Assembly: GCA_937139605.1 (NCBI GenBank)
Contig: CAKZQG010000006.1
Location: 91,133-155,132 of the forward strand
Length of the DNA stretch: 64,000 nt
From: an uncultured bacterium
GTDB lineage: Bacteria > DRYD01
Direction: 5' to 3'
Positions 1 through 64,000 of the stretch are shown here, one piece after another. Below the pieces are notes generated by a model. The model was not told where the DNA came from. It saw only the letters and a list, made by a program, of their open reading frames with translations, and made no database searches. The translations under genes were made by a program, and so were the position numbers. How positions within the stretch are numbered: the stretch's first letter is position 1; every line of letters begins with the position of its first letter.

Positions 1-183
1 TCCTGCCATAAATATTTTAGAATCTCTACTTAATCCTGAAACATCTTTAAATATCAAATACAAATAATAATAATCTTTTTGTTTTTTTAATTTCCCTAAA
101 TAAAACATAACAATAATAATAGAAATAATAAACATTAAAAATAATGTTCCAACTTTTATTAAAATATTCCTTGAATACTCCAT
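1..183 (-). CDS. MlaD/MCE family lipid-transport protein, N-terminal part (runs off window)
   Basis: This is my own translation; the ORF track does not list it. It reads MEYSRNILIKVGTLFLMFII, with one membrane anchor at about residues 8-29, and then a soluble stretch with FKDVSGLSRDSKIFMAG. That matches the start of the MCE domain of MlaD-type proteins (a beta strand followed by a GL..GS.V...G motif). Family members are inner-membrane-anchored, periplasm-facing hexamers that carry phospholipid between inner and outer membrane. Only 61 codons are inside the window and the gene continues past base 1. The gap to the next gene (start at 944, stop at 204) is 20 bp, so they may be co-transcribed. 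Family assignment rests on a short segment. Confidence 0.7.
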   Translation of the reverse strand, partial: MEYSRNILIKVGTLFLMFIISIIIVMFYLGKLKKQKDYYYLYLIFKDVSGLSRDSKIFMAG

Positions 184-203
184 AGTAATTTTATTTTTTA
201 TAA

Positions 204-944
204 TTATATTTTATTAAAAAAAAAGTAAATTAAAAACTTGAGTAATTTTATATTTCGTTTAATTCTTTTAGGGTCTTGAATAGTTCTGTAAAGCCATTCT
301 AATTTTAGTTTTTTAATAATAAAAGGAGCTCTTTTGTAATAATTTCCCCACACATCTATACTCCCACCAATCCCCATAAATATATTTGATTTTATTTTAT
401 TAATATTATTATTAATCCAAAATTCTTGCTTTGGACTACCTAAACCTACCAGTAAAACTTCTACCTCCTTTAGGTTAATTAAATCTATAATTTTTTGATC
501 TTCTTTAAAATAACCGTTATGATACCCAACAATATTAGAATTGGGATACTTTTTTATTAAATTAATAACAGCGTTTTCTATTATTTCTTGCTTTGTTCCT
601 AAAATGAAAGTTCTATATCCTTTTGAAATGATATTTTCAGCTAAATCTATACCATTAATTGGTTCTATATTTAAATTATATTTTTTATTTACATAAAAAC
701 ATACCCCATTAGATTCCAGTATAATTTCAGATCTATTTAAAATATCTAAAAATTCATTATTATTTAAAGAATCTATAACCATTTCAGTATTCAAAGTAAC
801 TATTTGAATTTTAGATTGAGATTTTATTACCTGATCTATTTTATTTAAAATCTCATCTATAGAAAAATACACATCTTTGATAATAATATTAGATATTTTT
901 AAAGTTCTTAGATCTTTTTTTAAATTATTTTTGGTTATAAACAT
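204..944 (-). CDS. WecG/TagA/CpsF-family glycosyltransferase
   Basis: A 246-residue protein of the usual size for family GT26. It has the family core: TLNTEMVID near residue 50, an SNGVCFY segment near 80, PINGIDLAENI near 96-106, and the signature LLVGLGSPKQEFWI near 163-176. These enzymes add a UDP-activated sugar (ManNAc or ManNAcA type) to an undecaprenyl-linked glycan during surface-polymer synthesis, at the inner face of the membrane. The C-terminal stretch AP.IIKKLKLEWLYRTIQDPKR is also typical. It lies 21 bp downstream of lepB and upstream of the MCE gene. The donor and acceptor cannot be deduced. I see no clear ribosome binding site before the listed start. Confidence 0.87.
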   Translation of the reverse strand: MFITKNNLKKDLRTLKISNIIIKDVYFSIDEILNKIDQVIKSQSKIQIVTLNTEMVIDSLNNNEFLDILNRSEIILESNGVCFYVNKKYNLNIEPINGIDLAENIISKGYRTFILGTKQEIIENAVINLIKKYPNSNIVGYHNGYFKEDQKIIDLINLKEVEVLLVGLGSPKQEFWINNNINKIKSNIFMGIGGSIDVWGNYYKRAPFIIKKLKLEWLYRTIQDPKRIKRNIKLLKFLIYFFFNKI

Positions 945-965
945 ATTAATAAATTGAATATATTA

Positions 966-1628
966 TTATTTTTCTTTAAAAGGATTGCTTAATATTTTAA
1001 TTCTATTAAATGGGAAAATAATGACTAAAGCTTTAGATTTAATATTATTTTTATCAACAAAAGGGTTATCCCATAAATGACTATCATAACTATTAGGCCT
1101 ATTATCTCCTAGGAAAAAATATTTGTCCTCAGGTACTTCAATCGGCCCATAGCTATAATAATCTCTATAAACTAAATAATCTTCTTTTATTAATTTATCA
1201 TTAATATAAAGATTCCCTTGATCAATAAACACTTTTTCCTTAGGTAATCCTATAAGTCGTTTAATATATAATCTATTTTCATTAATAATAGGGGGTTTAA
1301 AGATTAGAATATCCCCTCTATGAACTTTTAGTCCGTCTTTGGAATTAAACCAGATTTTATTAACTCCAAAAACAATGTCACCTGGTTTTAAAGTAGGAAC
1401 CATCGAAGAAGAAGGGATTATATAAAGTCTACCTATAAAAGTAATAACAAAAAAAGCTAATAAAGAAGCATAAAAGGCACTATCAATCCACTCTTTTAGT
1501 GTATCCTTATTAATCTTTTTTAAGAAACTAGGTAACCAAATTCTAGGAAAACTAAACCAATTATTACTAATCCCTATCTTTATAAAAAACAAAACAATTA
1601 TTATAAAAACTAAAACTAAATCATTCAT
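966..1628 (-). CDS. lepB: Signal peptidase I
   Basis: A 220-residue type I signal peptidase that cleaves signal peptides from exported proteins at the outer face of the inner membrane. One hydrophobic segment sits at residues 3-17 and another at about 50-70. The catalytic serine is S75 in PSSSMVPTL, and the catalytic lysine is K123 in YIKRLIGLPKE. The downstream box FFLGDNRPNSYDSHLWD (S.DSR-type) is present as SYDSHLW, with His in place of the usual Arg. Length is normal for a diderm or thermophile LepB. It lies between hpf and the glycosyltransferase with short gaps. Confidence 0.95.
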   Translation of the reverse strand: MNDLVLVFIIIVLFFIKIGISNNWFSFPRIWLPSFLKKINKDTLKEWIDSAFYASLLAFFVITFIGRLYIIPSSSMVPTLKPGDIVFGVNKIWFNSKDGLKVHRGDILIFKPPIINENRLYIKRLIGLPKEKVFIDQGNLYINDKLIKEDYLVYRDYYSYGPIEVPEDKYFFLGDNRPNSYDSHLWDNPFVDKNNIKSKALVIIFPFNRIKILSNPFKEK

Positions 1629-1654
1629 ACTTTCTTCTTAATAAAATTTAAAAA

Positions 1655-2227
1655 TTAAATAACTATTTCGGAAATAGAAATAGTATTATTATCAATTTTT
1701 TCAATAAAACTTAGTTTATCTGTATCTCTATTATAAAATATCATATATTTTAATTCATTATCAGCTAAGATAGAATTAACCGCTTTATTTTCAGAAATGA
1801 CAGGTACAGATAATCTCTTACGAATTATATCAATTTCTTTAGTTTTTAGATTAGATAAATTGGCTTCAGTATTTTCTTTATTTTCTAATTGTCCTAATTT
1901 CATTTTATGACGAGAACCAACTATAACCTTATCTTTATATTTAGATAATTTAACTTCTAAAGAATCAACAATTGAATTAATTACATCATATAAATCATTA
2001 GCATTGTCTTTAATAACTATTTCTTCCCCATCCAAATTTAAAATAGCTTTAATATTATAGAACCCTTTTTGATAATCTATATATAAATCAAGATAAACAC
2101 TATCTTCATTATTTACAAATTTTTCTATTTTGGAAAAATACCTATCCAATCGTTCAAATTTTTGAGAAATATTCTTTCTAATGCTATCATCTAAATTGAT
2201 TCCTTTAGAATAAAAAATTATCTTCAT
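1655..2227 (-). CDS. hpf: Ribosome hibernation promoting factor, long form
   Basis: A 190-residue protein with an N-terminal S30AE/RaiA domain (about 1-100; KIIFYSKGINLDDSIRKNISQKFERLDRYF is typical) and a C-terminal domain at about 130-190 (VISENKAVNSILADNELKYMIFYNRDTDKLSFIEK). That matches the long HPF, which alone dimerises 70S ribosomes into inactive 100S particles in slow growth. The linker is rich in Lys and Asn. A ribosome binding site (AAAAGGGGGAT on the coding strand) precedes the start. It lies downstream of the HD-GYP gene, with a 26-bp gap. Confidence 0.92.
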   Translation of the reverse strand: MKIIFYSKGINLDDSIRKNISQKFERLDRYFSKIEKFVNNEDSVYLDLYIDYQKGFYNIKAILNLDGEEIVIKDNANDLYDVINSIVDSLEVKLSKYKDKVIVGSRHKMKLGQLENKENTEANLSNLKTKEIDIIRKRLSVPVISENKAVNSILADNELKYMIFYNRDTDKLSFIEKIDNNTISISEIVI

Positions 2228-2253
2228 AGTTTCTATCCCCCTTTTATTGTTTT

Positions 2254-4053
2254 TTATTGATTTAGATTAAGATTTTTTGATTTTCTTTTTTCAAGTACTC
2301 TAAAGAAGGCATCAACTACTTCTGGATAAAATTGCTTCCCTCTTTCGCTTTTAATAATTTCAATAGCTTTTTGTTCAGAAGCATAATGCTTATTATAAGG
2401 TCTTGGAGTAGAAATAGCATCGTAAGTATCAGCAATAGAAATAATATTTGCTCCTAATGGTAAATCTCTACCTGATATACCCCTTGGATAGCCTTTACCA
2501 TCTAATCTTTCATGATGATATAAAACATATACAGGGATCCCCCTTTCTCTAAATAGAGAAATTTTAGATAAAATCTTATATCCTTCTTCAGAATGAGTTT
2601 TAATCACCTCTCTTTCTTCAACAGTTAAAGGACCCTGCTTAGCTAATATACTATCAGGAATAGCTAGTTTCCCTATATCATGTAGAATTCCTGCTATCCT
2701 TATTTTTTCTACTTCTTCAGGCGGTAACCCCATTTCTTTAGCGATTTCAGCAGCTAACTCCCCTACCCTAGTTGTATGTAAAACTGGCGTATATTTATCT
2801 TTTGCTTCTATAGCACTACTAAATGCTACTATCGTTTCATTAAACGCATCTTCTATTCTTTTTAACAAAATAGCATTATGTATTAATATCCCTGCCTGGA
2901 CTCCTAAAAGTTCTAAAAACATTTTATCTACTTCAGTAAATAAATCTTCTTTATTATTAAAAGCAACCATAACACCTATACTATTACCTAAACTATCAAC
3001 AATTGGTACCATTAAAACCTCATAAACTTCATATGTCATTAAACTTAACTCTTCTAAAAATTTATAATTAATAACTTCTGATTCTTCAAATCCTTGATAA
3101 TAAATATTTTTTCTTTTATTAACATGAATAGTTATTTTTTTAATAAATACTTCTCTAATAAATCTATTAATAACGTTATTAGAGGGTTGGTCAGCTAAAG
3201 TCTTCATTTTAGTAACAATAGGTTTAGGTACTTCATAAACAAATTCAGGATTAATTATTTTATTTCTTTCTAATAATATCACAACACTATGAGCAAATAC
3301 AATATTTTTAATTTCATTACCTAGTACCTCTAATTGTTCTTTTATATTTCTAACCTTAGAAGCAAGCAATTTATTAATTTCAAATATTTTTTCTTGTTTT
3401 TCTTTAAGAAGAATAGCAAATCTACTTTTTTCCATTGCTTCTTTAGCTTTAGAATATGCTACCCTTTGAGCTTCGTCTATTTTCTTATGAGCATAATCTA
3501 ACACCTGGGATTTATAATAATCTAATACAAAACTCCTGATGGATCTAAATATAATTAAAGAAAGTATCATTAAAACAAGAATAAATACTACTAATCCTAA
3601 AATAAAACCATCTATATTTTTTAAATTCCTAAATAACTTAGAATTAATAAATATTGAAACTAAATTAACCCCTAAAAAAGTGATAAAAAATATCCCACTA
3701 TAAATCTCAGTTTTACTAAAAATATTTAAAAAAGAAAAAGGAATAATAGAAAAGAATGAATAAAAAATAAAAAGTGGATTATATTTTACCATAAAAAATG
3801 ATAAAACAATAATAGAAATAGCTTGTAAAAAAAACGTTAATTTAAAATTATCTATACTAAAATCCCTAAAATAAGGAATAAATACAATAAAAACCAATAT
3901 TAAACTTATAATAATTAAAGTATAATCTATTTTACCACCTGTAAAAAAATAAAAGAAAAACAATGTTAATAAAATAAAACCAGAAAATATTAAATTAATA
4001 TTAAATAAATCTTTTCTTAATTTTATTAAATCTACTTCTATAATACTACTCAT
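2254..4053 (-). CDS. Membrane GAF-HD-GYP protein, likely cyclic-di-GMP phosphodiesterase
   Basis: A 599-residue protein. About six hydrophobic segments cover residues 15-180, then a charged helical linker (180-245), a GAF-like domain (about 245-400) and a C-terminal HD-GYP domain (about 405-590). The HD-GYP metal and substrate motifs are intact: HDIGKLAIPDSILAKQG and HHERLDGKGYPRG. HD-GYP proteins hydrolyse c-di-GMP (or related cyclic dinucleotides) at a di- or tri-iron centre. Here a membrane and GAF sensor would control it. It may connect to the PilT and PilZ-like genes in the same block, but this is inference. Confidence 0.9.
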   Translation of the reverse strand: MSSIIEVDLIKLRKDLFNINLIFSGFILLTLFFFYFFTGGKIDYTLIIISLILVFIVFIPYFRDFSIDNFKLTFFLQAISIIVLSFFMVKYNPLFIFYSFFSIIPFSFLNIFSKTEIYSGIFFITFLGVNLVSIFINSKLFRNLKNIDGFILGLVVFILVLMILSLIIFRSIRSFVLDYYKSQVLDYAHKKIDEAQRVAYSKAKEAMEKSRFAILLKEKQEKIFEINKLLASKVRNIKEQLEVLGNEIKNIVFAHSVVILLERNKIINPEFVYEVPKPIVTKMKTLADQPSNNVINRFIREVFIKKITIHVNKRKNIYYQGFEESEVINYKFLEELSLMTYEVYEVLMVPIVDSLGNSIGVMVAFNNKEDLFTEVDKMFLELLGVQAGILIHNAILLKRIEDAFNETIVAFSSAIEAKDKYTPVLHTTRVGELAAEIAKEMGLPPEEVEKIRIAGILHDIGKLAIPDSILAKQGPLTVEEREVIKTHSEEGYKILSKISLFRERGIPVYVLYHHERLDGKGYPRGISGRDLPLGANIISIADTYDAISTPRPYNKHYASEQKAIEIIKSERGKQFYPEVVDAFFRVLEKRKSKNLNLNQ

Positions 4054-4077
4054 ATTTTATTAGATTTAATTTTATTA

Positions 4078-5364
4078 TTAAGCACTTTTAGGTAATTTAG
4101 ATAATTTTTCTTCTATTTCTTTTATATAATCCATATTTATGACAATATTTTTATTTTTTTTATTATTAGATGGTAATTCATACATAAGATCTAAAAGGAT
4201 ATCTTCTAAAATGGATTTAAGAGCACGAGCACCAGTTTTTGATTCATATGCTTTTTTTGCTATATACTTTATAACTTCTTTTTCAAATTCTAATTTTATA
4301 TTATCCAATGCGAAGAGTTTCTGATATTGTTTTATAATTGCATTCTTAGGTTTAATTAAAATATCTTCTAATTCTCTTAAAGATAATTTACTTAAAGTAG
4401 CAACAACTGGGAATCTCCCAATAAATTCCGGAATAAATCCATATTTTAATAAATCATCATTATTAACATAATTAAATATATTTTCATTTTCTTGATATTT
4501 AGAAGGATTAACTCTAAAACCTAAAGCAGAAGATTTTAGTCTTTGCTTTATAATATCTTCTAATCCACTAAAAGCACCACCTGCTATAAATAAAATATTG
4601 GTTGTATCGATTTGAATATATTGTTGATGAGGATGCTTTCTTCCACCTGTAGGGGGTACATTAGCAATAGTACCTTCTAAAATTTTAAGGAGTGCTTGTT
4701 GAACACCTTCACCAGAAACATCTCTAGTTATAGAAGGGTTATCTGCACTTTTCTTAGCTATTTTATCTATTTCATCTATATAACATATACCTATTTGAGC
4801 ATAATTAATATCAAAATCTGCAGCTTGGATTAGCCTTAATAAAATATTTTCTACATCTTCTCCAACATATCCAGCTTCAGTTATAGAAGTAGCATCAGAA
4901 ATAGAAAATGGAACATTAAGAATTTTAGCTAAAGTACTTGCTAAATAAGTTTTACCAGAACCTGTTGGCCCTATTAATAAAATATTAGATTTCGGTAATT
5001 CTACTTCATCTAATGATAATTCCCTAGTTAGTTCATTAGAATTAACAAATACTCTTTTATAATGATTATAAACAGCTACTGATAATACTTTTTTGGCTTC
5101 TTCCTGACCAATAACATAATCATCTAAGTATCTTTTTATTTCTACTGGAGTTAATAAATTTATTTTTTTATCTTTTTTTATGTTATTTTGAACTAATGAT
5201 TTATCATTAAATAAAGAAGAAACAGAAGAAGATAATTCGGGCTTTAAATTAACTAATGTAGAAAAACCGACTAATAAGCAATCCTCACATATATAAGATT
5301 CTTTACCTTGTAAAATAATTTTCTTTTCAGTATTAATAGTTTTACCACAAAAATTACATTTCAT
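4078..5364 (-). CDS. clpX: ATP-dependent Clp protease ATP-binding subunit ClpX
   Basis: A 428-residue AAA+ unfoldase that feeds substrates to ClpP. The N-terminal zinc domain has CNFC near residues 3-6 and CEDC near 27-30. The AAA module carries Walker A GPTGSGKT, the pore loop GYVGEDVEN, Walker B IDEIDKIA, the RKHPHQ loop and the sensor region [12 protein letters not shown]. Full length. A good ribosome binding site (AAAGGGGAT) lies just before the ATG. No clpP is visible nearby, so clpX is separated from clpP here. valS lies 19 bp upstream in the same direction. Confidence 0.97.
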
Positions 5365-5383
5365 TATTAATCCCCTTTAAATA

Positions 5384-8071
5384 TTAATTTTTTAATAAAT
5401 TTAATATTTCGTTATTTTTATTTATTATTTCATTTATTTGTATGATTTCATTTTTATAATTTTGAATTACCTCAGGATTAGCTTTATTTATAAAATCAAC
5501 ATTATTTAATAATTTTTCAATCTTTTCTTTTTGAGTAATTTTATTATTTAGTTCTTTTAATATATAATTTCTATAAAATTCAATTAAATCTTTTCCAATA
5601 AAGATTCTTATAGAAATCCCATTATAATATAAATCATAATACTTAAATTCATTATTAACTAATTGATTATCTAATAATTCTTTTATTTTAGATTTAGTAA
5701 AAATAGAAACAAGATTTAATAAATCAAAAATATATTCATTTTTAAAATATCTATCAAGATTTTCTAAAGATATAAGAACTTCATTTAATTTTATATTATT
5801 TTGTTTAGAAACAAAGAATATATCATTAATATATGGTCTTAAAAATTTTATTAATTCTATTAAATCATCAATAATTTTAATCTCTTTTAAACTATCTGCT
5901 ATACTTAATTTTTGATTAAGAAGATTTTCTAATTCATTTATAGTTATATTAAAAATAACTTGATTAAATAAATTTTTATAAATATAATAACTAACAAACG
6001 GAGCAATTGGATGTAAATATACTAATATTACTTTAATAATTAATTCAATTGTTTCTTTAAATTTATTTAATTCTATAAATTTAGTAAACTCTATATACCA
6101 ATCACAAAACACATTCCAAACAAAATGATATAAATCAATAACGTAATCAAAAAATCTATACTCTTTAACATAGTTTTCCAAATTCTTAAGCAAATTTAAA
6201 GTTTTTAATAATATCCAAGAATTAATTAAATTAATAAATTGCTCATTTTGAATTTTATATTTAAAATCATATGAATTAGATAATCTAAATTGATAATATC
6301 TAATGGAATTCCAGATTTTATTAATAAAATTCCTAGCCATTTCTATTTTTTCATAATTAAATTTAACATCTTGAGATTCCCCAACTTGTAAAATAAGCCC
6401 CATTCTAGTAGAATCTGCGCCGTATTTTTCAATTAATTCTAAGGGATCAATGCCAGTACCTAAGGATTTACTCATTCTTTTACCACTTGGAGCTAGTATA
6501 ACTGCATGTATAATAACATCTTTAAAAGGAATTTCATTAATAAATTCTAAGGACATAAATATCATCCTACTAACCCATAAAAATAATATTTCTCTAGCAG
6601 TAGTTAAAACATTAGTAGGGTAATAAAATTGTTTATATTGATTAAATTTTTGTTGATCAGGCCAGAACATAACAGCAAATGGCCATAACGCAGAACTAAA
6701 CCACGTATCTAAAACATCCTCCTCTTGATAAATATTACTTGAATTACATTTAATACAATTTTTAATTTCATTTCTTTCATCTGCCCAAACATTTAAACAA
6801 TCTTTACAATAGAATACGGGGATCCTATGTCCCCAAACTATCTGCCTAGATACACACCAATCCTCTATATTTTCATACCAATCTAAAACCACTTTTTTAA
6901 ATACTTTAGGATAAAACCTTATCTTTTCATCTTTAACTGCTTGAATAGCTCTAAAAATTAAAGGATCATTTTTATCCATTTTAATAAACCACTGATCAGA
7001 ATAATATGGCTCGATAATATTATCACATCTATAACAATGTCCTATATTACTTTTATGAGGTTCTATTTTTACTAATAGTCCTAATTCTTGTAAATCTTTA
7101 ACTATTTCTTCTCTAGCTTTAAATCTTTCTAATAAATGATATTTGCTTGTAGGTAAATTAATAGTAGCTTCATTTGTAAATATGTTTATAATATCTATTT
7201 CAATGCCTTTTTCTTTAAGATTTTTATAGATTTTATAGTCATTAAAATCATGAGCAGGTGTTACCTTTAATGCTCCACTACCAAACGACATATCAACTTC
7301 TTCAACTGCTAAAACTGGAACCAATCTATTAACTAAAGGTACAAAAACCCTTTTCCCAATATATTTTAAATACCTTTCATCTTTAGGATTAACAGCAACA
7401 GCAGTGTCTGCTAACAGAGTTTCCGGTCTTGTTGTTGCTATTACTATATAATCTTCTAAATCCTCTAATTTATATTTTATATAATATAAATTAGTTTCTT
7501 TTTCTTTATAAACTACTTCTAAATCAGATAGACTTGTTAAACATCTACTACACCAATTTATAACTCTTTTACCTTTGTAAATATATCCTTTATTAAAAAG
7601 ATGTACAAAAGCTTTTTTAACAGCTATAGTATAATCTTCATCCATAGTAAATCTCGCTTTATCAAAATAAGCATATATCCCTAATTTCTTAAATTGTTCT
7701 AAAATGATATTTCCATACTCTTCTTTCCATTCCCAAATATACTTTAAAAATTCACTATTAGATAAATCTTTACGTTTGATCCCTTGTTTTAGTAATTTTT
7801 TTTCTACGACATTTTGAGTAGCAATCCCTGCATGATCAGTTCCAATAAACCAAACACTATCATAACCCTTAAGTAAATGATATCTAATTAGAAAATCTTG
7901 AATAGTATTATTAAGAGCATGTCCCATATGTAAAGAACCAGTTACATTAGGAGGAGGAACTACTATAGAATAACTAGGCTCCTTAAATTTCGGCTCTACC
8001 TTATTTAATTCATAAAATTCTTTTAATAAATTATCTTCTATGTATTTATGTTCATAATTTTTTTCTAACAT
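5384..8071 (-). CDS. valS: Valyl-tRNA synthetase
   Basis: An 895-residue class Ia aminoacyl-tRNA synthetase that charges tRNA-Val in the cytoplasm. The HIGH motif is PPNVTGSLHMGHALN near residues 38-52 and the KMSKS motif is GKRMSKSLGTG near 530. The editing domain (CP1) includes ATTRPETLLADTAVAV and GSGALKVTPAHDFNDY. A zinc-finger-like segment has C..C pairs (FYCKDC and IKCNSC-type). The C-terminal coiled coil is Lys/Asn-rich. Length is normal. Confidence 0.97.
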   Translation of the reverse strand: MLEKNYEHKYIEDNLLKEFYELNKVEPKFKEPSYSIVVPPPNVTGSLHMGHALNNTIQDFLIRYHLLKGYDSVWFIGTDHAGIATQNVVEKKLLKQGIKRKDLSNSEFLKYIWEWKEEYGNIILEQFKKLGIYAYFDKARFTMDEDYTIAVKKAFVHLFNKGYIYKGKRVINWCSRCLTSLSDLEVVYKEKETNLYYIKYKLEDLEDYIVIATTRPETLLADTAVAVNPKDERYLKYIGKRVFVPLVNRLVPVLAVEEVDMSFGSGALKVTPAHDFNDYKIYKNLKEKGIEIDIINIFTNEATINLPTSKYHLLERFKAREEIVKDLQELGLLVKIEPHKSNIGHCYRCDNIIEPYYSDQWFIKMDKNDPLIFRAIQAVKDEKIRFYPKVFKKVVLDWYENIEDWCVSRQIVWGHRIPVFYCKDCLNVWADERNEIKNCIKCNSSNIYQEEDVLDTWFSSALWPFAVMFWPDQQKFNQYKQFYYPTNVLTTAREILFLWVSRMIFMSLEFINEIPFKDVIIHAVILAPSGKRMSKSLGTGIDPLELIEKYGADSTRMGLILQVGESQDVKFNYEKIEMARNFINKIWNSIRYYQFRLSNSYDFKYKIQNEQFINLINSWILLKTLNLLKNLENYVKEYRFFDYVIDLYHFVWNVFCDWYIEFTKFIELNKFKETIELIIKVILVYLHPIAPFVSYYIYKNLFNQVIFNITINELENLLNQKLSIADSLKEIKIIDDLIELIKFLRPYINDIFFVSKQNNIKLNEVLISLENLDRYFKNEYIFDLLNLVSIFTKSKIKELLDNQLVNNEFKYYDLYYNGISIRIFIGKDLIEFYRNYILKELNNKITQKEKIEKLLNNVDFINKANPEVIQNYKNEIIQINEIINKNNEILNLLKN

Positions 8072-8091
8072 ACCTATCTAATCTCCTATTT

Positions 8092-9156
8092 CTATTTTTC
8101 AATTAATTCATCTTCTAATAATGAATTATTATCTTGGTTATTTTTATTTAAGATATTATTAAAAGAGTAATTTTGGATAATAATTTTTTCAATGTGTTCT
8201 AAAATAGAAGGATTAGAACTAAGGAATTCTAATACTTTATCTTTTCCTTGTCCAATTTTTTCATTATTATAAGAATACCAAGAGCCCGTTTTATTAATAA
8301 TATTTAATTCTATAGCTAAATCAGCTACCTCAGATAATTTATCTATTCCTTGTCCAAAGATGATATTAAAAGTAGCTTCCCTAAATGGTGGTGCTACTTT
8401 ATTTTTTACTACTTTAGCTTTTATTTTTGCTCCAACATTAATATCCCCTTTTTTTATATTTTCAATTTTTTTTAGTTCAACTCTTACACTTGAATAGAAT
8501 TTTAAAGCTCTACCACCAGGCGTAGTTTCTGGATTTCCAAACATAATACCTACTTTCTCTCTTATTTGATTTATAAAAATAACAGCGGTTTTAGATTTAG
8601 CAATTAAAGCTGTTAATTTTCTTAAAGCTTGAGACATCAATCTTGCTTGTAATCCAATAAATTGATCTCCTATTTGCCCTTCTAACTCTGCTTGAGGTAC
8701 CAAAGCAGCTACAGAATCCACTACAATAATATCAACTGCATTAGATCTAGATAACATATCAACAATAGCTAAAGCCTGTTCCCCACTATCTGGTTGGCTT
8801 ATATATAGATTATCAATATCAACTCCTAACTTTTTAGCATATGTAGGATCCATAGCATGTTCAGCATCAATAAAAGCAGCAATCCCCCCATTTTTTTGGG
8901 CATTAGCTATAGCACATAAGGCTAATGTAGTTTTACCTGAAGATTCTTGTCCAAATATCTCAGATATCCTCCCCCGTGGAAATCCGCCAACCCCTAAAGC
9001 TAAATCTAAAGCTAAACTACCAGTAGAAATAGCCTCTACTTGCAGTTTTTCATATTGCCCTAATTTCATTATACTACCTTTTCCAAACTCTTTTTCTATT
9101 TGAGAAATAACACTTTTTAAAATAGCTTCTTTATTTTTATCTCTTAATTCCTCCAT
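8092..9156 (-). CDS. recA: Recombinase A
   Basis: A 354-residue RecA, the strand-exchange ATPase of homologous recombination and DNA-damage signalling. Walker A is GQESSGKTT (about 69-77). The L1 and L2 region has [26 protein letters not shown]. The C-terminus is short and acidic. The ATG has no good upstream ribosome binding site; a GGAGGA lies inside the coding start instead. A well-formed pseudoknot sits about 20 nt upstream (separate entry), so initiation could be regulated through RNA structure. I see no recognisable LexA box. Confidence 0.97.
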
Positions 9157-9175
9157 AGATTTGATAATATATAAA

Positions 9176-9212
9176 GCTGAAGAATTTATATTCCGCTACT
9201 TCAGCACGCGGA
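9176..9212 (-). promoter_or_regulatory. Candidate H-type pseudoknot in the recA leader
   Basis: On the coding strand, TCCGC pairs with GCGGA (5 bp) and GCTGAAG pairs with CTTCAGC (7 bp). The order is stem 1 5', GT, stem 2 5', TA, stem 1 3', a nine-base A/T-rich loop, stem 2 3'. The helices therefore cross as in a classical H-type pseudoknot. The 3' end is 19 nt before the recA ATG, after the fabF stop codon. It is G+C-rich against an AT-rich background. It could be a cis-regulatory RNA; it has no T-run like a terminator. I could not match it to a known riboswitch class. Confidence 0.55.
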
Positions 9213-9249
9213 GATAATAAAAAATTTAAATATATCAATATATATCTTT

Positions 9250-10485
9250 TTAAAAGAACTTTTTAAAAGCGACAACTACATTATGTCCTCCAAAACCAAA
9301 TGAATTTTTTAATGCGACATTTATTTCTCTATGAATTGCTTTATTAGGTGTATAATTCAAATCACATTCAGGATCAGGAGTACTATAATTAATAGTAGGA
9401 GGAATAGTTTTATTATATATAGCTAATACCGTAGCAATACTTTCAATAGCTCCTGCAGCTCCCAAAGTGTGACCTATCATAGATTTTATAGAACTTATAT
9501 TAATCTTATAAGCTCTATCGTTTAAAACTTCTTTTATAGCTTTTGTTTCAGTTTTATCGTTATAAGGTGTAGAAGTGCCATGAGCATTGATATAATCTAT
9601 TTCTTGAATATCAATATTATTTATAGCTAATTTAATAACTTGTTTAATAGAAGTAGCTTCAGGATCAGGGGCTGTAATATGATAAGCATCGCAAGTATGA
9701 GAATATCCAATAATTTCAGCATATATTTTAGAATCCCTTTTATTAGCTAAAGTTAAATTTTCAAGGATTAAAGCTCCTGCTCCTTCAGAAATAACAAATC
9801 CATCTCTATTTAAATCAAAAGGTCTAGAAGCAGTATTAGGGTCGTTATTTTTTGATAAAGCCCCCATATTTTCAAAGCCTGCAATAGCCATATTAGTAAT
9901 TGGAGCCTCAGAACCTACAACTATCCCTATATCTACCAAATTATTTTTAATAGCTAAATATGCTTCCCCTATAGCATGTAATGAACTTGAACAAGCACTT
10001 ACATATGTCAAATTAGGACCTTTTATATTATAAATAATTCCTATCCAACCTGCAAGGATATTCACAATCATTTTAGGTACAAAAAACGGAGATACTTTAG
10101 AATTTCCATTATTTAAATAAACAAATGTTTGCTCTTCAAAAGTTTCAATTCCTCCGATCCCAGAACCAACAAAAACCCCTATTCTAAACGGATCATAATT
10201 ATTTAATTTAATATTTGAATCCTTAAGAGCTAACTCAGCAGCAGCTAAACCATAATGAGTATATCTATCCATTTTTCTTATATGCTTTTTATCTATGTAA
10301 TTAGAAGGATCAAAAGATGAAGGAATTAAACCTGCTATTTTTGTTTTAAAAGTTTCTGTATTTATCCTATTATTAATAGTTATTCCATTTTTACCATTAA
10401 CTAAATTACTCCAGAATTCATTTATATCTAATCCTAAGGGACAGATAACTCCTAATCCTGTAATAACTACTCTATTATTATTCAT
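9250..10485 (-). CDS. fabF: Beta-ketoacyl-[acyl-carrier-protein] synthase II
   Basis: A 411-residue condensing enzyme of type II fatty-acid elongation. The active-site triad is visible: Cys in YVSACSSSLHAIG (about residue 164), His in NAHGTSTPYNDKTE (about 302) and His in MIGHTLGAAGAIES (about 338). Length and C-terminal NSFGFGGHNVVVAFK match FabF. It lies between recA (downstream) and tRNA-His (upstream). No acpP or fabG neighbours are present, unlike the usual fab cluster. Confidence 0.96.
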   Translation of the reverse strand: MNNNRVVITGLGVICPLGLDINEFWSNLVNGKNGITINNRINTETFKTKIAGLIPSSFDPSNYIDKKHIRKMDRYTHYGLAAAELALKDSNIKLNNYDPFRIGVFVGSGIGGIETFEEQTFVYLNNGNSKVSPFFVPKMIVNILAGWIGIIYNIKGPNLTYVSACSSSLHAIGEAYLAIKNNLVDIGIVVGSEAPITNMAIAGFENMGALSKNNDPNTASRPFDLNRDGFVISEGAGALILENLTLANKRDSKIYAEIIGYSHTCDAYHITAPDPEATSIKQVIKLAINNIDIQEIDYINAHGTSTPYNDKTETKAIKEVLNDRAYKINISSIKSMIGHTLGAAGAIESIATVLAIYNKTIPPTINYSTPDPECDLNYTPNKAIHREINVALKNSFGFGGHNVVVAFKKFF

Positions 10486-10497
10486 AAATCAATAGAG

Positions 10498-10571
10498 GGT
10501 GGGTGAGGGGATTTGAACCCCCGACCCGTGGATCCACAGTCCACTGCTCTAACCGCTGAGCTACACCCACC
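10498..10571 (-). tRNA. tRNA-His (GUG)
   Basis: A cloverleaf folds on the minus strand. The acceptor GTGGGTG pairs with CACCCAC (7 bp), there is an extra 5' G at position -1 opposite discriminator C, and the D arm is GCTC/GAGC. The anticodon arm is GTGGA / TCCAC with loop CTGTGGA (anticodon GTG). The T arm contains GGTTCAAATC. The G-1:C73 pair is the histidine identity element and confirms the call. No CCA is encoded. It lies between fabF and rplU. Confidence 0.97.
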
Positions 10572-10593
10572 ACTAATTAGATTTATTTACTAT

Positions 10594-10890
10594 TTAAATT
10601 ATCTGTAATTTCGTTAATAATTGTCTATGCCCTCTTTTTCTTCTATATCTCTTTTTAGGAGTATATTTAAATATAACAATTTTATCTCCTTTAAAATGTT
10701 TTAATACTTTTGCTTTTAATTTCATATCTAAATAAGGTTTCCCTATGTGTAATTCATTTTTATCATAATATAACAAAACTTTATCTATTTCTATTTCTTG
10801 TCCCTCATCAGCATCAATTTTTTCAGTTATAATGATATCATTTTTATTAACTTTATATTGATGTCCTTTAACTTCTATAATAGCTAACAT
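10594..10890 (-). CDS. rplU: 50S ribosomal protein L21
   Basis: A 98-residue L21. The N-terminus MLAIIEVKGHQYKVNKNDIIITEKI and the basic C-terminal YTPKKRYRRKRGHRQ are typical; the latter contacts 23S rRNA. Its ATG follows an AAAAGGAGAGG ribosome binding site. In most bacteria rpmA (L27) follows rplU directly, but here tRNA-His and fabF follow, so rpmA must be elsewhere. Confidence 0.95.
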   Translation of the reverse strand: MLAIIEVKGHQYKVNKNDIIITEKIDADEGQEIEIDKVLLYYDKNELHIGKPYLDMKLKAKVLKHFKGDKIVIFKYTPKKRYRRKRGHRQLLTKLQII

Positions 10891-10952
10891 AATTTTCCTC
10901 TCCTTTTTATTTTATTATCTTTATTTTATTAAATCTTTAGATAATTTTATAA

Positions 10953-11144
10953 TTATTTAGCTGCAAGTAATTTAATTTGTATTCCATATTTTTTTAGACA
11001 TTTTGCACAAATTCTTACATAACTATCATTAACTTTGATTTTTCTTAAATTAGGGAACCATTTCCTTTTAGTATGTCTATTAGAGTGACTAACTTTATAT
11101 CCTGTTATGTTTCCTTTTAAACATATCTCACATACTCTACTCAT
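10953..11144 (-). CDS. rpmB: 50S ribosomal protein L28, zinc-binding form
   Basis: A 63-residue L28 ([11 protein letters not shown]..., [17 protein letters not shown]). It keeps both Cys pairs (VCEIC and ICAKC), so it is the zinc-binding type. The gene has a good ribosome binding site (AAGGAAGGG) and lies between pilT and rplU. Confidence 0.95.
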
Positions 11145-11192
11145 AATATTAATCCCTTCCTTTTTTGAGTTATATAGTTTTTTTATATATAT

Positions 11193-12317
11193 TTAATCAC
11201 TAATTACCTCTAATTCAGAGGGTAAATCTTTGCCCGGTTTGATACCTAGAGTTTTAATTTTTAAATTAAGGTCATGAGGTACTTCAGCATATTCTAATGC
11301 AACCTCTAAAGAAATGAGATTTTTAGAATATAACTTAATGAGAGATATATCAAAAGATTGCATTCCATCACCAACAAATTGATCTATTTCAGCTCTCATT
11401 TGCTTAAAATTAAAATCTAACATTAATTCCTGCATCCTCGCGTTATTTATAAGTATTTCGACAGCAGGTACTCTCCCAGCATTTAAAGAAGGTATTAATT
11501 TCTGACTAACTATTGCAACTAAATTAGTAGATAAATAATTAATTATCTCTTTATGATGTTGTTGTTCAAAAAATTGTAATATTCTTATAATAGCATTAAC
11601 AGTGTTAGGTGAATGTAAAGTAGTTAGAATTAAATGTCCTGTTTCAGCTAGTTGTAATATACTATTAGCAGTTTCTTTATCTCTTGTTTCTCCGACCATT
11701 ATTATATCAGGAGTTTGTCTTACTACATTTTTTAAAGCTTCTGCAAAACTATTAGTATCTATTCCTACTTCTCTTTGAGATATTATAGAATTAATATCAT
11801 TTATAATATATTCAATAGGATCCTCAATAGTAACTATATGTTTTTTAAAGTTTTTATTTACATAATTAAGTAAGCTAGCTAATGTAGTAGATTTCCCTGT
11901 GCCTGTAGGACCACAAACTATAATTAATCCTTTCTTTTTTAACATAAATTTTTTCAAAATAGAAGGAAGATTAAGTTCTTTTAAATCAGGAATATCCCCA
12001 CTTATTCTTCTTATAACTAATGCTATATATCCTTTATTTTTATAAAAATTAACCCTAAATCTATCTTTAATTTGAGCATTAGGGATAGAATAAATTATAT
12101 TTAATTCTGGATTTAATTCAAATTGTTTTTTTTGAGAAACAGTAGTTATAATATCAAATATATTTTCGGTAAAATCAGGTTTTATTTCTTCAAATTCAAC
12201 AGGATACAATTCTCCTTCTATTCTCAAAATAGGTTTATTAAAAGGTTTAATATAAAGATCAGACGCTTTATTAGTAATCATTAATTTAAGTAATTCATTA
12301 AAAATAGTTTCAATCAT
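11193..12317 (-). CDS. pilT: PilT-like type IV pilus retraction ATPase
   Basis: A secretion-superfamily hexameric ATPase. Walker A is GPTGTGKSTTLAS, the Asp box is HIVTIEDPIEYI, Walker B is IIMVGETRDKETA, and the His box is GHLILTTLHSPN. The ORF track starts at 12380, but its first 21 residues are read through the tRNA-Thr gene. I place the start at the ATG of MIETIFNELLKLM (12317), giving 374 residues. PilT powers pilus retraction and twitching. AGxRVPAxEIL-type C-terminal sequence (NAGRVPAVEILINNARMQELM) supports PilT over PilB. No other pil genes are in the window. Confidence 0.93.
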   Translation of the reverse strand: MIETIFNELLKLMITNKASDLYIKPFNKPILRIEGELYPVEFEEIKPDFTENIFDIITTVSQKKQFELNPELNIIYSIPNAQIKDRFRVNFYKNKGYIALVIRRISGDIPDLKELNLPSILKKFMLKKKGLIIVCGPTGTGKSTTLASLLNYVNKNFKKHIVTIEDPIEYIINDINSIISQREVGIDTNSFAEALKNVVRQTPDIIMVGETRDKETANSILQLAETGHLILTTLHSPNTVNAIIRILQFFEQQHHKEIINYLSTNLVAIVSQKLIPSLNAGRVPAVEILINNARMQELMLDFNFKQMRAEIDQFVGDGMQSFDISLIKLYSKNLISLEVALEYAEVPHDLNLKIKTLGIKPGKDLPSELEVISD

Positions 12318-12334
12318 TTTATTGGTTTTAGTGA

Positions 12335-12406
12335 AGCCGGTGAGGGGATTTGAACCCCTGACCTGGTGATTACAAATCACCTGCTCTGCCGCTGAGCTAC
12401 ACCGGC
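12335..12406 (-). tRNA. tRNA-Thr (UGU)
   Basis: A cloverleaf folds on the minus strand: acceptor GCCGGTG/CACCGGC, D arm GCTC/GAGC, and anticodon arm GGTGA/TCACC with loop TTTGTAA (anticodon TGT, threonine). The T arm is AGGGG/CCCCT around TTCAAAT. Discriminator T; no encoded CCA. It lies 17 bp upstream of the corrected pilT start, so the two may share a transcript. Confidence 0.97.
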
Positions 12407-12505
12407 TTAACTCCTTATTATCCTTAATTTTACTATTTATTTTATTCTACAATAAACTTTATTATCCCTTTCTATTTTTTATTAAATATTTTTTATTAAA
12501 TTCTT

Positions 12506-13366
12506 TTATCCTAAAAATTTAACAAAATTGATTAAACCAGTTTTATCAATTTCAAATATATGGGTTTTGGAGCTATGCCCACATAATCTACAACCATCTA
12601 TCCTAAAAGTTCTAACAACTTGCCCTATTTCTTTTTCATACAACTTTTTCTCATAATGATTAGAAATAATAATCTTAGATAAAACGATATTACAATCAGC
12701 TATATGAGATATAGCCATCCCGCCTGCAGCCTTTGAACTAAACGGACTATCCTCTCTCTTTTGAGAAATCAAAAAAGCAGTTAAATTTAAATTTTTACAA
12801 AACTGGAATATTCTTCTAACAATATATCTTGCCATTACCTCTTTACTCTCATAAAAACCAGTTAATGAATCAAAAACAATCAAACCACCTTTATAATTAT
12901 TATTTAATTGATAATACAAATTTTTCAAAAAAACATCAATATTATTTATCAAATTATATTTAAAAGTTAAATCCACAATTTTAATATTTTCTTTTACTTT
13001 ATTAAAATCAATACTTAATAATAAAGATATTCTTTTTAAAGAAGTAGATACATATCTTAATGGATTTTCGGTTGATATATAGATTCCTTTAATATTTTTA
13101 TGAGCATTAATAACTAAAGCGGTCTGAACTAATAAAGATTTTCCGGTATCAGCTTCACCTGTTATATTTATAACAGCTCCTTTTGGGTATCCATTTACTG
13201 GTTTTAATACAGGTTTTGAATTCTCAAATACTGAATAATAAAATAATTTATTAATATATTCTATACCACTATCAATACCATGTATAATTATATCTTCGTT
13301 AGTAACATCTTGGAGTAAATTATATTCCTTTTTATTATCTATATACTTTGTTTTATTGTCTAACAT
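12506..13366 (-). CDS. KaiC/RadA-like RecA-fold ATPase
   Basis: A 286-residue single-domain RecA-fold protein. A modified Walker A (NITGEADTGKSLLVQTALVI, near residues 70-90) and Walker B (KGGLIVFDSLTGFYES, about 165) are followed by a KaiC-like C-terminus. Near the end it has CRLCGH, a possible metal-binding knuckle. KaiC-like ATPases in thermophiles, including archaea, often act as signalling switches; the target is not evident. It is adjacent to a PilZ-like protein (7-bp gap), so a role with surface motility is possible but not shown. Confidence 0.75.
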   Translation of the reverse strand: MLDNKTKYIDNKKEYNLLQDVTNEDIIIHGIDSGIEYINKLFYYSVFENSKPVLKPVNGYPKGAVINITGEADTGKSLLVQTALVINAHKNIKGIYISTENPLRYVSTSLKRISLLLSIDFNKVKENIKIVDLTFKYNLINNIDVFLKNLYYQLNNNYKGGLIVFDSLTGFYESKEVMARYIVRRIFQFCKNLNLTAFLISQKREDSPFSSKAAGGMAISHIADCNIVLSKIIISNHYEKKLYEKEIGQVVRTFRIDGCRLCGHSSKTHIFEIDKTGLINFVKFLG

Positions 13367-13373
13367 AAAGATT

Positions 13374-14060
13374 TTATTTATCTATATTAGAATTAATGAG
13401 AGCAAATTCAAAAATCTGTTTTTTTAATTCTTCATCAATAGTTTCAAATTCCAAAAACGTTTCAAATTTTTTTTTCTCTAATTGTTTAGAATCTACTACC
13501 TTAGCCTTAAATTTATCTCCTTTTCTATCTATATATTCTTTATAAGGAATCTTAACTACAACTTCTAAAATAGTTCCATTAGGTATAGGAATAGCAGTAA
13601 ATAAAGACATTCCATTAGATAATATTTTATAAGTCTTTCCTTTTTGGGTATGAGGTACTCCTAAAGCGTTATATTCTATTTCTAATTCTGCTTCAATATC
13701 TAAATTCTTTAATAAATTTTCAATTTTTCCTAAATTTTTTTCTTTTAGATTTTTAGGTTTTTCTAAAGTCAATTCCTTGCTTTGTTCATTTATATCCTTA
13801 ATAATAGTTTCAAAAGAGAAAATATATACACTATCTTTAATAGGTTCTAAAATAGAACAATCTGTTTTTTTTCCATTAATAATACCCAAATCCATTGCTA
13901 AAAACTGAACTAGATTAGGAATAAATACTTTAAAATTTTGCTTATCATTATTAATAACAATTCCATACATATAAGCCCATTTTTCACCTTCTATAACCGT
14001 TAATCTAACCAAGTCTTCTTCTAAATATTTTAAAGTAGGTTTAGAAAAGGGTAAAAACAT
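13374..14060 (-). CDS. PilZ-like/YcgR-like protein
   Basis: About 228 residues. The N-terminal half (KPTLKYLEEDLVRLTVIEGEKWAYMYGIVIN) could be a YcgR-type barrel. The C-terminal half (SNGMSLFTAIPIPNGTILEVVVKIP ... KAKVVDSKQL ... FLEFETIDEELKKQIFEFA) follows the PilZ pattern. The arginine-rich RxxxR motif that binds c-di-GMP is not visible, so binding is doubtful. I start at the ATG of MFLPFSKP rather than at 14075. A strong GGAGGTGA lies five bases before that ATG and sits inside the end of hldC. Confidence 0.55.
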   Translation of the reverse strand: MFLPFSKPTLKYLEEDLVRLTVIEGEKWAYMYGIVINNDKQNFKVFIPNLVQFLAMDLGIINGKKTDCSILEPIKDSVYIFSFETIIKDINEQSKELTLEKPKNLKEKNLGKIENLLKNLDIEAELEIEYNALGVPHTQKGKTYKILSNGMSLFTAIPIPNGTILEVVVKIPYKEYIDRKGDKFKAKVVDSKQLEKKKFETFLEFETIDEELKKQIFEFALINSNIDK

Positions 14061-14061
14061 G

Positions 14062-14559
14062 TTATTCACCTCCAAAAGTAAGTAATATTTTCTTTATTAT
14101 TTTAGTAGTGGATACATCTTCCAAAAATACTAAAGTTTTAAAAGATATATTATATTTATAGATAACATCTAATTCAGGGATAACTTTATCTTTATAATCC
14201 CCTCCTTTAAATACAATATCAGGTAATATGTATTCAATTAGATTAATAGGAGTAGTTTCATTAAAGAAAGTAACAAAATCAACACTTTCTAGAGAGGCAA
14301 TAACATACATTCTATCTTTTAAGGAATTGATAGGCTTATTAGGTCCTTTAATTAATTTTACACTTTCATCACTATTTAATCCAACAATTAATAAGTCGCA
14401 ATATTTTTTAGCTTCATTTAAATAAGAAACATGCCCTTTATGTAATATATCAAAACATCCATTAGTAAAACCAATAACTTTTGAAAAAGATCTATATTTT
14501 TCTATTACTTTTTTCAAATTATACCAATTAAAAAATATTTTTTCTTCTATATTTCTCAT
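14062..14559 (-). CDS. hldC: D-beta-D-heptose 1-phosphate adenylyltransferase (HldE C-terminal part)
   Basis: A 165-residue nucleotidyltransferase of the cytidylyltransferase-like fold. Its signature is GFTNGCFDILHKGHVSYLNEAKKYCD, and RMYVIASLESVDFV follows. It activates heptose-1-phosphate with ATP on the way to ADP-heptose for lipopolysaccharide inner core. Its start overlaps the end of the kinase gene by four bases, so the two halves of HldE are encoded separately but translationally coupled. Their presence supports an LPS-type outer membrane. Confidence 0.9.
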   Translation of the reverse strand: MRNIEEKIFFNWYNLKKVIEKYRSFSKVIGFTNGCFDILHKGHVSYLNEAKKYCDLLIVGLNSDESVKLIKGPNKPINSLKDRMYVIASLESVDFVTFFNETTPINLIEYILPDIVFKGGDYKDKVIPELDVIYKYNISFKTLVFLEDVSTTKIIKKILLTFGGE

Positions 14560-15725
14560 TTTTTATTTATTTTAAAAAATTTATTTTTATAATTTATTTT
14601 TAATAAATAATATAGAGAATGAGAGATATCAATGGGTTTAACGGGATTAGTAAAAGGTTTAGACACTGCAATAGATCCCGCCAAATTAGCTAAAAAAGAA
14701 CTTTTTAAAACATCGTTAGAATAAAATTTATATAGCCCATAGATAGCGCTAACATTATCTCCAGCACCAACTACATCAAAAACCTCCTGTTTAATTGCAT
14801 CTACCCACAAATTATATTTATTATTAAAAACAGTTAATCCCCAAGAACCTATAGTTATAACAATATCTTCTATTTTTTTATCTAAGTTAATCATTAGATT
14901 ATTATCATTTAAAATTTTTTTTATTAAATTAAAATCAAATTTATTATTAAGATTATCAAAAGAAATATTAAAAATCTGATTAGCTTCTTTTTTATTAATA
15001 GATAAATAATTTATTTTATTAAAATTAATAAAATAGTTAAAATTATTAGGTTTAGGACAAACAATTATAAATTTATCAAAAATATTATTATTAACTATTT
15101 CTGAAAAAAAGCTCATTGTTTCTTTATTAAATAGGTTTTTGTTATAATCTATAAAAAATATGATATCAAATCCATTAAAATCTATTTTTTTCAAGTTATT
15201 AAATAAATAAGAATAATCAAAGGGATCATAGTTAGTATTTTCTCTATCCACTCTAACGATATGCTGATTATTATGAGCAATAACTCTAGTTTTAACGATA
15301 GTGGTTTTAGAAGTTTTAATGATATTGTAATTAATTTTTCGTTTTTTAAGAAGAGATAATAGATTTTTAAAGTAGATATCATTGCCAGCAAAACCAACTA
15401 AATAAACAAAATTAGAATAATAAGATATAATTTTAGCGACATTAGCGGCTCCTCCTAATTCTATCCATTCTTTAAACACTTTAACAACGGGTACAGGAGC
15501 CTCTGGAGAAATCCTCTCTACTTCTCCTTTTATCCATCTATCTAACATAATATCTCCTATAACTAAAACTTTCTTTGTACTTATAAATTCCAAAAATTTT
15601 TTGAAATCATTTATAATTTCTTTATAAAAAAATTTATCAAAATATTGAAATCCATTACTATTTAAATGATTATTATTAACTAAATTATTTATTGAATTAT
15701 AATCTACTTGATTAACGCTTTCCAT
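14556..15725 (-). CDS. hldA: D-glycero-beta-D-manno-heptose-7-phosphate kinase (HldE N-terminal part)
   Basis: A 389-residue PfkB-family sugar kinase. The N-terminal GDIMLDRWIKGEVERISPEAPVPVV, then ELGGAANVAKII, and the C-terminal catalytic motif DVVGAGDNVSAIYG are the RfaE kinase pattern. It phosphorylates heptose-7-phosphate in the ADP-heptose pathway. An extra Asn-rich stretch of about 50 residues precedes the family domain. The gene overlaps the upstream rhodanese gene by 22 bp and hldC by 4 bp, so it is part of a tight operon. Confidence 0.9.
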   Translation of the reverse strand: MESVNQVDYNSINNLVNNNHLNSNGFQYFDKFFYKEIINDFKKFLEFISTKKVLVIGDIMLDRWIKGEVERISPEAPVPVVKVFKEWIELGGAANVAKIISYYSNFVYLVGFAGNDIYFKNLLSLLKKRKINYNIIKTSKTTIVKTRVIAHNNQHIVRVDRENTNYDPFDYSYLFNNLKKIDFNGFDIIFFIDYNKNLFNKETMSFFSEIVNNNIFDKFIIVCPKPNNFNYFINFNKINYLSINKKEANQIFNISFDNLNNKFDFNLIKKILNDNNLMINLDKKIEDIVITIGSWGLTVFNNKYNLWVDAIKQEVFDVVGAGDNVSAIYGLYKFYSNDVLKSSFLANLAGSIAVSKPFTNPVKPIDISHSLYYLLKINYKNKFFKINKK

Positions 15726-16615
15726 TCTAATAATCCCCCATCATAAATTAACACATCATAATATCCCATATATACTTTTATAACAAAAAACATAAACAAA
15801 CTATTCTTTAAATCATAAGAATATAATATTATCTTATCAGTTTTATTAATATTATATCCATTTAAATAGCTTCCTAAAACATATCTATCTTTATTAAAAT
15901 TAATTTTTAAACTAATACTATTAGGAATCAATTGATCTTTATTAAACAATAAATCTTTATAAACGAAAACTAACTTATATCCATTATTTATTTTGTTATC
16001 TAATTGTTTATAATCAATAAAATAATTTCTAAGATAATTTTTAGTTAAACTAATAGAAAAGTATCCTTTATTTTTTATATAATTTACCTTAGAAGAGAGA
16101 TAATCATTAGAGATATTATTAAACGGATTTTCTATTATATAAATAGAATTAACTCTTAACATATAAAGTAAAGAAGCTAAAATAAATACATTAAAATCTT
16201 TATTTAAATAATCATTAGAATATGAATAAATAAAGAAATCATTATATTTATTTAATCCCATATCTTCTAAATCATAAATTAAGCTTTCTATATTCCTTAA
16301 TTTATTAGGGATTCCATTATAATTAAAAAATATATTATCAATATTAAAATATAAAGCTTGGATTAAATGATTTTTTATATAGCTATTAAAATCCCTAAGA
16401 TCTATTACATTTTTTCTTTCATTATAAAAATAATTGTTAATATAATCTTCTATAGTTATAAAACTAACCTTGGGATTATTATCTAAAATATTATTCATTT
16501 TGTAATTTGAAAATGTATTTTTAGAATATGGAATAAAAAACATAAAAAAAGATAAAATTATAAAAACAAATAAATAAGGTAATTTTAAACTTGTTTTTGA
16601 ATTTTTTATTATCAT
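15704..16615 (-). CDS. Membrane-anchored tandem rhodanese-like protein without the catalytic cysteine
   Basis: 303 residues. A single N-terminal membrane segment (about 13-30) is followed by two rhodanese-like domains. The first has NVIDLRDFNSYIKNHLIQALYF; the second ends with IILYSYDLKNSLFMFFVIKVYMGYYDVLIYDGGLLEWKA. In active enzymes the loop after the central strand is a cysteine (YC..G). Here the first domain has FFIYSYS and the second LYSYD, so both look catalytically dead. The function is unknown; binding or scaffold roles are possible. Confidence 0.6.
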   Translation of the reverse strand: MIIKNSKTSLKLPYLFVFIILSFFMFFIPYSKNTFSNYKMNNILDNNPKVSFITIEDYINNYFYNERKNVIDLRDFNSYIKNHLIQALYFNIDNIFFNYNGIPNKLRNIESLIYDLEDMGLNKYNDFFIYSYSNDYLNKDFNVFILASLLYMLRVNSIYIIENPFNNISNDYLSSKVNYIKNKGYFSISLTKNYLRNYFIDYKQLDNKINNGYKLVFVYKDLLFNKDQLIPNSISLKINFNKDRYVLGSYLNGYNINKTDKIILYSYDLKNSLFMFFVIKVYMGYYDVLIYDGGLLEWKALIK

Positions 16616-16658
16616 AATTTACTCCTTATAGTTTTATAATATTTTTATTTTTACAATA

Positions 16659-17662
16659 TTAAATTTTAATTTCTTTTTCAATTTTAAATGGGTTATTTTT
16701 ATCACTTATTAATATATAATTTTCTAATTTATTTAGTTTATCCTTTAGTAAATTTAAATTAAAATCATGTTTATCAAAAGACTCAATTTTAGCCAAATAA
16801 TTTAAAGCTTTTTTTAAAGTACTAATTTCAATAAAATCGGTATTTTCGTTTTCCATAAAGCTTTTAAAATCTATTACTTTAAATTTAATTTCATTAATTA
16901 AGAAATATTTAAAAAGGGAATTAATTTTTTCAACGAATTCTTCTGCTAATTTGTAATTATTAATAATAAAGAAGGTATAGTTAGTTTCATAGGTAGCTTT
17001 TTGCTTAACAACTAATTTACCAGTTTTAGCCCAATGTTTCCACGCTATTTTTTTAACATCATCTAAATAATAAGGTCTAATAGCAAAAAATTCACCTTCC
17101 TCTGTTAATTTATAAAATACTGAAGAAACAGTAGATATATTATTTATTATAATATCATAATAATTTATATTAGCGTAATTAGGATAAATATAAAATTCAA
17201 AAGGGATATTAAACATTTTATAAATATCTAATTGCTCAAATAAAAAAGAATTAACTAAATAAATTGAAAGAGTATTTAAATATCCTCTTTTAATTGCTTT
17301 AATTTTTAGTTCTTTAGTTACTTTAGAAAAAGGGGGAATATAATAGATTATATTATCTTCAGTTATTAAATCTAAATGAGCACTATTTATTTTAATTCTT
17401 AAAAAAAAACTGGGAAAATTAAGGGATTATAAATAGATAATTTAACATTAAATTCACTATTTTTAAAAGCTTCAACTACATTAGAATATACACTAATTAC
17501 TTTTAAATTATTTAAAATAACTTTAGGATAGAAATAAGATAATATCAATACTAAAGTTAATAGAATAAAAATAAAGTAAGTAAATAAAGAACCACTATTA
17601 ATAGAAATAATAAAAATAATAATATTAATAAGCCAGAGATAAAAATAATCAATTTTCTTCAT
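16659..17662 (-). pseudogene. DUF58 family membrane protein, frame broken at a run of nine T
   Basis: The track gives two ORFs: 17399-17662 (two membrane segments, then ...YNPLIFPVFF stop) and 16659-17216 (contains DDVKKIAWKHWAKTGKLVVKQ, the DUF58 hallmark). My translation of 17217-17398 shows that one added T (or loss of two) in the coding-strand T run at 17401-17409 gives one continuous frame without stops of about 334 residues, with FFLRIKINSAHLDLITEDN bridging the two. DUF58 proteins are usually about 300-430 residues. It may be a frameshift mutation, a sequencing error, or a gene expressed through slippage at the homopolymer. It follows minE by 6 bp. Confidence 0.75.
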
Positions 17663-17668
17663 AATGTG

Positions 17669-17953
17669 CTAATTATTTTTTTTGGATGATTTAAAAGGGA
17701 TAGAAGCAACCAAAGCGATTTTTTTATCATGTGTTTTAATTTGGAAATCCATAGATTCTACATCAACATCACTGTACTTAGATATGACATTTATTAGATC
17801 TTCTTTAATTTTTTCAATAGTTTTATTATTACTTTCATTTCTATCTTGAACAATAATTAATTGTAGCCTTTCTTTAGCAATTTTAGATGAACTAACTTTG
17901 TAATCTTTTTTAAAGAAATTTATTATTTCTTGTAGCCATTCAGGTAAAGCCAT
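17669..17953 (-). CDS. minE: Cell division topological specificity factor MinE
   Basis: 94 residues with the MinE pattern: an N-terminal amphipathic stretch (WLQEIINFFKK), then SSSKIAKERLQLIIVQDRNE (the contact helix that stimulates MinD ATPase), and a C-terminal topological domain with LINVISKYSDVDVESMDFQI. It is next to minD, as usual, with a 16-bp gap. Confidence 0.93.
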   Translation of the reverse strand: MALPEWLQEIINFFKKDYKVSSSKIAKERLQLIIVQDRNESNNKTIEKIKEDLINVISKYSDVDVESMDFQIKTHDKKIALVASIPFKSSKKNN

Positions 17954-17969
17954 AAATTACATCCCCCTA

Positions 17970-18791
17970 TTATGCTTTTCGTTTTATTCCAACTAAATTA
18001 ACTAATTTTTCAATTAAACTGCCATCATTAAATGGATTTTCTACAGGTAAAGAAGGATCAACTAATCTTTTGGCAATATTAATAAAATATTTGGCTAATG
18101 GTTTAGTTTTACTTAGCACAACAGGTTCCCCATGATTAGTAGAAATAGTTATATATTCATCATCCGGAATAATCCCTAATAGATCTATTTTTAAGGTTTC
18201 TAATACATCTTCAACTGATAACATTTGAGATTTTTTAACCATATGTTTCTTTAATCTATTAATAACCAATTTAGGAGAGAATCTTTCTAAGGATTCTAAA
18301 GTAGCAATAACTCGATCTGCATCTCTAATAGAGGATAAATCAGGAGTAGTAACTACAATAGCTTCATCTGCAGCATAAACTGACATCTTAAATCCATGCT
18401 CAATACCTGCGGGACAATCTATAAAAACAAAATCAAAATCATTTTTTATTTCTTGTACAACATCTTTAAATCCCTGGGGATCAATATCTTCTTTTTGTTT
18501 AGTTTGAGGAGCAGGTAGTAAATATAGACTTCCTTGTGTAAATCTTTTATCTTTAATGAGAGCTTGCTTATAGCTTCTGCAGCGCCCTTCTATAACATCA
18601 GAAATATCAAATATTATTTTATTTTCTAAGCCTAAAACTAGATCTAAATTTCTAAGTCCAACATCTGCATCAATAAGAACAACTTTATATCCCAAAAAAG
18701 CTAACGCTGCTCCTATGTTAGCGGTAACCGTTGTTTTGCCTACCCCACCTTTCCCCGAGGTTACCACATATGCCTTAGTATTTTCCTTCAT
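17970..18791 (-). CDS. minD: Septum site-determining protein MinD
   Basis: 273 residues. The deviant Walker A GKGGVGKTTVTAN and the switch regions (VVLIDADVGLRNLDLVLGLE, FIDCPAGIEHG) identify MinD. The C-terminus (about 225-273) is basic and should form the membrane-targeting helix (SLIEKLVNLVGIKRK). It drives membrane cycling of MinCDE. Its start follows a GGAGT-type binding site downstream of minC. Confidence 0.96.
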   Translation of the reverse strand: MKENTKAYVVTSGKGGVGKTTVTANIGAALAFLGYKVVLIDADVGLRNLDLVLGLENKIIFDISDVIEGRCRSYKQALIKDKRFTQGSLYLLPAPQTKQKEDIDPQGFKDVVQEIKNDFDFVFIDCPAGIEHGFKMSVYAADEAIVVTTPDLSSIRDADRVIATLESLERFSPKLVINRLKKHMVKKSQMLSVEDVLETLKIDLLGIIPDDEYITISTNHGEPVVLSKTKPLAKYFINIAKRLVDPSLPVENPFNDGSLIEKLVNLVGIKRKA

Positions 18792-18826
18792 TTCCTAACC
18801 AACTCCTTTATTTTTTTTAAATTTAC

Positions 18827-19609
18827 TTAGTCTTTAATAATTTCCATAACAATAGATGAATTATTGATTCTAAACAATACATTTTTAAAATCTTTCTTTT
18901 TATTTTTAAATAATTCTTCATTATATTCTCCAACTAAGTCAGCTATTCTAATAGTAGAGCTATTAAAGTTCAATGCGAATATAAATGCGTTGTAGTTTTT
19001 AGGATATCCACTATGTGCTATCCCCATAAGCTTACCTAATACAATTATATTATTACTACTTCTTATTTCAGCCCCAGGATTAACATTTCCTATTATTATT
19101 ATACTTCTTTTATCTTCTATATAATTTCCACTTCTTAAATTTTTATTTATTATTAAAACATCACTATCATTTAAATTATTTTTAAGGTTATTATCATTTA
19201 ATTGATAAAATTCATTAAAATTTTTTTCAAAATTGTTAAAATTTACTTTATTAGTATGATTATTAACATTATCTAATTTAGTTTTTGGGGTTAATTTATT
19301 GTTAGTATTGATAACAGAAGGTGCATCCACATTAATTCCATAACTAACAGAAATCATTTTGGTAATAGGGTTTGTACTTCTTATTGTATCAATATTTATT
19401 CCTAAATTATGAAAATTAATTAAAATGTTTTTAAATTCTATTTCATTTAACCCTAGATCCCCTAAATCAAGGATAACCATGTTATTACTTAAGAGTTCTT
19501 TAAGACCTTTATTAAATAATTCTATTAATTTAGAATTAATTAGTTCTAGGTTAATTTCAGTTAATTTAAATATAATTTTTCCTTTTTCTTGCTTTAAGGT
19601 AACAGCCAT
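18827..19609 (-). CDS. minC: Septum site-determining protein MinC
   Basis: 260 residues. The N-terminal domain is about 1-100. A long Asn-rich linker (about 110-150) leads to the C-terminal beta-helix (LRSGNYIEDKRSIIIIGNVNPGAEIRSSNNIIVLGKLMGIAHSG), which is diagnostic of MinC and binds MinD. MinC blocks FtsZ ring assembly away from mid-cell. It heads minC-minD-minE. Confidence 0.92.
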   Translation of the reverse strand: MAVTLKQEKGKIIFKLTEINLELINSKLIELFNKGLKELLSNNMVILDLGDLGLNEIEFKNILINFHNLGINIDTIRSTNPITKMISVSYGINVDAPSVINTNNKLTPKTKLDNVNNHTNKVNFNNFEKNFNEFYQLNDNNLKNNLNDSDVLIINKNLRSGNYIEDKRSIIIIGNVNPGAEIRSSNNIIVLGKLMGIAHSGYPKNYNAFIFALNFNSSTIRIADLVGEYNEELFKNKKKDFKNVLFRINNSSIVMEIIKD

Positions 19610-19611
19610 AA

Positions 19612-20241
19612 TTAATTAAAATAGAAAGTAAATATTAGTGGTTTATTAATGAAATTATGAAGTACAATATTTTTAGCGGGCCATCTTTTTAAGATTTCTT
19701 GAATTAATTCAATTAATTTATAAGCTCTTTTAATGCAATCTTCTTGGGATAATAATTCTTGCTTTATAGAAGCTTTTACTCTTATTATAGAAGCTAACAA
19801 ATCAGTTAAAGTACATAAATCTTTTTTATACATACTTTCATAATAAGAATTCACATTTAGGATACCTATATAGTTTTTGGCAACGTTTAATAAATTTGTT
19901 TTTAATTCCTCTTCATTTATTGGAATCTTTTTTTCTTCTAAGATTTTAAAGTTAGATGAATAAGGATAAATATCTTCAAAATCAACTTCAAAAACTTTTA
20001 CTCTTTTAAATGCTTTTAGTTGTATAATAAAAGTATTAGCGTATAATTTTTGAACACTAATTACTTCACATAAACATCCATAATCATAAAAATTATATTT
20101 ATCATCTTTAACCAATAAACTTATAAATCTCCAATTATGAGTTATATTATTTGCCAATTTTTCATCGTTAAGAACTAAACCCACAATATTTCCAGGAAAT
20201 AATACTATATTTGTTAATGGTAAGATATATAATTTATCCAT
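19612..20241 (-). CDS. LON substrate-binding domain protein
   Basis: 209 residues consisting only of a LON N-terminal-type (PUA-like) domain: MDKLYILPLTNIVLFPGNIVGLVL, then AFKRVKVFEVDFEDIYPY. It lacks any protease or ATPase domain. Such small proteins (COG2802 type) are widespread and uncharacterised. It ends two bases before the minC start, which suggests coupling. Confidence 0.8.
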   Translation of the reverse strand: MDKLYILPLTNIVLFPGNIVGLVLNDEKLANNITHNWRFISLLVKDDKYNFYDYGCLCEVISVQKLYANTFIIQLKAFKRVKVFEVDFEDIYPYSSNFKILEEKKIPINEEELKTNLLNVAKNYIGILNVNSYYESMYKKDLCTLTDLLASIIRVKASIKQELLSQEDCIKRAYKLIELIQEILKRWPAKNIVLHNFINKPLIFTFYFN

Positions 20242-20323
20242 AGAAATTCTATTAATTTTATATCCTATTTTTTAATATTCCCTTTTATTAATTTCAATAA
20301 AATATTTTTATTTCCTTTTAGGA

Positions 20324-21265
20324 TTACTTTTTATTTTTGTATCTATTTTTCATAATAAATTCTTTTATTTTACTTTCTAAGTTTTCATTAGTTAAATAAC
20401 TTATATATAATGAATTATTTTTGATAGCGATATTTTGAATAGAGTTATATTTATTAGTAATTTTTTGTTTAAAAATTTCTCTTATTTTTTCGTTTGATAA
20501 GTTAAAAGTTTTTGCTTTTTTAGTAATAGGATCTAGTAGCGTAACAGTACCTACAATAGGTAAATCAAATTCAGCAGGATCTCCTATTTTAATTAAAAAT
20601 AGTTCATTTCCTTTTTTTACAAAATAATTAAATAGTAAAGAAATCTTTGGTATTTCAAAATCATCTATATCTACAAAATCAGAAACAAAAAATAAAATGG
20701 AAGTCCTTTTTAAAAATTGATTTATTTTACTTATTAAATTCAGTATATTATTAGAAGCTCCTAAGTATTTTTCTTTATTTTTAAAAAAGTCTTTATAAAT
20801 ATTATTTAAAAAATGAAGAATCTTATAGTTATTAGCTAAATTTTTAGATGGTTTAAAATAAGAGAACTCTTTTTTAAAAGAAACAAAAGCCCCCAATCTT
20901 TCATTTAAAGAATGTGCTAAATTTATAATGAAAGCTACAATCTCTATTAATAATTCTATCTTTAATTTATTTTTAGTACCAAAAAATAAAGTAGAACTTA
21001 AATCAATACAAACAAATACAGGTATTTCTCTCTCTTCTTGAAAATTTCTTACAAATAATTGATTATATCTTGCGCTAACGTTCCAGTCTATATATCTCGG
21101 GTCATCACCAGGGATATATTCTCTTACATCAACGAACTCAACTCCACTACCCTTAAATATCGATCTATTACTACCAAATATTAATCTATTACTATATTTT
21201 TTTGTAAGTTTAAGATAAAAGGTAGGTAAATTTTCTATAAATTTTAAAGAAAAATTATTTTCCAT
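20324..21265 (-). CDS. DUF58/von Willebrand A-like protein
   Basis: 313 residues. The motif FVDVREYIPGDDPRYIDWNVSARYNQLFVRNFQEERE followed by IPVFVCIDLSSTLFFG is the DUF58 signature plus the vWA metal-site beginning. These proteins sit in the MoxR/BatA neighbourhoods and are thought to work with a MoxR ATPase. No moxR is visible here. Two DUF58 genes (this and the broken one at 16659-17662) flank minCDE. Confidence 0.85.
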   Translation of the reverse strand: MENNFSLKFIENLPTFYLKLTKKYSNRLIFGSNRSIFKGSGVEFVDVREYIPGDDPRYIDWNVSARYNQLFVRNFQEEREIPVFVCIDLSSTLFFGTKNKLKIELLIEIVAFIINLAHSLNERLGAFVSFKKEFSYFKPSKNLANNYKILHFLNNIYKDFFKNKEKYLGASNNILNLISKINQFLKRTSILFFVSDFVDIDDFEIPKISLLFNYFVKKGNELFLIKIGDPAEFDLPIVGTVTLLDPITKKAKTFNLSNEKIREIFKQKITNKYNSIQNIAIKNNSLYISYLTNENLESKIKEFIMKNRYKNKK

Positions 21266-21340
21266 CTTTTTTGAAAATAGATTATTAAAATAATTTTCTT
21301 TCTTTGATAAAATTCTCTTATTTTAAAATTTATTCCTTTA

Positions 21341-21388
21341 TATATTAAAATATACTCTAAATAATATATTAAAATATACTCTAAATAG
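21341..21388. repeat. Two tandem copies of a 24-bp AT-rich repeat
   Basis: Two adjacent units begin TATATTAAAATATACTCTAAAT and differ only in the last base. They sit between the 265-residue gene (stop at 21392) and the DUF58 gene (start 21265), on the upstream side of the latter. They could be a duplicated protein-binding or promoter site, but I cannot tell. Confidence 0.85.
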
Positions 21389-21391
21389 GAT

Positions 21392-22189
21392 TTATTTTAA
21401 TAAATTATTTAATTTTTTAACTAAATTTATTAAAAATTCTCTAAATTTAGAATTGTTCATAAATATTAATTGTAAAGCATTAACAATAGGCATAACTGGT
21501 AAAGTATAAGGTAAAATAGAGTTAAAATATAATGAGTAATTTAAAATAGTAGATATACTAGAAAATATATAATCTCCTTTTTGGATGTCAGAAAATTTAG
21601 ATGAATTTTTAAAAATAAGATATCCTTTTATAGGTATTAATATAGAAGACATAATAATACCTACTAATGGCATACCTAAAATTAAGCCAATTCCTCCCAA
21701 AGCTCCAATTAAATCAACTATTCCAAGATATTTATAGGATTTATCATTAGTATTTATTCCTGCATTAATTTCTGCTATCCCATTAACAACTCCTTTAAAA
21801 GCACCTATAAATACTCCTAAACTTTTAATAAAGTAAGAAAAAGTACCTACACTAGGAATATTAGTCTCACTAATTATATTAGTAAAAAACTTAGGTTCTA
21901 TTTTCCTAGAAGATAACATCTTTAGGAATTCACTAAAATACGAACTAAACTTTCCACTCTCAAATATATAAGTTACCCTTGAAAAAGGATCAATTAAATC
22001 AGTTAGACTAAGTCTTGCTTTTAAATTATCTGCAAATTTCTTATCTATTTTCCTTAAAAAATTACTATCTTTATTAATTTTTATATTATCTTTTAAGGCA
22101 TTTCCTAATTTATCAATTGGCAAATTATATTTATAACCAAAATCTTTGTTATTTAATTTATTATTAAAATTTATCTTGCTTAACAACAT
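21392..22189 (-). CDS. Membrane protein of unknown function
   Basis: 265 residues, not recognised. The first about 120 residues are charged and possibly helical. From about residue 120 there are several hydrophobic segments (FIGAFKGVVNGIAEINAG, YLGIVDLIGALGGIGLILGM, GIIMSSILIPIKGYLIF, LPYTLPVMPIVNALQLIF). No signal peptide or conserved catalytic motif is apparent. It is divergently placed to bpsA; the 163-bp gap should hold promoters for both, though no clear -35/-10 pair stands out. Confidence 0.6.
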   Translation of the reverse strand: MLLSKINFNNKLNNKDFGYKYNLPIDKLGNALKDNIKINKDSNFLRKIDKKFADNLKARLSLTDLIDPFSRVTYIFESGKFSSYFSEFLKMLSSRKIEPKFFTNIISETNIPSVGTFSYFIKSLGVFIGAFKGVVNGIAEINAGINTNDKSYKYLGIVDLIGALGGIGLILGMPLVGIIMSSILIPIKGYLIFKNSSKFSDIQKGDYIFSSISTILNYSLYFNSILPYTLPVMPIVNALQLIFMNNSKFREFLINLVKKLNNLLK

Positions 22190-22352
22190 AATAGCTTATC
22201 TTTTTATTATTTATTTAAAAAATTAAATAATGAAATATTTATGAGCAAGTTAAGAATGTAAAAAAAAGGTTAAAAATTAAAATATATAGAATAATAATAT
22301 TAGATTAGATTATTTCATTAAAATAAGAAATTACAAATAAAAGGGTGATAAC

Positions 22353-23420
22353 ATGAAAGAATTAACAATATTAAATACTAAAACAGATTATATAATATTA
22401 AGATTTTTATCACAAAATCCCGCATCATATTGGGATTTATTATTAAATTCTTTTGATAATAGTATAAATACAATAAACTCAATTGAAAAATTACTAAAAG
22501 AAAACTTAATAAAATATGAAAATAATTATTTTAGTTTAACAGAAAAAGGAAAAGAGTTAGTAAAAAAAATATTAAAGACTCAATATAAAGATGTAATATG
22601 TAAAGAATGTAATGGTAAAGGTTTAAAAATAACTGAATATTTTAAAGATATTTTAAGTAAGTTTTTAGAATTAACAAAAGATAGACCGCATGCTATTCCT
22701 GAGTTTGATCAAGGAGTAGTTGAACCTATTACTCTTATTTCAAGAGTAATTTTTATGTATTATAAAGGAGATATTGAGAATAAAGATATAGTACTAATAG
22801 GAGATGATGATTTAACTTCTATTATACTAGCTTTATCTAATTTACCTAATAATATTTTAGTTTTAGAAGCTGATAAAAGATTGGTAGATTATATTAATAA
22901 TAAATCTAAAGAACTTAATTTAAATAGCTTAAAAGCGGTAGTTTATAACGTAGAAGATCCAGTTAATGAAGAATATCTAGGTAAATTTGATACGTTTCTA
23001 ACTGATCCTGTTGAAACAATAGAAGGAATAACATTATTTATATCCCGTGGAGTTAGTATGTTAAAAGAGGAAGGAGTAGTATATTTTGGGCTAACTCACT
23101 TAGAAGCATCCTATAAAAAATGGCATAAAATCCATTCTAATCTATATTCTATGAATTTAGTTATAACAGATTTACTGGATAAATTCCAATTATATGATTT
23201 AAATCCAGAAGATATAGTAAATAAGGGATATAGAGTATATACAGAAGCAGTTAATAAATTAGGGATAAAACCAGATAAACCTACAAAGCCTTGGTACAAC
23301 TCAGCTTTCCATAGATTAATTTTAGTAGATAAACCTAATCCTTACTACCCTTACAATAAGCAAATAAAATTAGAAAGAAATTTATATTATGATAATGAAG
23401 CCTATGTAACTCTTTATTAA
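22353..23420 (+). CDS. bpsA: N(4)-bis(aminopropyl)spermidine synthase (branched-chain polyamine synthase)
   Basis: 355 residues, DUF43 family. An N-terminal winged-helix-like domain (about 1-80) precedes a class I methyltransferase-like fold. Motifs include FDQGVVEPITLISRV, VLIGDDDLTSIIL, and FDTFLTDPVETIEGITLF, where GDDD and DPVET form the active site. It uses decarboxylated S-adenosylmethionine to add aminopropyl groups to spermidine, making branched polyamines that occur in thermophiles. The start follows AAAGGGTG at a good spacing. This is a marker for growth at high temperature. No speE or speH gene is in the window. Confidence 0.9.
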   Translation: MKELTILNTKTDYIILRFLSQNPASYWDLLLNSFDNSINTINSIEKLLKENLIKYENNYFSLTEKGKELVKKILKTQYKDVICKECNGKGLKITEYFKDILSKFLELTKDRPHAIPEFDQGVVEPITLISRVIFMYYKGDIENKDIVLIGDDDLTSIILALSNLPNNILVLEADKRLVDYINNKSKELNLNSLKAVVYNVEDPVNEEYLGKFDTFLTDPVETIEGITLFISRGVSMLKEEGVVYFGLTHLEASYKKWHKIHSNLYSMNLVITDLLDKFQLYDLNPEDIVNKGYRVYTEAVNKLGIKPDKPTKPWYNSAFHRLILVDKPNPYYPYNKQIKLERNLYYDNEAYVTLY

Positions 23421-23463
23421 AATTATAAAAATAAAATTATAAAAAAACATATAAAAAAATCCT

Positions 23464-24303
23464 ATGATGCTAAATACTTTAAAACGTGTAAATTTAATAA
23501 ACTTAATTAATATAAACATAATAAAACTACTTAAAACTATATGCTTTAATGATACTGATCTCTTAGAAGATATATCTACAAACAAAAGGGATCTTAATAT
23601 ATTTATAATTGATTTTACAAAGTTAGGTGGATTTTTACAAATGAAAATAGATGAATATTTATTTAAAAACTTTGATTATTTTAACAATTATTTAAACGAT
23701 ATTTTATTGATAAGATTTTATCAATTTTCAAATAACACAATTACAATAGGTAAATTACAAAAAATTAATGAAGAAATAATTAAAGAAAATAAAGAGTATT
23801 TAATAGTTAGAAGAATAACGGGTGGAAAAGCTGTATATCATATTCCCAAAAAAGACTTAACTTTTAGCGTAATAGCTAATACAAATATATTTAAAAAAAT
23901 TAATTTTAATAATGAAAATATTCTAAATTTCATTCATAAATTTTTTAATAATTTAGTAAAAGAAACATTATTTTCATTAAATATAAATTTAAATAAATCT
24001 GATACTCTTAATAAAGAGAATAAAGATATATTAAATGAGAGATTAATGCGGTTTGATTGTTTTGCTAAGCCTATGGATTTTGAATTAGTTTATAATAACC
24101 AAAAGATAGTAGGTACAGCTATTAAAATAGATAATACTAAATTTATTTTACAAGCTAATATTAAATTATATTTAATAAATGAATCTATAATTAATCAAGA
24201 ATTTATAGATAAATTTATCCAGATTTTTTATATTAATTTATATAAAAATTTTTCAGAAAATTTAGCAAATATTAGCAATAGTTTCTTATCTTCTATAAAA
24301 TAG
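23464..24303 (+). CDS. Lipoate-protein ligase A/biotin-ligase family
   Basis: Family BPL/LplA: NIFIIDFTKLGGFLQMKIDEYL, then LLIRFYQFSNNTITIGKLQKINEE, and RRITGGKAVYHIPKKDLTFSVIA (the RRxTGGxAVxH lipoyl-site motif). It ligates or transfers lipoyl groups to proteins such as glycine-cleavage H protein, consistent with gcvPB nearby. The track start (ATG 23464) gives about 45 residues that do not resemble the family and has no ribosome binding site. A better candidate is AUA at 23599, seven bases after AAAAGGGA. I keep the longer range with that caution. Confidence 0.75.
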   Translation: MMLNTLKRVNLINLININIIKLLKTICFNDTDLLEDISTNKRDLNIFIIDFTKLGGFLQMKIDEYLFKNFDYFNNYLNDILLIRFYQFSNNTITIGKLQKINEEIIKENKEYLIVRRITGGKAVYHIPKKDLTFSVIANTNIFKKINFNNENILNFIHKFFNNLVKETLFSLNINLNKSDTLNKENKDILNERLMRFDCFAKPMDFELVYNNQKIVGTAIKIDNTKFILQANIKLYLINESIINQEFIDKFIQIFYINLYKNFSENLANISNSFLSSIK

Positions 24304-24369
24304 AAATCTTTACAAAATAGAGTTTAATAACCTAAGGAGTAATAGAGTAAAATTGCTTAAAATTTAAAT

Positions 24370-25266
24370 ATGATTTATTTTTTATTATTTTATAATTCTC
24401 TTAATATTGATTTTAAAAATTCATATGAATTTTATAATAACTTAGTTAACTATGTATCTAGAAACGGCAATGTTTTAAATTCCTTAAATACAGAAAGAAT
24501 TAATTTTTTAGGTGTATATGATGTTATAAAAGATATAGAGAATTTTAATAATATTGAAAAATTAATAACGAAAGAGGATAAGATTTTTTTATTTACTTTA
24601 GGTGGTGACGGAACTTTATTTAATTCGTTATCATTAATAAAAAAAAAGTTTAATTCAGATTTAAGTATTTTTGTATTTCCTATAAATTTTGGGAGTAAAG
24701 GGTTCTATTGTTTTTATAATAAAAAACTAATCAATGATATCCCTAATTTTTTAGAATTAATTATTGATGATTATAAACAATCTAAATTTTTAAAAGGTTT
24801 TTTTTTAAAATTGGTATTAAAAGATAAAATAGAATATTTTATAGGGGATATTGTTATAAAAAATAAAATTTCTCATAAACCTACAAAAATAAAGTATTAT
24901 ATAAATAATTGTATTAATTATATAGAAGAATTAGCGGATGGGTTATTAATATTTTCTAAATTTGGTAGTACTGGTTATTTTTTATCTCTATATGGAATTT
25001 TTATAGATTTAGATATAGATGATTTAATTGGAATAACATTTATAGCTCCACATTCTATTAAATATAAACCCCAGATATTTAAAAACAAGGAAATATATAT
25101 AGAAAATATTGATAAAAATGAGCTAATTATAATAAAAGACGGATTAATTTTAAATGATTTTATACATTATCAAGAAAAAATTAAAGTTGAATTGGATAAT
25201 TCCTTTTTTTATTTAATGGGTAAAACCAATATATTTGATAAATGGTATAAAACTTTTTACATTTAA
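24370..25266 (+). CDS. nadK: NAD kinase
   Basis: 298 residues. The family signature is FTLGGDGTLFNSL (GGDG, about residue 79) and a downstream DGLLIFSKFGSTGYFLSLYG that matches the DG(x)xxxTPTGSTAY segment in diverged form. It phosphorylates NAD to NADP. The sequence is more divergent than typical (STGYF in place of STAYS). The start is the only in-frame ATG after an upstream stop. Confidence 0.85.
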   Translation: MIYFLLFYNSLNIDFKNSYEFYNNLVNYVSRNGNVLNSLNTERINFLGVYDVIKDIENFNNIEKLITKEDKIFLFTLGGDGTLFNSLSLIKKKFNSDLSIFVFPINFGSKGFYCFYNKKLINDIPNFLELIIDDYKQSKFLKGFFLKLVLKDKIEYFIGDIVIKNKISHKPTKIKYYINNCINYIEELADGLLIFSKFGSTGYFLSLYGIFIDLDIDDLIGITFIAPHSIKYKPQIFKNKEIYIENIDKNELIIIKDGLILNDFIHYQEKIKVELDNSFFYLMGKTNIFDKWYKTFYI

Positions 25267-25278
25267 ATTATATAAAAA

Positions 25279-26727
25279 ATGATAAAAAAACTAAAAAATA
25301 TTAACGAATTTTTTAAACTAAAATTCCTACCATTAAATACTAATCTTTTATTTCATTTAAATAATAATAAAACTTTCTTATTTTTCAATTTAGAAATATA
25401 TAATATCCCATTTTTATTAAATTTAAAAAAAATATTAAAAGAATATAATGTAAATATTGATTTAATTTCAATAATTTTTCACAAAGTAAAAAATTATGAA
25501 GAGTATTTAGTATATGACTTAGATATTCCCATTTATATTTTATTTGATATTTTTGAAATTACTTTTTATAAAAATAATAAACAATATTTATTAACTAATA
25601 AAAACTTTAAATTAGAGATAATAGATATTGAAACAGATCTAATTTTAAAGCCTATTATTTTTGGATTTAATGATAATAATGAAATATTTTTTATAACTGA
25701 AGAAAATTTTGAAAATTTTTTAATAAATGAAATTTTTTTATTTAATAACCCTAATATTAGTAATTTCAGTAATAACAATTACATATTAAATAGAAAAAAC
25801 ATTATAGATTTCAAGATAGAAAATAATTTAATTTTAGTTTTATTATATAATAATTTTAGCAGTTATTTACATTTTTTTGATTTAGATTTTAATTTAAAAT
25901 ATACTATGGAATTTAGTAATGATTTTATTTCTTTTGATAGTTTTTATTTAAATAACAAAGAATTTATTTTAACTATTTATTCTATGTTAAATAAAAAAAT
26001 AATTTTTTATAAAATTTTAATTGAAAGTAATAATATCAAAGTGATAAATCAAAAAGAATTTAAATCAAAAATAGATGATATAATTTATGTAAAATTAGTT
26101 AATAATTTTGTTATATTAAGTTCTTTTAATAGGATTTATTTTTATAGAATAGTTCCAGAAAGTAAGCAATTAATTAATATTTTTGAAGAAGATACTAATT
26201 TATTTCCTTATAATGTTTCAGGTTATAATACTTCTTTTGATAAAAAAATAGTGGATGGTCAATGGAGAGAAACTATATGGGGAAATATTAAAGACATTAC
26301 AATAAATGAAAATATTATTTTTGTTAGTGATAATCAATATTCAGATATAAGGTATTTAGATATAAATACTGGTAAAAGTTATCATATTAAAATAAAAGGA
26401 ATAAATAATTATGAAAATATAAAAGGGAAAATCTTATCTATCTTTTATTTTAATAATTATAATGAAAATACTGATACTTTATTTTTTATAGATTCATTAT
26501 TTAAAAAGATAAGATTTCTTTATAATAATTATACTTATAGTTTATTTTATGATGAAGAGATATATAATTTTTCAAAAATACGAATTTTAGGTTATAAATC
26601 AGAAAATCTTATTCTTTATAATACAAATTCAAGTATCAAAAAAATAAAATTCCCTAATATAAAACTCTTAGTTAATAATAATTCTGAGCTAATTAATTTT
26701 ATTCAAAAAGAGGAAATTAAGATATAA
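25279..26727 (+). CDS. Degenerate thioredoxin-like plus beta-propeller protein (NHLRC2-like)
   Basis: 482 residues. Residues about 20-120 (KTFLFFNLEIYNIPFLLNLKKILKEYNVNIDLISIIFHKV ... YDLDIPIYILFD) read like a thioredoxin-fold strand pattern without CxxC. The rest is a series of blade-like repeats (e.g. NIIFVSDNQYSDIRYLDINTGKSYHI). The order thioredoxin domain plus NHL propeller resembles NHLRC2. This is inferred by eye and is not certain; very high Asn/Ile/Phe content obscures similarity. It sits 12 bp after nadK and 36 bp before gcvPB. Confidence 0.4.
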   Translation: MIKKLKNINEFFKLKFLPLNTNLLFHLNNNKTFLFFNLEIYNIPFLLNLKKILKEYNVNIDLISIIFHKVKNYEEYLVYDLDIPIYILFDIFEITFYKNNKQYLLTNKNFKLEIIDIETDLILKPIIFGFNDNNEIFFITEENFENFLINEIFLFNNPNISNFSNNNYILNRKNIIDFKIENNLILVLLYNNFSSYLHFFDLDFNLKYTMEFSNDFISFDSFYLNNKEFILTIYSMLNKKIIFYKILIESNNIKVINQKEFKSKIDDIIYVKLVNNFVILSSFNRIYFYRIVPESKQLINIFEEDTNLFPYNVSGYNTSFDKKIVDGQWRETIWGNIKDITINENIIFVSDNQYSDIRYLDINTGKSYHIKIKGINNYENIKGKILSIFYFNNYNENTDTLFFIDSLFKKIRFLYNNYTYSLFYDEEIYNFSKIRILGYKSENLILYNTNSSIKKIKFPNIKLLVNNNSELINFIQKEEIKI

Positions 26728-26763
26728 AAATTAATGATATAATATAAAAGGGGTTGAATTAAT

Positions 26764-28263
26764 ATGTTAATAAAAGAAGAAAAGGGAATAGATAAATTAA
26801 TAGATTTCTTTAAAACAGATAATTTAACTTCAGATTATATTGATAATCATTTAATAGATTTATTAGAATCAAAGATAACGGATAGATCTAAATTATTAGC
26901 TAATAATAGAAAAGATTTAATGTATCCTAATTTAGATGAGCTTTCAGTAGTTAGACATTTTACCAATTTAAGCAGAAAAAACTGGGCTATTGATGTAGGA
27001 ATCTATCCCTTAGGATCATGTACAATGAAATATAATCCTAAAATAAATGATTACATTGCAAAAGATAAAAGATTATTAAATTTACATCCATTAGAAAATC
27101 CAGAAAATATTCAAGGGGTTCTAAAGGTTTTAAAAGAATTAGAAAATTATATAAAAGAATTAGTAGGGATGGATGAAGTTAGTTTATTACCTGCAGCAGG
27201 AGCACACGGAGAATATACCGCTTTGTTAATTGCTAAAAAATATTTTGAAAAAAAATATAAAGATAAAAATAAAAAAGAGATAGTATTACTACCCGATAGT
27301 GCACATGGTACAAACCCAGCATCTGCTACTATGGCTAACTTTAAAGTTAAAACTATAAAAAGTGATCATTCTGGCCAAATTGATCTAAAAGAGCTGGAAA
27401 ATCATATTAAAGAATATAAAGAAAGTATTGCGGTATTTATGATAACTAATCCAAATACCTTAGGGATATACGAAAAAAATATAGAAAAAATTACTGAAAT
27501 ATGTAAAGAAAATGATATATTAACTTATTATGATGGTGCGAATTTTAATGCAATAATAGGGAAGATAAGGCCAGGGGATATGGGTTTTGATATGCTTCAT
27601 CTTAATTTACATAAAACTTTTTCTACTCCTCATGGCTCAGGAGGTCCAGGTAGTGGGCCTATTGCTGTAAAAGAATTTTTAGCTCCTTTCTTGCCTATTC
27701 CCAGAATCTCTCTTAAAGAAAGTTTATATTATTTAGATTTTGATTATCCAGATAGTATAGGATTAATTAGAGATTTTTGGGGTAATATTTTAGTTTTAAT
27801 AAGAGCATTAGTTTATATTTTATCTTATGGCAATAGAATAAACGAGGTTGCAGAAAACAGTGTATTAAATGCTAATTATTTAAAATTAAGGTTAAAAGAT
27901 TATTTTATAGATGTGTATAAAGGGTTCTGTTGTCATGAATTTGTTTTATCTGCTTCTAATTATAAATCCAAAGGTATAAGAGCTTTTGATATAGCTAAAA
28001 GGTTATTAGATTATAATGTACATCCCCCAACTGTCTATTTTCCATTAATTGTAGAAGAATGTTTAATGATAGAACCAACAGAAACCGAAAGTTTAGAAAG
28101 CTTAGAAAATTTTATAAATGCTATTGAAAATGTAATTAAAGAAATAGAAAATAACCCGGAATTAGTAAAAGAAGCTCCATTAACTACGCCTGTAAAAAGA
28201 ATAAATGATGCTTTAGCCTCTAGAGACCCTAAACCTACTATTAAATCTGTCCTTAATTCCTAA
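26764..28263 (+). CDS. gcvPB: Glycine dehydrogenase (decarboxylating) subunit 2
   Basis: 499 residues, PLP-dependent P-protein subunit 2 of the glycine cleavage system. GSCTMKYNPKIND, SLLPAAGAHGEYTALLIA, and the PLP lysine motif HLNLHKTFSTPHGSGGPGSGPI identify it. It decarboxylates glycine and passes the aminomethyl group to the lipoylated H protein. It should work with GcvPA, GcvT and GcvH, none of which is in this window. The ribosome binding site is AAAAGGGG. Confidence 0.95.
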   Translation: MLIKEEKGIDKLIDFFKTDNLTSDYIDNHLIDLLESKITDRSKLLANNRKDLMYPNLDELSVVRHFTNLSRKNWAIDVGIYPLGSCTMKYNPKINDYIAKDKRLLNLHPLENPENIQGVLKVLKELENYIKELVGMDEVSLLPAAGAHGEYTALLIAKKYFEKKYKDKNKKEIVLLPDSAHGTNPASATMANFKVKTIKSDHSGQIDLKELENHIKEYKESIAVFMITNPNTLGIYEKNIEKITEICKENDILTYYDGANFNAIIGKIRPGDMGFDMLHLNLHKTFSTPHGSGGPGSGPIAVKEFLAPFLPIPRISLKESLYYLDFDYPDSIGLIRDFWGNILVLIRALVYILSYGNRINEVAENSVLNANYLKLRLKDYFIDVYKGFCCHEFVLSASNYKSKGIRAFDIAKRLLDYNVHPPTVYFPLIVEECLMIEPTETESLESLENFINAIENVIKEIENNPELVKEAPLTTPVKRINDALASRDPKPTIKSVLNS

Positions 28264-28383
28264 AAAATTAACAAAAATTTAATCTCTATAAGTGGTATTA
28301 AAATAAAAAAATATATATATTTAAATAAAAGAGCAACGATGGTAAAGTTATTCTATAATAAAAATTTAAAGAGGTGATAACAT

Positions 28384-28950
28384 ATGGTTAATGTTAATAA
28401 ATTAACTAAATTACTAGTTTTTATATTAATGTGTATAATTGTTAATTTATTTTCAAAGACATTAGTGGAAGCCAAAAACCAAAAATCTCATTGTAATAAT
28501 TATGCTACAAAATCTTATTTTAATAAAATCTGTGTAAAATACCCTTATATAGAATATAAAAGTAATGATACTAATTATAATCATCCTAATGCATTATATC
28601 CAGTAAAAGCAGTAGAATTATATCCTATAAATGGTTCTAGTTCTTCAAGTAGTTATACAGTAAAGTATAAAACAGTTTGTTATCCATATCCTGTATATTA
28701 TGATTTATTTTTAAATAATTATCATAATAGTTATAATACTTCTAATTATTATTCTAGTAGTTATAAAAATTACTCTTATTCTGGTTATTCAAGTTATTCA
28801 AGTTATAGTAATTCTTATTCATCATTTTCTTATTATACTTATTATGATCCTTATTATCTATATGAAAATTATCCTTATTTAAATATAAAGATAAGTGGAG
28901 TTAAATATTATGATGCTAAAACAGGAGAATTTAAAGAAAGCAGTTTTTAA
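28384..28950 (+). CDS. Secreted Tyr/Ser-rich low-complexity protein
   Basis: 188 residues. A signal-peptide-like N-terminus (LTKLLVFILMCIIVNLFS, cleavage likely near VEA) is followed by a mature part containing about one third Tyr and Ser, with runs such as SYKNYSYSGYSSYSSY. Three cysteines (SHC, KIC, TVC) lie in the first about 90 residues of the mature part. The ribosome binding site is AGAGGTG. The family is unknown; similar low-complexity proteins can be surface or adhesive, but that is speculation. Confidence 0.6.
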   Translation: MVNVNKLTKLLVFILMCIIVNLFSKTLVEAKNQKSHCNNYATKSYFNKICVKYPYIEYKSNDTNYNHPNALYPVKAVELYPINGSSSSSSYTVKYKTVCYPYPVYYDLFLNNYHNSYNTSNYYSSSYKNYSYSGYSSYSSYSNSYSSFSYYTYYDPYYLYENYPYLNIKISGVKYYDAKTGEFKESSF

Positions 28951-28984
28951 TAATTATAATCTTAATAATTATAATCAGAGTAGT

Positions 28985-29878
28985 ATGAAAGGGGTTTTAT
29001 TATTAAGTTATGGTAGTATTTATAATATTGATGATGTAGAAAGATATTATAAACATATCTTAAAAGGTAAAGAATTAAGTAAGGAATTACTAGAAGAATT
29101 AAAGGAAAAGTATATAAAAATAGGGGGGAAAAGTCCATTAAATGAAATCTCTTTTTCAATAGCTAATAAATTACAATTATTACTAAATAGAAATTATCCT
29201 AATTTATATAAAGTTTATTTAGGTTTTAAGCATATTAATCCGTATATAGAAGAAATAGTTAAAAAAATGGAAGATGATAATATCAAAGAAGCAGTTGCTA
29301 TTATATTATCGCCTTATTATTCTAATTACAATATAAAAGATTACTTTGAAAGAGCTAAAAGTGATAAAATAAATTTTAAATACATATATGGTTATCATTT
29401 AAATGAATATTTAATAAAAGGTTTTAAAGAGAATATAGAAAAAGTTTTAAAAGAAAATAGTATAGAAATTACTGACAAAGTTTTATTTTTATTTAGTTTT
29501 CATAGTTTGCCTTATAAGGTTTTAGAACAAAATGATATATATGTTATTCAAATAAAGGAGATAGTAGAAAAATTAGTAAAGGAAGTTGGGATAATTAACT
29601 ATGAAATAGGATATCAAAGTATTCCAAGTTATGCTAAAGAAAAATGGTTAGGCCCCGATATTATAAAAATAATAGAAAATATTAATTCAAAAATAGAAAC
29701 AATAATAAGTTGCCCTATTGGATTTATTAATGATCATTTAGAAGTTTTATATGATATAGATATACTTTTAAAAGAAGAAGTTTTAAAAAAAGGAATTAAT
29801 TTTTATAGAATAGAATTATTAAATGATAGTGATATTTTTATAAAATGCTTAGAAAGTTTAATAATCAAAGACTATTAA
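28985..29878 (+). CDS. hemH: Ferrochelatase
   Basis: About 297 residues from MKGVLLLSYGS. The ORF track starts at 28895, but that adds residues unrelated to the family, and the ATG at 28985 begins the characteristic strand. Family motifs: KIGGKSPLNEIS, FSFHSLPYKVL (HS motif), KEKWLGPDI, and the C-terminal CPIGFINDHLEVLYDID with the catalytic Glu. It inserts iron into the porphyrin macrocycle; whether the substrate is proto- or coproporphyrin cannot be told here. Confidence 0.9.
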   Translation: MKGVLLLSYGSIYNIDDVERYYKHILKGKELSKELLEELKEKYIKIGGKSPLNEISFSIANKLQLLLNRNYPNLYKVYLGFKHINPYIEEIVKKMEDDNIKEAVAIILSPYYSNYNIKDYFERAKSDKINFKYIYGYHLNEYLIKGFKENIEKVLKENSIEITDKVLFLFSFHSLPYKVLEQNDIYVIQIKEIVEKLVKEVGIINYEIGYQSIPSYAKEKWLGPDIIKIIENINSKIETIISCPIGFINDHLEVLYDIDILLKEEVLKKGINFYRIELLNDSDIFIKCLESLIIKDY

Positions 29879-29933
29879 AAAATAATTATAATTTCATAAA
29901 ATAAGTAAAATAAATAAAAAGGAGAAAAAAATA

Positions 29934-30731
29934 ATGATAAACAATAAAATTAAAACTAATTTATATATTATTATAATATCTTTTATAATTTTATTATTTT
30001 CAATGATTTATATTCATTCTGAAAGTAATATGATATTATATTATAAATTAGAGACTACATATAATACAAGTCCAGATATTACACAATTACCTAGTGATAA
30101 AACTAAAGATAATTATCAAGAAAATACGAAACAAACGGTGGATTTTTATGTTAGTGAAAATAAAATTAGATTAAATACAAAAGAATTATCAGATAATCAA
30201 ATAGTTACAGATGCAAGTGTAATTTTAGAAGATAATAATAATAATATACTTTTTTATATTATTGATAATATTCAAAAATATTATGCGGTAATCAATCAAG
30301 AAAATATGAATACTTTTTTACAAGATCAAAACAAAATAAATGAGATAATAAATAGTTCAACTATAAAAAAAGAAGGAACAGAAAAAATTGGGAATCTAAC
30401 TACAGATAAGTATTCTATTTATTATCAAAATAAAAAAATATTAGAATTATATGTAGTTGATTACAAAGAATTAATTCCTACAAATTATCAAAATAATTTT
30501 AAAAAATTATACTTAGAATCCAAAATATTTAATAAATTTAATAGCTACTTTAATGAATTAGGAAATAAAATAACTACAAAAATTTCTTCAGGATATATCC
30601 CCATAAAATATAATCTATTTGAAAATAATAAATTAACAGGTACTACTTTATTAAAGGAAATAAAATTTATTGAATATAATAAAAGTTATTTTGAGATACC
30701 TTCAGATTACAAAAAAGTAGATTTTAAATAA
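29934..30731 (+). CDS. Exported LolA/DUF4412-like protein
   Basis: 265 residues. One N-terminal hydrophobic segment (9-27) could be a signal anchor or peptide. The rest has beta-rich pattern such as VDFYVSENKIRLNTKEL, GNLTTDKYSIYYQNKKILELYVVD, and TGTTLLKEIKFIEYNKSYFEIPSDYKKVDF, which fits DUF4412/LolA-like proteins. A role in outer-membrane lipoprotein or lipid handling is possible, but it is not assigned. The ribosome binding site is AAAAGGAG. Confidence 0.5.
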   Translation: MINNKIKTNLYIIIISFIILLFSMIYIHSESNMILYYKLETTYNTSPDITQLPSDKTKDNYQENTKQTVDFYVSENKIRLNTKELSDNQIVTDASVILEDNNNNILFYIIDNIQKYYAVINQENMNTFLQDQNKINEIINSSTIKKEGTEKIGNLTTDKYSIYYQNKKILELYVVDYKELIPTNYQNNFKKLYLESKIFNKFNSYFNELGNKITTKISSGYIPIKYNLFENNKLTGTTLLKEIKFIEYNKSYFEIPSDYKKVDFK

Positions 30732-30744
30732 TTAAGAATAAATT

Positions 30745-31653
30745 ATGAATGAATTAATTAAAAATAATATAGAAACCAAAATATTAGATGCTAACTTTAT
30801 AAAAGATTATAAAAATGATTTATTAAAAAAATTTGAAAAAATTAATTTTAATTATGAAGATAAATATGTTTATATAATATATTTTACTACTTCTAAGAAC
30901 AATTATTTTGCTAAAAATCAGAATAAAATTTTTAATAATATAAAAACTAAGAATTCTTTTATTATTTCAAAATTAATAGAAATAAACCCAAATGTTATAA
31001 AATTACAAGAATTCATAGAATTAATTCACAAAATAAGTAATAATGATAATACAATAGGTATTAATATAGAACTTCCATTACCTTTAAATTATAGAAACTA
31101 TCAAACTGAAATATTTTTAAAAATAAATAGATTTAAAGATATAGATTGTTTAAATCCGATAAATTACTATGAATTTTTAGAAAAAGATAAAAATAAACTA
31201 GATGATATAATAATTCCGTCGGTAGCAAACTCAGTAAAAATAATGATGGATTATTATGATATTAATTATAACAAAAAGGATATAGTTATATTAGGTAATA
31301 GTTTATATACTGGTTTTTCAATTGCAGCATTATTTTTAAAGTTTGATTCAACTGTTTATTTATTTAATAAACATACAAGAGATATAAAAAGTAAAAGTAT
31401 AATAGGAGATATTTTAGTAAGTGCAACAGGGGTTATCAATCTAGTTGATAAAAATTATATAAAAGAGGGTGCATGTGTGATAGATGTAGGCTTTGAAGTA
31501 TATAATAATAAAATTTATGGGGATGTTAATTTAGAAGATTTAATTAACAAAGCTCAAGCAGTTTCTATTGTACCCAATGGAATTGGTAGAATCTGTAATT
31601 ATTCTGCTTTATTAAATCTATATAAAAACTTATTAAGAGCTAATATAATCTAA
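30745..31653 (+). CDS. folD: FolD-like methylenetetrahydrofolate dehydrogenase/cyclohydrolase, divergent
   Basis: 302 residues. Family landmarks: GINIELPLPL, INRFKDIDCLNPINYY, IVILGNSLYTGFSIA (cofactor loop), DILVSATGVINLVDKNYIKEGACVIDVGFE, and PNGIGRICNYSALL. It interconverts 5,10-methylene- and 10-formyl-THF. The active site is unusual: the family's VQLPLP is IELPLP, KDVDG is KDIDC, GRS is GNS, and the catalytic YxxxK segment appears as YFAKN. It may have altered activity. A link to glycine cleavage one-carbon flow is possible. Confidence 0.75.
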   Translation: MNELIKNNIETKILDANFIKDYKNDLLKKFEKINFNYEDKYVYIIYFTTSKNNYFAKNQNKIFNNIKTKNSFIISKLIEINPNVIKLQEFIELIHKISNNDNTIGINIELPLPLNYRNYQTEIFLKINRFKDIDCLNPINYYEFLEKDKNKLDDIIIPSVANSVKIMMDYYDINYNKKDIVILGNSLYTGFSIAALFLKFDSTVYLFNKHTRDIKSKSIIGDILVSATGVINLVDKNYIKEGACVIDVGFEVYNNKIYGDVNLEDLINKAQAVSIVPNGIGRICNYSALLNLYKNLLRANII

Positions 31654-31658
31654 ATGAT

Positions 31659-32186
31659 ATGTTGGAAAATAGGAAGAAAGTTTTACCTGAAGAAATAGAA
31701 TTAAAAAACGCTAATATAGTAGATGTTTTTATATTTTACAAATATTTAGATGATACAGAGATAGTAAAAAAAGCGTTTGGAATAACTGAGATAACTAAAC
31801 AAGTTCAAGAAAATATATCAAAATTAAAGAAAACAATGTTCATTAATAGATCTAATTTTAAAGCTATAAAGTATAATAATAAAACTGTGGGATTTATTCA
31901 AATAGCTTTTGATAATCATAATGAAGTTAGATTAGGGATAGTAATAGGTGATAAGAAACTATGGAATCAAAACATCGGAACAATAAGTATGAAGAAAATA
32001 ATTAAATTTATTTTTGATAATTATAAATATGTTAATCAGATTATATTAGATACTGCAGTGTTTAACGTTGCTGCAAAAAAGTGCTTTGAAAAAGCGGGGT
32101 TTAAATTATATAACCAAGACACTCAACGATTTTATTTTAAAATTACTAAAGAAGATTACTTGAATAATATTTCTAATTATTTATAA
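31659..32186 (+). CDS. GNAT-family N-acetyltransferase
   Basis: 175 residues with a GNAT core: VGFIQIAFDNHNEVRLGIVIGDKKLWNQNIGTISMKKIIKFIF (motif A, with the Q/N-x-x-G-x-x type loop) and AAKKCFEKAGFKLYNQDTQRFYFK (motif B). RimJ/RimL-like N-terminal acetyltransferases are candidates. It starts five bases after folD. Substrate unknown. Confidence 0.75.
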   Translation: MLENRKKVLPEEIELKNANIVDVFIFYKYLDDTEIVKKAFGITEITKQVQENISKLKKTMFINRSNFKAIKYNNKTVGFIQIAFDNHNEVRLGIVIGDKKLWNQNIGTISMKKIIKFIFDNYKYVNQIILDTAVFNVAAKKCFEKAGFKLYNQDTQRFYFKITKEDYLNNISNYL

Positions 32187-32219
32187 AATTACAATAAAAT
32201 TAAATTTATAAGTAAGTAT

Positions 32220-32744
32220 ATGAGTATAAAGAAAGTATTTATAGGGAACGATCATGCTGGCAAAGATTTAAAGGAATTAATAATTAGTTATTTAAAAGAT
32301 AATTACAGTGATATAGAAGTTATAAATTTAGGGACAGATAGTTATGAAAGTTGCGATTATCCTGATTATGCTAAATCAGTTAGTTTAAAAGTATTAGAAA
32401 ATGAAGATAGTATAGGGGTATTAATATGTGGAACAGGGATAGGGATGTCTATAGCTGCTAATAAAATCCCTGGAATAAGAGCTGCGTTATGTTATAATTC
32501 GACTGCTGCAAAATTTGCAAGATTACATAATAATGCTAATGTCCTATGTTTAGGTCAAAGAATGATTGGCATTGAACTGGCTAAAGATATAATAGATACT
32601 TTTATTAAAACAGAATTTGAAAAAGGAAGACACTTACAAAGAGTTAATAAAATTGAATATATTAACAAAAATGATACACAAAATATAAATTTAAAAAATT
32701 TAGAAGAAAAAAGCTCTGAAAAAAGCTTTAAAAATTTATGTTAA
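32220..32744 (+). CDS. rpiB: Ribose-5-phosphate isomerase B
   Basis: 174 residues, RpiB/LacA/LacB family. FIGNDHAGKDLKELI, SCDYPDYAKSV, VLICGTGIGMSIAANKIPGIRAALCYN and NVLCLGQRMIG are typical, and CGTG contains the catalytic Cys. It interconverts ribose-5-P and ribulose-5-P in the cytoplasm. The last 25 residues are Lys/Asn-rich and unlike the family. The gene overlaps the next by seven bases. Confidence 0.93.
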   Translation: MSIKKVFIGNDHAGKDLKELIISYLKDNYSDIEVINLGTDSYESCDYPDYAKSVSLKVLENEDSIGVLICGTGIGMSIAANKIPGIRAALCYNSTAAKFARLHNNANVLCLGQRMIGIELAKDIIDTFIKTEFEKGRHLQRVNKIEYINKNDTQNINLKNLEEKSSEKSFKNLC

Positions 32745-33706
32745 TTTACATATCAGTTTTTCTTACTTCTTTATTAATATGTTTTTTAATTACTCCGGTT
32801 ATAATAAATATAGCAAAGAGATATAATATAGTAGATAAACCAGATATTAGGAAAATTCATAAAGAACCTATTCCCCGAATCGGTGGCTTAGCTATTATAA
32901 TTAGTATTATTTTTACTTCTTTTTTTTATTTGACTACTTTGTATATTTTTGATCCTAATTTTTTAGTTTTAAAATATTTTAAGTATAAATTTACTCAAAT
33001 ATTAGGGTTAGCTATATCTTTTTTAGTGATATTAATAACTGGTATATTAGATGATATAAAAGATTTAAGTGCCATAAAGAAATTAATGATTCAATTATTG
33101 GTTGGTAATATTTTATTTCTTACAGGTACAAAGGTAGATTTTTTTATATTTCCAAATGAAATAATTTTAAATAATATCATAAACTATATATTTACAATAT
33201 TATGGGTAGTAGGTTTGATGAATGCTATAAATTTATTAGATGGATTAGATGGATTATTATCGGGGGTATCATTTATTATATCTATAACCTTAGGAGTATT
33301 AGCAATAGCTAAGGGGCAAACAGTATTAGCTATAATTATTTTTTCATTAAGCGGAGCTTTATTAGGGTTTTTAAGATATAATTTTAATCCTGCTAAAATA
33401 TTTTTAGGAGATACTGGTAGCTTATTTATAGGTTTATTTATGTCAGTTATATCTATCTTAGGATATTTTAAAAAAGCTACTTTTATATCATTTGTTATTC
33501 CTATCTTAATATTTGCATTACCTATTTTAGATACTATATTAGCTATAATAAGAAGAGCCTTAAAAAAGCAACCTATTTTTAAACCGGATAAAGAACATCT
33601 ACATCATCTATTATTGAAATCTGGGTTATCTCAAAAACAAACAGTTACAATATTTTATATAATTACTTTATTATTATCTATCTTAGTTATTTCTATTGCT
33701 AAATAA
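32738..33706 (+). CDS. MraY/WecA-family undecaprenyl-phosphate sugar-1-phosphate transferase
   Basis: 322 residues with about ten transmembrane helices. KPDIRKIHKEPIPRIGGLAI, GILDDIKDLSAIKKL, AINLLDGLDGLLSG, and LGDTGSLFIGLFM plus KPDKEHLHHLLLK match WecA (UDP-GlcNAc:undecaprenyl-P) more than MraY. It starts synthesis of a lipid-linked surface glycan at the inner-membrane cytoplasmic face. It may feed the WecG-like enzyme at 204-944. Its start overlaps rpiB. Confidence 0.9.
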   Translation: MLIYISVFLTSLLICFLITPVIINIAKRYNIVDKPDIRKIHKEPIPRIGGLAIIISIIFTSFFYLTTLYIFDPNFLVLKYFKYKFTQILGLAISFLVILITGILDDIKDLSAIKKLMIQLLVGNILFLTGTKVDFFIFPNEIILNNIINYIFTILWVVGLMNAINLLDGLDGLLSGVSFIISITLGVLAIAKGQTVLAIIIFSLSGALLGFLRYNFNPAKIFLGDTGSLFIGLFMSVISILGYFKKATFISFVIPILIFALPILDTILAIIRRALKKQPIFKPDKEHLHHLLLKSGLSQKQTVTIFYIITLLLSILVISIAK

Positions 33707-33712
33707 TTAATT

Positions 33713-34249
33713 ATGATTAAATTAGTAAGTTTTTTCTTAATTTTACTGACTTATTTTTTCATTTATATACTTTTTTTTAATAGTATTAAAAGTCCTTACA
33801 ATTTAATAGAAGGAGAATATTATTCATTAACAGAGTTACCTTCTTTTAAAAATCAGGTTATAATGTTTAATTTTTATGATGGTTACAAATACAATAAGCA
33901 GTTTTATGGAAGAGGAAATGGTAAAATTAAAATAATTAAAGACTACCTTTATCTAAATGAAAGCATTATTACTAACAAATATTTTCCAAATATAAAATTC
34001 TTTAAAATTCCATATAATAATATAAATATAGACTTGATTTATAATTTAAGGTTATCTAAAATAATATCTTTAAGAATAAATGAAAATACAATAGAAAATG
34101 AAAATATAATTAATTACAAAATAGATATATTAGAATCCAAAGAAGATTATATATATTTTTTGCTTTATTCACAAGGAAAAATATTATTAAAAGATAATAT
34201 ATATATAGAAGAATTTTTATTAAAGTTAATATTTATAAGAAAAAACTAA
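33713..34249 (+). CDS. Membrane-anchored protein of unknown function (LptC-like?)
   Basis: 178 residues. An N-terminal hydrophobic segment (3-23) precedes a beta-rich part (EGEYYSLTELPSFKNQVIMFNFYDGYKYNKQFYGRGNGKIKI). No family recognised. Size, single membrane anchor and beta-strand content would suit an LptC/DUF-type periplasmic protein, but I have no motif to support it. It starts six bases after the WecA-like gene and 32 bp before the Crp-like gene, so it is co-transcribed. Confidence 0.4.
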   Translation: MIKLVSFFLILLTYFFIYILFFNSIKSPYNLIEGEYYSLTELPSFKNQVIMFNFYDGYKYNKQFYGRGNGKIKIIKDYLYLNESIITNKYFPNIKFFKIPYNNINIDLIYNLRLSKIISLRINENTIENENIINYKIDILESKEDYIYFLLYSQGKILLKDNIYIEEFLLKLIFIRKN

Positions 34250-34281
34250 AAAATCTAAGGTAAATGATATTTCAGTAAGAT

Positions 34282-35469
34282 ATGAGTAAAAAAGATAATG
34301 ATAATAAAGATAAAAAGAAGGATAATATTTTAGATTTAATATGGGACTTAGATTTAGATTTAGAAGAAGACGAAAATAATGAAAATCAAAAAATTACTTC
34401 CTTAAAAGATTTAAAATCTCCTAAAAGCCTTGAAACTTTACAAAACTTAGATGCTTTACAAAGCATAAGTAATACAAAAAGTATAGATAATTTACAAAAA
34501 AATAAATCAAAATTAATTTCTAAATCAAAAACTAAAGATATTAATAAAAAAGAAAAAAAAGAAAAAAATAAAAAAAACCAAAAAGAATTACTAAAATCTA
34601 AAAACAATGTATCTAAAAATAAAGAAAATATATCATTTACTAAAAAAAATAAACTAACTCAAGAAGATACAAATTTATTAGAAAAATTAATAACTAATAT
34701 AACTTCATTTATAAATGAAGAAGATCAAAAAACGATAAAAGAAATAAAAGAATATTTTTATAATAATTTAAATAAAAAAAAATTTAGAAAACTATTTGAA
34801 ACTAATATCAATGATGAAATCTTTGAGAACAATATTGTTTTTTTAATTAATGGCTTTGGGTATTATTATAATCCTTATAAAAATATAATAATTGATTTCT
34901 TATTTCCATTTGACTTAATTTATTTTCCCCTGATTTTTGATTATAAAAAAATAAAAATAAATATATTATTTAGAGAGAAATCAATAGCTTACATATTTCC
35001 AAAATCAGATTTTATTTTAAAAAAAATAATATATAAATATATCTTTAAAAAACATAATGAAAGCATATTAAGAGAGTTAAATTTAAAGAATTTAGATAGT
35101 TATGATAAAATGATGTTCTTTATTTATTTTTACTTACAAAATTATTATAAAATAGATTTAAAAAATCATGTAAGTTTTAATATTATCAATGAATACAATA
35201 TTAATAACGCTATTATCAACGATGATATTAATATAAATAGCATTAATATAGAAAATCTTAACACAAATTTTAATTTTAGACATTATATAAATTTACCAAT
35301 TAAAAAAGTTGCTAATTTTTTAGGTATTTCATATGAAACACTTATTAGAAATCTAAAAAAAATGAAAGAACTTAATTTATTACTAGAAAAAGAAAATAAA
35401 ATATTTATAAACTTAAATCAATTTAAAGATGATTTTAAAAATTTAGAAAATAAACTAATAATATGTTAA
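34282..35469 (+). CDS. Crp/Fnr-like regulator with a long lysine-rich N-terminal tail
   Basis: 395 residues. Residues 1 to about 130 are low-complexity Lys/Asn/Asp/Ser-rich and include near-repeats (LKSPKSLETLQNLDALQS). About 150-240 resembles a cyclic-nucleotide-binding beta-roll, and 320-395 has a winged helix (LPIKKVANFLGISYETLIRNLKKMKELNLLLEKENKIFINLNQF) of Crp type. It probably is a DNA-binding transcription factor. The ligand pocket is not recognisable. The ORF track lists an opposite-strand shadow in the tail, which I reject. Confidence 0.65.
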   Translation: MSKKDNDNKDKKKDNILDLIWDLDLDLEEDENNENQKITSLKDLKSPKSLETLQNLDALQSISNTKSIDNLQKNKSKLISKSKTKDINKKEKKEKNKKNQKELLKSKNNVSKNKENISFTKKNKLTQEDTNLLEKLITNITSFINEEDQKTIKEIKEYFYNNLNKKKFRKLFETNINDEIFENNIVFLINGFGYYYNPYKNIIIDFLFPFDLIYFPLIFDYKKIKINILFREKSIAYIFPKSDFILKKIIYKYIFKKHNESILRELNLKNLDSYDKMMFFIYFYLQNYYKIDLKNHVSFNIINEYNINNAIINDDININSINIENLNTNFNFRHYINLPIKKVANFLGISYETLIRNLKKMKELNLLLEKENKIFINLNQFKDDFKNLENKLIIC

Positions 35470-35490
35470 TTAAAATTTTTATAGTTAATA

Positions 35491-36612
35491 CTAATCAAAA
35501 AATTGAATAAATTTAGTTTTAGTAGAAGATATAGGATTAATTGGAGTTATATGTTTTATAAAAGTAGTTGCATAACCACCCGTTGGCAATTTAAACGACA
35601 ATACTATTTTATATCTATTAGATTTACTTAATTCATCTTTTAAAACCTCAAATTTAATATCACTTATTTTTACAAATAAATCCCTATTATTATAAGAATT
35701 GTTAATTTCATTATTTTTGTTAATAAATAAATTTACAATTTCTTTTATGTTTTTATAATTTTTTTGATCTATATCAAACATTATCATTAAGTTTTTATTA
35801 GAAACATATATTTTTAAATCTTGATTGTTAAATAATAAAAAAACAAATAAACTCAAAAAAATATTAAAATCAAATGAAAATAATATTTCATCTTTAGATA
35901 GTTTTATTTTTTTTAGATTTTCTTTATCTTCTAAAAATTTAATTTTAAAAATGTTTTTAACATCTTTTTTAAATTCTTTAATAAAATTATATATATTATT
36001 AATTTTAGAAAACTCTTTATAATATATAATTTTATAAATCTCATCAATAATAGTTTCTTTTATTTTTTTTAATTTAAAAATAAAATCGTTTATTGAAAAA
36101 GATAGATTAATAGGGAATCTTTGATCATCATAAAAATTTAGAAAATAAAAATCTTTAAATAAAGTTAGCTTTTCTATATAAGTATTTAATTCTTTTTTAT
36201 CTATATCTCTTAAAGTTATATTAAATTCATTAAAGAGTAAATCTTGTTTTTTTAATGGCCTATCTAAATATCCCACAAACTCAAAAGATTTTATATTCTT
36301 TACTTTTTTAAAAATTTCTTCTATTTTTTTAAAAAAAATATTAACATTATTAACATTAGAAACTAAAAAAGAAAAATATTGAGTGCTTAAGGAATATTTA
36401 TCTTTTAAACCAATAAAACCAACTTTTATATTATTTTTAAAGAATATATCTGCTATTTTGAAAGTAGATACATTCTCTTTGGTTATTTTATAAATTAAGT
36501 AAGTTTTTGAAGATCTATTATTAGCTAAAAACTCATTAAAGTCAAAATAAATAGGAGCATTTATAATTTCATTAACAATAAAATCAGATGAAATAGATTT
36601 TAATTTTATAAT
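35491..36612 (-). CDS. truD: tRNA pseudouridine synthase D (starts with AUU)
   Basis: The ORF track has only 35491-36276 (from a GTG at an internal valine). My translation continues in frame to 36612: IIKLKSISSDFIVNEI, then KVGFIGLKDKYSLSTQYFSF (TruD catalytic motif, Asp in GLKD), then FVGYLDRPLKKQDLLFNEFNITLRD. This matches the start of TruD (MKLK...DFIVEEI). Full length is 373 residues. The only suitable start is ATT at 36612, six bases after AAGGAAGG; no ATG, GTG or TTG lies in frame upstream. TruD makes pseudouridine-13 in some tRNAs. Confidence 0.85.
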   Translation of the reverse strand: MIKLKSISSDFIVNEIINAPIYFDFNEFLANNRSSKTYLIYKITKENVSTFKIADIFFKNNIKVGFIGLKDKYSLSTQYFSFLVSNVNNVNIFFKKIEEIFKKVKNIKSFEFVGYLDRPLKKQDLLFNEFNITLRDIDKKELNTYIEKLTLFKDFYFLNFYDDQRFPINLSFSINDFIFKLKKIKETIIDEIYKIIYYKEFSKINNIYNFIKEFKKDVKNIFKIKFLEDKENLKKIKLSKDEILFSFDFNIFLSLFVFLLFNNQDLKIYVSNKNLMIMFDIDQKNYKNIKEIVNLFINKNNEINNSYNNRDLFVKISDIKFEVLKDELSKSNRYKIVLSFKLPTGGYATTFIKHITPINPISSTKTKFIQFFD

Positions 36613-36754
36613 TAAACACCTTCCTTTTATATTATTATCATTATTATTATTTTTCTTTAAAAATACTCGCTCCCCTATTTTTATTTTCTTTATTATTTTG
36701 CATTTTCAAATTTTATCAAGGGAAATATTTTAAATAAATTGAAATAATATAAAA

Positions 36755-37912
36755 ATGGATATAAAATTTATTTTTTTAAGTAATGGTTATGGAGAAGATA
36801 CAATAAGTACATATATTATAAGGGAGTTAGATAAGAAGCTTAAAAAAAGTGGAGTTAATTTTGAGATTTTTGGATTCCCTTTAGTAAATACTGGAGAAAA
36901 ATATAAAGAAAATAATATTAATATCATAGGACCTGTTAAAACCTTAAAAAGTGCAGGAATAAGTGGATTATTTAATTTCAAAAACTTTATTCTCGATATC
37001 AAAGATGGCTTATTTTCTTTTATCTTAAATCAATTAAACTTCCTTAGTAATTATAAAAATAAACCCAATATATATTTAGTAGCAGTTGGAGATATCTATC
37101 CTCTATTTTTAAGTATTTTTAAAAACAAATTATCAAAAACTAATGTTGTATTTATCCCTACTGCTAAATCCTATAAAACTGAACCGTTTAATTTATTAGA
37201 GATATACTTCATGTCATTAGTTAATGCTAATTTTGTTAGAGATGAATTAACATATTTAAAATTAAAAGATAAACTAAATAATGTATATTTTGTAGGAAAT
37301 CCAGTTTTAGATTTAGATTATATAAAACCAAATGAAAATATTTACTTAGAAAATAATATAATAATTTTACCAGGCAGAAAGGATAGTTGCTTAAAGAATC
37401 TATTTTATTTTACTAAATCTATCAATATACTATTAAACAAAATAACTAACGAAAACATTTTAAATGTTTTGCCTACTTTTAGCATAATAATTCCTGAATT
37501 TTATCCAATAAAAGAAATAAATAATTTAATAGAAAAAGAGTTAGAAAAAGAGTTTAAACAAAGAGTTTATATATTAAGTGATAAGTATTACAGGTATGTA
37601 TTAGAGAATAGTTATTTAGTGTGGGGGCAAGCAGGAAGTGGAAATGAGCAAGCAGCAGGTTATAAACTCCCTGTAATCTCTTTTAATGAAAACAATTGGT
37701 ATAGAAAAAGGCAAAAAAAATTACTCAATAATTGTCTAATATTAATAGAACAATATAACATAGAAAAATTAGTTAATGAAACTATTATATTATTTAAAGA
37801 TAAAGATAAATATAAGTTTATAGGGTTAGAATGTTATAAAGAGATGGGCCCCTTAGGAGGCGCTATCAATATTTCTAATTACTTAGCTAACTTAGTTCTA
37901 CATAAAAACTAA
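36755..37912 (+). CDS. Lipid-A-disaccharide-synthase-related glycosyltransferase
   Basis: 385 residues. FLSNGYGEDTISTYIIRELDKKLK, GFPLVNTGEKYKENNINIIGP, YLVAVGDIYPLF, VFIPTAKSYKTEPFNLLE, NVYFVGNPVLDL and IILPGRKDSCLKNL follow the LpxB-related family known in cyanobacteria and some deep-branching diderms. It lacks the full LpxB context (lpxA, lpxC). It is likely a GT19-like enzyme for an outer-membrane glycolipid, but the exact product is uncertain. Confidence 0.75.
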   Translation: MDIKFIFLSNGYGEDTISTYIIRELDKKLKKSGVNFEIFGFPLVNTGEKYKENNINIIGPVKTLKSAGISGLFNFKNFILDIKDGLFSFILNQLNFLSNYKNKPNIYLVAVGDIYPLFLSIFKNKLSKTNVVFIPTAKSYKTEPFNLLEIYFMSLVNANFVRDELTYLKLKDKLNNVYFVGNPVLDLDYIKPNENIYLENNIIILPGRKDSCLKNLFYFTKSINILLNKITNENILNVLPTFSIIIPEFYPIKEINNLIEKELEKEFKQRVYILSDKYYRYVLENSYLVWGQAGSGNEQAAGYKLPVISFNENNWYRKRQKKLLNNCLILIEQYNIEKLVNETIILFKDKDKYKFIGLECYKEMGPLGGAINISNYLANLVLHKN

Positions 37913-38001
37913 TAAAAAATCTTATAATTCTAACATTATCCTAACTAAATACTTATTATTTCTATTTAAAATAGTTTAGTAGTAATTAGTTTATAAATTT
38001 A

Positions 38002-40767
38002 TTATATTAGAGTAATATCATCTGAAATAATAACACTTGCTAATTTATTAGTAATTATTAATAAGTCAGTAAAGTAGAAAATCCTTCTATTTTTTTCATT
38101 TTGATTAGAATTTTCTAAGGATTCTACTTTTGGATTTATAATCATTTCATATAAATTTAATATAAAATCAATCATTTTAGAATCCTTAGCTTTTAATTTT
38201 TTATGATATAATAATCTTTGTAATTCAGTTTTAAATATATTACTTAATTCAGAAAAATCAATATTAGGATTGTTATCATAAATAGAATTAACAAAATAGA
38301 GGTATTGGTAAGGTAAATTAGCTGGGATTTTATCTTCTTTAAAATATTTTATTAAATTTAATAAGCTATCCAAGAGGTCCCAGGTATAGGAGAATTGTCT
38401 GTATGCTCCGCTATGAGTAAGTAGCCCTATAGCGAAACTGTTTTTCTTATTTAAATAATTTCTTTTAGCGTTTTTTTCTAACTCTCTTACTTTTTGGAGA
38501 GCTAAATAAAATGGGTATTTGCAATGGGTTATAAGTATTCCTGAACTCATAGTAGCATTTTCTCCTAAAAACGATTTAAAAGCATTAACAATAAAATAAG
38601 CGCATTTAAATACTGTATCTATAGGTAATAGTGCTAATAAATCATCACCACCAGCATATACCAGTTTTCCATAGCAATCATTTTCGACTATATCCTTTAC
38701 TTTACTTAATGCAAATTCTGATAATTTCCTACTAAATAATCCATGAATAGAAGGAGACATTACATGATTAAGCTCTAATATTTCTTTACAATTATCTATT
38801 TTTTGAATATTTTCTTGGATTTTTTTAGCTATTACTTTTCCTATTTTAGGGTTATACTTTCCTTCCAGCCATTTACCCATATTATCTCCATCCACCTGTA
38901 AAATAGCATAATACTTCTGAATTTTTATGCTCTTTTGAATTTCTTTTAAATAATATTTAATTTCTTGAAGATATTTTTCATTGATATTTTCAAAACCGTA
39001 TTCATTTTTTAAGTATTTATTAGAAAAAGTTTCTTCCATTAATAATTGCCCATCTAATTTCAATAAATCTTTTAATTCATGATTTTCATATTCTTTTTGT
39101 AATTTAGGTACAGTTTGAGATTTAAAAAAATCATAATTTAATTCTTGCCCTAATTCTTTTAATTTTTTAATAAATTTTAATATAATATCTCTTAGTTGAG
39201 TATTTTTAAATAACTCTCTTTTTGAAAAGATTACAGAAATTTCTGAAACGGAAGGGAAATTCAAATTCACATTTAATCCAATAATTTCGGGATAAATCTT
39301 AGGGAAAATTCTTTTAGTTAAACAAATCCCACATAGTTTTTCATTATCCAAAACAATATGATTTTTGTATAATTTTTTCCAATCTAAATTTAATATTTCA
39401 TAAATCCCACATAAATTACATTTATTTCCTTTAAGTTCTATAAAATTCATTTTTTTAACAGTTTTTTTAACATTTAGAAGTTTTTCAGCTAACTTAACTA
39501 AAACAGGATATACATTCCCTAAATTATTAGTTTTATATTGAGAAAATTTCATTATTTTTTCAACTAAATATACTAATTCATTATTACCATTTTGGCATCC
39601 ATATTTTACTAAGATTTTATAATCACTAAGAGCATTATTTACTTTATCTTTATAATTTTTTTCATCTTTTTGGAAATTATACATTGGTAAAAGTACAATA
39701 TTTAAATTAAAATAATCTTTAAGGTCTTGGTATATTTTATTAGATATTTCAGAAGCTTTTATTTTAGTGTTATTTTGTATATTTTGTTCAACTTTTAAGG
39801 CCAAATCCTTTAGTTCCTGATTAAAAGTATTAGTAATAGTATTTACAATTGAATTACTAAAAGGAATAATAGCTAAGAATTTATTAGGGATATTTGCTAT
39901 AGTAATTGAATCTTCATCAATTCTTAAGTATTTTTCTAATTCAGATAGTTCATATTTTTTTAATAATTTTTTAAAAATAAATTTATCTAATAAAGGTTGT
40001 CTTAACATATTAGGATAAATGATAGAATCTGGGCCATATATTTCTATAATTTTTAAAATTATTCTAAATACTAAAAATGATAATAAGAAGCTAGAAGAAA
40101 ATAAATCTGAAGTTTTCCTTGAGTTTTCTATAAACTTTTGTACGGGAGATAAACTGACTAATAAAAAGCAAATCTTATCTAAAGATGAAGCGATAGCAGA
40201 AGTTTGTATTAAGTGATCATATAGTGAATGATTAGGTGCTCTTGTATCTGCTGGGTTATAATCTATTTTATTTTTTTGGATATCATATTTATCTCCAAAG
40301 TAATCGGGGACAAATCTCCATAATAGAAAAAATAAATCCCTATAATAATTTGGTTCATCTTTTGTTTCATTTTCTTTTTTATTTTTTATATCACTTAGTT
40401 TTTTAAAAAAATTACTTATTTCATCAAACTTAGGAAAATTAATATCATACTCTTGTAAAGTAAAAATATCAATAAATTTAGTGTCATTATAATTTACATA
40501 AATTTTTTGTTCTAAACCTTCAAGAATGATTCTACTGGCAGCAGAAGCAATTTCATCCGCACGTTTTATTATTTTTTCTTTGTCTTTTGATAAATTCTCA
40601 TAATCATTAATTAATATTTCATTTAATTTTTTAGCATTTTCTTCATGTTTAACAAGATTTTCTACTTTATTTAAAGGATCATGTAAGAAAGCTAATAATT
40701 TTATTAGCCATATTTCATTATTATTTATATTATTTTCATTATTAATTTTATTTTCTAAGTTTGTCAT
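38002..40767 (-). CDS. cmr2: CRISPR-associated Cas10/Cmr2 (type III-B)
   Basis: 921 residues, the large subunit. HD motif near the N-terminus: LLAFLHDPLNKVENLVKH. Zinc-binding Cys: KCNLCG... and LCGICL. The cyclase/palm domain has YAGGDDLLALLPIDTVF (GGDD, about residue 700) and an upstream VDGDNMGKWLEGK. Target RNA binding should trigger cyclic oligoadenylate synthesis that activates CARF effectors (Csx1 and the membrane CARF protein next door). It is the last gene of the operon. Confidence 0.95.
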   Translation of the reverse strand: MTNLENKINNENNINNNEIWLIKLLAFLHDPLNKVENLVKHEENAKKLNEILINDYENLSKDKEKIIKRADEIASAASRIILEGLEQKIYVNYNDTKFIDIFTLQEYDINFPKFDEISNFFKKLSDIKNKKENETKDEPNYYRDLFFLLWRFVPDYFGDKYDIQKNKIDYNPADTRAPNHSLYDHLIQTSAIASSLDKICFLLVSLSPVQKFIENSRKTSDLFSSSFLLSFLVFRIILKIIEIYGPDSIIYPNMLRQPLLDKFIFKKLLKKYELSELEKYLRIDEDSITIANIPNKFLAIIPFSNSIVNTITNTFNQELKDLALKVEQNIQNNTKIKASEISNKIYQDLKDYFNLNIVLLPMYNFQKDEKNYKDKVNNALSDYKILVKYGCQNGNNELVYLVEKIMKFSQYKTNNLGNVYPVLVKLAEKLLNVKKTVKKMNFIELKGNKCNLCGIYEILNLDWKKLYKNHIVLDNEKLCGICLTKRIFPKIYPEIIGLNVNLNFPSVSEISVIFSKRELFKNTQLRDIILKFIKKLKELGQELNYDFFKSQTVPKLQKEYENHELKDLLKLDGQLLMEETFSNKYLKNEYGFENINEKYLQEIKYYLKEIQKSIKIQKYYAILQVDGDNMGKWLEGKYNPKIGKVIAKKIQENIQKIDNCKEILELNHVMSPSIHGLFSRKLSEFALSKVKDIVENDCYGKLVYAGGDDLLALLPIDTVFKCAYFIVNAFKSFLGENATMSSGILITHCKYPFYLALQKVRELEKNAKRNYLNKKNSFAIGLLTHSGAYRQFSYTWDLLDSLLNLIKYFKEDKIPANLPYQYLYFVNSIYDNNPNIDFSELSNIFKTELQRLLYHKKLKAKDSKMIDFILNLYEMIINPKVESLENSNQNEKNRRIFYFTDLLIITNKLASVIISDDITLI

Positions 40768-40793
40768 AAACCCATTCCCCCTTTTATTAGGTA

Positions 40794-41630
40794 TTATTCA
40801 AAGTTATAAATAACATCAAAAATATATAACTCTTTAGTATTAGTAGATAGGTAGCAAAAGTATCTATCATAAGATGAAGCATAAAATCCACCAGCAGTAG
40901 ATTGGATTTTTTGACCACCTGTTATATCTATTATTATTTGATTATTCTTTATATTTATAGAATCTAAATACCTATAGGATTTATCTATAGCATCTATTGT
41001 AGATTCCAAATCTTCAAAATCCACTACATCTTCAAGTGATAATACTTCAATATCTTTATTTATTATTTTTTTTACTAAATTTTTAAAATCTTGAAAATAT
41101 TCATTAGATTCTTTTGATAAAATAACATATACAATTTTTAAATCTTTTTTTAAGTTATTTATAATTTTATCAATAATTATGATAGGGACTTCCCAGTTTA
41201 TTTTTTGTTTTTTTATTTCTTCTTTTTGAAAATCTTGTATTGAATTTATATTATCTAATTCTTTTAGATTAAAAGTAGGTTTGCTTAAAAAAATCACAAG
41301 CGCTTTTATATCTTCAGGTACTACTTTCTTAACACTATATCTTATTCTATTAGTAATTTTGTCTATTTCTTTTTTAATAATTTTATACAAAAATAAGAAA
41401 AATAAAATTGATAATAAAAGTTGTAAAACTACAAAGTAATCTTTTAAAAAGCTTAAATTAAAAAAATTTAAATTAGAAAATATCAAAAAAATAGTACCAA
41501 AACATCCATCTGCTAACCATGAAGAAAATAAAATAAATACCAAAATGAAAATATACTTTATAGGATCCAATTTCCCAAATTGTTTATAAAAATAATGAAC
41601 TATGTTATAAACTATATTATCCTTACTCAT
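40794..41630 (-). CDS. Membrane-anchored CARF protein, candidate type III membrane effector
   Basis: 278 residues. Two transmembrane helices at about 24-52 and 65-88 (IKYIFILVFILFSSWLADGC...; FVVLQLLLSILFFLFLY). About 104-278 is a CARF-like fold: IKALVIFLSKPT, then KIVYVILSKESNEYFQDF, VLSLEDVVDFED, and the hallmark IIIDITGGQKIQSTAGGFY. CARF domains bind cyclic oligoadenylate. The architecture is like Cam1 (one helix plus CARF), but with two helices. No nuclease domain is seen, so a membrane-disrupting role is inferred. It sits between cmr6 and cmr2 in the III-B operon. Confidence 0.8.
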   Translation of the reverse strand: MSKDNIVYNIVHYFYKQFGKLDPIKYIFILVFILFSSWLADGCFGTIFLIFSNLNFFNLSFLKDYFVVLQLLLSILFFLFLYKIIKKEIDKITNRIRYSVKKVVPEDIKALVIFLSKPTFNLKELDNINSIQDFQKEEIKKQKINWEVPIIIIDKIINNLKKDLKIVYVILSKESNEYFQDFKNLVKKIINKDIEVLSLEDVVDFEDLESTIDAIDKSYRYLDSINIKNNQIIIDITGGQKIQSTAGGFYASSYDRYFCYLSTNTKELYIFDVIYNFE

Positions 41631-41687
41631 AAAAAAATAAAAGTCCTTTATTTATCTCAGTTTTTAGTTTTTTTATTTTTAGGGTTA

Positions 41688-42878
41688 TTATTTAAATGTG
41701 CCATAGCTTAGGCGCGTTTTAGCCCCTATTCCCACATCTTTTAATAAAATCCTTATCATCTCCGTTATCTCTTTCTTTAAATCCCTAAAATCATTATTAA
41801 GTATTTCTAAAAGAGTATCTCTTATAATATCCTTTAACTCCTTAGGCAATACAATTTCACAATCTTTATCATTAGCTTTAAGGCAATTGGTAATTTTTTT
41901 AGCTCTATAAGAATCAAAAAGTATATTAAATTTAAATTTATTTTTCTTAGCTACTGTTAAGAAAAAAATAGGTTTAGGTTCTTCCCAATCGCCTGGGATT
42001 CTATCCTTTTTAGTATAATACTCAGAATAATGAGTATTGATTATATCTATATCTAAAATCAGGGTATCAACAGGATAAGAATCTAAAAATATAAGTAATC
42101 CCTTAAAATCTTGAGTGCCAAATAATAAAAACACTTTTATTAGATACTTCTTAATATCTTCTAATTCGTTTTTGTTTAAAAACTGATTAAAAAACAAATT
42201 GTTAAAAATATTTTGTAAATTAATATGCTCAAACAGAAGCGAATCATAGAATATATCTTGTAGTTTTTTAAGGAAATCTGTTAATAATTTTTGTGTATTT
42301 TCGGGGTTAATATGATTTATTAGCATATATAAGAAATTTTGGAAATATAGAGCTCTTAAAGATCCCTTAATAGAAGAAGAAGGGATAAAAGGAATGCCAT
42401 TAATATGATCTAAAGTTAAAGAGGTTTCTAAAATGTGATGACTTCCTAAGCCAACAATCAACCTAGAACTTGTCTCAAATACATTCTCATTTTCATTTAA
42501 TAATAAAATAAAATCCTGATTCATTAAATTCTCTATTATTTCTTTCATATGTTTCTCTTTATTTTTTATTGCATTTATTAATTCCTGATTTCTATTAAAA
42601 TAATCTATTATAGAATAAAAAAAACTATTTTTTATTTTAGTATCTAATGATATACTATTTTGATTTTCTTGGTAATATAATGGTATAAACTTAGATAAAA
42701 GTAAAACCAAGGAATCCACTTTAAGAGTATTGATTTTTTCATTCACTTTATTTGAAAAACTATTATATCTTTCTCTTTCTGATGATATAAAACTTATTTC
42801 TCCTATTTTTTTATTTCCAAGAATATAGGTATAATTATTTTGTTGATTTCTATTATTATTTCTAAATTTATTATTCAT
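41688..42878 (-). CDS. cmr6: CRISPR type III-B RAMP protein Cmr6 (Cas7-like)
   Basis: 396 residues. LIVGLGSHHILETSLTLDHINGIPFIPSSSIKGSLRALY is the RAMP glycine-rich loop region, and the C-terminus GIGAKTRLSYGTFK matches Cmr6. It caps the Cmr effector complex at the end distant from Cas10. It is longer than many Cmr6 (about 250-340), owing to an N-terminal extension. The operon position between csx1 and the membrane CARF gene is consistent. Confidence 0.85.
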   Translation of the reverse strand: MNNKFRNNNRNQQNNYTYILGNKKIGEISFISSERERYNSFSNKVNEKINTLKVDSLVLLLSKFIPLYYQENQNSISLDTKIKNSFFYSIIDYFNRNQELINAIKNKEKHMKEIIENLMNQDFILLLNENENVFETSSRLIVGLGSHHILETSLTLDHINGIPFIPSSSIKGSLRALYFQNFLYMLINHINPENTQKLLTDFLKKLQDIFYDSLLFEHINLQNIFNNLFFNQFLNKNELEDIKKYLIKVFLLFGTQDFKGLLIFLDSYPVDTLILDIDIINTHYSEYYTKKDRIPGDWEEPKPIFFLTVAKKNKFKFNILFDSYRAKKITNCLKANDKDCEIVLPKELKDIIRDTLLEILNNDFRDLKKEITEMIRILLKDVGIGAKTRLSYGTFK

Positions 42879-42911
42879 TTAAATCCCCCTTTTATTTTTA
42901 TTTTTTTATTT

Positions 42912-44375
42912 TTACCTAATAGAAGGTAAATTTCCTACTAAAATATTTTCTCTTATATAATCTAAAAATTCATCATTAGGTTTTAAGTAGATTTGGTTAT
43001 TTATTTTTTTAATCCAAATGGAATTATATTCAAAACCGGAATGCGCAAAAAAGTTCCTTTCATCCGGTATCCTATTAATACTATCTTTATTTAATTCATA
43101 ACTTTTTAATTCAGAATATTTTATCCAATTAAATGATTTATGATGTTTTTCATAACTAGAAATACTTCTTTTAAGATAATAAATTTCTTTAGAATTTTTA
43201 TTATATTCTACAGGGAAATATTTTTTATAAGTAATAAAATTAAAATTCTCTAACTCATTTAATGAAACTTCTAACTTTTTAGATACTCCTAATAAACTTA
43301 ATATTTTTGTTAAAGTATATATTTTGATAAAGTTTTCAAAAGTCATAGTGAAAGCTAATTTTCTGGTTATAGTTATCTTATTGTCTTCTATTTCAAAATC
43401 AATAGTTTGTATATAATTATTAAAGACTTGAATTATTATATTGTATAATTCAATGGGTTCAGGGATAAAATAAATAACATATAAAGGGCAACCGAAAACA
43501 AAAGCAGAAACAAACGAATAAACGTTATCCATAAATTTTTTATCTACCTTCTCTATTTTTGTCTTTTCTTTTAATAATTTCTGAATTTCATTTTCTGAAT
43601 CAATATAACTACCGATATTATCTTTAGAAATTCTTAAAAATTTATTACTATTATCTTTAAATATATTAAAAGAAGGGATAATTTTTACATTTTCAATAAG
43701 ATTAACATTTAAAACAATATCTAAACTATACTTTTTTAAAAGATTTGGATTAATAAATGGGTCTGAATTATATACTTTAAAATAAACGTTTTTAAAATAA
43801 AACGCAAATATCTTTAATAGTTCTAATATAGCTTTATATACTAAAATCGTTTGATAATTTATCCCATGAGTAGTATCTATAATAACTTCTAGTTCAATAT
43901 CTTGAATTTTATTATCTCGATTTATTTTATAGTTATTATTAAAGCAATCAAAAAATAGATTAGCCAAAGAAAATAAAACATAATAATAATAATCCACGGA
44001 ATCTCCGTTAATAATTGTAATTTTTTGTTCATTTTCATTAATAAAATATCCTTTTCCAAAAGATATTATAAAATAATTTTCATCAAACTCAATATTTTCT
44101 TCTTTTAACAATTCATTGATAATATCATTTTTAATCAGTTCCTGGATTTTTTGAAAGTCATATTTATCTAAATTTTTAATTAAATTTAAGGGGATATTAT
44201 CAATAAGAGTATCAGATAAAATAAAAATAGTTTTATCAGGCTTAAAAGATTCTTGGATAATTTTCATTGATGTTCTAGATTCTACTTCATTATCGTTCAA
44301 TTTATATCTAACTTTTTTCCAAGCTTTATAATTCCCTATAGGTACTATCAAAATCGTTAATTTATTATTTTCCAT
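42912..44375 (-). CDS. csx1: Csx1-family CARF-HEPN RNase
   Basis: 487 residues. N-terminal CARF: TILIVPIGNYKAWKKVRYKL, and EVIIDTTHGINYQTILVYKAI, which matches the CARF TTHG motif of Csx1. C-terminal HEPN: DERNFFAHSGFEYNSI has the R-x4-H catalytic motif. Cyclic oligoadenylate made by Cas10 should activate RNA cleavage. It is co-operonic with the type III-B genes, between cmr5 and cmr6. Confidence 0.9.
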   Translation of the reverse strand: MENNKLTILIVPIGNYKAWKKVRYKLNDNEVESRTSMKIIQESFKPDKTIFILSDTLIDNIPLNLIKNLDKYDFQKIQELIKNDIINELLKEENIEFDENYFIISFGKGYFINENEQKITIINGDSVDYYYYVLFSLANLFFDCFNNNYKINRDNKIQDIELEVIIDTTHGINYQTILVYKAILELLKIFAFYFKNVYFKVYNSDPFINPNLLKKYSLDIVLNVNLIENVKIIPSFNIFKDNSNKFLRISKDNIGSYIDSENEIQKLLKEKTKIEKVDKKFMDNVYSFVSAFVFGCPLYVIYFIPEPIELYNIIIQVFNNYIQTIDFEIEDNKITITRKLAFTMTFENFIKIYTLTKILSLLGVSKKLEVSLNELENFNFITYKKYFPVEYNKNSKEIYYLKRSISSYEKHHKSFNWIKYSELKSYELNKDSINRIPDERNFFAHSGFEYNSIWIKKINNQIYLKPNDEFLDYIRENILVGNLPSIR

Positions 44376-44414
44376 TATAAATTACCTCCCAATAAGTAAA
44401 TAAGTAAAAATAAA

Positions 44415-44873
44415 TTATTCTTTAATATCTTCTTTTAATAGTGCTTCCACTACCCTCTTTAAATACAATGATATCAAAAGTACTTCATTTGTTAATAACC
44501 TTAGCATATTTGAATCTAATCCAGAAATATAATCTAATAATAAATCATTATCATTTTCTGATTGTGATTTATTATATTTATTATTTTGACTAAAATCCTT
44601 ATAAGGTTTAAAAATTTCCGTTAAAATATATATAATACTGTTATAAACTGTTTCTCTTTTTGATTTATAAAATAATAAAGTTCCAATTAATCCGTTATTA
44701 ATAATCAAAGAAGGCAAAGCCCTTACATAAGAATAATATTTTTTTATATCCTCACTTTTTTCTTTGTTTCTTATCTCTTTAACTTTTTCTATTGCTAAAC
44801 TAAAAATATATTGACTTTTGATTCTAAAATTCCTAATTGAATTTGTTTTATCAATTTGACTCATTAAATCCAC
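44415..44873 (-). CDS. cmr5: Cmr5-like small subunit (Cas11), second copy
   Basis: 152 residues, mostly alpha-helical. KKYYSYVRALPSLIINNGLIGTLLFYKSK and SNMLRLLTNEVLLISLYLKRVVEAL are the Cmr5 signature (xNGLxxTLxFYxSK and LTxExLxxxxxLKRxxEA). It lies 37 bp after the first copy. It is the more typical of the two copies. A 12-residue Asn/Ser-rich insertion follows YKDF. Confidence 0.85.
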   Translation of the reverse strand: MDLMSQIDKTNSIRNFRIKSQYIFSLAIEKVKEIRNKEKSEDIKKYYSYVRALPSLIINNGLIGTLLFYKSKRETVYNSIIYILTEIFKPYKDFSQNNKYNKSQSENDNDLLLDYISGLDSNMLRLLTNEVLLISLYLKRVVEALLKEDIKE

Positions 44874-44909
44874 TCCCCTTTTTCATTATTTATTTTATTA
44901 GTTATTTTA

Positions 44910-45287
44910 TTAATTATTTTTATCATTTTCTTTATCTTTTATGAAATATTTAAGATAATTAGCAAAATATAACATGAAATTAGTTATAAACAATAATTCA
45001 GAAGGATTTTTATTTAATAAAAAATCAAAAATCTTATTTTCATCAACCTTGAATTTCTCTTTAAAAAAGGCAAGAATTATTTTTTTATAAAACTCATTAA
45101 CTTCAATATTATTTTCAGATTTAGATTCATAATAAGCTAAAGTAGGAATCAACCCGTTAGTAATAATTAAATTAGCAAACTTATTTGCTTCTGAAATAAC
45201 CTTATCTTTTTTTAAAATATCTACCCTTTGATTAAGAAACTTAATTATACTTAAATTAATAGTTTTATTAGGATCTAAATTTATCAT
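44910..45287 (-). CDS. cmr5: Cmr5-like small subunit (Cas11), first copy
   Basis: About 125 residues from MINLDPNKTI. The ORF track begins at 45299, but GGAGGGGG lies two bases before the ATG at 45287, so I prefer the shorter start. ANKFANLIITNGLIPTLAYYESKSE and LLFITNFMLYFANYLKYFIKD match the Cmr5 pattern, in a more diverged form than the following gene. The pair appears to be a tandem duplication. Confidence 0.75.
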   Translation of the reverse strand: MINLDPNKTINLSIIKFLNQRVDILKKDKVISEANKFANLIITNGLIPTLAYYESKSENNIEVNEFYKKIILAFFKEKFKVDENKIFDFLLNKNPSELLFITNFMLYFANYLKYFIKDKENDKNN

Positions 45288-45334
45288 AACCCCCTCCATT
45301 AATAATTAGATTCTTATATAGCTTATTATTGAAT

Positions 45335-46276
45335 TTAAATTTTTTTAAGTTTAAATAATCCTTTACCAAGAGTCTCATCTGATCCAAATTGTAAAATAGA
45401 ATAATCTTTTAAGAAATCATCTATTTTTTGATTTACTTCGTATTTATTAATTTTATTATCTTTAGAAAAGGAATCTTTAATAAAGATAAAGGAGTAGAAA
45501 ACAGTTTGACTTGGTACAAATTCTTGAGTAAATAAAGCACTTTCTTTAGTAACGCCTGAAAGCTGATCTATTCTAATTCTTGTTCTTATCTCCACTGAAT
45601 AATTAACAAAATCTTTAAATACATTATCGGATACTATTGAAACTCTTTCATAAAATTTCTCATCATTCACTATTTCTTTTAATTTTTCAAATAAATCATC
45701 CTTAAATAGCTCATCAATAAATTTACTTTGATTAATATCAAATACAAATTCTTCTAAAGCCACCTGAGATTGATTAATCTTTAAAATTGAGTTAGCTTTT
45801 ACTATAATTTTATCATCATCTAATTGCAGATCATTTAGGTTTAGATTTAAATTTTGATTAAAAGCAGATAACTCCGATAAGAATCTATTAATAACAAAAG
45901 GACAGGTAATATAGGAAAAAACTCCTTTTAAGGATCTTACAGGATAAAACAAGATCTTGGCATCAGTAATAGATATACAGCTAGCAAAAGATTCCTCAGA
46001 ATCTTCAGGACCGAAAATCACATCAACTAAACTACTTCTATTTTGCTCTTTATTAGAATATTTAATTTCAATATATTTAGAAAAATTATTTCTAAGAACT
46101 CCTTTAATTCCGCTAGACCATAAAATAGGGAAAGATGTAGATTTTTCACGCTGAACAGGTAAATCCACATAAGACAAGCTTTGCCCACTACCCATATGTA
46201 CAGGAGTTAAAGCATACATAAAAATTACATTAGCTAAATAATCCCTTTGATTATTATTGATTTCATTATTTGGCAT
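45335..46276 (-). CDS. cmr4: CRISPR type III-B backbone protein Cmr4 (Cas7-like)
   Basis: 313 residues. YALTPVHMGSGQSLSYVDLPVQREKSTSFPILWSSGIKGVLRNNF is the Cmr4 N-terminus, with the Asp of VDLPVQRE in the position of the catalytic RNase residue. FVPSQTVFYSFIFI and FGSDETLGKGLFKL are also typical. Cmr4 repeats along the guide RNA and cleaves target RNA at six-base intervals. A strong AAGGGGG binding site precedes it. Confidence 0.93.
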   Translation of the reverse strand: MPNNEINNNQRDYLANVIFMYALTPVHMGSGQSLSYVDLPVQREKSTSFPILWSSGIKGVLRNNFSKYIEIKYSNKEQNRSSLVDVIFGPEDSEESFASCISITDAKILFYPVRSLKGVFSYITCPFVINRFLSELSAFNQNLNLNLNDLQLDDDKIIVKANSILKINQSQVALEEFVFDINQSKFIDELFKDDLFEKLKEIVNDEKFYERVSIVSDNVFKDFVNYSVEIRTRIRIDQLSGVTKESALFTQEFVPSQTVFYSFIFIKDSFSKDNKINKYEVNQKIDDFLKDYSILQFGSDETLGKGLFKLKKI

Positions 46277-46322
46277 ATTTTTACCCCCTTTTGTTAGTAT
46301 TTTTATTTAATTTACTTTGAAA

Positions 46323-47639
46323 TTAAAAAAAGATAACTAAATTAGAACCAATAAATTCAGAATCAAGCAAATTATCTTTATTTATTAAAAAGTCTATTCC
46401 AACTTTTATATCTCTTGAAGTATCGTTATTTTTTAAATCATCTTTATTAGGATAATTGTAATTATTTTTAGTAAGGAACAAGACAGTACCTGGCGGAAGT
46501 ACTTTTTTTGAGCTCTTTTTATCGCTAATCTTTCCCTCAATTTTTGCTTTATATTTCCCAACAATCATTAATTCATCAAAAATAATAGATTCAATAGAAA
46601 AACCTGGAAATTTATAACTTATCGCTTGCTTTAATTCCTCATAATCTTTATAATACCCAATATTTAAAAATATAACGAAAATATAGTCTTTATTTAATAT
46701 TTCTTTTATTGTTTCTTTATTTTCTGCATTTTTAAAAACTTCTGAGTAGTAATTTAAAATATTATAAAATTTTTGTTTTTTAAATTGATAATAGCTAAAT
46801 TTTCCTTCACCACCCAGTTTCAAGTTTCTATTATTATTTAAAAATTCTATTAGTTTTTCAAGAGTTATATTTTGATTTCTTAAATTCTCTTCATGAAATT
46901 CTATATAAAATACATAATTAAGATTTTCTTTTAAAGTAAGGAATTCTATTCTATATAAGCCACTTTCTTGTAAAACATTTCTAGTATTATCATCTAATTT
47001 TATCCCTATTCTTTGATCAAAATCTAAAATATTTTTAACCTCCAATATATCATCATCATCATTATTATCATTATCTTTATTATTAAAACTAATAACATTA
47101 TCTAATTGATTAAAGTTTTTAATATTATAAAAACCTAGGGTACTAAGTTTTTTGATATATTTTTCTAAAGCCTGAATAGAAATAAAGGCATTAAAACTTT
47201 CTACTTCTTCTTGCCCTATATATAAAAAATAACTTTTAAATGAAAAATCTAATCCCTCATTTAAATCTTTATTGCTATTATCGTTATTATAGAACTTAAA
47301 AATTTCAAAAGTTTTTTCTAAATTAACTGGTAATAGTATAAAATATTTATAATTGTTATTAGAAGTTGAAGTATATTTAGAATATTTTGATTTGGTTTTA
47401 TATATGTTATGTGGTTTATGGAAATACAACTTCTTATTATATTCAATAAAAGGTCCATAAAAGGATTTAATAATATTATTAGGATCTATTTTAAAAGCTT
47501 GATATAATTTAAAACAGATAGCACTCGCTAACTTATAAGAAGTAGGGAAATAATCTGATTTAGTTACATCTCCTATGCTAAATGGTTTTGTGCTTCCAAA
47601 ATATAACACATCAAATGGTTTTATCTTAAATTCAAACAT
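46323..47639 (-). CDS. cmr3: CRISPR type III-B protein Cmr3 (Cas5-like)
   Basis: 438 residues. FEFKIKPFDVLYFGSTKPFSIGDVTKSDYFPTSYKLASAICFKLYQAF is a Cmr3-like start, and GSKKVLPPGTVLFL-type (SSKKVLPPGTVLFLTK) is typical of the C-terminal RAMP. It binds the crRNA 5' tag next to Cas10. A stretch of Asn and Asp (about 185-200) is extra. Confidence 0.88.
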   Translation of the reverse strand: MFEFKIKPFDVLYFGSTKPFSIGDVTKSDYFPTSYKLASAICFKLYQAFKIDPNNIIKSFYGPFIEYNKKLYFHKPHNIYKTKSKYSKYTSTSNNNYKYFILLPVNLEKTFEIFKFYNNDNSNKDLNEGLDFSFKSYFLYIGQEEVESFNAFISIQALEKYIKKLSTLGFYNIKNFNQLDNVISFNNKDNDNNDDDDILEVKNILDFDQRIGIKLDDNTRNVLQESGLYRIEFLTLKENLNYVFYIEFHEENLRNQNITLEKLIEFLNNNRNLKLGGEGKFSYYQFKKQKFYNILNYYSEVFKNAENKETIKEILNKDYIFVIFLNIGYYKDYEELKQAISYKFPGFSIESIIFDELMIVGKYKAKIEGKISDKKSSKKVLPPGTVLFLTKNNYNYPNKDDLKNNDTSRDIKVGIDFLINKDNLLDSEFIGSNLVIFF

Positions 47640-47705
47640 TTAATCTCTTCACCCCTTTTATTATTGATATTAATTGTTATTTATTTTAGTTTTTGTTTTT
47701 TAATC

Positions 47706-48767
47706 TTAAGGTTCATAAATCTTTATAAGTTCATCTTTAGCGAAATCTCTTATATAATTATAATCACTATTATCCACTTTTATATTATTATGAAATATAA
47801 AACTTCTTTTATCAGTAGGTAAAATTTTTATAATTAATAAACTATAACTATTATTAAATTTAATAGGTTTAAAAATAAGTAAAGATGCTCTTCTATTTCT
47901 CATATCAAAATTTCTTAAAGGTAAGCCAAAAATATAACGTTTTCTACCTTCCCCTTTTCTTTTAAGACCAATTCTATAATTTTTATAAATAGATCCTATT
48001 TCATCTAAGATACTTACATAATCATTATAATTGGTTTTACTAAATAAATAAATATGGAAATTATCGAAGATAATAGGAATACCATTTATTTTTTTGTTAT
48101 TATTAAAGATGTGTTTAATTTTTTCAAGATTATTTTTATAGTATTGAGAAATCTTTTGATTATTATTCTGTTGATTATTATCAAAATTTTTAATAAAATC
48201 TAATGAAAATAATTGATTAATTTTTTGATTATTATGAGTAATAGAATTAATCTGGATAGCCCCAAATCCTCTTCTAGACCTGCTTCCGAAGTTCCCTAAG
48301 TTAAATGCTAGCCATAAAGTAGCAAAAAACATTTCTTTATATTCTTTACTAGCTAAAGGATTAAAACTAATAATTATTTTAAATTTATATCCACTATTAA
48401 TAAAATTTTGTTTATTCATTCTAAAAGAAAATCCTAAATAACTAAATCCTTGTTTTCTATTTAATATGTTTATAAATTGTTTTGAAGAAAGTTCCATTAT
48501 ATTTTCAGAAATTACTTTTAATTTAACCAGGCCTTTTTTAGATTCATCTAAAACAGTTCCAAATAATTTTTGTTCATTTTCTTTACTACCTCCAGCAACT
48601 CTAAAAAACCACCTTAAAACTCCATTTATACTTTGTTCCCTTAACTCAGCTTCTTTATACTCAGCTTTTTTATTAGCATTTCCCATCGCTAAAGGAGTTA
48701 TTACCTCACAATCTATTTCATATGTATTCCCTTTTATTGTATCTTTTAATATTTGGATTATATTCAT
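47706..48767 (-). CDS. cmr1: CRISPR type III-B protein Cmr1 (Cas7-like)
   Basis: 353 residues. YEIDCEVITPLAMGNANKKAEYKEAELREQSINGVLRWFFRVAGG and NLGNFGSRSRRGFGAIQI are the Cmr1 signature. It caps the 3' end of the complex with Cmr6. It is the first effector gene after cas2. Confidence 0.92.
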   Translation of the reverse strand: MNIIQILKDTIKGNTYEIDCEVITPLAMGNANKKAEYKEAELREQSINGVLRWFFRVAGGSKENEQKLFGTVLDESKKGLVKLKVISENIMELSSKQFINILNRKQGFSYLGFSFRMNKQNFINSGYKFKIIISFNPLASKEYKEMFFATLWLAFNLGNFGSRSRRGFGAIQINSITHNNQKINQLFSLDFIKNFDNNQQNNNQKISQYYKNNLEKIKHIFNNNKKINGIPIIFDNFHIYLFSKTNYNDYVSILDEIGSIYKNYRIGLKRKGEGRKRYIFGLPLRNFDMRNRRASLLIFKPIKFNNSYSLLIIKILPTDKRSFIFHNNIKVDNSDYNYIRDFAKDELIKIYEP

Positions 48768-48816
48768 TATAATTTTTCCCCCTTTGATTATACTTAACTT
48801 TATTTTTTATTAAACT

Positions 48817-49092
48817 TTAAATAAAATTATCCTCTAATAATTTAGTTAAGTTATCAATGCCTAAAATTTCCTTAGATAAGGCTTTATTATAAGATATTTT
48901 ATAAAAATAAATAGAATCTTGATTTTTATCGATAATACTTTCTAATTCCATTTTACATTTATGAAATTGAGAATCAGATAAACTCCCTTCAAATACTGAT
49001 TTTTGTACCCAGTTTAAGTATTTCCTTAAAATTTTTCTCACTTTATTTAATCTCCTATCATCAGAAATATCATAAGTTATTATATAATACAT
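48817..49092 (-). CDS. cas2: CRISPR-associated endoribonuclease Cas2
   Basis: About 91 residues from MYYIITYDISDDRRLNKVRKILRKYLNWVQKSVFEG (classical Cas2 N-terminus with D of YDISDDRR). The track begins at a TTG at 49104; the ATG at 49092 follows GGTGG and gives the usual start. It lies two bases after the cas1 stop. Cas2 forms the spacer-integration complex with Cas1. Confidence 0.94.
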   Translation of the reverse strand: MYYIITYDISDDRRLNKVRKILRKYLNWVQKSVFEGSLSDSQFHKCKMELESIIDKNQDSIYFYKISYNKALSKEILGIDNLTKLLEDNFI

Positions 49093-49094
49093 TA

Positions 49095-50090
49095 TTACCA
49101 CCAAGTTTTTAAAGGAGTATATAATTCTTCTTCCATGAAATGTTTCATTAATCTATAGCATTCTAGTCTTATTAAAAAATTAAAAGATACTTCTCGTTTA
49201 AGTTTTCTGTAATAAGTAGTTTCTTGAAGTTTAGATTTATATTTTTTTAAGAATTTTTTCTTACCTTCTTCATTTAAAAAAACATAATTCAAATCTTCTT
49301 CAAAATTATTATCCTCTAAAATATTATCATTACTAATTAAATTTTTAATAACAGTATCAATAATAATTGGTTTAAAAATTTCAGAGATATCTAAAGCTAA
49401 AGAAAATCTTCTAACATAAGGCTCATGTAAATAACTAACAGTAGGATTTAACTGAGTATGATATAATTCTGTAATAATAGTAGAATATAGTAAAGAATTC
49501 CCAAAAGAAATTAAAGAATTAACTTTATCTAATGGTGGATTCTTTGTTCTTTCAGATATTCCAAAATAAACTTGATAATATATTTTTCTCAATTTTCCTT
49601 CTATACTCATTACATCAAAAATATCTTTAGCATTATATACCTGAGTTTCTATCGTTTGATAATCTAAGGATTCTAATTTAGATAAATTTTTATAAATATT
49701 TCTAAAGATATGATAAATTCCACCGAGAACAAAACACTTAGCCAAATACAATCGTTTATCGTTATCTATATAATTTTGAACTTGTTTAATAAGCAATTCT
49801 CCTGCTAAATATTTTTCTCGTGGATATAACGAACTTGTATAATATCCATAGTAATTGAAAAAATGTACTATTATCCCATTACTCGCTAAAAAGTTAATTA
49901 ATTTAGAATTAATTGTTATTTCAGAAAATACAAAAATATCTTTTATTTTCTCTATTGGTAAAAAGTTTTTTTTATTACTATCATTATTATCTTGATTTTC
50001 AATTTCATTAATAGGAGTAAAAAGTAAAGTATTATCTTTCCTAGATAATTTACCTGATTTAAATATATACAAACTTTCTTTTAAACTCAT
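49095..50090 (-). CDS. cas1: CRISPR-associated integrase Cas1
   Basis: 331 residues. Metal-binding residues are in SIEGKLRKIYYQ (Glu), SYLHEPYVRRFSLALDISEIFKP (His and Asp/Glu). The N-terminal beta domain and SNGIIVHFFNYYGYYTSSLYPRE are typical Cas1. It catalyses spacer integration with Cas2. No array is found in the window, so its substrate array must lie elsewhere. Confidence 0.95.
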   Translation of the reverse strand: MSLKESLYIFKSGKLSRKDNTLLFTPINEIENQDNNDSNKKNFLPIEKIKDIFVFSEITINSKLINFLASNGIIVHFFNYYGYYTSSLYPREKYLAGELLIKQVQNYIDNDKRLYLAKCFVLGGIYHIFRNIYKNLSKLESLDYQTIETQVYNAKDIFDVMSIEGKLRKIYYQVYFGISERTKNPPLDKVNSLISFGNSLLYSTIITELYHTQLNPTVSYLHEPYVRRFSLALDISEIFKPIIIDTVIKNLISNDNILEDNNFEEDLNYVFLNEEGKKKFLKKYKSKLQETTYYRKLKREVSFNFLIRLECYRLMKHFMEEELYTPLKTWW

Positions 50091-50123
50091 ATTTTTTGTT
50101 TAATTAGATTAATTAAAATAAAA

Positions 50124-50735
50124 TTAAACATAACAATAATAAAAATAAGAGCAATTATTACATATACTAATTCTTATAGGTTTTGGAACATCATTAGATC
50201 TTATTAATTTATCTATTTCTAATAGGATGTTAGGTATCTCTAGATAATCATTATTTTCTAAGGTTATTTCTATTTTTTTAGCTAACCTGGGGTAATGAAT
50301 TATCCCTTTATTACAATTTATCCCTTTATTTTTAAGGTACCAAATATAATACTTTACTTGATATATATGAGATTCTTCAGTTTTATCGGATCTTTTTATC
50401 TCATGAATAATTACTTCATTATCTATTGTATAAAAATCTATTTTAACTGGTTTATCAAAAGAATCTAAGCTTTCCTCTTCTTTAAAATATTTTTGCTCTA
50501 ATAATTTCCCTAATTCTATAAATTCACTGGTATGTTCAAATTGGATCTTTTTAGAAAACAGATATGCTTTTCTTTTACAATGCTTATAATATGCTACTTG
50601 TAATCCAGTTATATATAAAGAATTAATATCAATATCTATTTTATGTAATATCTCAGCAGTTATACTATCTAAACTATCATTACTTAGATTATCATTATTC
50701 AAATTATTAATGTTATTATAATTTAGATTATCCAT
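50124..50735 (-). CDS. cas4: CRISPR-associated exonuclease Cas4
   Basis: 203 residues. PD-(D/E)XK core: VKIDFYTIDNEVIIHEIKRSDK (E-x-K). Fe-S cluster Cys: first in YKHCKRKAYLF and the rest in CNNCSYFYYC. It trims pre-spacer ends and sets PAM direction during adaptation. The first about 30 residues are Asn-rich low complexity and precede the family domain. It overlaps cas3 by 13 bp. Confidence 0.93.
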   Translation of the reverse strand: MDNLNYNNINNLNNDNLSNDSLDSITAEILHKIDIDINSLYITGLQVAYYKHCKRKAYLFSKKIQFEHTSEFIELGKLLEQKYFKEEESLDSFDKPVKIDFYTIDNEVIIHEIKRSDKTEESHIYQVKYYIWYLKNKGINCNKGIIHYPRLAKKIEITLENNDYLEIPNILLEIDKLIRSNDVPKPIRISICNNCSYFYYCYV

Positions 50736-53062
50736 AAATCTTGAGTATCATTTATTAGATTAATATTTTTTAAATCTATTCCTATAGCACTATTATAATT
50801 TAAATCCATAACTAAAAAACTATTTAAAAATCTATATAATTTATCGTTTATATTAATATTATTTTGATATTTTAAGATATCTCCTAATTTATAAGTTGCT
50901 ATATTTTTTAAAGTTCTTTTTAATAGATTATAGGGAATAGACACAGATAAATCATTTATAAAATCTATTAGCTTTAAAAAATCTTGTTTTTTTATATCTT
51001 GATTATTGTAAATTAATTCTTTAAATTCATTAGTATATTCATTTAGAACGTTTAGTGGAATAAAGTCTATATTTTTTATATCTCTAAATATTTCATGAGC
51101 TTGAGATTTTTTATCTACAAATATACTCCCAATTTTATCATAATAATTCCTAAATTTCTGATAATATTTAGTACATCTTAAGAAATCTATACTATAATAT
51201 TTATTTATGAGTTCTAATTTTAGATTTTCAGAAATTAAAGAATTATCTTTTAATTCTGACAAGATACTTACTGTGTTATCGAGTAACTCTTTTTCATAAA
51301 TAACTCCTTTACCTGATGGGTTTTGAGTAAATATTATCACATTTTCTTGATCAATTAATTTATTTAAATTAAATTTATATCTTCTAAGGATTCTTCCGAT
51401 TCTTTGAATAATTACATCTAAAGGGGCCAGTTCTGTAAATAGTATATCAAAATCTATATCTAATGATACTTCAACTACTTGTGTAGAAATTAAAATCCCT
51501 TTAAAACTATTATCTAATACCATATTTTCTATTCTATCTCTATCTTTTCTAATAAACCTTGAATGAAGTAATATAATATTATTAAAGTTAGCTCGTATTT
51601 CTGGATTTTGTATTATCTGATTATAAACTTCCTGGGATTTAACCACAGTATTACAGATTATTAATATTTTTTGAAAATTTTGTGATAAAATCTTTTTCTT
51701 TATACACTCATTAATTTTATTATCTGATATTAAATCTTCATTTATGAGTTTAATTTTATGTTTAGATAGATTTGGAATATATTGTATGAAATTATCAAAG
51801 GAGATATAGTTTTGTTCTGTTAAGAAATTAGGGAAGGTAGCAGTAGATACTATATACTTTCCTCCTAATTCATTTATTTCTTTTAAAGTATTCAATATGA
51901 TTGCCAACATTAACGGAGAATAAGCTTGGATTTCATCTACTACTAATTTAGAGTAAGCTAAAGTAGCGTATATCTTCTCAAATCCATAATACTTAAAATA
52001 AGCGGGGAAAATTTGATCTACTGTTAATACATTTATATTCTTAGATAAGTTCTTAGCTAAATTATATTCAAAATATATATCAATTTCTTCGTCTATTTTT
52101 TTATAGTTTTCAATGATATATTCTAAAGTGTTAAATGAGTTAGCATGTAAAATCCCCACATTTTTTATATCAAAATATTTTATAAATCTTTTATATATTG
52201 CATCTACACTTGACCTAATAGGTAAAGTATAAAATAATTTAAATTTATGAGATAGTAATAAAGTCATTTCAGTTTTTCCCAAACCTGTTGAACTAAGGAT
52301 TAATATGTTTTGATTTATATCTTTTAAATTACAGTAAGATAATTGCCATGTGTTTTTTAAATCTTTTAAAATATTAATCACTACTTCAGTTTTATTTATT
52401 GGTTTTAATTCTATAGGGATTTTAGCCGAAGCTGTATGATCCAATCTTAAAAATAACCCTAATAGTTTAGTTATCTTTTTATTTATTTCTTTTGATAACA
52501 GGTTCTTATTTTGGATATTTTTTATATCTTTTAATATTTTTTCAGCTTCTAAATCATCTGATACCAACTTTATTATCTCATAATAATTTTCTTTAAATAT
52601 ATCTTTTAGATCTATCAATAACTCATTATCTAATATCTCATATTTATTAAATTTTTTTATGTTGGTATATAAATCAGTTAATATTTCTTTAATATTTTGT
52701 TGATTAATATTAGATATATTTAATTCTCTATCATGATGAAAAGCTACTATATGAAATATAAGCTTATAAGATTCTAAACCAAGATAATTACTAATTAAAT
52801 TTTTATTAATAAATAAAGTCGAAAGGTAATTATGGGGATAATTAGGAATATTATAGTTTATTATCTGTTTTTTTATTCTACTTTGAAAATACGAGTTAAT
52901 TTTTCCTAAATCGTGATATATAATACATAATTTAAGGATAATATATTCTTCTGGAGTTAAGTTTAAGTTATATGAATTTTCCTTTAAAGTTTTTAAATTT
53001 TGTAAAATATCTATTATATGTTCCTGAATTGTTTTATCTTCTTTAGCTAAAAAAACGCTCAT
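50723..53062 (-). CDS. cas3: Cas3 HD-nuclease/helicase
   Basis: 779 residues. The N-terminal HD domain has H15, H50-D51 (IYHDLGK) and HHDRE. The SF2 helicase has Walker A STGLGKTEM, DEIQAYSP (DExH-type box), STATFP, and QVVEVSLDIDFD, QRIGRILRR. It is normally the type I effector, degrading DNA marked by Cascade. Here no Cascade gene (cas5/cas7/cas8) occurs in the window, and cas3 heads an operon ending in Cmr genes. Its role in this system is therefore open. Confidence 0.93.
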   Translation of the reverse strand: MSVFLAKEDKTIQEHIIDILQNLKTLKENSYNLNLTPEEYIILKLCIIYHDLGKINSYFQSRIKKQIINYNIPNYPHNYLSTLFINKNLISNYLGLESYKLIFHIVAFHHDRELNISNINQQNIKEILTDLYTNIKKFNKYEILDNELLIDLKDIFKENYYEIIKLVSDDLEAEKILKDIKNIQNKNLLSKEINKKITKLLGLFLRLDHTASAKIPIELKPINKTEVVINILKDLKNTWQLSYCNLKDINQNILILSSTGLGKTEMTLLLSHKFKLFYTLPIRSSVDAIYKRFIKYFDIKNVGILHANSFNTLEYIIENYKKIDEEIDIYFEYNLAKNLSKNINVLTVDQIFPAYFKYYGFEKIYATLAYSKLVVDEIQAYSPLMLAIILNTLKEINELGGKYIVSTATFPNFLTEQNYISFDNFIQYIPNLSKHKIKLINEDLISDNKINECIKKKILSQNFQKILIICNTVVKSQEVYNQIIQNPEIRANFNNIILLHSRFIRKDRDRIENMVLDNSFKGILISTQVVEVSLDIDFDILFTELAPLDVIIQRIGRILRRYKFNLNKLIDQENVIIFTQNPSGKGVIYEKELLDNTVSILSELKDNSLISENLKLELINKYYSIDFLRCTKYYQKFRNYYDKIGSIFVDKKSQAHEIFRDIKNIDFIPLNVLNEYTNEFKELIYNNQDIKKQDFLKLIDFINDLSVSIPYNLLKRTLKNIATYKLGDILKYQNNININDKLYRFLNSFLVMDLNYNSAIGIDLKNINLINDTQDLWII

Positions 53063-53279
53063 TTACTTTAAGATGTTATATAGTTTAATTTTTTCTTTTA
53101 TACTATAGGATATATTATTTATATTTTTTGTCCTTAAATTCCTTTTAATAAAACAGCTTATTAATAATAAAAAATGTTGTCAAAAATCAATTTTTTTTTT
53201 ATTTTTATTTAATTTATTATTTAAATTTATTATTTAGTATAAAAAGGGGAAAAATAAAATATATAAAAACATATATATA

Positions 53280-54200
53280 ATGAGTAAATTGTTATTATTG
53301 GATTTTGATGGGGTTTTATTCGATTCTTCTTTAGAATTAAGTAGTATAGTTTTAAGCATTATCCCCCAAATATTTCCAAATAGCAATCTCTCGAAATACT
53401 TACAAAATCTAGAAAGCATTAAAATATTAAACGATGATAAACTTATAAAACAAAATTATAAAAAAATAAAAAAAATACTAATTAATGAAATAAATCTATT
53501 TAATAAATACTATAAAAAATTTAGGACATATTGTACAGATGTTGATGATTTTTATATAACTTCTAAAATTTTAATAAATCATTTTGAAAATAAAAACAAT
53601 AACATAAATACAAAAAAAATAACCTTAAAAGATTTTAAAGATTTAAATTTAAAAAAATATAATTTTAATTTTTATTATAATTTTAAAGCTAAATTAAAAC
53701 AGGAAAATCAAAAAGAACTAAATGATTTTATAGAACATTTTTATAATAAGAGAAAATTTATAAAAGAAAATAATAAGGAATTATGGTTATCATTTAATGA
53801 ACCATTCAAAAACATTATAATCCAACTAAATAATATATTAAAAAGAAATAATATTTTGATAGCAATACTTTCAACTAAGCAAAAATACGCCATAGAAGAA
53901 ATACTAAAATTTTATAACATAAATATAAAACATATATTTGGTAAAGAAAAAGAATTTATAGATAAAGGGAAAAAAATATTAGAAATATCTAACATATTTA
54001 AAACCCAAGAAATACATTTTGTAGATGATTTAATATATAACCTATTAAGAATAAAAGAAGAATTAAAATCAAATACAAAAAATGATATAAATATAAATTT
54101 ATATATGTCAAAATGGGGTTATAATCATTACGAAACAAGAAAAATAGCTCGAAAAAATAATATAAAAATAATCAATTCCTTAAGAGAAATCAAAATATAA
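53280..54200 (+). CDS. HAD-superfamily hydrolase
   Basis: 306 residues. Motif I LLLDFDGVLFDSS (nucleophile Asp), motif II ILIAILSTKQKYAIEE, motif III Lys in FGKEKEFIDKGKK, motif IV HFVDDLIYNLLR. The cap between motifs I and II is very Lys/Asn-rich. It is a phosphatase or related enzyme; the substrate cannot be told. It is divergent from cas3 with a 217-bp AT-rich gap. Its context does not tie it to CRISPR. Confidence 0.8.
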   Translation: MSKLLLLDFDGVLFDSSLELSSIVLSIIPQIFPNSNLSKYLQNLESIKILNDDKLIKQNYKKIKKILINEINLFNKYYKKFRTYCTDVDDFYITSKILINHFENKNNNINTKKITLKDFKDLNLKKYNFNFYYNFKAKLKQENQKELNDFIEHFYNKRKFIKENNKELWLSFNEPFKNIIIQLNNILKRNNILIAILSTKQKYAIEEILKFYNINIKHIFGKEKEFIDKGKKILEISNIFKTQEIHFVDDLIYNLLRIKEELKSNTKNDININLYMSKWGYNHYETRKIARKNNIKIINSLREIKI

Positions 54201-54220
54201 TCAATATTTTTTAAAATAAA

Positions 54221-55420
54221 TTAGCATTTATTGAGAGCGATTTCTAAATCTTGGATTAAATCCTGTGGTTCTTCAATCCCAACAGATAATCTAACTAAAT
54301 TAGGGGTTATTCCTATTTTTTCTTTATCTTTTACATCTTTATGAGTAGAAAAATAAGGAATACAAATAAGAGACTCTACTCCCCCTAAACTAACCGCATT
54401 ACTTATTAACTTCAAATTACTTAAAAATTTTTTTATTTTAAAATTATCTAAATCTAATTCAAAGGAAATAACTCCTCCAAAACCTTTAGCATAATTTTTT
54501 ATTATTTCATGATTTTTATGTTCTTTTAATCCTGGATAAAGGACTTTTTTTACTTTTGGATGTTTTTTTAAGTAATCAGCTAAGATCATAGCGTTTTGTT
54601 GATGTTTTTCCATTCTTAAGGCTAAAGTTTTCAATCCTCTTATAATTAAATAGCTATCAAAGGGGCTTAAAGCTCCACCTAACATATTTCGATACCGTTT
54701 TATTAAATAAAACAATTCTTGATTATTAGTCATAATAGCTCCCGCAATAACATCACTATGTCCATTGATATACTTAGTTAAACTATGAACCACCACATCA
54801 ACCCCATCATTTAATGGATTGTAAAAATATGGACTTAGAAAAGTATTATCAAAAATAATTTTAACATTATTATTTAATTTTTTAGAAATAGAAACAATTT
54901 TTTTTATATCAGTTATTTTAAGGAGTGGATTAGTAGGAGACTCTAAATAAATAATACTTACATTCTCATTTAGATTTTCATTAAGAAACTCTTCTATAGA
55001 ATTAATTTCACTAAAATCAAAGTAAATAACTTTGATATTATATTCTATAAAAAATTGTTCAAAAATTTTTTTAGTAACACTGTATATATCATCAAAAGAA
55101 ATAATAATAGAATTAGGTTTAACTAAGGATAACAAAGTAGTAGAGATAGCAGACATACCAGAAGAAAAAGTTAAACAAAACTTGGAATCCTCTAAAGCAG
55201 CTAATTTATATTCTAAAATATTTCTGGTTTGGTTATCATATCGAGTATAAAAATATTGATTTTCTTTGACTTCTAAATCATCCAATAAATAAGTAGAGGT
55301 AAGGTTTATAGGAGCAACTATATCTTTATAATAATTTTCTTTAGGATCTTCAAGAATATGAATAGCTCTGGTAGAAAAATTCAAATTATTATTAATTTTA
55401 GATTCATTTAATAATTCCAT
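54221..55420 (-). CDS. Cys/Met metabolism PLP enzyme (cystathionine gamma-synthase/lyase type)
   Basis: 399 residues. FSTRAIHILEDPKENYYKDIVAPINLTSTY, YTRYDNQTRN, FSSGMSAISTTLL, ESPTNPLLKI, and the PLP lysine in VHSLTKYINGHSDVIAGAI define the fold-type I family. It could be a synthase (methionine synthesis) or a lyase. The ORF track starts at a TTG (55435); I use the ATG at 55420. It has a long structured upstream region, suggesting regulated expression. Confidence 0.88.
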   Translation of the reverse strand: MELLNESKINNNLNFSTRAIHILEDPKENYYKDIVAPINLTSTYLLDDLEVKENQYFYTRYDNQTRNILEYKLAALEDSKFCLTFSSGMSAISTTLLSLVKPNSIIISFDDIYSVTKKIFEQFFIEYNIKVIYFDFSEINSIEEFLNENLNENVSIIYLESPTNPLLKITDIKKIVSISKKLNNNVKIIFDNTFLSPYFYNPLNDGVDVVVHSLTKYINGHSDVIAGAIMTNNQELFYLIKRYRNMLGGALSPFDSYLIIRGLKTLALRMEKHQQNAMILADYLKKHPKVKKVLYPGLKEHKNHEIIKNYAKGFGGVISFELDLDNFKIKKFLSNLKLISNAVSLGGVESLICIPYFSTHKDVKDKEKIGITPNLVRLSVGIEEPQDLIQDLEIALNKC

Positions 55421-55432
55421 AATATTAGTTAA

Positions 55433-55460
55433 CAAAAGTGTATATTCTTATACACTTTTG
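55433..55460 (-). promoter_or_regulatory. Perfect 12-bp hairpin immediately upstream of the Cys/Met gene
   Basis: CAAAAGTGTATA and TATACACTTTTG are perfect inverted copies around a 4-base loop (TTCT on the plus strand). On the gene's strand the 3' arm ends in ACTTTTG, just before the start codon at 55420, which lies about 13 bases away. It may be a terminator/attenuator or block the ribosome. The half site AAGTGTATA recurs at about 55666 on the same strand, so a protein operator is an alternative. Confidence 0.6.
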
Positions 55461-55831
55461 GCAGACCTATTTGTATTCCGCCAATTAATGTTAATCATAT
55501 TAGCCCTATGGTCTGCAGGCGGTATTAGGCTAATTATAGGTTTTGTGCTAACTACAAGACTTAATCTCCTTGTTTTTCTATACCAATCTACTCAGATTTT
55601 TCTTAACATCAGATTTTTCTTAACATAGTTAAGTCCATCTTAAAGAACTTAATATATTTTTAAATATACACTTTTTAATAGTTGATATACAGTTTTTAAA
55701 TCCGCCTTTTATTTTAATATTATATAAAAAAATAAACAAACCTTGAAAGAAAAAAAAATTAATTTAGAATATATGTTTTTAAAAGAGGATAAACAGATAA
55801 AATATAAAATAATAAATAAGGTAGGGTTATT
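55436..55831. other. Gene-free interval with a structured RNA candidate and tandem repeats
   Basis: No ORF fits here. On the minus strand (leader of the Cys/Met gene), three pairs of complementary segments occur in the order TTAGCC, CCGCC, GCAGACC, then GGCTAA, GGCGG, GGTCTGC, all in 55461-55533. They cross one another, so only some can pair at once (alternative folds or pseudoknots). A 17-bp tandem repeat (55593-55626) and a short hairpin (CTTAAC/GTTAAG, about 55619-55633) follow. I could not match it to a known riboswitch, tmRNA, RNase P or 6S RNA. Confidence 0.5.
55593..55626. repeat. Two tandem copies of a 17-bp repeat
   Basis: CAGATTTTTCTTAACAT occurs twice in a row without a gap. It lies between tRNA-Val and the Cys/Met gene, in the presumed leader or promoter region of the latter. 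Possible binding sites; function not evident. Confidence 0.9.
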
Positions 55832-55905
55832 GGGCGGGTAGCTCAGGTGGTTAGAGCGCTTGCGTGACATGCAAGAGGTCACAGGTTCAACTCCTGTCTC
55901 GCCCA
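55832..55905 (+). tRNA. tRNA-Val (GAC)
   Basis: A cloverleaf: acceptor GGGCGGG with CTCGCCC (one G-U), D arm GCTC/GAGC, anticodon arm CTTGC/GCAAG with loop GTGACAT (anticodon GAC), T arm ACAGG/CCTGT around TTCAACT, discriminator A. Anticodon GAC reads GUC/GUU valine codons. No encoded CCA. The ORF track entry 55709-55906 is a shadow of it. Confidence 0.96.
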
Positions 55906-56024
55906 TTTTTTATCAATTCAATTTATCAAAATATTACTACCTTAAAAAATATGTAATACCGTTTTTTTAAATCCTTCATATTATATAAAATTATATAAAT
56001 ATTAAAAAGAAAGGGGAGATTATT

Positions 56025-58496
56025 ATTAGTAAAAAAAACAAATTAATAAACACTTTAGAACTAGAACCAAAACAAATTGAAATTAATTATAACAAAGAAG
56101 AAATAAAAAAGATTATAAAAAATTTTTATGATAATACCAAAGAGTATAATATTAATTTAGCAAATTTTATAGGTCAAGAAAGAGCAATAGAAGCAATAAA
56201 ATTAGGAATAAACATAAATAATGATAAATATAATATTTATGCTGCTGGGGATTACGGAGTAGGTAAAAAAACTATTATAGAATCAATTTTAAAAGAAACA
56301 TTAATAAAAAGAGAAATCCCTAATGATTGGGTATATATATATAATTTTGATGATCCATCTAGTCCAGTAAGTGTAAGCTTTAAGACTAAAAACGGTAAAA
56401 TTTTTAAAGAAAAGGTAGAAAATACCATAAAAAATTTAAGAAGTACTCTAAAAAATGCTTTTGAAGATGAAAAATTCATATCTACTAAAGAACAAGTTAT
56501 AAAAGAAACTGCAAAACAAAAAGAAAAAATTATTCAAGAAATGCAACAAGAGGCTTTAAATTTAGGTTTTTTATTACAACCCACTACTACTGGATTTTAC
56601 ATAACTCCAATAATAGGTGGAAAGCCATTATCTAATGAAGAGATCCAACAACTAGATGAAAATATAAAAAAACAGATAGAAGAAAAAGAAGAAATCTTAG
56701 AGCAAAAAATAGAAGAAAATATAAAAAAACTCAGAAAAATGGATAAAGAATTAATAGATAAATTAAAGGAAATGGATAAAGAAGTTGCTCAAAAATGGAT
56801 AGATTTTTACATTCAAGAATTAACCCAAGAACTAAACAGTATCATACTTGATACAGAAAAAGAAAAACTCAATAATTATTTTGAAGATCTAAAAAAAGAT
56901 ATAATGGAAAACTTAGAAAATTTTTTAAAATTCAAAAACAATGAAGAAAATATTCCTAACAGATATAAAGTTAATTTGTTTGTAGATAATAGCAAAATAG
57001 AAAATATCCCAATAGTTTTTGAGGAATCTCCTACTTTAGAAAATTTATTAGGTAAAGTAGATAAGGAAGTCTATCAAGGGATTTTAATAACAGATTTTAC
57101 AATGATAACTCCTGGCTCCTTACACAAAGCTAACGGAGGATACATAATTATAAACATAATAGATTTATTAAAAGAACCATTTGCTTATGAATCACTTAAA
57201 AAAACTATAAAAAATAAAAAAATAATTATAGAAGATATTTATCAACATTTAGGGATATCTACAAAGATTTTAAAACCTCAACCAATTCCATTCAACGCTA
57301 AAGTAATACTCCTGGGTCCAAGTATAATATATCATATACTTAATGAATTAGATCAAGATTTTAATGAATACTTCCAAATAGTTGCATATTTTGATAATAA
57401 CTTAGAATTAGATAAAGTTAAATACTTTAATAACAATTTAATAAATAATAAAACTCAAAAAATAAATTATGAAAAAATAAAGAAAAATATTTTAGAAAAT
57501 TATATTAAATCAATATTAAATTTAGGATTAAAAAACAATTTAAAAAAATTAGAAGAAGAAGCAATAATAGAATTGCTAAAATATATTCATAGAATATCAG
57601 ACAACAAAGAAAAATTAACATTAAAAATGTCAATTATAGAGAATATCTTAATAGAAGCGAATTATTTTTCAAACAATAATAAAAATATAAATAAAGAAGC
57701 TATAAAGAAAGCAATCGAGCATTGGGAATATAGAAACGGTATTTATAAAGAAAAAATCCAGAAATATATTTTAGAAAATACGATAGATATAAAAACTCAG
57801 GGTAAAGATATTGGAGTAGTTAATGGACTAGCTTATTTAAAAATAGGGGAATTAGCTTTTGGGAAGCCTGTTAAAATTACCTGCTCTATAGGATTAGGAA
57901 AAGAGGGAATAATATCAATAGAAAAAGAAGTAGGTTTTTCTGGACAAATTCATAATAAAGCTGTTATGATAATAACAGGATACTTTATTCAAAAATATTC
58001 TACAAATTTTCCATTAACTTTACAAGCAAGAATTTCTTTTGAACAAAATTACTCAATGTTAGAAGGAGATAGTGCTTCATTAGCAGAAGTATTAGCTCTT
58101 ATATCTCAAATATCAAATATACCGATTAAACAAAATTTAGCAATAACTGGATCTATGAACCAAAAAGGAGAAGCACAACCAGTAGGCGGGATTAAAGAAA
58201 AAGTTGAAGGATTCTTTGAAATATGTAAATATAGGAATCATTTCCCAGCTTACGTAATTATCCCTTATCAAAACATAAACGATCTAGTTCTAAAAGAAGA
58301 AGTAATCCAATATATAAAAGATAAAAAATTTAAGATATACACAGTAAAAAATATAGACGAAGCTATCCAAATTGCAACCGATCTATCCCCAGATATAGTT
58401 CATAAAAAAGTTATTAACAAGCTAAAAGAATTTTACTTAAAAAGTATCAAAAAATCAACTAATAAAACTAAAAAAAACAAAAAGAATAAACAATAA
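56025..58496 (+). CDS. LonB-type ATP-dependent protease (starts with AUU)
   Basis: The ORF track starts at 56541, but the frame is open from 56025 and encodes the family N-terminus: FIGQERAIEAIKLGININNDKYNIYAAGDYGVGKKT (ATP-binding loop), then FDDPSSPVSVSF. The C-terminal protease domain has EGDSASLAEVLAL (catalytic Ser) and GGIKEKVEGFFE (catalytic Lys). Total about 823 residues, as in the AAA_32/LonB family. No ATG, GTG or TTG begins the frame; ATT at 56025 lies six bases after AAAGGGGAG. It likely degrades unfolded or regulatory proteins. Confidence 0.88.
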   Translation: MSKKNKLINTLELEPKQIEINYNKEEIKKIIKNFYDNTKEYNINLANFIGQERAIEAIKLGININNDKYNIYAAGDYGVGKKTIIESILKETLIKREIPNDWVYIYNFDDPSSPVSVSFKTKNGKIFKEKVENTIKNLRSTLKNAFEDEKFISTKEQVIKETAKQKEKIIQEMQQEALNLGFLLQPTTTGFYITPIIGGKPLSNEEIQQLDENIKKQIEEKEEILEQKIEENIKKLRKMDKELIDKLKEMDKEVAQKWIDFYIQELTQELNSIILDTEKEKLNNYFEDLKKDIMENLENFLKFKNNEENIPNRYKVNLFVDNSKIENIPIVFEESPTLENLLGKVDKEVYQGILITDFTMITPGSLHKANGGYIIINIIDLLKEPFAYESLKKTIKNKKIIIEDIYQHLGISTKILKPQPIPFNAKVILLGPSIIYHILNELDQDFNEYFQIVAYFDNNLELDKVKYFNNNLINNKTQKINYEKIKKNILENYIKSILNLGLKNNLKKLEEEAIIELLKYIHRISDNKEKLTLKMSIIENILIEANYFSNNNKNINKEAIKKAIEHWEYRNGIYKEKIQKYILENTIDIKTQGKDIGVVNGLAYLKIGELAFGKPVKITCSIGLGKEGIISIEKEVGFSGQIHNKAVMIITGYFIQKYSTNFPLTLQARISFEQNYSMLEGDSASLAEVLALISQISNIPIKQNLAITGSMNQKGEAQPVGGIKEKVEGFFEICKYRNHFPAYVIIPYQNINDLVLKEEVIQYIKDKKFKIYTVKNIDEAIQIATDLSPDIVHKKVINKLKEFYLKSIKKSTNKTKKNKKNKQ

Positions 58497-58499
58497 AAC

Positions 58500-59498
58500 C
58501 TATACTACATAAAAATTAATGTTTATAAAAAATTCCTTATATTTTATATAAAAATAATAAATATTTTTAGAAATTTTTTGCTTTTTTAATATTGTTAATT
58601 TACTTAAAATTTTATTTCTTTTTTTATTTAGTAATTTTTTAAATCCTATTCTGTCTATTTCTAAAAATACTTCTATTATTGGTAATTTTTCTAATTTTAT
58701 ATCATTTCTTAAATAAACAATACTATCTATCAATTCAAAAACAAATTTCAAAATATAAACATAAAAACTTATTTTATCTTTAGAATATAAAGAAACAAAT
58801 GGGTCATATAAGTTTTTTATTTCCTTTTTATCTAGATAAGGTGGATTACTAAAAATTATTAAATTTAGATTTTTAGTAATTAAAAATTTTGATAAATTAT
58901 AAGTATTAATAAATAAAAATTTATCAGAATTTATTAGATAAATTAATTTTGAGACTGATTTATCAATAAAATTTAAATAAAAATTAGATAAAGCTAAATA
59001 AATCGCTTTAAAACTAATATCACTACCTATAAATATATTTTTTTTATTAAATTTAAAAAACTCAAGAAAATTTAGAATAATATTCCCGGAACCCACTCCT
59101 AATTCCAAAAATATAAAACTAAAATCATTTAAATCGTATTTATTTTTAAGATATTCAAAAGAATAAAATAAAAATTCTTCAGTTTCTAATCTAGGTACTA
59201 AACAATTCTCATTAATATTTAATTCCAAATTTCCAAATCTAACTTTTTTAAGTAAATACTCTATAGGATATTTCTTTATTAAAACATCATAAAGAATTTT
59301 CTCCAATTCTTCTTGTTCTTTTGAATTTAAGAAAATATCAGATATTAAAATTTCCTCTTTAGAAATTTTTAAATAATAAGAAAAAATTAATAAAATTTTA
59401 TTAATCAATATTTTTTTAAAAAATTTAGATTTAGATTTTGTTTTTAAATGAGGAAAATATCTTTTTAAAAGAATATAAAAAAACTCTCTTATTTTCAT
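58500..59498 (-). CDS. prmC: Peptide-chain-release-factor glutamine methyltransferase family (PrmC/HemK-like)
   Basis: 332 residues. SAM loop FLELGVGSGNIILNFLEFF and the catalytic NPPY (SNPPYLDKKEIKNLYDP) of N5-glutamine methyltransferases, plus VPRLETEEFLFYSF. It methylates the GGQ glutamine of release factors. It has an N-terminal helical domain of about 90 residues. Its stop lies three bases from the lonB stop (convergent). Confidence 0.87.
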   Translation of the reverse strand: MKIREFFYILLKRYFPHLKTKSKSKFFKKILINKILLIFSYYLKISKEEILISDIFLNSKEQEELEKILYDVLIKKYPIEYLLKKVRFGNLELNINENCLVPRLETEEFLFYSFEYLKNKYDLNDFSFIFLELGVGSGNIILNFLEFFKFNKKNIFIGSDISFKAIYLALSNFYLNFIDKSVSKLIYLINSDKFLFINTYNLSKFLITKNLNLIIFSNPPYLDKKEIKNLYDPFVSLYSKDKISFYVYILKFVFELIDSIVYLRNDIKLEKLPIIEVFLEIDRIGFKKLLNKKRNKILSKLTILKKQKISKNIYYFYIKYKEFFININFYVV

Positions 59499-59613
59499 AT
59501 ATTATTTATTAAATTTATTCTATTTTTAATAGGATTATCCGTTTAAAAAAAGGTAAAAATATAAAATAAGTAAAATAATATAAATAAATAGAATTAAACG
59601 AAAATAAAAAAAT

Positions 59614-61308
59614 ATGGAAAAAGTAGGGATAATATTAGGTAATAAACAGAATACCCCTTATGAATTTTATTTTCTAATATCTAATGATGCGTTAGTACAA
59701 TTAGATGATATAGTATATACAAAAACTACAATAAAAGATATAGAGATCTATCATTATGGGATAGTAGTAGATATAAAAAAATATACAGAAGCAAGCAATT
59801 ATGCCATAGAAACAGAATTAATGTATAATAATAAAGTTCCATATTTAAATATTTCAGTAGCAAAAGTACTAACAACAAGAATAGAACCAGAAATTTATAT
59901 TCCTCCAAATCCAACTAACGAAGTATATAAAGCTAATATAAATCATACTGAATTAGCGCTATATTTTGATAAAATGGAAAACAAAATTCCAATTGGGTTT
60001 TTAAGAGATAACAATATAGCATACTTAAATTTAGATTTTATAGATGGTACAAACGGAGCGCATATAAATATAAGTGGAATGTCAGGAATAGCTACCAAAA
60101 CAACTTTTGCTACCTTCTTATTATTCTCATTATTTCAAAAATCCTCTCAAGCACATACATATAAAGCTATTATATTTAATGTTAAATCTACAGATTTATT
60201 ATATCTTAATAAAAAAAATAATTTCAAAAACTTAAAGAATACAACTAAAGAACAAATAATAAAAGAGTATGAGCTACTTAATCTAAAACCTGAAGAATTT
60301 AAAAATGTATCAATATTAGTCCCTCCTAAAAAAAATTCAATATTAAAAGAAAAAGATATCCCAGATACCTCTATTACTTCATATTTATATTATTTTACTT
60401 TGTCAGAAATAGCTAAAAACAATTTATTTAAATTCTTTTTTGTTGATGAAATCAAAGATTATCAAAATTTAGAAAGAATAATTTCTTATATAGAAAAACA
60501 TTTAGCTATATTATTAGATTATACTATCCAAAACGATAAAGAACTATATAATAAAGGAATTTTAATTGCAAAAATAAAAGACAAAAAAATTCAATTAGAA
60601 AACTTAGAAAATCTGTATAATTATTTAGAAGAATATTTAAGAATAAACAGGAGTGAAATAAATGAAACTACTGGCACTATTTTTGCTTTTTTAAGAAGAT
60701 TCAGGAAAATAAAAGAAGATTGTAATTTCTTACTTTCCTCAATTACCAACGATAAAATTAATATAATGGAAAAAATAATTAATAGTAGCTTAACAGTAAT
60801 AGATGTCCATAACTTACCTGAAAAAGCCAAAAGTTTTGTAGTATCTTCTATTTTATATTTAATATATCAAAAAAAAGAAGAAGAACAAGATTTAAATAAA
60901 TATTTCTTTGTAATAGATGAATTAAATAAATATGCTCCAGCTAACTTAGATACTCCAATAAAGGATGTATTAATAGATATTTCGGAGCGTGGTAGAAGCT
61001 TAGGGATAATACTAATAGGAGCTCAGCAAACCGCATCATTAGTAGAAAACAGAATATTATCTAATTGTGCAATAAAAGTAGTAGGAAGATCTGATTCATT
61101 TGAAATCTCTAAAAGCTATTATTCATTTTTAAATGATGAACTAAAAAAAAGAGTAATCATATTAAAACCAGGGAATATGATAATTTCCCAACCAGATTGC
61201 CCATTACCAATAGTAATAAAATTCCCTTATCCCGCATGGGCTACCAGAAAAGAAGAGGTCGATACAACCCAAGAAATCCAACACCTAAATAAACTCTTTA
61301 AAAAATAA
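59614..61308 (+). CDS. HerA/DUF87-type ATPase
   Basis: 564 residues. An N-terminal HAS-barrel-like part (EKVGIILGNKQNTPYEFYFLISNDALVQLDDIVYTKT...) and a FtsK/HerA-like ATPase: NISGMSGIATKTTFATFLLF (Walker A-like, with A-T before the Lys instead of G-K), YFFVIDELNKYAP (Walker B), ISERGRSLGIILIGAQQTASLV and LSNCAIKVVGRSD. Similar ATPases move DNA, sometimes with NurA nuclease; no nurA is seen here. Confidence 0.75.
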   Translation: MEKVGIILGNKQNTPYEFYFLISNDALVQLDDIVYTKTTIKDIEIYHYGIVVDIKKYTEASNYAIETELMYNNKVPYLNISVAKVLTTRIEPEIYIPPNPTNEVYKANINHTELALYFDKMENKIPIGFLRDNNIAYLNLDFIDGTNGAHINISGMSGIATKTTFATFLLFSLFQKSSQAHTYKAIIFNVKSTDLLYLNKKNNFKNLKNTTKEQIIKEYELLNLKPEEFKNVSILVPPKKNSILKEKDIPDTSITSYLYYFTLSEIAKNNLFKFFFVDEIKDYQNLERIISYIEKHLAILLDYTIQNDKELYNKGILIAKIKDKKIQLENLENLYNYLEEYLRINRSEINETTGTIFAFLRRFRKIKEDCNFLLSSITNDKINIMEKIINSSLTVIDVHNLPEKAKSFVVSSILYLIYQKKEEEQDLNKYFFVIDELNKYAPANLDTPIKDVLIDISERGRSLGIILIGAQQTASLVENRILSNCAIKVVGRSDSFEISKSYYSFLNDELKKRVIILKPGNMIISQPDCPLPIVIKFPYPAWATRKEEVDTTQEIQHLNKLFKK

Positions 61309-62173
61309 TATCATCTTTTTTAATTAATAAAAATTACTTAACTATCTCATACTCAAAATTAACTAAATCCTTTTTTACCCTATCAAACTCTATTCCTACA
61401 AGATAAATTTTTTCATAATTTAGATATTTTTTATGATATTCTTTTTCCCTAATTTGTTTTAACGCCTTCCCTTTTTCTTCTTTCTTCTCTATAACGAAAA
61501 ATTCTATATTTGCCTTATTTGAGTTATCTGAGTTATATGTTAATATTACTTTGAACTCTATTATATATACTATTTTTTTATCCACTATTATCGTTAAATC
61601 TATCCTCCCTTTTGATGTATTATCTTCTATTATCACATCTAATCCCGTTGTATATAACATACTATATACTGCTATTACATAACTATATTCCTCTTTTAAA
61701 TACATATAACTTATTGCACTTATTAATATCTCTATTTGTTCTTTTAACTCTTCTATTTTTTCTGTTTTTAATATCTCTATTATTTTTTCTGCTATTACAT
61801 TTACCTTTGATTTCTGTTTTATTAAATTATATAATATATCTCTATTAAATGATACCCTTACTTCCTTATTCGGAAATCCTAATTCAAACAATATCCCATT
61901 TTCACTTACCTTATAATCTCTTATTGTTAAATATCCACTTTGAAACATTATCGCTTCTATCTCTATCTCTTCTACATCAAATCTATTTAATAAACTCTCA
62001 TCGGCTTTTATCCCTTCTAATTCTACTATATTATACTCCTTTTGTTTTATTAACTTTATTAAAAAACTTGGTGTTCCTGTTTCATACCAATAACTCCTTA
62101 TCTCTTTTTTTCTTAAATATAACAACACATCAAACGGATTATATACTTTACTGCCTAAAAAATTATACCCATT

Positions 62174-62207
62174 ATAACGAACGCAGTATGCGTGAGTTAT
62201 ATGAAAT
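62174..62207 (-). repeat. 34-bp hairpin element, copy C
   Basis: On the coding strand ATTTCAT is followed by a hairpin: ATAAC-tc-ACGCA-tac-TGCGT-tc-GTTAT. It is in tandem with copy B, inserted between the Tyr and Asn codons of REWYNGYN. Confidence 0.9.
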
Positions 62208-62241
62208 ATAACGAACACAGTATGTGTGAGTTATATGAAAT
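62208..62241 (-). repeat. 34-bp hairpin element, copy B
   Basis: Same as copy C except the inner stem is ACACA/TGTGT rather than ACGCA/TGCGT, two compensating changes on opposite arms. Outer stem ATAAC/GTTAT is unchanged. Confidence 0.9.
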
Positions 62242-62917
62242 ATACCATTCTCTTACTTCTTCTATATTTACATTATCCAGATACTCTCTAAAATAATGTT
62301 CTAATTCTTCTTGGGTATATCCACATATATCTCCGTATTCCTTGCTTAATGAGATATCCTCTAACTGATTTAACCCACTAAACAATGATACTTTCGCAAA
62401 TTTACTTACTCCCGTTACCAGCAGAAATTTTATATATTTATCTAATCCCTTTAATACTGAATAAAATCCTTTTAACATTTCTCTTACCTCATATACTTCT
62501 TTCTTATCCATTAAATCCAATATCGGTTTATCATACTCATCTACTAACACTACTACTTGTTTTTTAGTTTCTTTAGCTATATGCTCTATCAATAATCTCC
62601 ATTTCACATACACACTTAAATTCTCTTTTATTTTATAATCATATATCTCTGAATACCTTAATATAACTGAATATATTTGCTCTTCTAATAAGTGTTTATT
62701 TAACGTTTGGATTTCCCCAAAATCTACCCTAATTACAGGATATTTTTCATTCCAATCCCATTTATTTTCTATGTATAATCCCTTAAATAATTCTCTTTTA
62801 CCTTCGTATAGATATTCAATAGTAGATAATAATAAAGACTTCCCAAAGCGTCTAGGTCTACTTGAAAATACATACTTTGAAGTACTTAACAATTCATATA
62901 TATACTTTGTTTTATCT

Positions 62918-62951
62918 ATAACGAAGGCATAAGCCTAATGTTATATGAAAT
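62918..62951 (-). repeat. 34-bp hairpin element, copy A
   Basis: ATTTCAT then ATAAC-att-AGGC-ttat-GCCT-tc-GTTAT. Ends match copies B and C (ATTTCATATAAC at the start and TTCGTTAT at the end), while the inner stem and loop differ but still pair. It splits the V codon of NYVYVDKTK. Confidence 0.9.
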
Positions 62952-63120
62952 ACATATACATAATTTCCCGTTATTATATTCTTAAAATCACTTATCCCTA
63001 TCAGTAATCTCTTCATTTATTCTAACCCTCCTCAATTGAATTATAAATTATCACATCCTTTTTAATATTTTAATTATAATAAAAAAACTCCTTGTTGTTT
63101 ATAAGAAATTATACTAAAAC

Positions 63121-63149
63121 AAAAAAGGGGAGCAAAATCGCTCCCCTTT
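63121..63149 (-). terminator. Rho-independent terminator of the outer-membrane protein gene
   Basis: AAAGGGGAGC and GCTCCCCTTT pair with a six-base loop, and on the minus strand a run of T (CCCCTTTTTT) follows. It lies 35 bp after the gene stop. It is the clearest intrinsic terminator in the window. Confidence 0.92.
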
Positions 63150-63183
63150 AATTATATATTTATTCTTTATTAATTAAATTCTT

Positions 63184-64000
63184 TTACTTTTGTCCAAACT
63201 TAACTCTTGCTCCTAACCACAACTGATTACCCTTCCAATCCGCATTATCTATTGTTAAAGCACCTGCATTGTTTTGGAAATTCTTACTATCAAAATTCAA
63301 GAACCTATAGTTTGCAAAGAAATTAACATCTTCTGATACCTTCCAATCAAATCCTACTCTTAATGCATTGCTATCATATGACATATTTTCTCCTTGGAAG
63401 TTTGCATCATCTTGTTGTTGGAAGTATTTACCTTCACTTGTTACTGCAGTATATGCAACATGCCATGTCCATTTCTCATTTGCAAAGAATCTAAACAATA
63501 CATCAAATGCCCTTACATTGTAATCTATATTATCTTGTGCGTTATTTGCAGTAACTGGTATCTTTCTTTGGACATCTGTATTATAGTATTGCCCTGTGAA
63601 ATCGTACTTACCACCTTGGAACTTATAATTAAATCCTATATTAAATGTATTTATATCTCCTTTCTTGAATACATCTGTTGCTACTGTAGTAGCTCCAGTA
63701 GTTCCAAAGATTGGTTCATAGAATCCCCATCTAACTTGAGTACCAGCTATTGCAGGATCATTATCAACTGTCGTATCTTTTTGAGTTAATCCTTCATACA
63801 TTGCCCATCCTAAGAATGCATCACTAAACTTATATTGAACATTTATTCTTACTCCTTGTCTATTATTTGGATATGCTTTTGCATCATGAGCTGTATATGT
63901 TAGTTGATCACTATTAAGAGCTGCACTATTAAGAGCTGGTTGATAAACAGGATATGGTAATTGTCCCCAATATAGATTGTCATAATACCCTACACCTGGG
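63184..64000 (-). CDS. Beta-barrel outer-membrane protein (porin-like), C-terminal part
   Basis: The frame stays open to the right edge of the window, so the N-terminus is missing; the track ATG at 63801 is internal. The 272 residues seen have the alternating strands and turns of a beta-barrel (FNIGFNYKFQGGKYDFTGQYYN, WTWHVAYTAVT, ALRVGFDWKVSEDVNFFANYRFLNF) and end with GNQLWLGARVKFGQK. G+C is visibly higher than in neighbours, which suits a highly expressed gene. An S-layer-homology N-terminus, seen in some porins of deep-branching diderms, cannot be checked here. Confidence 0.85.
   Translation of the reverse strand, partial: PGVGYYDNLYWGQLPYPVYQPALNSAALNSDQLTYTAHDAKAYPNNRQGVRINVQYKFSDAFLGWAMYEGLTQKDTTVDNDPAIAGTQVRWGFYEPIFGTTGATTVATDVFKKGDINTFNIGFNYKFQGGKYDFTGQYYNTDVQRKIPVTANNAQDNIDYNVRAFDVLFRFFANEKWTWHVAYTAVTSEGKYFQQQDDANFQGENMSYDSNALRVGFDWKVSEDVNFFANYRFLNFDSKNFQNNAGALTIDNADWKGNQLWLGARVKFGQK

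Follow-up and report, generated by a model that had tools for sequence, protein, structure and literature searches.

In E. coli, pcnB and infC are translated from AUU codons that follow a strong Shine-Dalgarno sequence (SD), with no usable AUG at hand and with the codon conserved in relatives. A corresponding arrangement is known for cvfC1 (AUU), ccpN (AUA), and infC (AUA) of S. aureus, in which AUU/AUA starts with strong SDs give ~10% of the AUG output in poor medium (PMC13009471). Streptomyces sigR, encoding a regulatory protein, has a GTC start with a strong ribosome-binding site that is repressed by IF3 (PMC5472188). We describe here a Lon-family protease gene with a predicted AUU start in a stretch of 64,000 nucleotides (the window; G000:C6:91133-155132) from the 1.88-Mb, 45-contig genome of an uncultured bacterium (G000). 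The genus is represented by two species (n = 2), G000 and G001, and was compared with another genus of the same family (G002), another family of the same order (G006), and, for the TruD and infC starts, a further sister-genus genome (G003). The GC content is 22–24% in the genus and ~30% in the sister genus.

Start site of the protease gene

The reading frame of the protease is open on the plus strand from 55989, immediately after a TAA, to 58496, and frame inspection found no ATG, GTG, or TTG before 56541, in agreement with the earlier note, which had pointed to 172 open codons 5' of this ATG. Altogether, 184 codons of open frame have no canonical start, with an SD well spaced ahead of ATT 56025; the in-frame codons read GAG(56016) ATT(56019) ATT(56022) ATT(56025) AGT AAA AAA AAC and are preceded by AAAGGG. 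With ~9% of random codons being stops at 22% GC, a base-composition estimate for 172 codons remaining open by chance is ~5e-8, and the upstream stretch scores as coding by codon usage (+45.8). The SD score is 15.5 at ATT 56025 versus 6 at ATG 56541, and mRNA folding of the start region showed nothing unusual (z, 0.27). Among the other positions considered, the second ATT (56022), which had been offered as an alternative to 56025, reads GTT in G001 and was discarded in favor of the conserved third ATT; the first ATT (56019) abuts the SD, and neither of the codons further 5' (ATA 55995 and ATT 56001) has an SD. Judged from the sequence, translation of the gene almost certainly begins at the rare codon AUU 56025, as in the G001 copy.

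Table 1. Positions of the features in the window
Feature	Position	Strand	Basis and remarks
tRNA-Val (GAC), directly 5' of the protease gene	55831..55906	+	ARAGORN; tRNA 3' end upstream in G001 too
SD of the protease gene, AAAGGGGAG	56010..56018	+	With flanks (AAAAAGAAAGGGGAGATT) kept in G001; leader diverged
Predicted start codon ATT, third of three	56025..56027	+	6 nt 3' of SD; kept in G001
Lon-family protease, AAA_32/LonB-LonC type, 823 codons	56025..58496	+	Pfam; PDB TTC1975
P-loop GDYGVGKKT, residues 75–83	56247..56273	+	Translation; aligns with the corresponding part of TTC1975
LonC_helical domain, residues 101–133, inside the upstream segment	56325..56423	+	Pfam PF20437
First canonical in-frame codon ATG, internal, without SD	56541..56543	+	SD score
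TruD paralogue, non-AUG start	35491..36612	-	Pfam TruD; NCBIfam
ATT ATA start region of the TruD paralogue	36607..36612	-	ATA aligns with ATG (G003) and GTG (G002)
SD of the second TruD paralogue, AAAAGGAAGGTG	36617..36628	-	Sequence; SD scoring

Domain structure of the protease

Pfam assigns LonC_helical (residues 101–133), AAA_32 (327–457), LonB_AAA-LID (509–570), and Lon_C (576–784) to the protease, the last three scoring over the curated cut-offs, in the same domain order as in TTC1975/LonC and the LonB-type AAA_32 proteases. The closest solved structure is TTC1975/LonC (PDB ID: 4fwd), to which the alignment begins at residue 47 of the query, well 5' of the ATG; the aligned residues include a predicted Ser-Lys dyad (Ser683 in GDSAS and Lys726), as in TTC1975, although the sequence identity is only distant. 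Checked against the Walker A consensus GxxxxGK[ST], the P-loop retains the glycines and the lysine, with Lys at the Ser/Thr place, where the relatives also differ (GKR, GKN, and GKL); the P-loop of TTC1975 is GPPSLGKH, against the GxxGxGK retained here. A start at ATG 56541 would drop the P-loop. The upstream codons had been described as an AAA_32 nucleotide-binding segment, which is right in substance, the P-loop being located there, and wrong in the label, as the AAA_32 match lies further downstream. Likewise, “LonB-type protease” is apt in the loose sense of a LonB/LonC-type protein with an unannotated N-terminus. Because the curated NCBIfam LonB equivalog models were not reached (TIGR00764, 136 versus a cut-off of 516.6 bits; TIGR02902, 42 versus 723 bits), we regard the protein as a LonB/LonC-type relative and not as a LonB equivalog.

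Conservation of the start in the genus

The protease of G001, 86% identical at the protein level, is encoded behind the arrangement AAAGAAAGGGGAGATTGTTATTAAT, with neither a canonical start nor the A8 run found in G000, and in the identical order after tRNA-Val. Around the start site, AAAAAGAAAGGGGAGATT-R-TTATTA is kept between the two species and the rest of the leader has diverged. The dN/dS ratio between G000 and G001 is 0.09 (0.097/1.085) for codons 1–172 and 0.07 (0.081/1.206) for the rest of the protease, so that purifying selection acts on the 172 codons 5' of the ATG; the low ratio and the conservation in G001 argue that these codons are translated and selected as protein. Thus, both species show the features by which an AUH start was recognized, namely a conserved N-terminus out of reach of any in-frame ATG, GTG, or TTG and, before the protease ATT, a conserved SD at normal spacing. 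The equivalent proteases of G002 and G006 start with ATG, and AUU is therefore taken as derived in the genus; the alignment suggests that the ancestral start was likely AUG and was switched to AUU within the genus.

A TruD paralogue in the same window was put forward in the earlier note as another AUU case. Its start is indeed non-AUG, and we place it as AUH (AUU or AUA). As with the protease, the AUH start is derived, the ATA aligning with ATG in G003 and GTG in G002. In G001, a TGA stop lies directly before ATT TTT ATA AAA of this gene, and an AUH start is therefore forced there. Members of the order carry two TruD paralogues per genome, one of them diverged (G000:C5:8269-9324 and G000:C6:127247-127738; also in G001–G003 and G006).

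Frequency of AUH starts

To assess the frequency of such starts, coding sequence reaching 5' of every canonical start was searched in a 461-kb sample of stretches (24.5% of G000, 287 genes), with a sensitivity of 0.71 by in silico replacement of ATG with ATT. The SD-AUH starts obtained in G000 were those of the protease, the TruD paralogue, and infC, plus one ATA candidate (L088), which was rejected as a conserved AUH start since it has no intact homologue in G001. No confident AUH start was found among 200 further genes of G001, infC was the only one in G002, and neither the comparison of stop-to-stop ORFs among G000, G001, and G002 nor the alignment of homologues to the N-terminus in G001 (81 genes) and G002 (64 genes) added another conserved case. 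We estimate that AUU/AUH starts make up 1–2% of G000 genes at most. The idea of AUU as a possibly ordinary start in this organism is thus not supported by the sample, in which infC is the only further clear case.

Several other extensions were set aside as AUH starts. Three long ones are homopolymer frame breaks, two at T9 and one at A9 (TilS, window position 17426, and a TlyA-like gene); those at L083, L086, and L088 have an in-frame TGA upstream and no clear AUH start; and the one 5' of the gene preceding infC (L079 8966) belongs to an overlapping gene, the ATG of the gene itself being conserved. At L083:8545-9456 (+) and L086:9990-10511 (-), the coding frame seems to run 5' past the in-frame TGA, by recoding, decay, or sequence error. 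The tilS gene (L088:11978-13366 (+), on G000:C43) is split into two frames at T9 just after the SGGPDS motif, by transcriptional slippage or an assembly indel; reading of AUA, the most frequent Ile codon in G000, depends on tilS. The TlyA-like methyltransferase gene (L085:4368-5174 (+)) has its ATG in another frame ahead of the A9 run, and the frame break of an unnamed gene (window 16659-17426 (-)) lies at a T9 run; judging from these two, slippage at homopolymers may occur often in this genome of 22% GC. Another split gene, read as two overlapping ORFs (window 61334-62918 (-)), encodes an AAA-ATPase_like + PDDEXK_9 protein of a family present dozens of times in G001 and several times in G002.

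Initiation machinery

The earlier note had called for inspection of the initiator tRNA and IF3. The former is normal, with the C1 x A72 mismatch and three G-C pairs, as is the anti-SD in the 16S tail (GGATCACCTCCTTTCT), and the C-domain of IF3 is diverged. The C-domain scores 48–55 bits in the family versus 66–136 bits in the 38 other genomes that gave a match. The family has Leu/Ile, Lys, and Glu at the places of E. coli residues 131, 133, and 147, respectively, whereas 30 other bacteria have Arg/Lys at 131 (30/30), Arg at 133 (30/30), and Arg/Lys/His at 147 (26/30). In the infC genes of G000, G001, G002, and G003 (at L045, L043, L046, and L044), these changes appear as an FRGR loop turned into LLGK/LIGK and as Arg147 replaced by Glu. 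In E. coli, fidelity mutants presumably map to position 131 (also Arg99). These residues suggest that discrimination by the family IF3 could differ from that by E. coli IF3. As for infC itself, G000 and G001 begin the gene with ATA and G002 and G003 with ATC; in all four genomes the codon stands 6 nt 3' of GGAGGTGA, and the IF3 feedback logic therefore appears to be kept. The changes in IF3 are shared by the sister genus, in which the protease and the TruD paralogue both have canonical starts, so that IF3 alone does not explain AUU. A broader scenario, in which loss of Arg131, Arg133, and Arg147 weakened the rejection of AUU/AUA, non-infC genes of the most AT-rich genus then drifted or were tuned to AUH, and start-codon stringency is evolving in the lineage, appears rather doubtful to us.

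Proposed function of the AUU start and alternative explanations

Altogether, we consider it quite likely that the gene encodes a full-length Lon-family protease whose AUU start at 56025, derived from AUG, is used through the strong SD, limits output, and is sensitive to IF3. The strong, well-spaced SD would select AUU 56025, which the ordinary initiator tRNA would read; the weak codon would probably hold the protease output well under the AUG level; and IF3 would destabilize the AUU complex, making the start IF3-sensitive as for infC, pcnB, cvfC1/ccpN, and sigR. A limiting protease level would be a sensible reason for a weak start. We infer AUU initiation and low output from the sequence features, and IF3 control by analogy with those genes; an IF3-sensitive regulatory role is plausible, infC itself keeping an AUA or AUC start across the family, although the IF3 C-domain is unusually diverged there.

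That the protein begins at ATG 56541, with the original start lost and the upstream part now in decay, is most improbable: this ATG is the sole in-frame canonical start within the first 190 codons, but the upstream dN/dS is near that of the rest, the SD is missing there and conserved at 56010, and the P-loop would be lost. Still less credence can be given to a sequencing or assembly error concealing a canonical start, for example at the A8 run (56031) suspected in the earlier note. Homopolymer-associated frame breaks are present in other G000 genes, but the independent assembly G001 has the same SD-ATT without A8, and a one-base shift brings no upstream ATG, GTG, or TTG of another frame into the gene. 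An A8 indel would not supply a canonical start, because the run lies 3' of the ATT, is absent in G001, and has no such codon in another frame to join; programmed frameshifting or slippage at A8 was rejected for want of a start in another frame and of the run in G001.

The remaining alternatives accept the AUU start and concern its meaning. Routine use of AUU/AUH by an organism with relaxed fidelity machinery would fit the two non-infC AUH starts within 64 kb and the family changes in the IF3 C-domain (Arg131 to Leu/Ile, Arg133 to Lys, and Arg147 to Glu), but is improbable, as the 461-kb scan gave, outside the window, just infC and one unconserved ATA candidate, the homologue comparison with G001 and G002 (81 + 64 genes) added none, the retained AUH start of infC argues that IF3 still discriminates, and the sister genus with the same IF3 changes starts both genes canonically. 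A real rival on why AUU arose is neutral start-codon erosion under extreme AT pressure, with no regulatory role. The lower GC content of the genus relative to the sister genus with AUG is consistent with it, and with a diverged IF3 the change might come at little cost; on the other hand, AUU is kept in both species though one change restores AUG, the SD is strongly conserved, and nearly all other genes retain ATG, GTG, or TTG. On balance, we find such a neutral origin possible but unlikely.

Comparison with known systems

Gene callers limited to ATG, GTG, and TTG remove the nucleotide-binding end of the protease and the N-terminus of the TruD paralogue. Few conserved AUH starts are on record for genes other than infC, and these are two of them. 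With its unusual IF3, the family is a natural experiment on which residues of the C-domain determine how strictly start codons are chosen. The protease start is a fresh instance of a known device for keeping a protein scarce and no sign of common AUU starts. It shares the strong SD, the lack of a usable AUG, and the conserved codon with pcnB and infC of E. coli and with cvfC1, ccpN, and infC of S. aureus (PMC13009471), and the pcnB/infC/cvfC1/ccpN group likewise includes non-housekeeping genes; unlike those, the present gene belongs to an uncultured lineage rich in AT and encodes a Lon-family protease. Streptomyces sigR is similar in combining a non-canonical start and a strong ribosome-binding site with a proposed IF3-limited output, and differs in using GTC instead of AUU and in that its IF3 dependence is experimental, whereas that of the protease is predicted by analogy (PMC5472188).

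Follow-up and report, generated by a model that had tools for sequence, protein, structure and literature searches.

What are the short hairpins that interrupt a nuclease gene in this bacterial genome, and how did they come to lie there? The window, a stretch of 64,000 nucleotides analysed as a whole, comes from a 1.88-Mb draft genome (G000) and carries on its minus strand a gene of the AAA-ATPase_like (PF09820) / PDDEXK_9 (PF08011, formerly DUF1703) family, in which the Pfam match of the upstream piece is PF09820 and that of the downstream piece PF08011. The original prediction held that three 34-nt hairpin units interrupt a single 526-residue frame at two places. These units are real, at coordinates one off from those first given, and dropping them by script does restore a single frame of 526 codons. 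Their register is ambiguous by 1 nt. All three have the ends TTTCATATAAC and TTCGTTATA, and the unit pattern matches the window three times versus none in 100 dinucleotide shuffles. A fourth insert had been overlooked; it is 54 nt long and in frame, has the same ends as the 34-nt units without a clear inner stem, and has a second copy in contig C42. The features in the window are as follows:

61334..63016, minus strand: interrupted copy of the family gene (PF09820 + PF08011), probable pseudogene
62917..62950, minus strand: site 1 element, 34 nt, frame-breaking, between codons NYVYV and DKTK, TA duplicated
62207..62240, minus strand: site 2a element, 34 nt, inner stem ACACA/TGTGT, first of a tandem pair, between REWY and NGYN
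62173..62206, minus strand: site 2b element, 34 nt, inner stem ACGCA/TGCGT, second of the tandem pair
61490..61543, minus strand: site 6 element, 54 nt, in frame, adding 18 codons after IEFKV

Convergent to this gene lies a HerA-like ATPase gene (window 59614-61308, plus strand) with weak PADLOC mad8/HerA matches. A fragment of a similar ATPase gene adjoins another family gene at G000:C42:1-4000, which suggests that the pair was duplicated together. An open frame elsewhere in the window, probably of an outer-membrane protein, encodes AALNSAALNS through a perfect 15-nt tandem repeat (two copies of CACTATTAAGAGCTG) at 63909-63938.

The same genome contains 20 exact element matches, all at shared sites in paralogues of the window gene. 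Seven other paralogues hold similar inserts at identical positions. The original prediction had looked to intact homologues in relatives for comparison; within the same genome, nine paralogues have clean empty sites. It had also put forward a genome-wide covariance-model search. With a model built from the different element types, all significant own-genome matches fell within one paralogous family, at a handful of fixed sites already known, and none lay between genes; the copies are thus not dispersed genome-wide. Nine distinct insertion sites are now known from one genus, eight in the nuclease gene family and only one outside it, in an HD-domain pseudogene. Those additional to the window are:

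Site 3 element: 21 nt, in frame, own-genome paralogues, from a looser pattern search
Site 4 element: 34 nt, reversed, frame-breaking, own-genome paralogues, from reading the paralogues
Site 5 element: 36 nt, in frame, own-genome paralogues, from reading the paralogues
Site 7 element: 36 nt, reversed, with TACAAC/GTTGTA, own-genome paralogues, from reading the paralogues
Site 8 element: 36 nt, in frame, two paralogues of the sister species G001
Ninth-site element: outside the nuclease family, in an HD-domain gene of G001 with several other lesions, from the covariance model

One of the two site 8 carriers is an otherwise open frame of 520 aa, and the own-genome homologue of the HD-domain gene has an empty site, GFSYNVANAIKF. 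No elements were found in five other genomes of the order. When about 85,000 species genomes and IMG/VR were scanned, with the stricter patterns only, the matches were just coding or chance ones. Those in Methylophaga and other Gammaproteobacteria proved to be one conserved coding stretch, presumably carB-like, rather than elements; those in Methanocaldococcus, Bacteroidia and one IMG/VR contig had been preselected by pattern, scored 26-29 bits after this preselection and were judged to be chance. One search gave 30 exact element matches, all on the minus strand (contigs C3, C4, C5, C6, C9, C12, C28, C33, C35 and C45), which is probably chance or an assembly convention, contig orientation being expected to be arbitrary.

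The elements are typically 34-36 nt long (range, 21-54 nt), and their consensus, preceded by TA, reads TTnTCATATAAC-nnn-stem-TAC-stem'-TC-GTTATA. An outer stem, TATAAC/GTTATA, encloses an inner one, four to five pairs long, with a TAC-type loop, and the central part varies by site. The stems covary: 97.6% of cells are paired versus 24-51% in slid controls, counts that lean towards the structure because the rows were hand-padded to fit it, and 15 cells are double-changed with no G-U intermediate. Folded as single-stranded DNA, most types are more stable than their shuffles (z down to -4.4), and a decayed copy in G001 has largely lost its inner stem. Filled sites read xxTA-element-yy, where the right end repeats the TA, and sites without an element read xxTAyy; both the empty sites and the TA repeat are seen at sites 1-7 and at site 8. 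Exact pre-insertion alleles are preserved in paralogues at site 4 (C33), site 7 (the edge of C35) and site 6 (C5b). The prediction of a small, precisely inserted hairpin is thus supported by the empty sites in paralogues, the presence of elements in both orientations and the copy in an unrelated gene. The units matched none of the named families tested, and the inserts had no match to the curated Rfam models up to E = 1.

The repeated gene family and its fragmented draft assembly, in which several contigs end inside family genes, could have produced such inserts as an assembly artefact, but the inserts turn up at several separate loci whose flanks differ, their number varies (site 2 holds 0, 1 or 2 of them), and other sites are occupied by relatives in the separately assembled sister genome, so that we give an artefact almost no weight. 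Equally improbable is that the units are site-specific recombinase sites, loosely loxP-like, for shuffling the paralogues. The length of 34 bp, the inverted ATAAC and GTTAT arms and the mosaic make-up of the paralogues would fit, but lengths run from 21 to 54 nt, the central part depends on the site, and recombination is spread over the conserved parts of the gene and is equal in copies without elements. The loxP resemblance itself was rejected, as element length and core vary.

The inserts at sites 1, 2 and 4, each of 34 nt, break the frame, and those at the remaining family sites have lengths that are multiples of three. A copy with an insert at one of sites 1, 2 and 3 tends to have the others as well (r2 about 0.5), so that the copies divide into eight carriers and nine free ones. 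The carriers show the following private changes:

Carrier C4a: frameshift
Carrier C4b: serine to TAA
Carrier C5a: tryptophan to TGA
Carrier C5b: +1 frameshift
Carrier C9: start codon loss and a 14-nt duplication
Carrier C45: GRID to GRIN at the presumed catalytic Asp
Window carrier: eight replacement changes and no silent one, two at otherwise invariant positions
Carrier C33: no private lesion shown, the copy being cut by a contig end

An independent stop, frameshift or start loss is thus present in five of the eight carriers versus none of the nine free copies (hypergeometric calculated by hand, 56/6188, p about 0.009). In the N:S of private changes the two classes do not differ (31:28 in carriers versus 36:29 in free copies), so the case for pseudogenes rests on the private lesions. 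Given these, the frame-broken carriers, the window copy included, are most likely decaying pseudogenes, and the shared inserts probably preceded the private damage. To call the window gene otherwise intact, as was first done, is too generous in view of its private replacements, which include a P to L change within MKRLPIG and, immediately ahead of the Walker A segment, one of L to S. The site 2b copy at G000:C4:24610-24644 has an extra T (35 nt), and a 1-nt deletion of the gene lies about ten bases downstream.

Short, structured, frame-breaking inserts in otherwise long reading frames also recall translational bypassing, in which ribosomes would hop each hairpin and the interrupted genes would stay functional. 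At site 2 the inserts lie between matched TAT/TAT codons, and as a class the carriers have no higher N:S of private changes, both of which would suit this reading. The border codons are unmatched, however, at site 1 (GTA/ATA) and site 4 (CTA/ATA), nine insert-free paralogues remain, and bypassing cannot mend the further lesions of the carriers, namely nonsense mutations, frameshifts, start loss and the catalytic D to N change. Because most carriers are privately damaged, we consider functional bypassing very unlikely.

Every site has its own stem sequence, and copies at the same site are nearly identical, yet within 30 nt their flanks diverge by roughly 10-18%, a difference similar to that between filled and empty sites. 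Within 30 nt of the inserts there is a weak, marginal excess of similarity, marginally in line with short copied tracts, and beyond 30 nt there is none. A position-by-position profile shows little linkage anywhere in the conserved parts of the gene family, which indicates that the family is thoroughly recombined. We therefore dropped the lack of linkage between inserts and their flanks as a special feature, since the conserved parts of the whole family are without linkage too. The combination of site-specific stems, near-identical copies and diverged flanks points to a probable single entry per site, followed by copying through recombination among paralogues. Loss of mismatch repair was ruled out as the cause of the recombination, MutS1 being present. 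In G000 the family genes have two variable segments, whose alternative versions are combined mosaic-fashion among the paralogues, and strong linkage blocks lie near codons 95-140 and 290-420. In G001 there are about 32 PF09820 matches in 1.6 Mb, and several family genes stand in tandem at G001:C73:7200-17000.

Homing, in which one element would target a shared site in many paralogues repeatedly and independently, bringing little flanking DNA or none, would also produce nearly identical elements whose flanks differ within 10-30 nt, and would fit insert presence being at background linkage with flanking variants. That linkage is lacking throughout the conserved family parts deprives the second point of its special character; in addition, each site keeps its own element type, which is unexpected from a common mobile source, and there is the slight excess similarity within 30 nt. 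Homing is therefore improbable in our view. A speculative variant of the spread, to which we would give an outside chance, is that the elements are selfish hairpins without a transposase of their own: when paralogues recombine, the hairpin loop in the heteroduplex would escape mismatch repair and be kept, and the insert would pass between copies at one and the same site with almost no flank. If this were true, the element would be one confined to a highly recombining multigene family.

The explanation that we favour, and hold to be likely, is that very small mobile palindromes of the SDR/REP/RPE kind, forming a family not described before, knocked out copies of a multigene family. These palindromes would have inserted at TA, duplicating it, in either orientation, each site being entered once by a hairpin or single-strand mechanism, and the inserts would then have been copied among paralogues by frequent ectopic recombination in the gene family. 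At sites 1, 2 and 4, inserts of 34 nt would have shifted the frame and killed their carriers, which then may have decayed and tolerated more inserts, and the family inserts of 21, 36 and 54 nt would add peptides in frame. Several points count against this explanation. No transposase of the expected kinds was found: the Y1 tyrosine transposase (PF01797) had no match in G000 (88.5% complete) or G001, and DDE_3 (PF13358) had none in the draft genome, where absence is no proof. The lack of intergenic copies in the search is odd for a freely moving element, the N:S of private changes is alike in carriers and free copies, the evidence for co-copied short tracts is marginal, and the assembly is a draft with contig ends inside family genes.

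The palindrome explanation would add an undescribed family of near-minimal mobile palindromes, in a setting where a single genome shows sites with and without the element, covarying stems and the death of genes. If spread by recombination among paralogues is true, such an element can persist in a multigene family with no obvious transposase, encoded or borrowed. The elements would also serve as markers for tracking recombination in the widespread, uncharacterised DUF1703 family. Like the paralogues here, the DUF1703 expansions of Cardinium are reported to consist of many readily recombining members (PMC6387759); unlike the situation here, no hairpin inserts are mentioned in the excerpt of that paper considered.

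Among known systems, the cyanobacterial small dispersed repeats (SDRs) are hairpins of about 21-27 nt with compensatory stem changes and precise insertion at defined sites. They are not known to have a transposase. Compared by description only, SDRs resemble the elements studied here in being short, precisely inserted hairpins; the present ones, unlike SDRs, have a TA target, are mostly 34-36 nt long and are nearly confined to one gene family. SDR5 is inserted precisely within HIP1 (PMC4390886), and the cyanobacterial repeats are the 'very small mobile repeated elements' of Elhai et al. (2008, Genome Res), as cited in PMC3733652 and PMC4390886. The REP/REPIN sequences (PMC3733652) are likewise palindromes of 20-40 nt, sometimes inside genes and single or paired. 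REP/RAYT palindromes, however, have a GTAG tag at one foot (PMC3733652), which is absent from the present consensus, and neither a Y1 transposase in G000 or G001 nor extragenic copies were found here. Rickettsia palindromic elements (RPE; PMC3733652) are palindromes inside reading frames, some in frame and adding peptides, as here, and CGTC repeats also lack a dedicated transposase (PMC3733652). The CGTC palindromes and RPE-4 and RPE-6 carry a CGTC tag at one end (PMC3733652) that our consensus lacks, and in contrast to RPE and CGTC palindromes the elements described here are nearly confined to one gene family, with frame-breaking copies frequent.

The TA target and TA duplication are shared with the MITEs of IS630/Tc1-mariner, but the present elements are far shorter, and no DDE_3 transposase was found. 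They have no terminal inverted repeats, the left end TTTCATATAAC not being the complement of the right end TTCGTTATA; only the inner TATAAC/GTTATA pairs. The bypassed inserts of T4 gene 60 and of Magnusiomyces mitochondria are also short and frame-breaking, and the genes that they interrupt keep working (PMC5009743). Here, by contrast, the carriers are further inactivated and the border codons are unmatched at two of the three frame-breaking sites, although several Magnusiomyces cases likewise lack perfect border codon matches (PMC5009743). In having a conserved hairpin with compensatory stems and, from the empty homologue sites, precise insertion, the elements agree with very small palindromes, and they are best called members of the broad kind of very small mobile palindromes, unusual in their near-confinement to one gene family.
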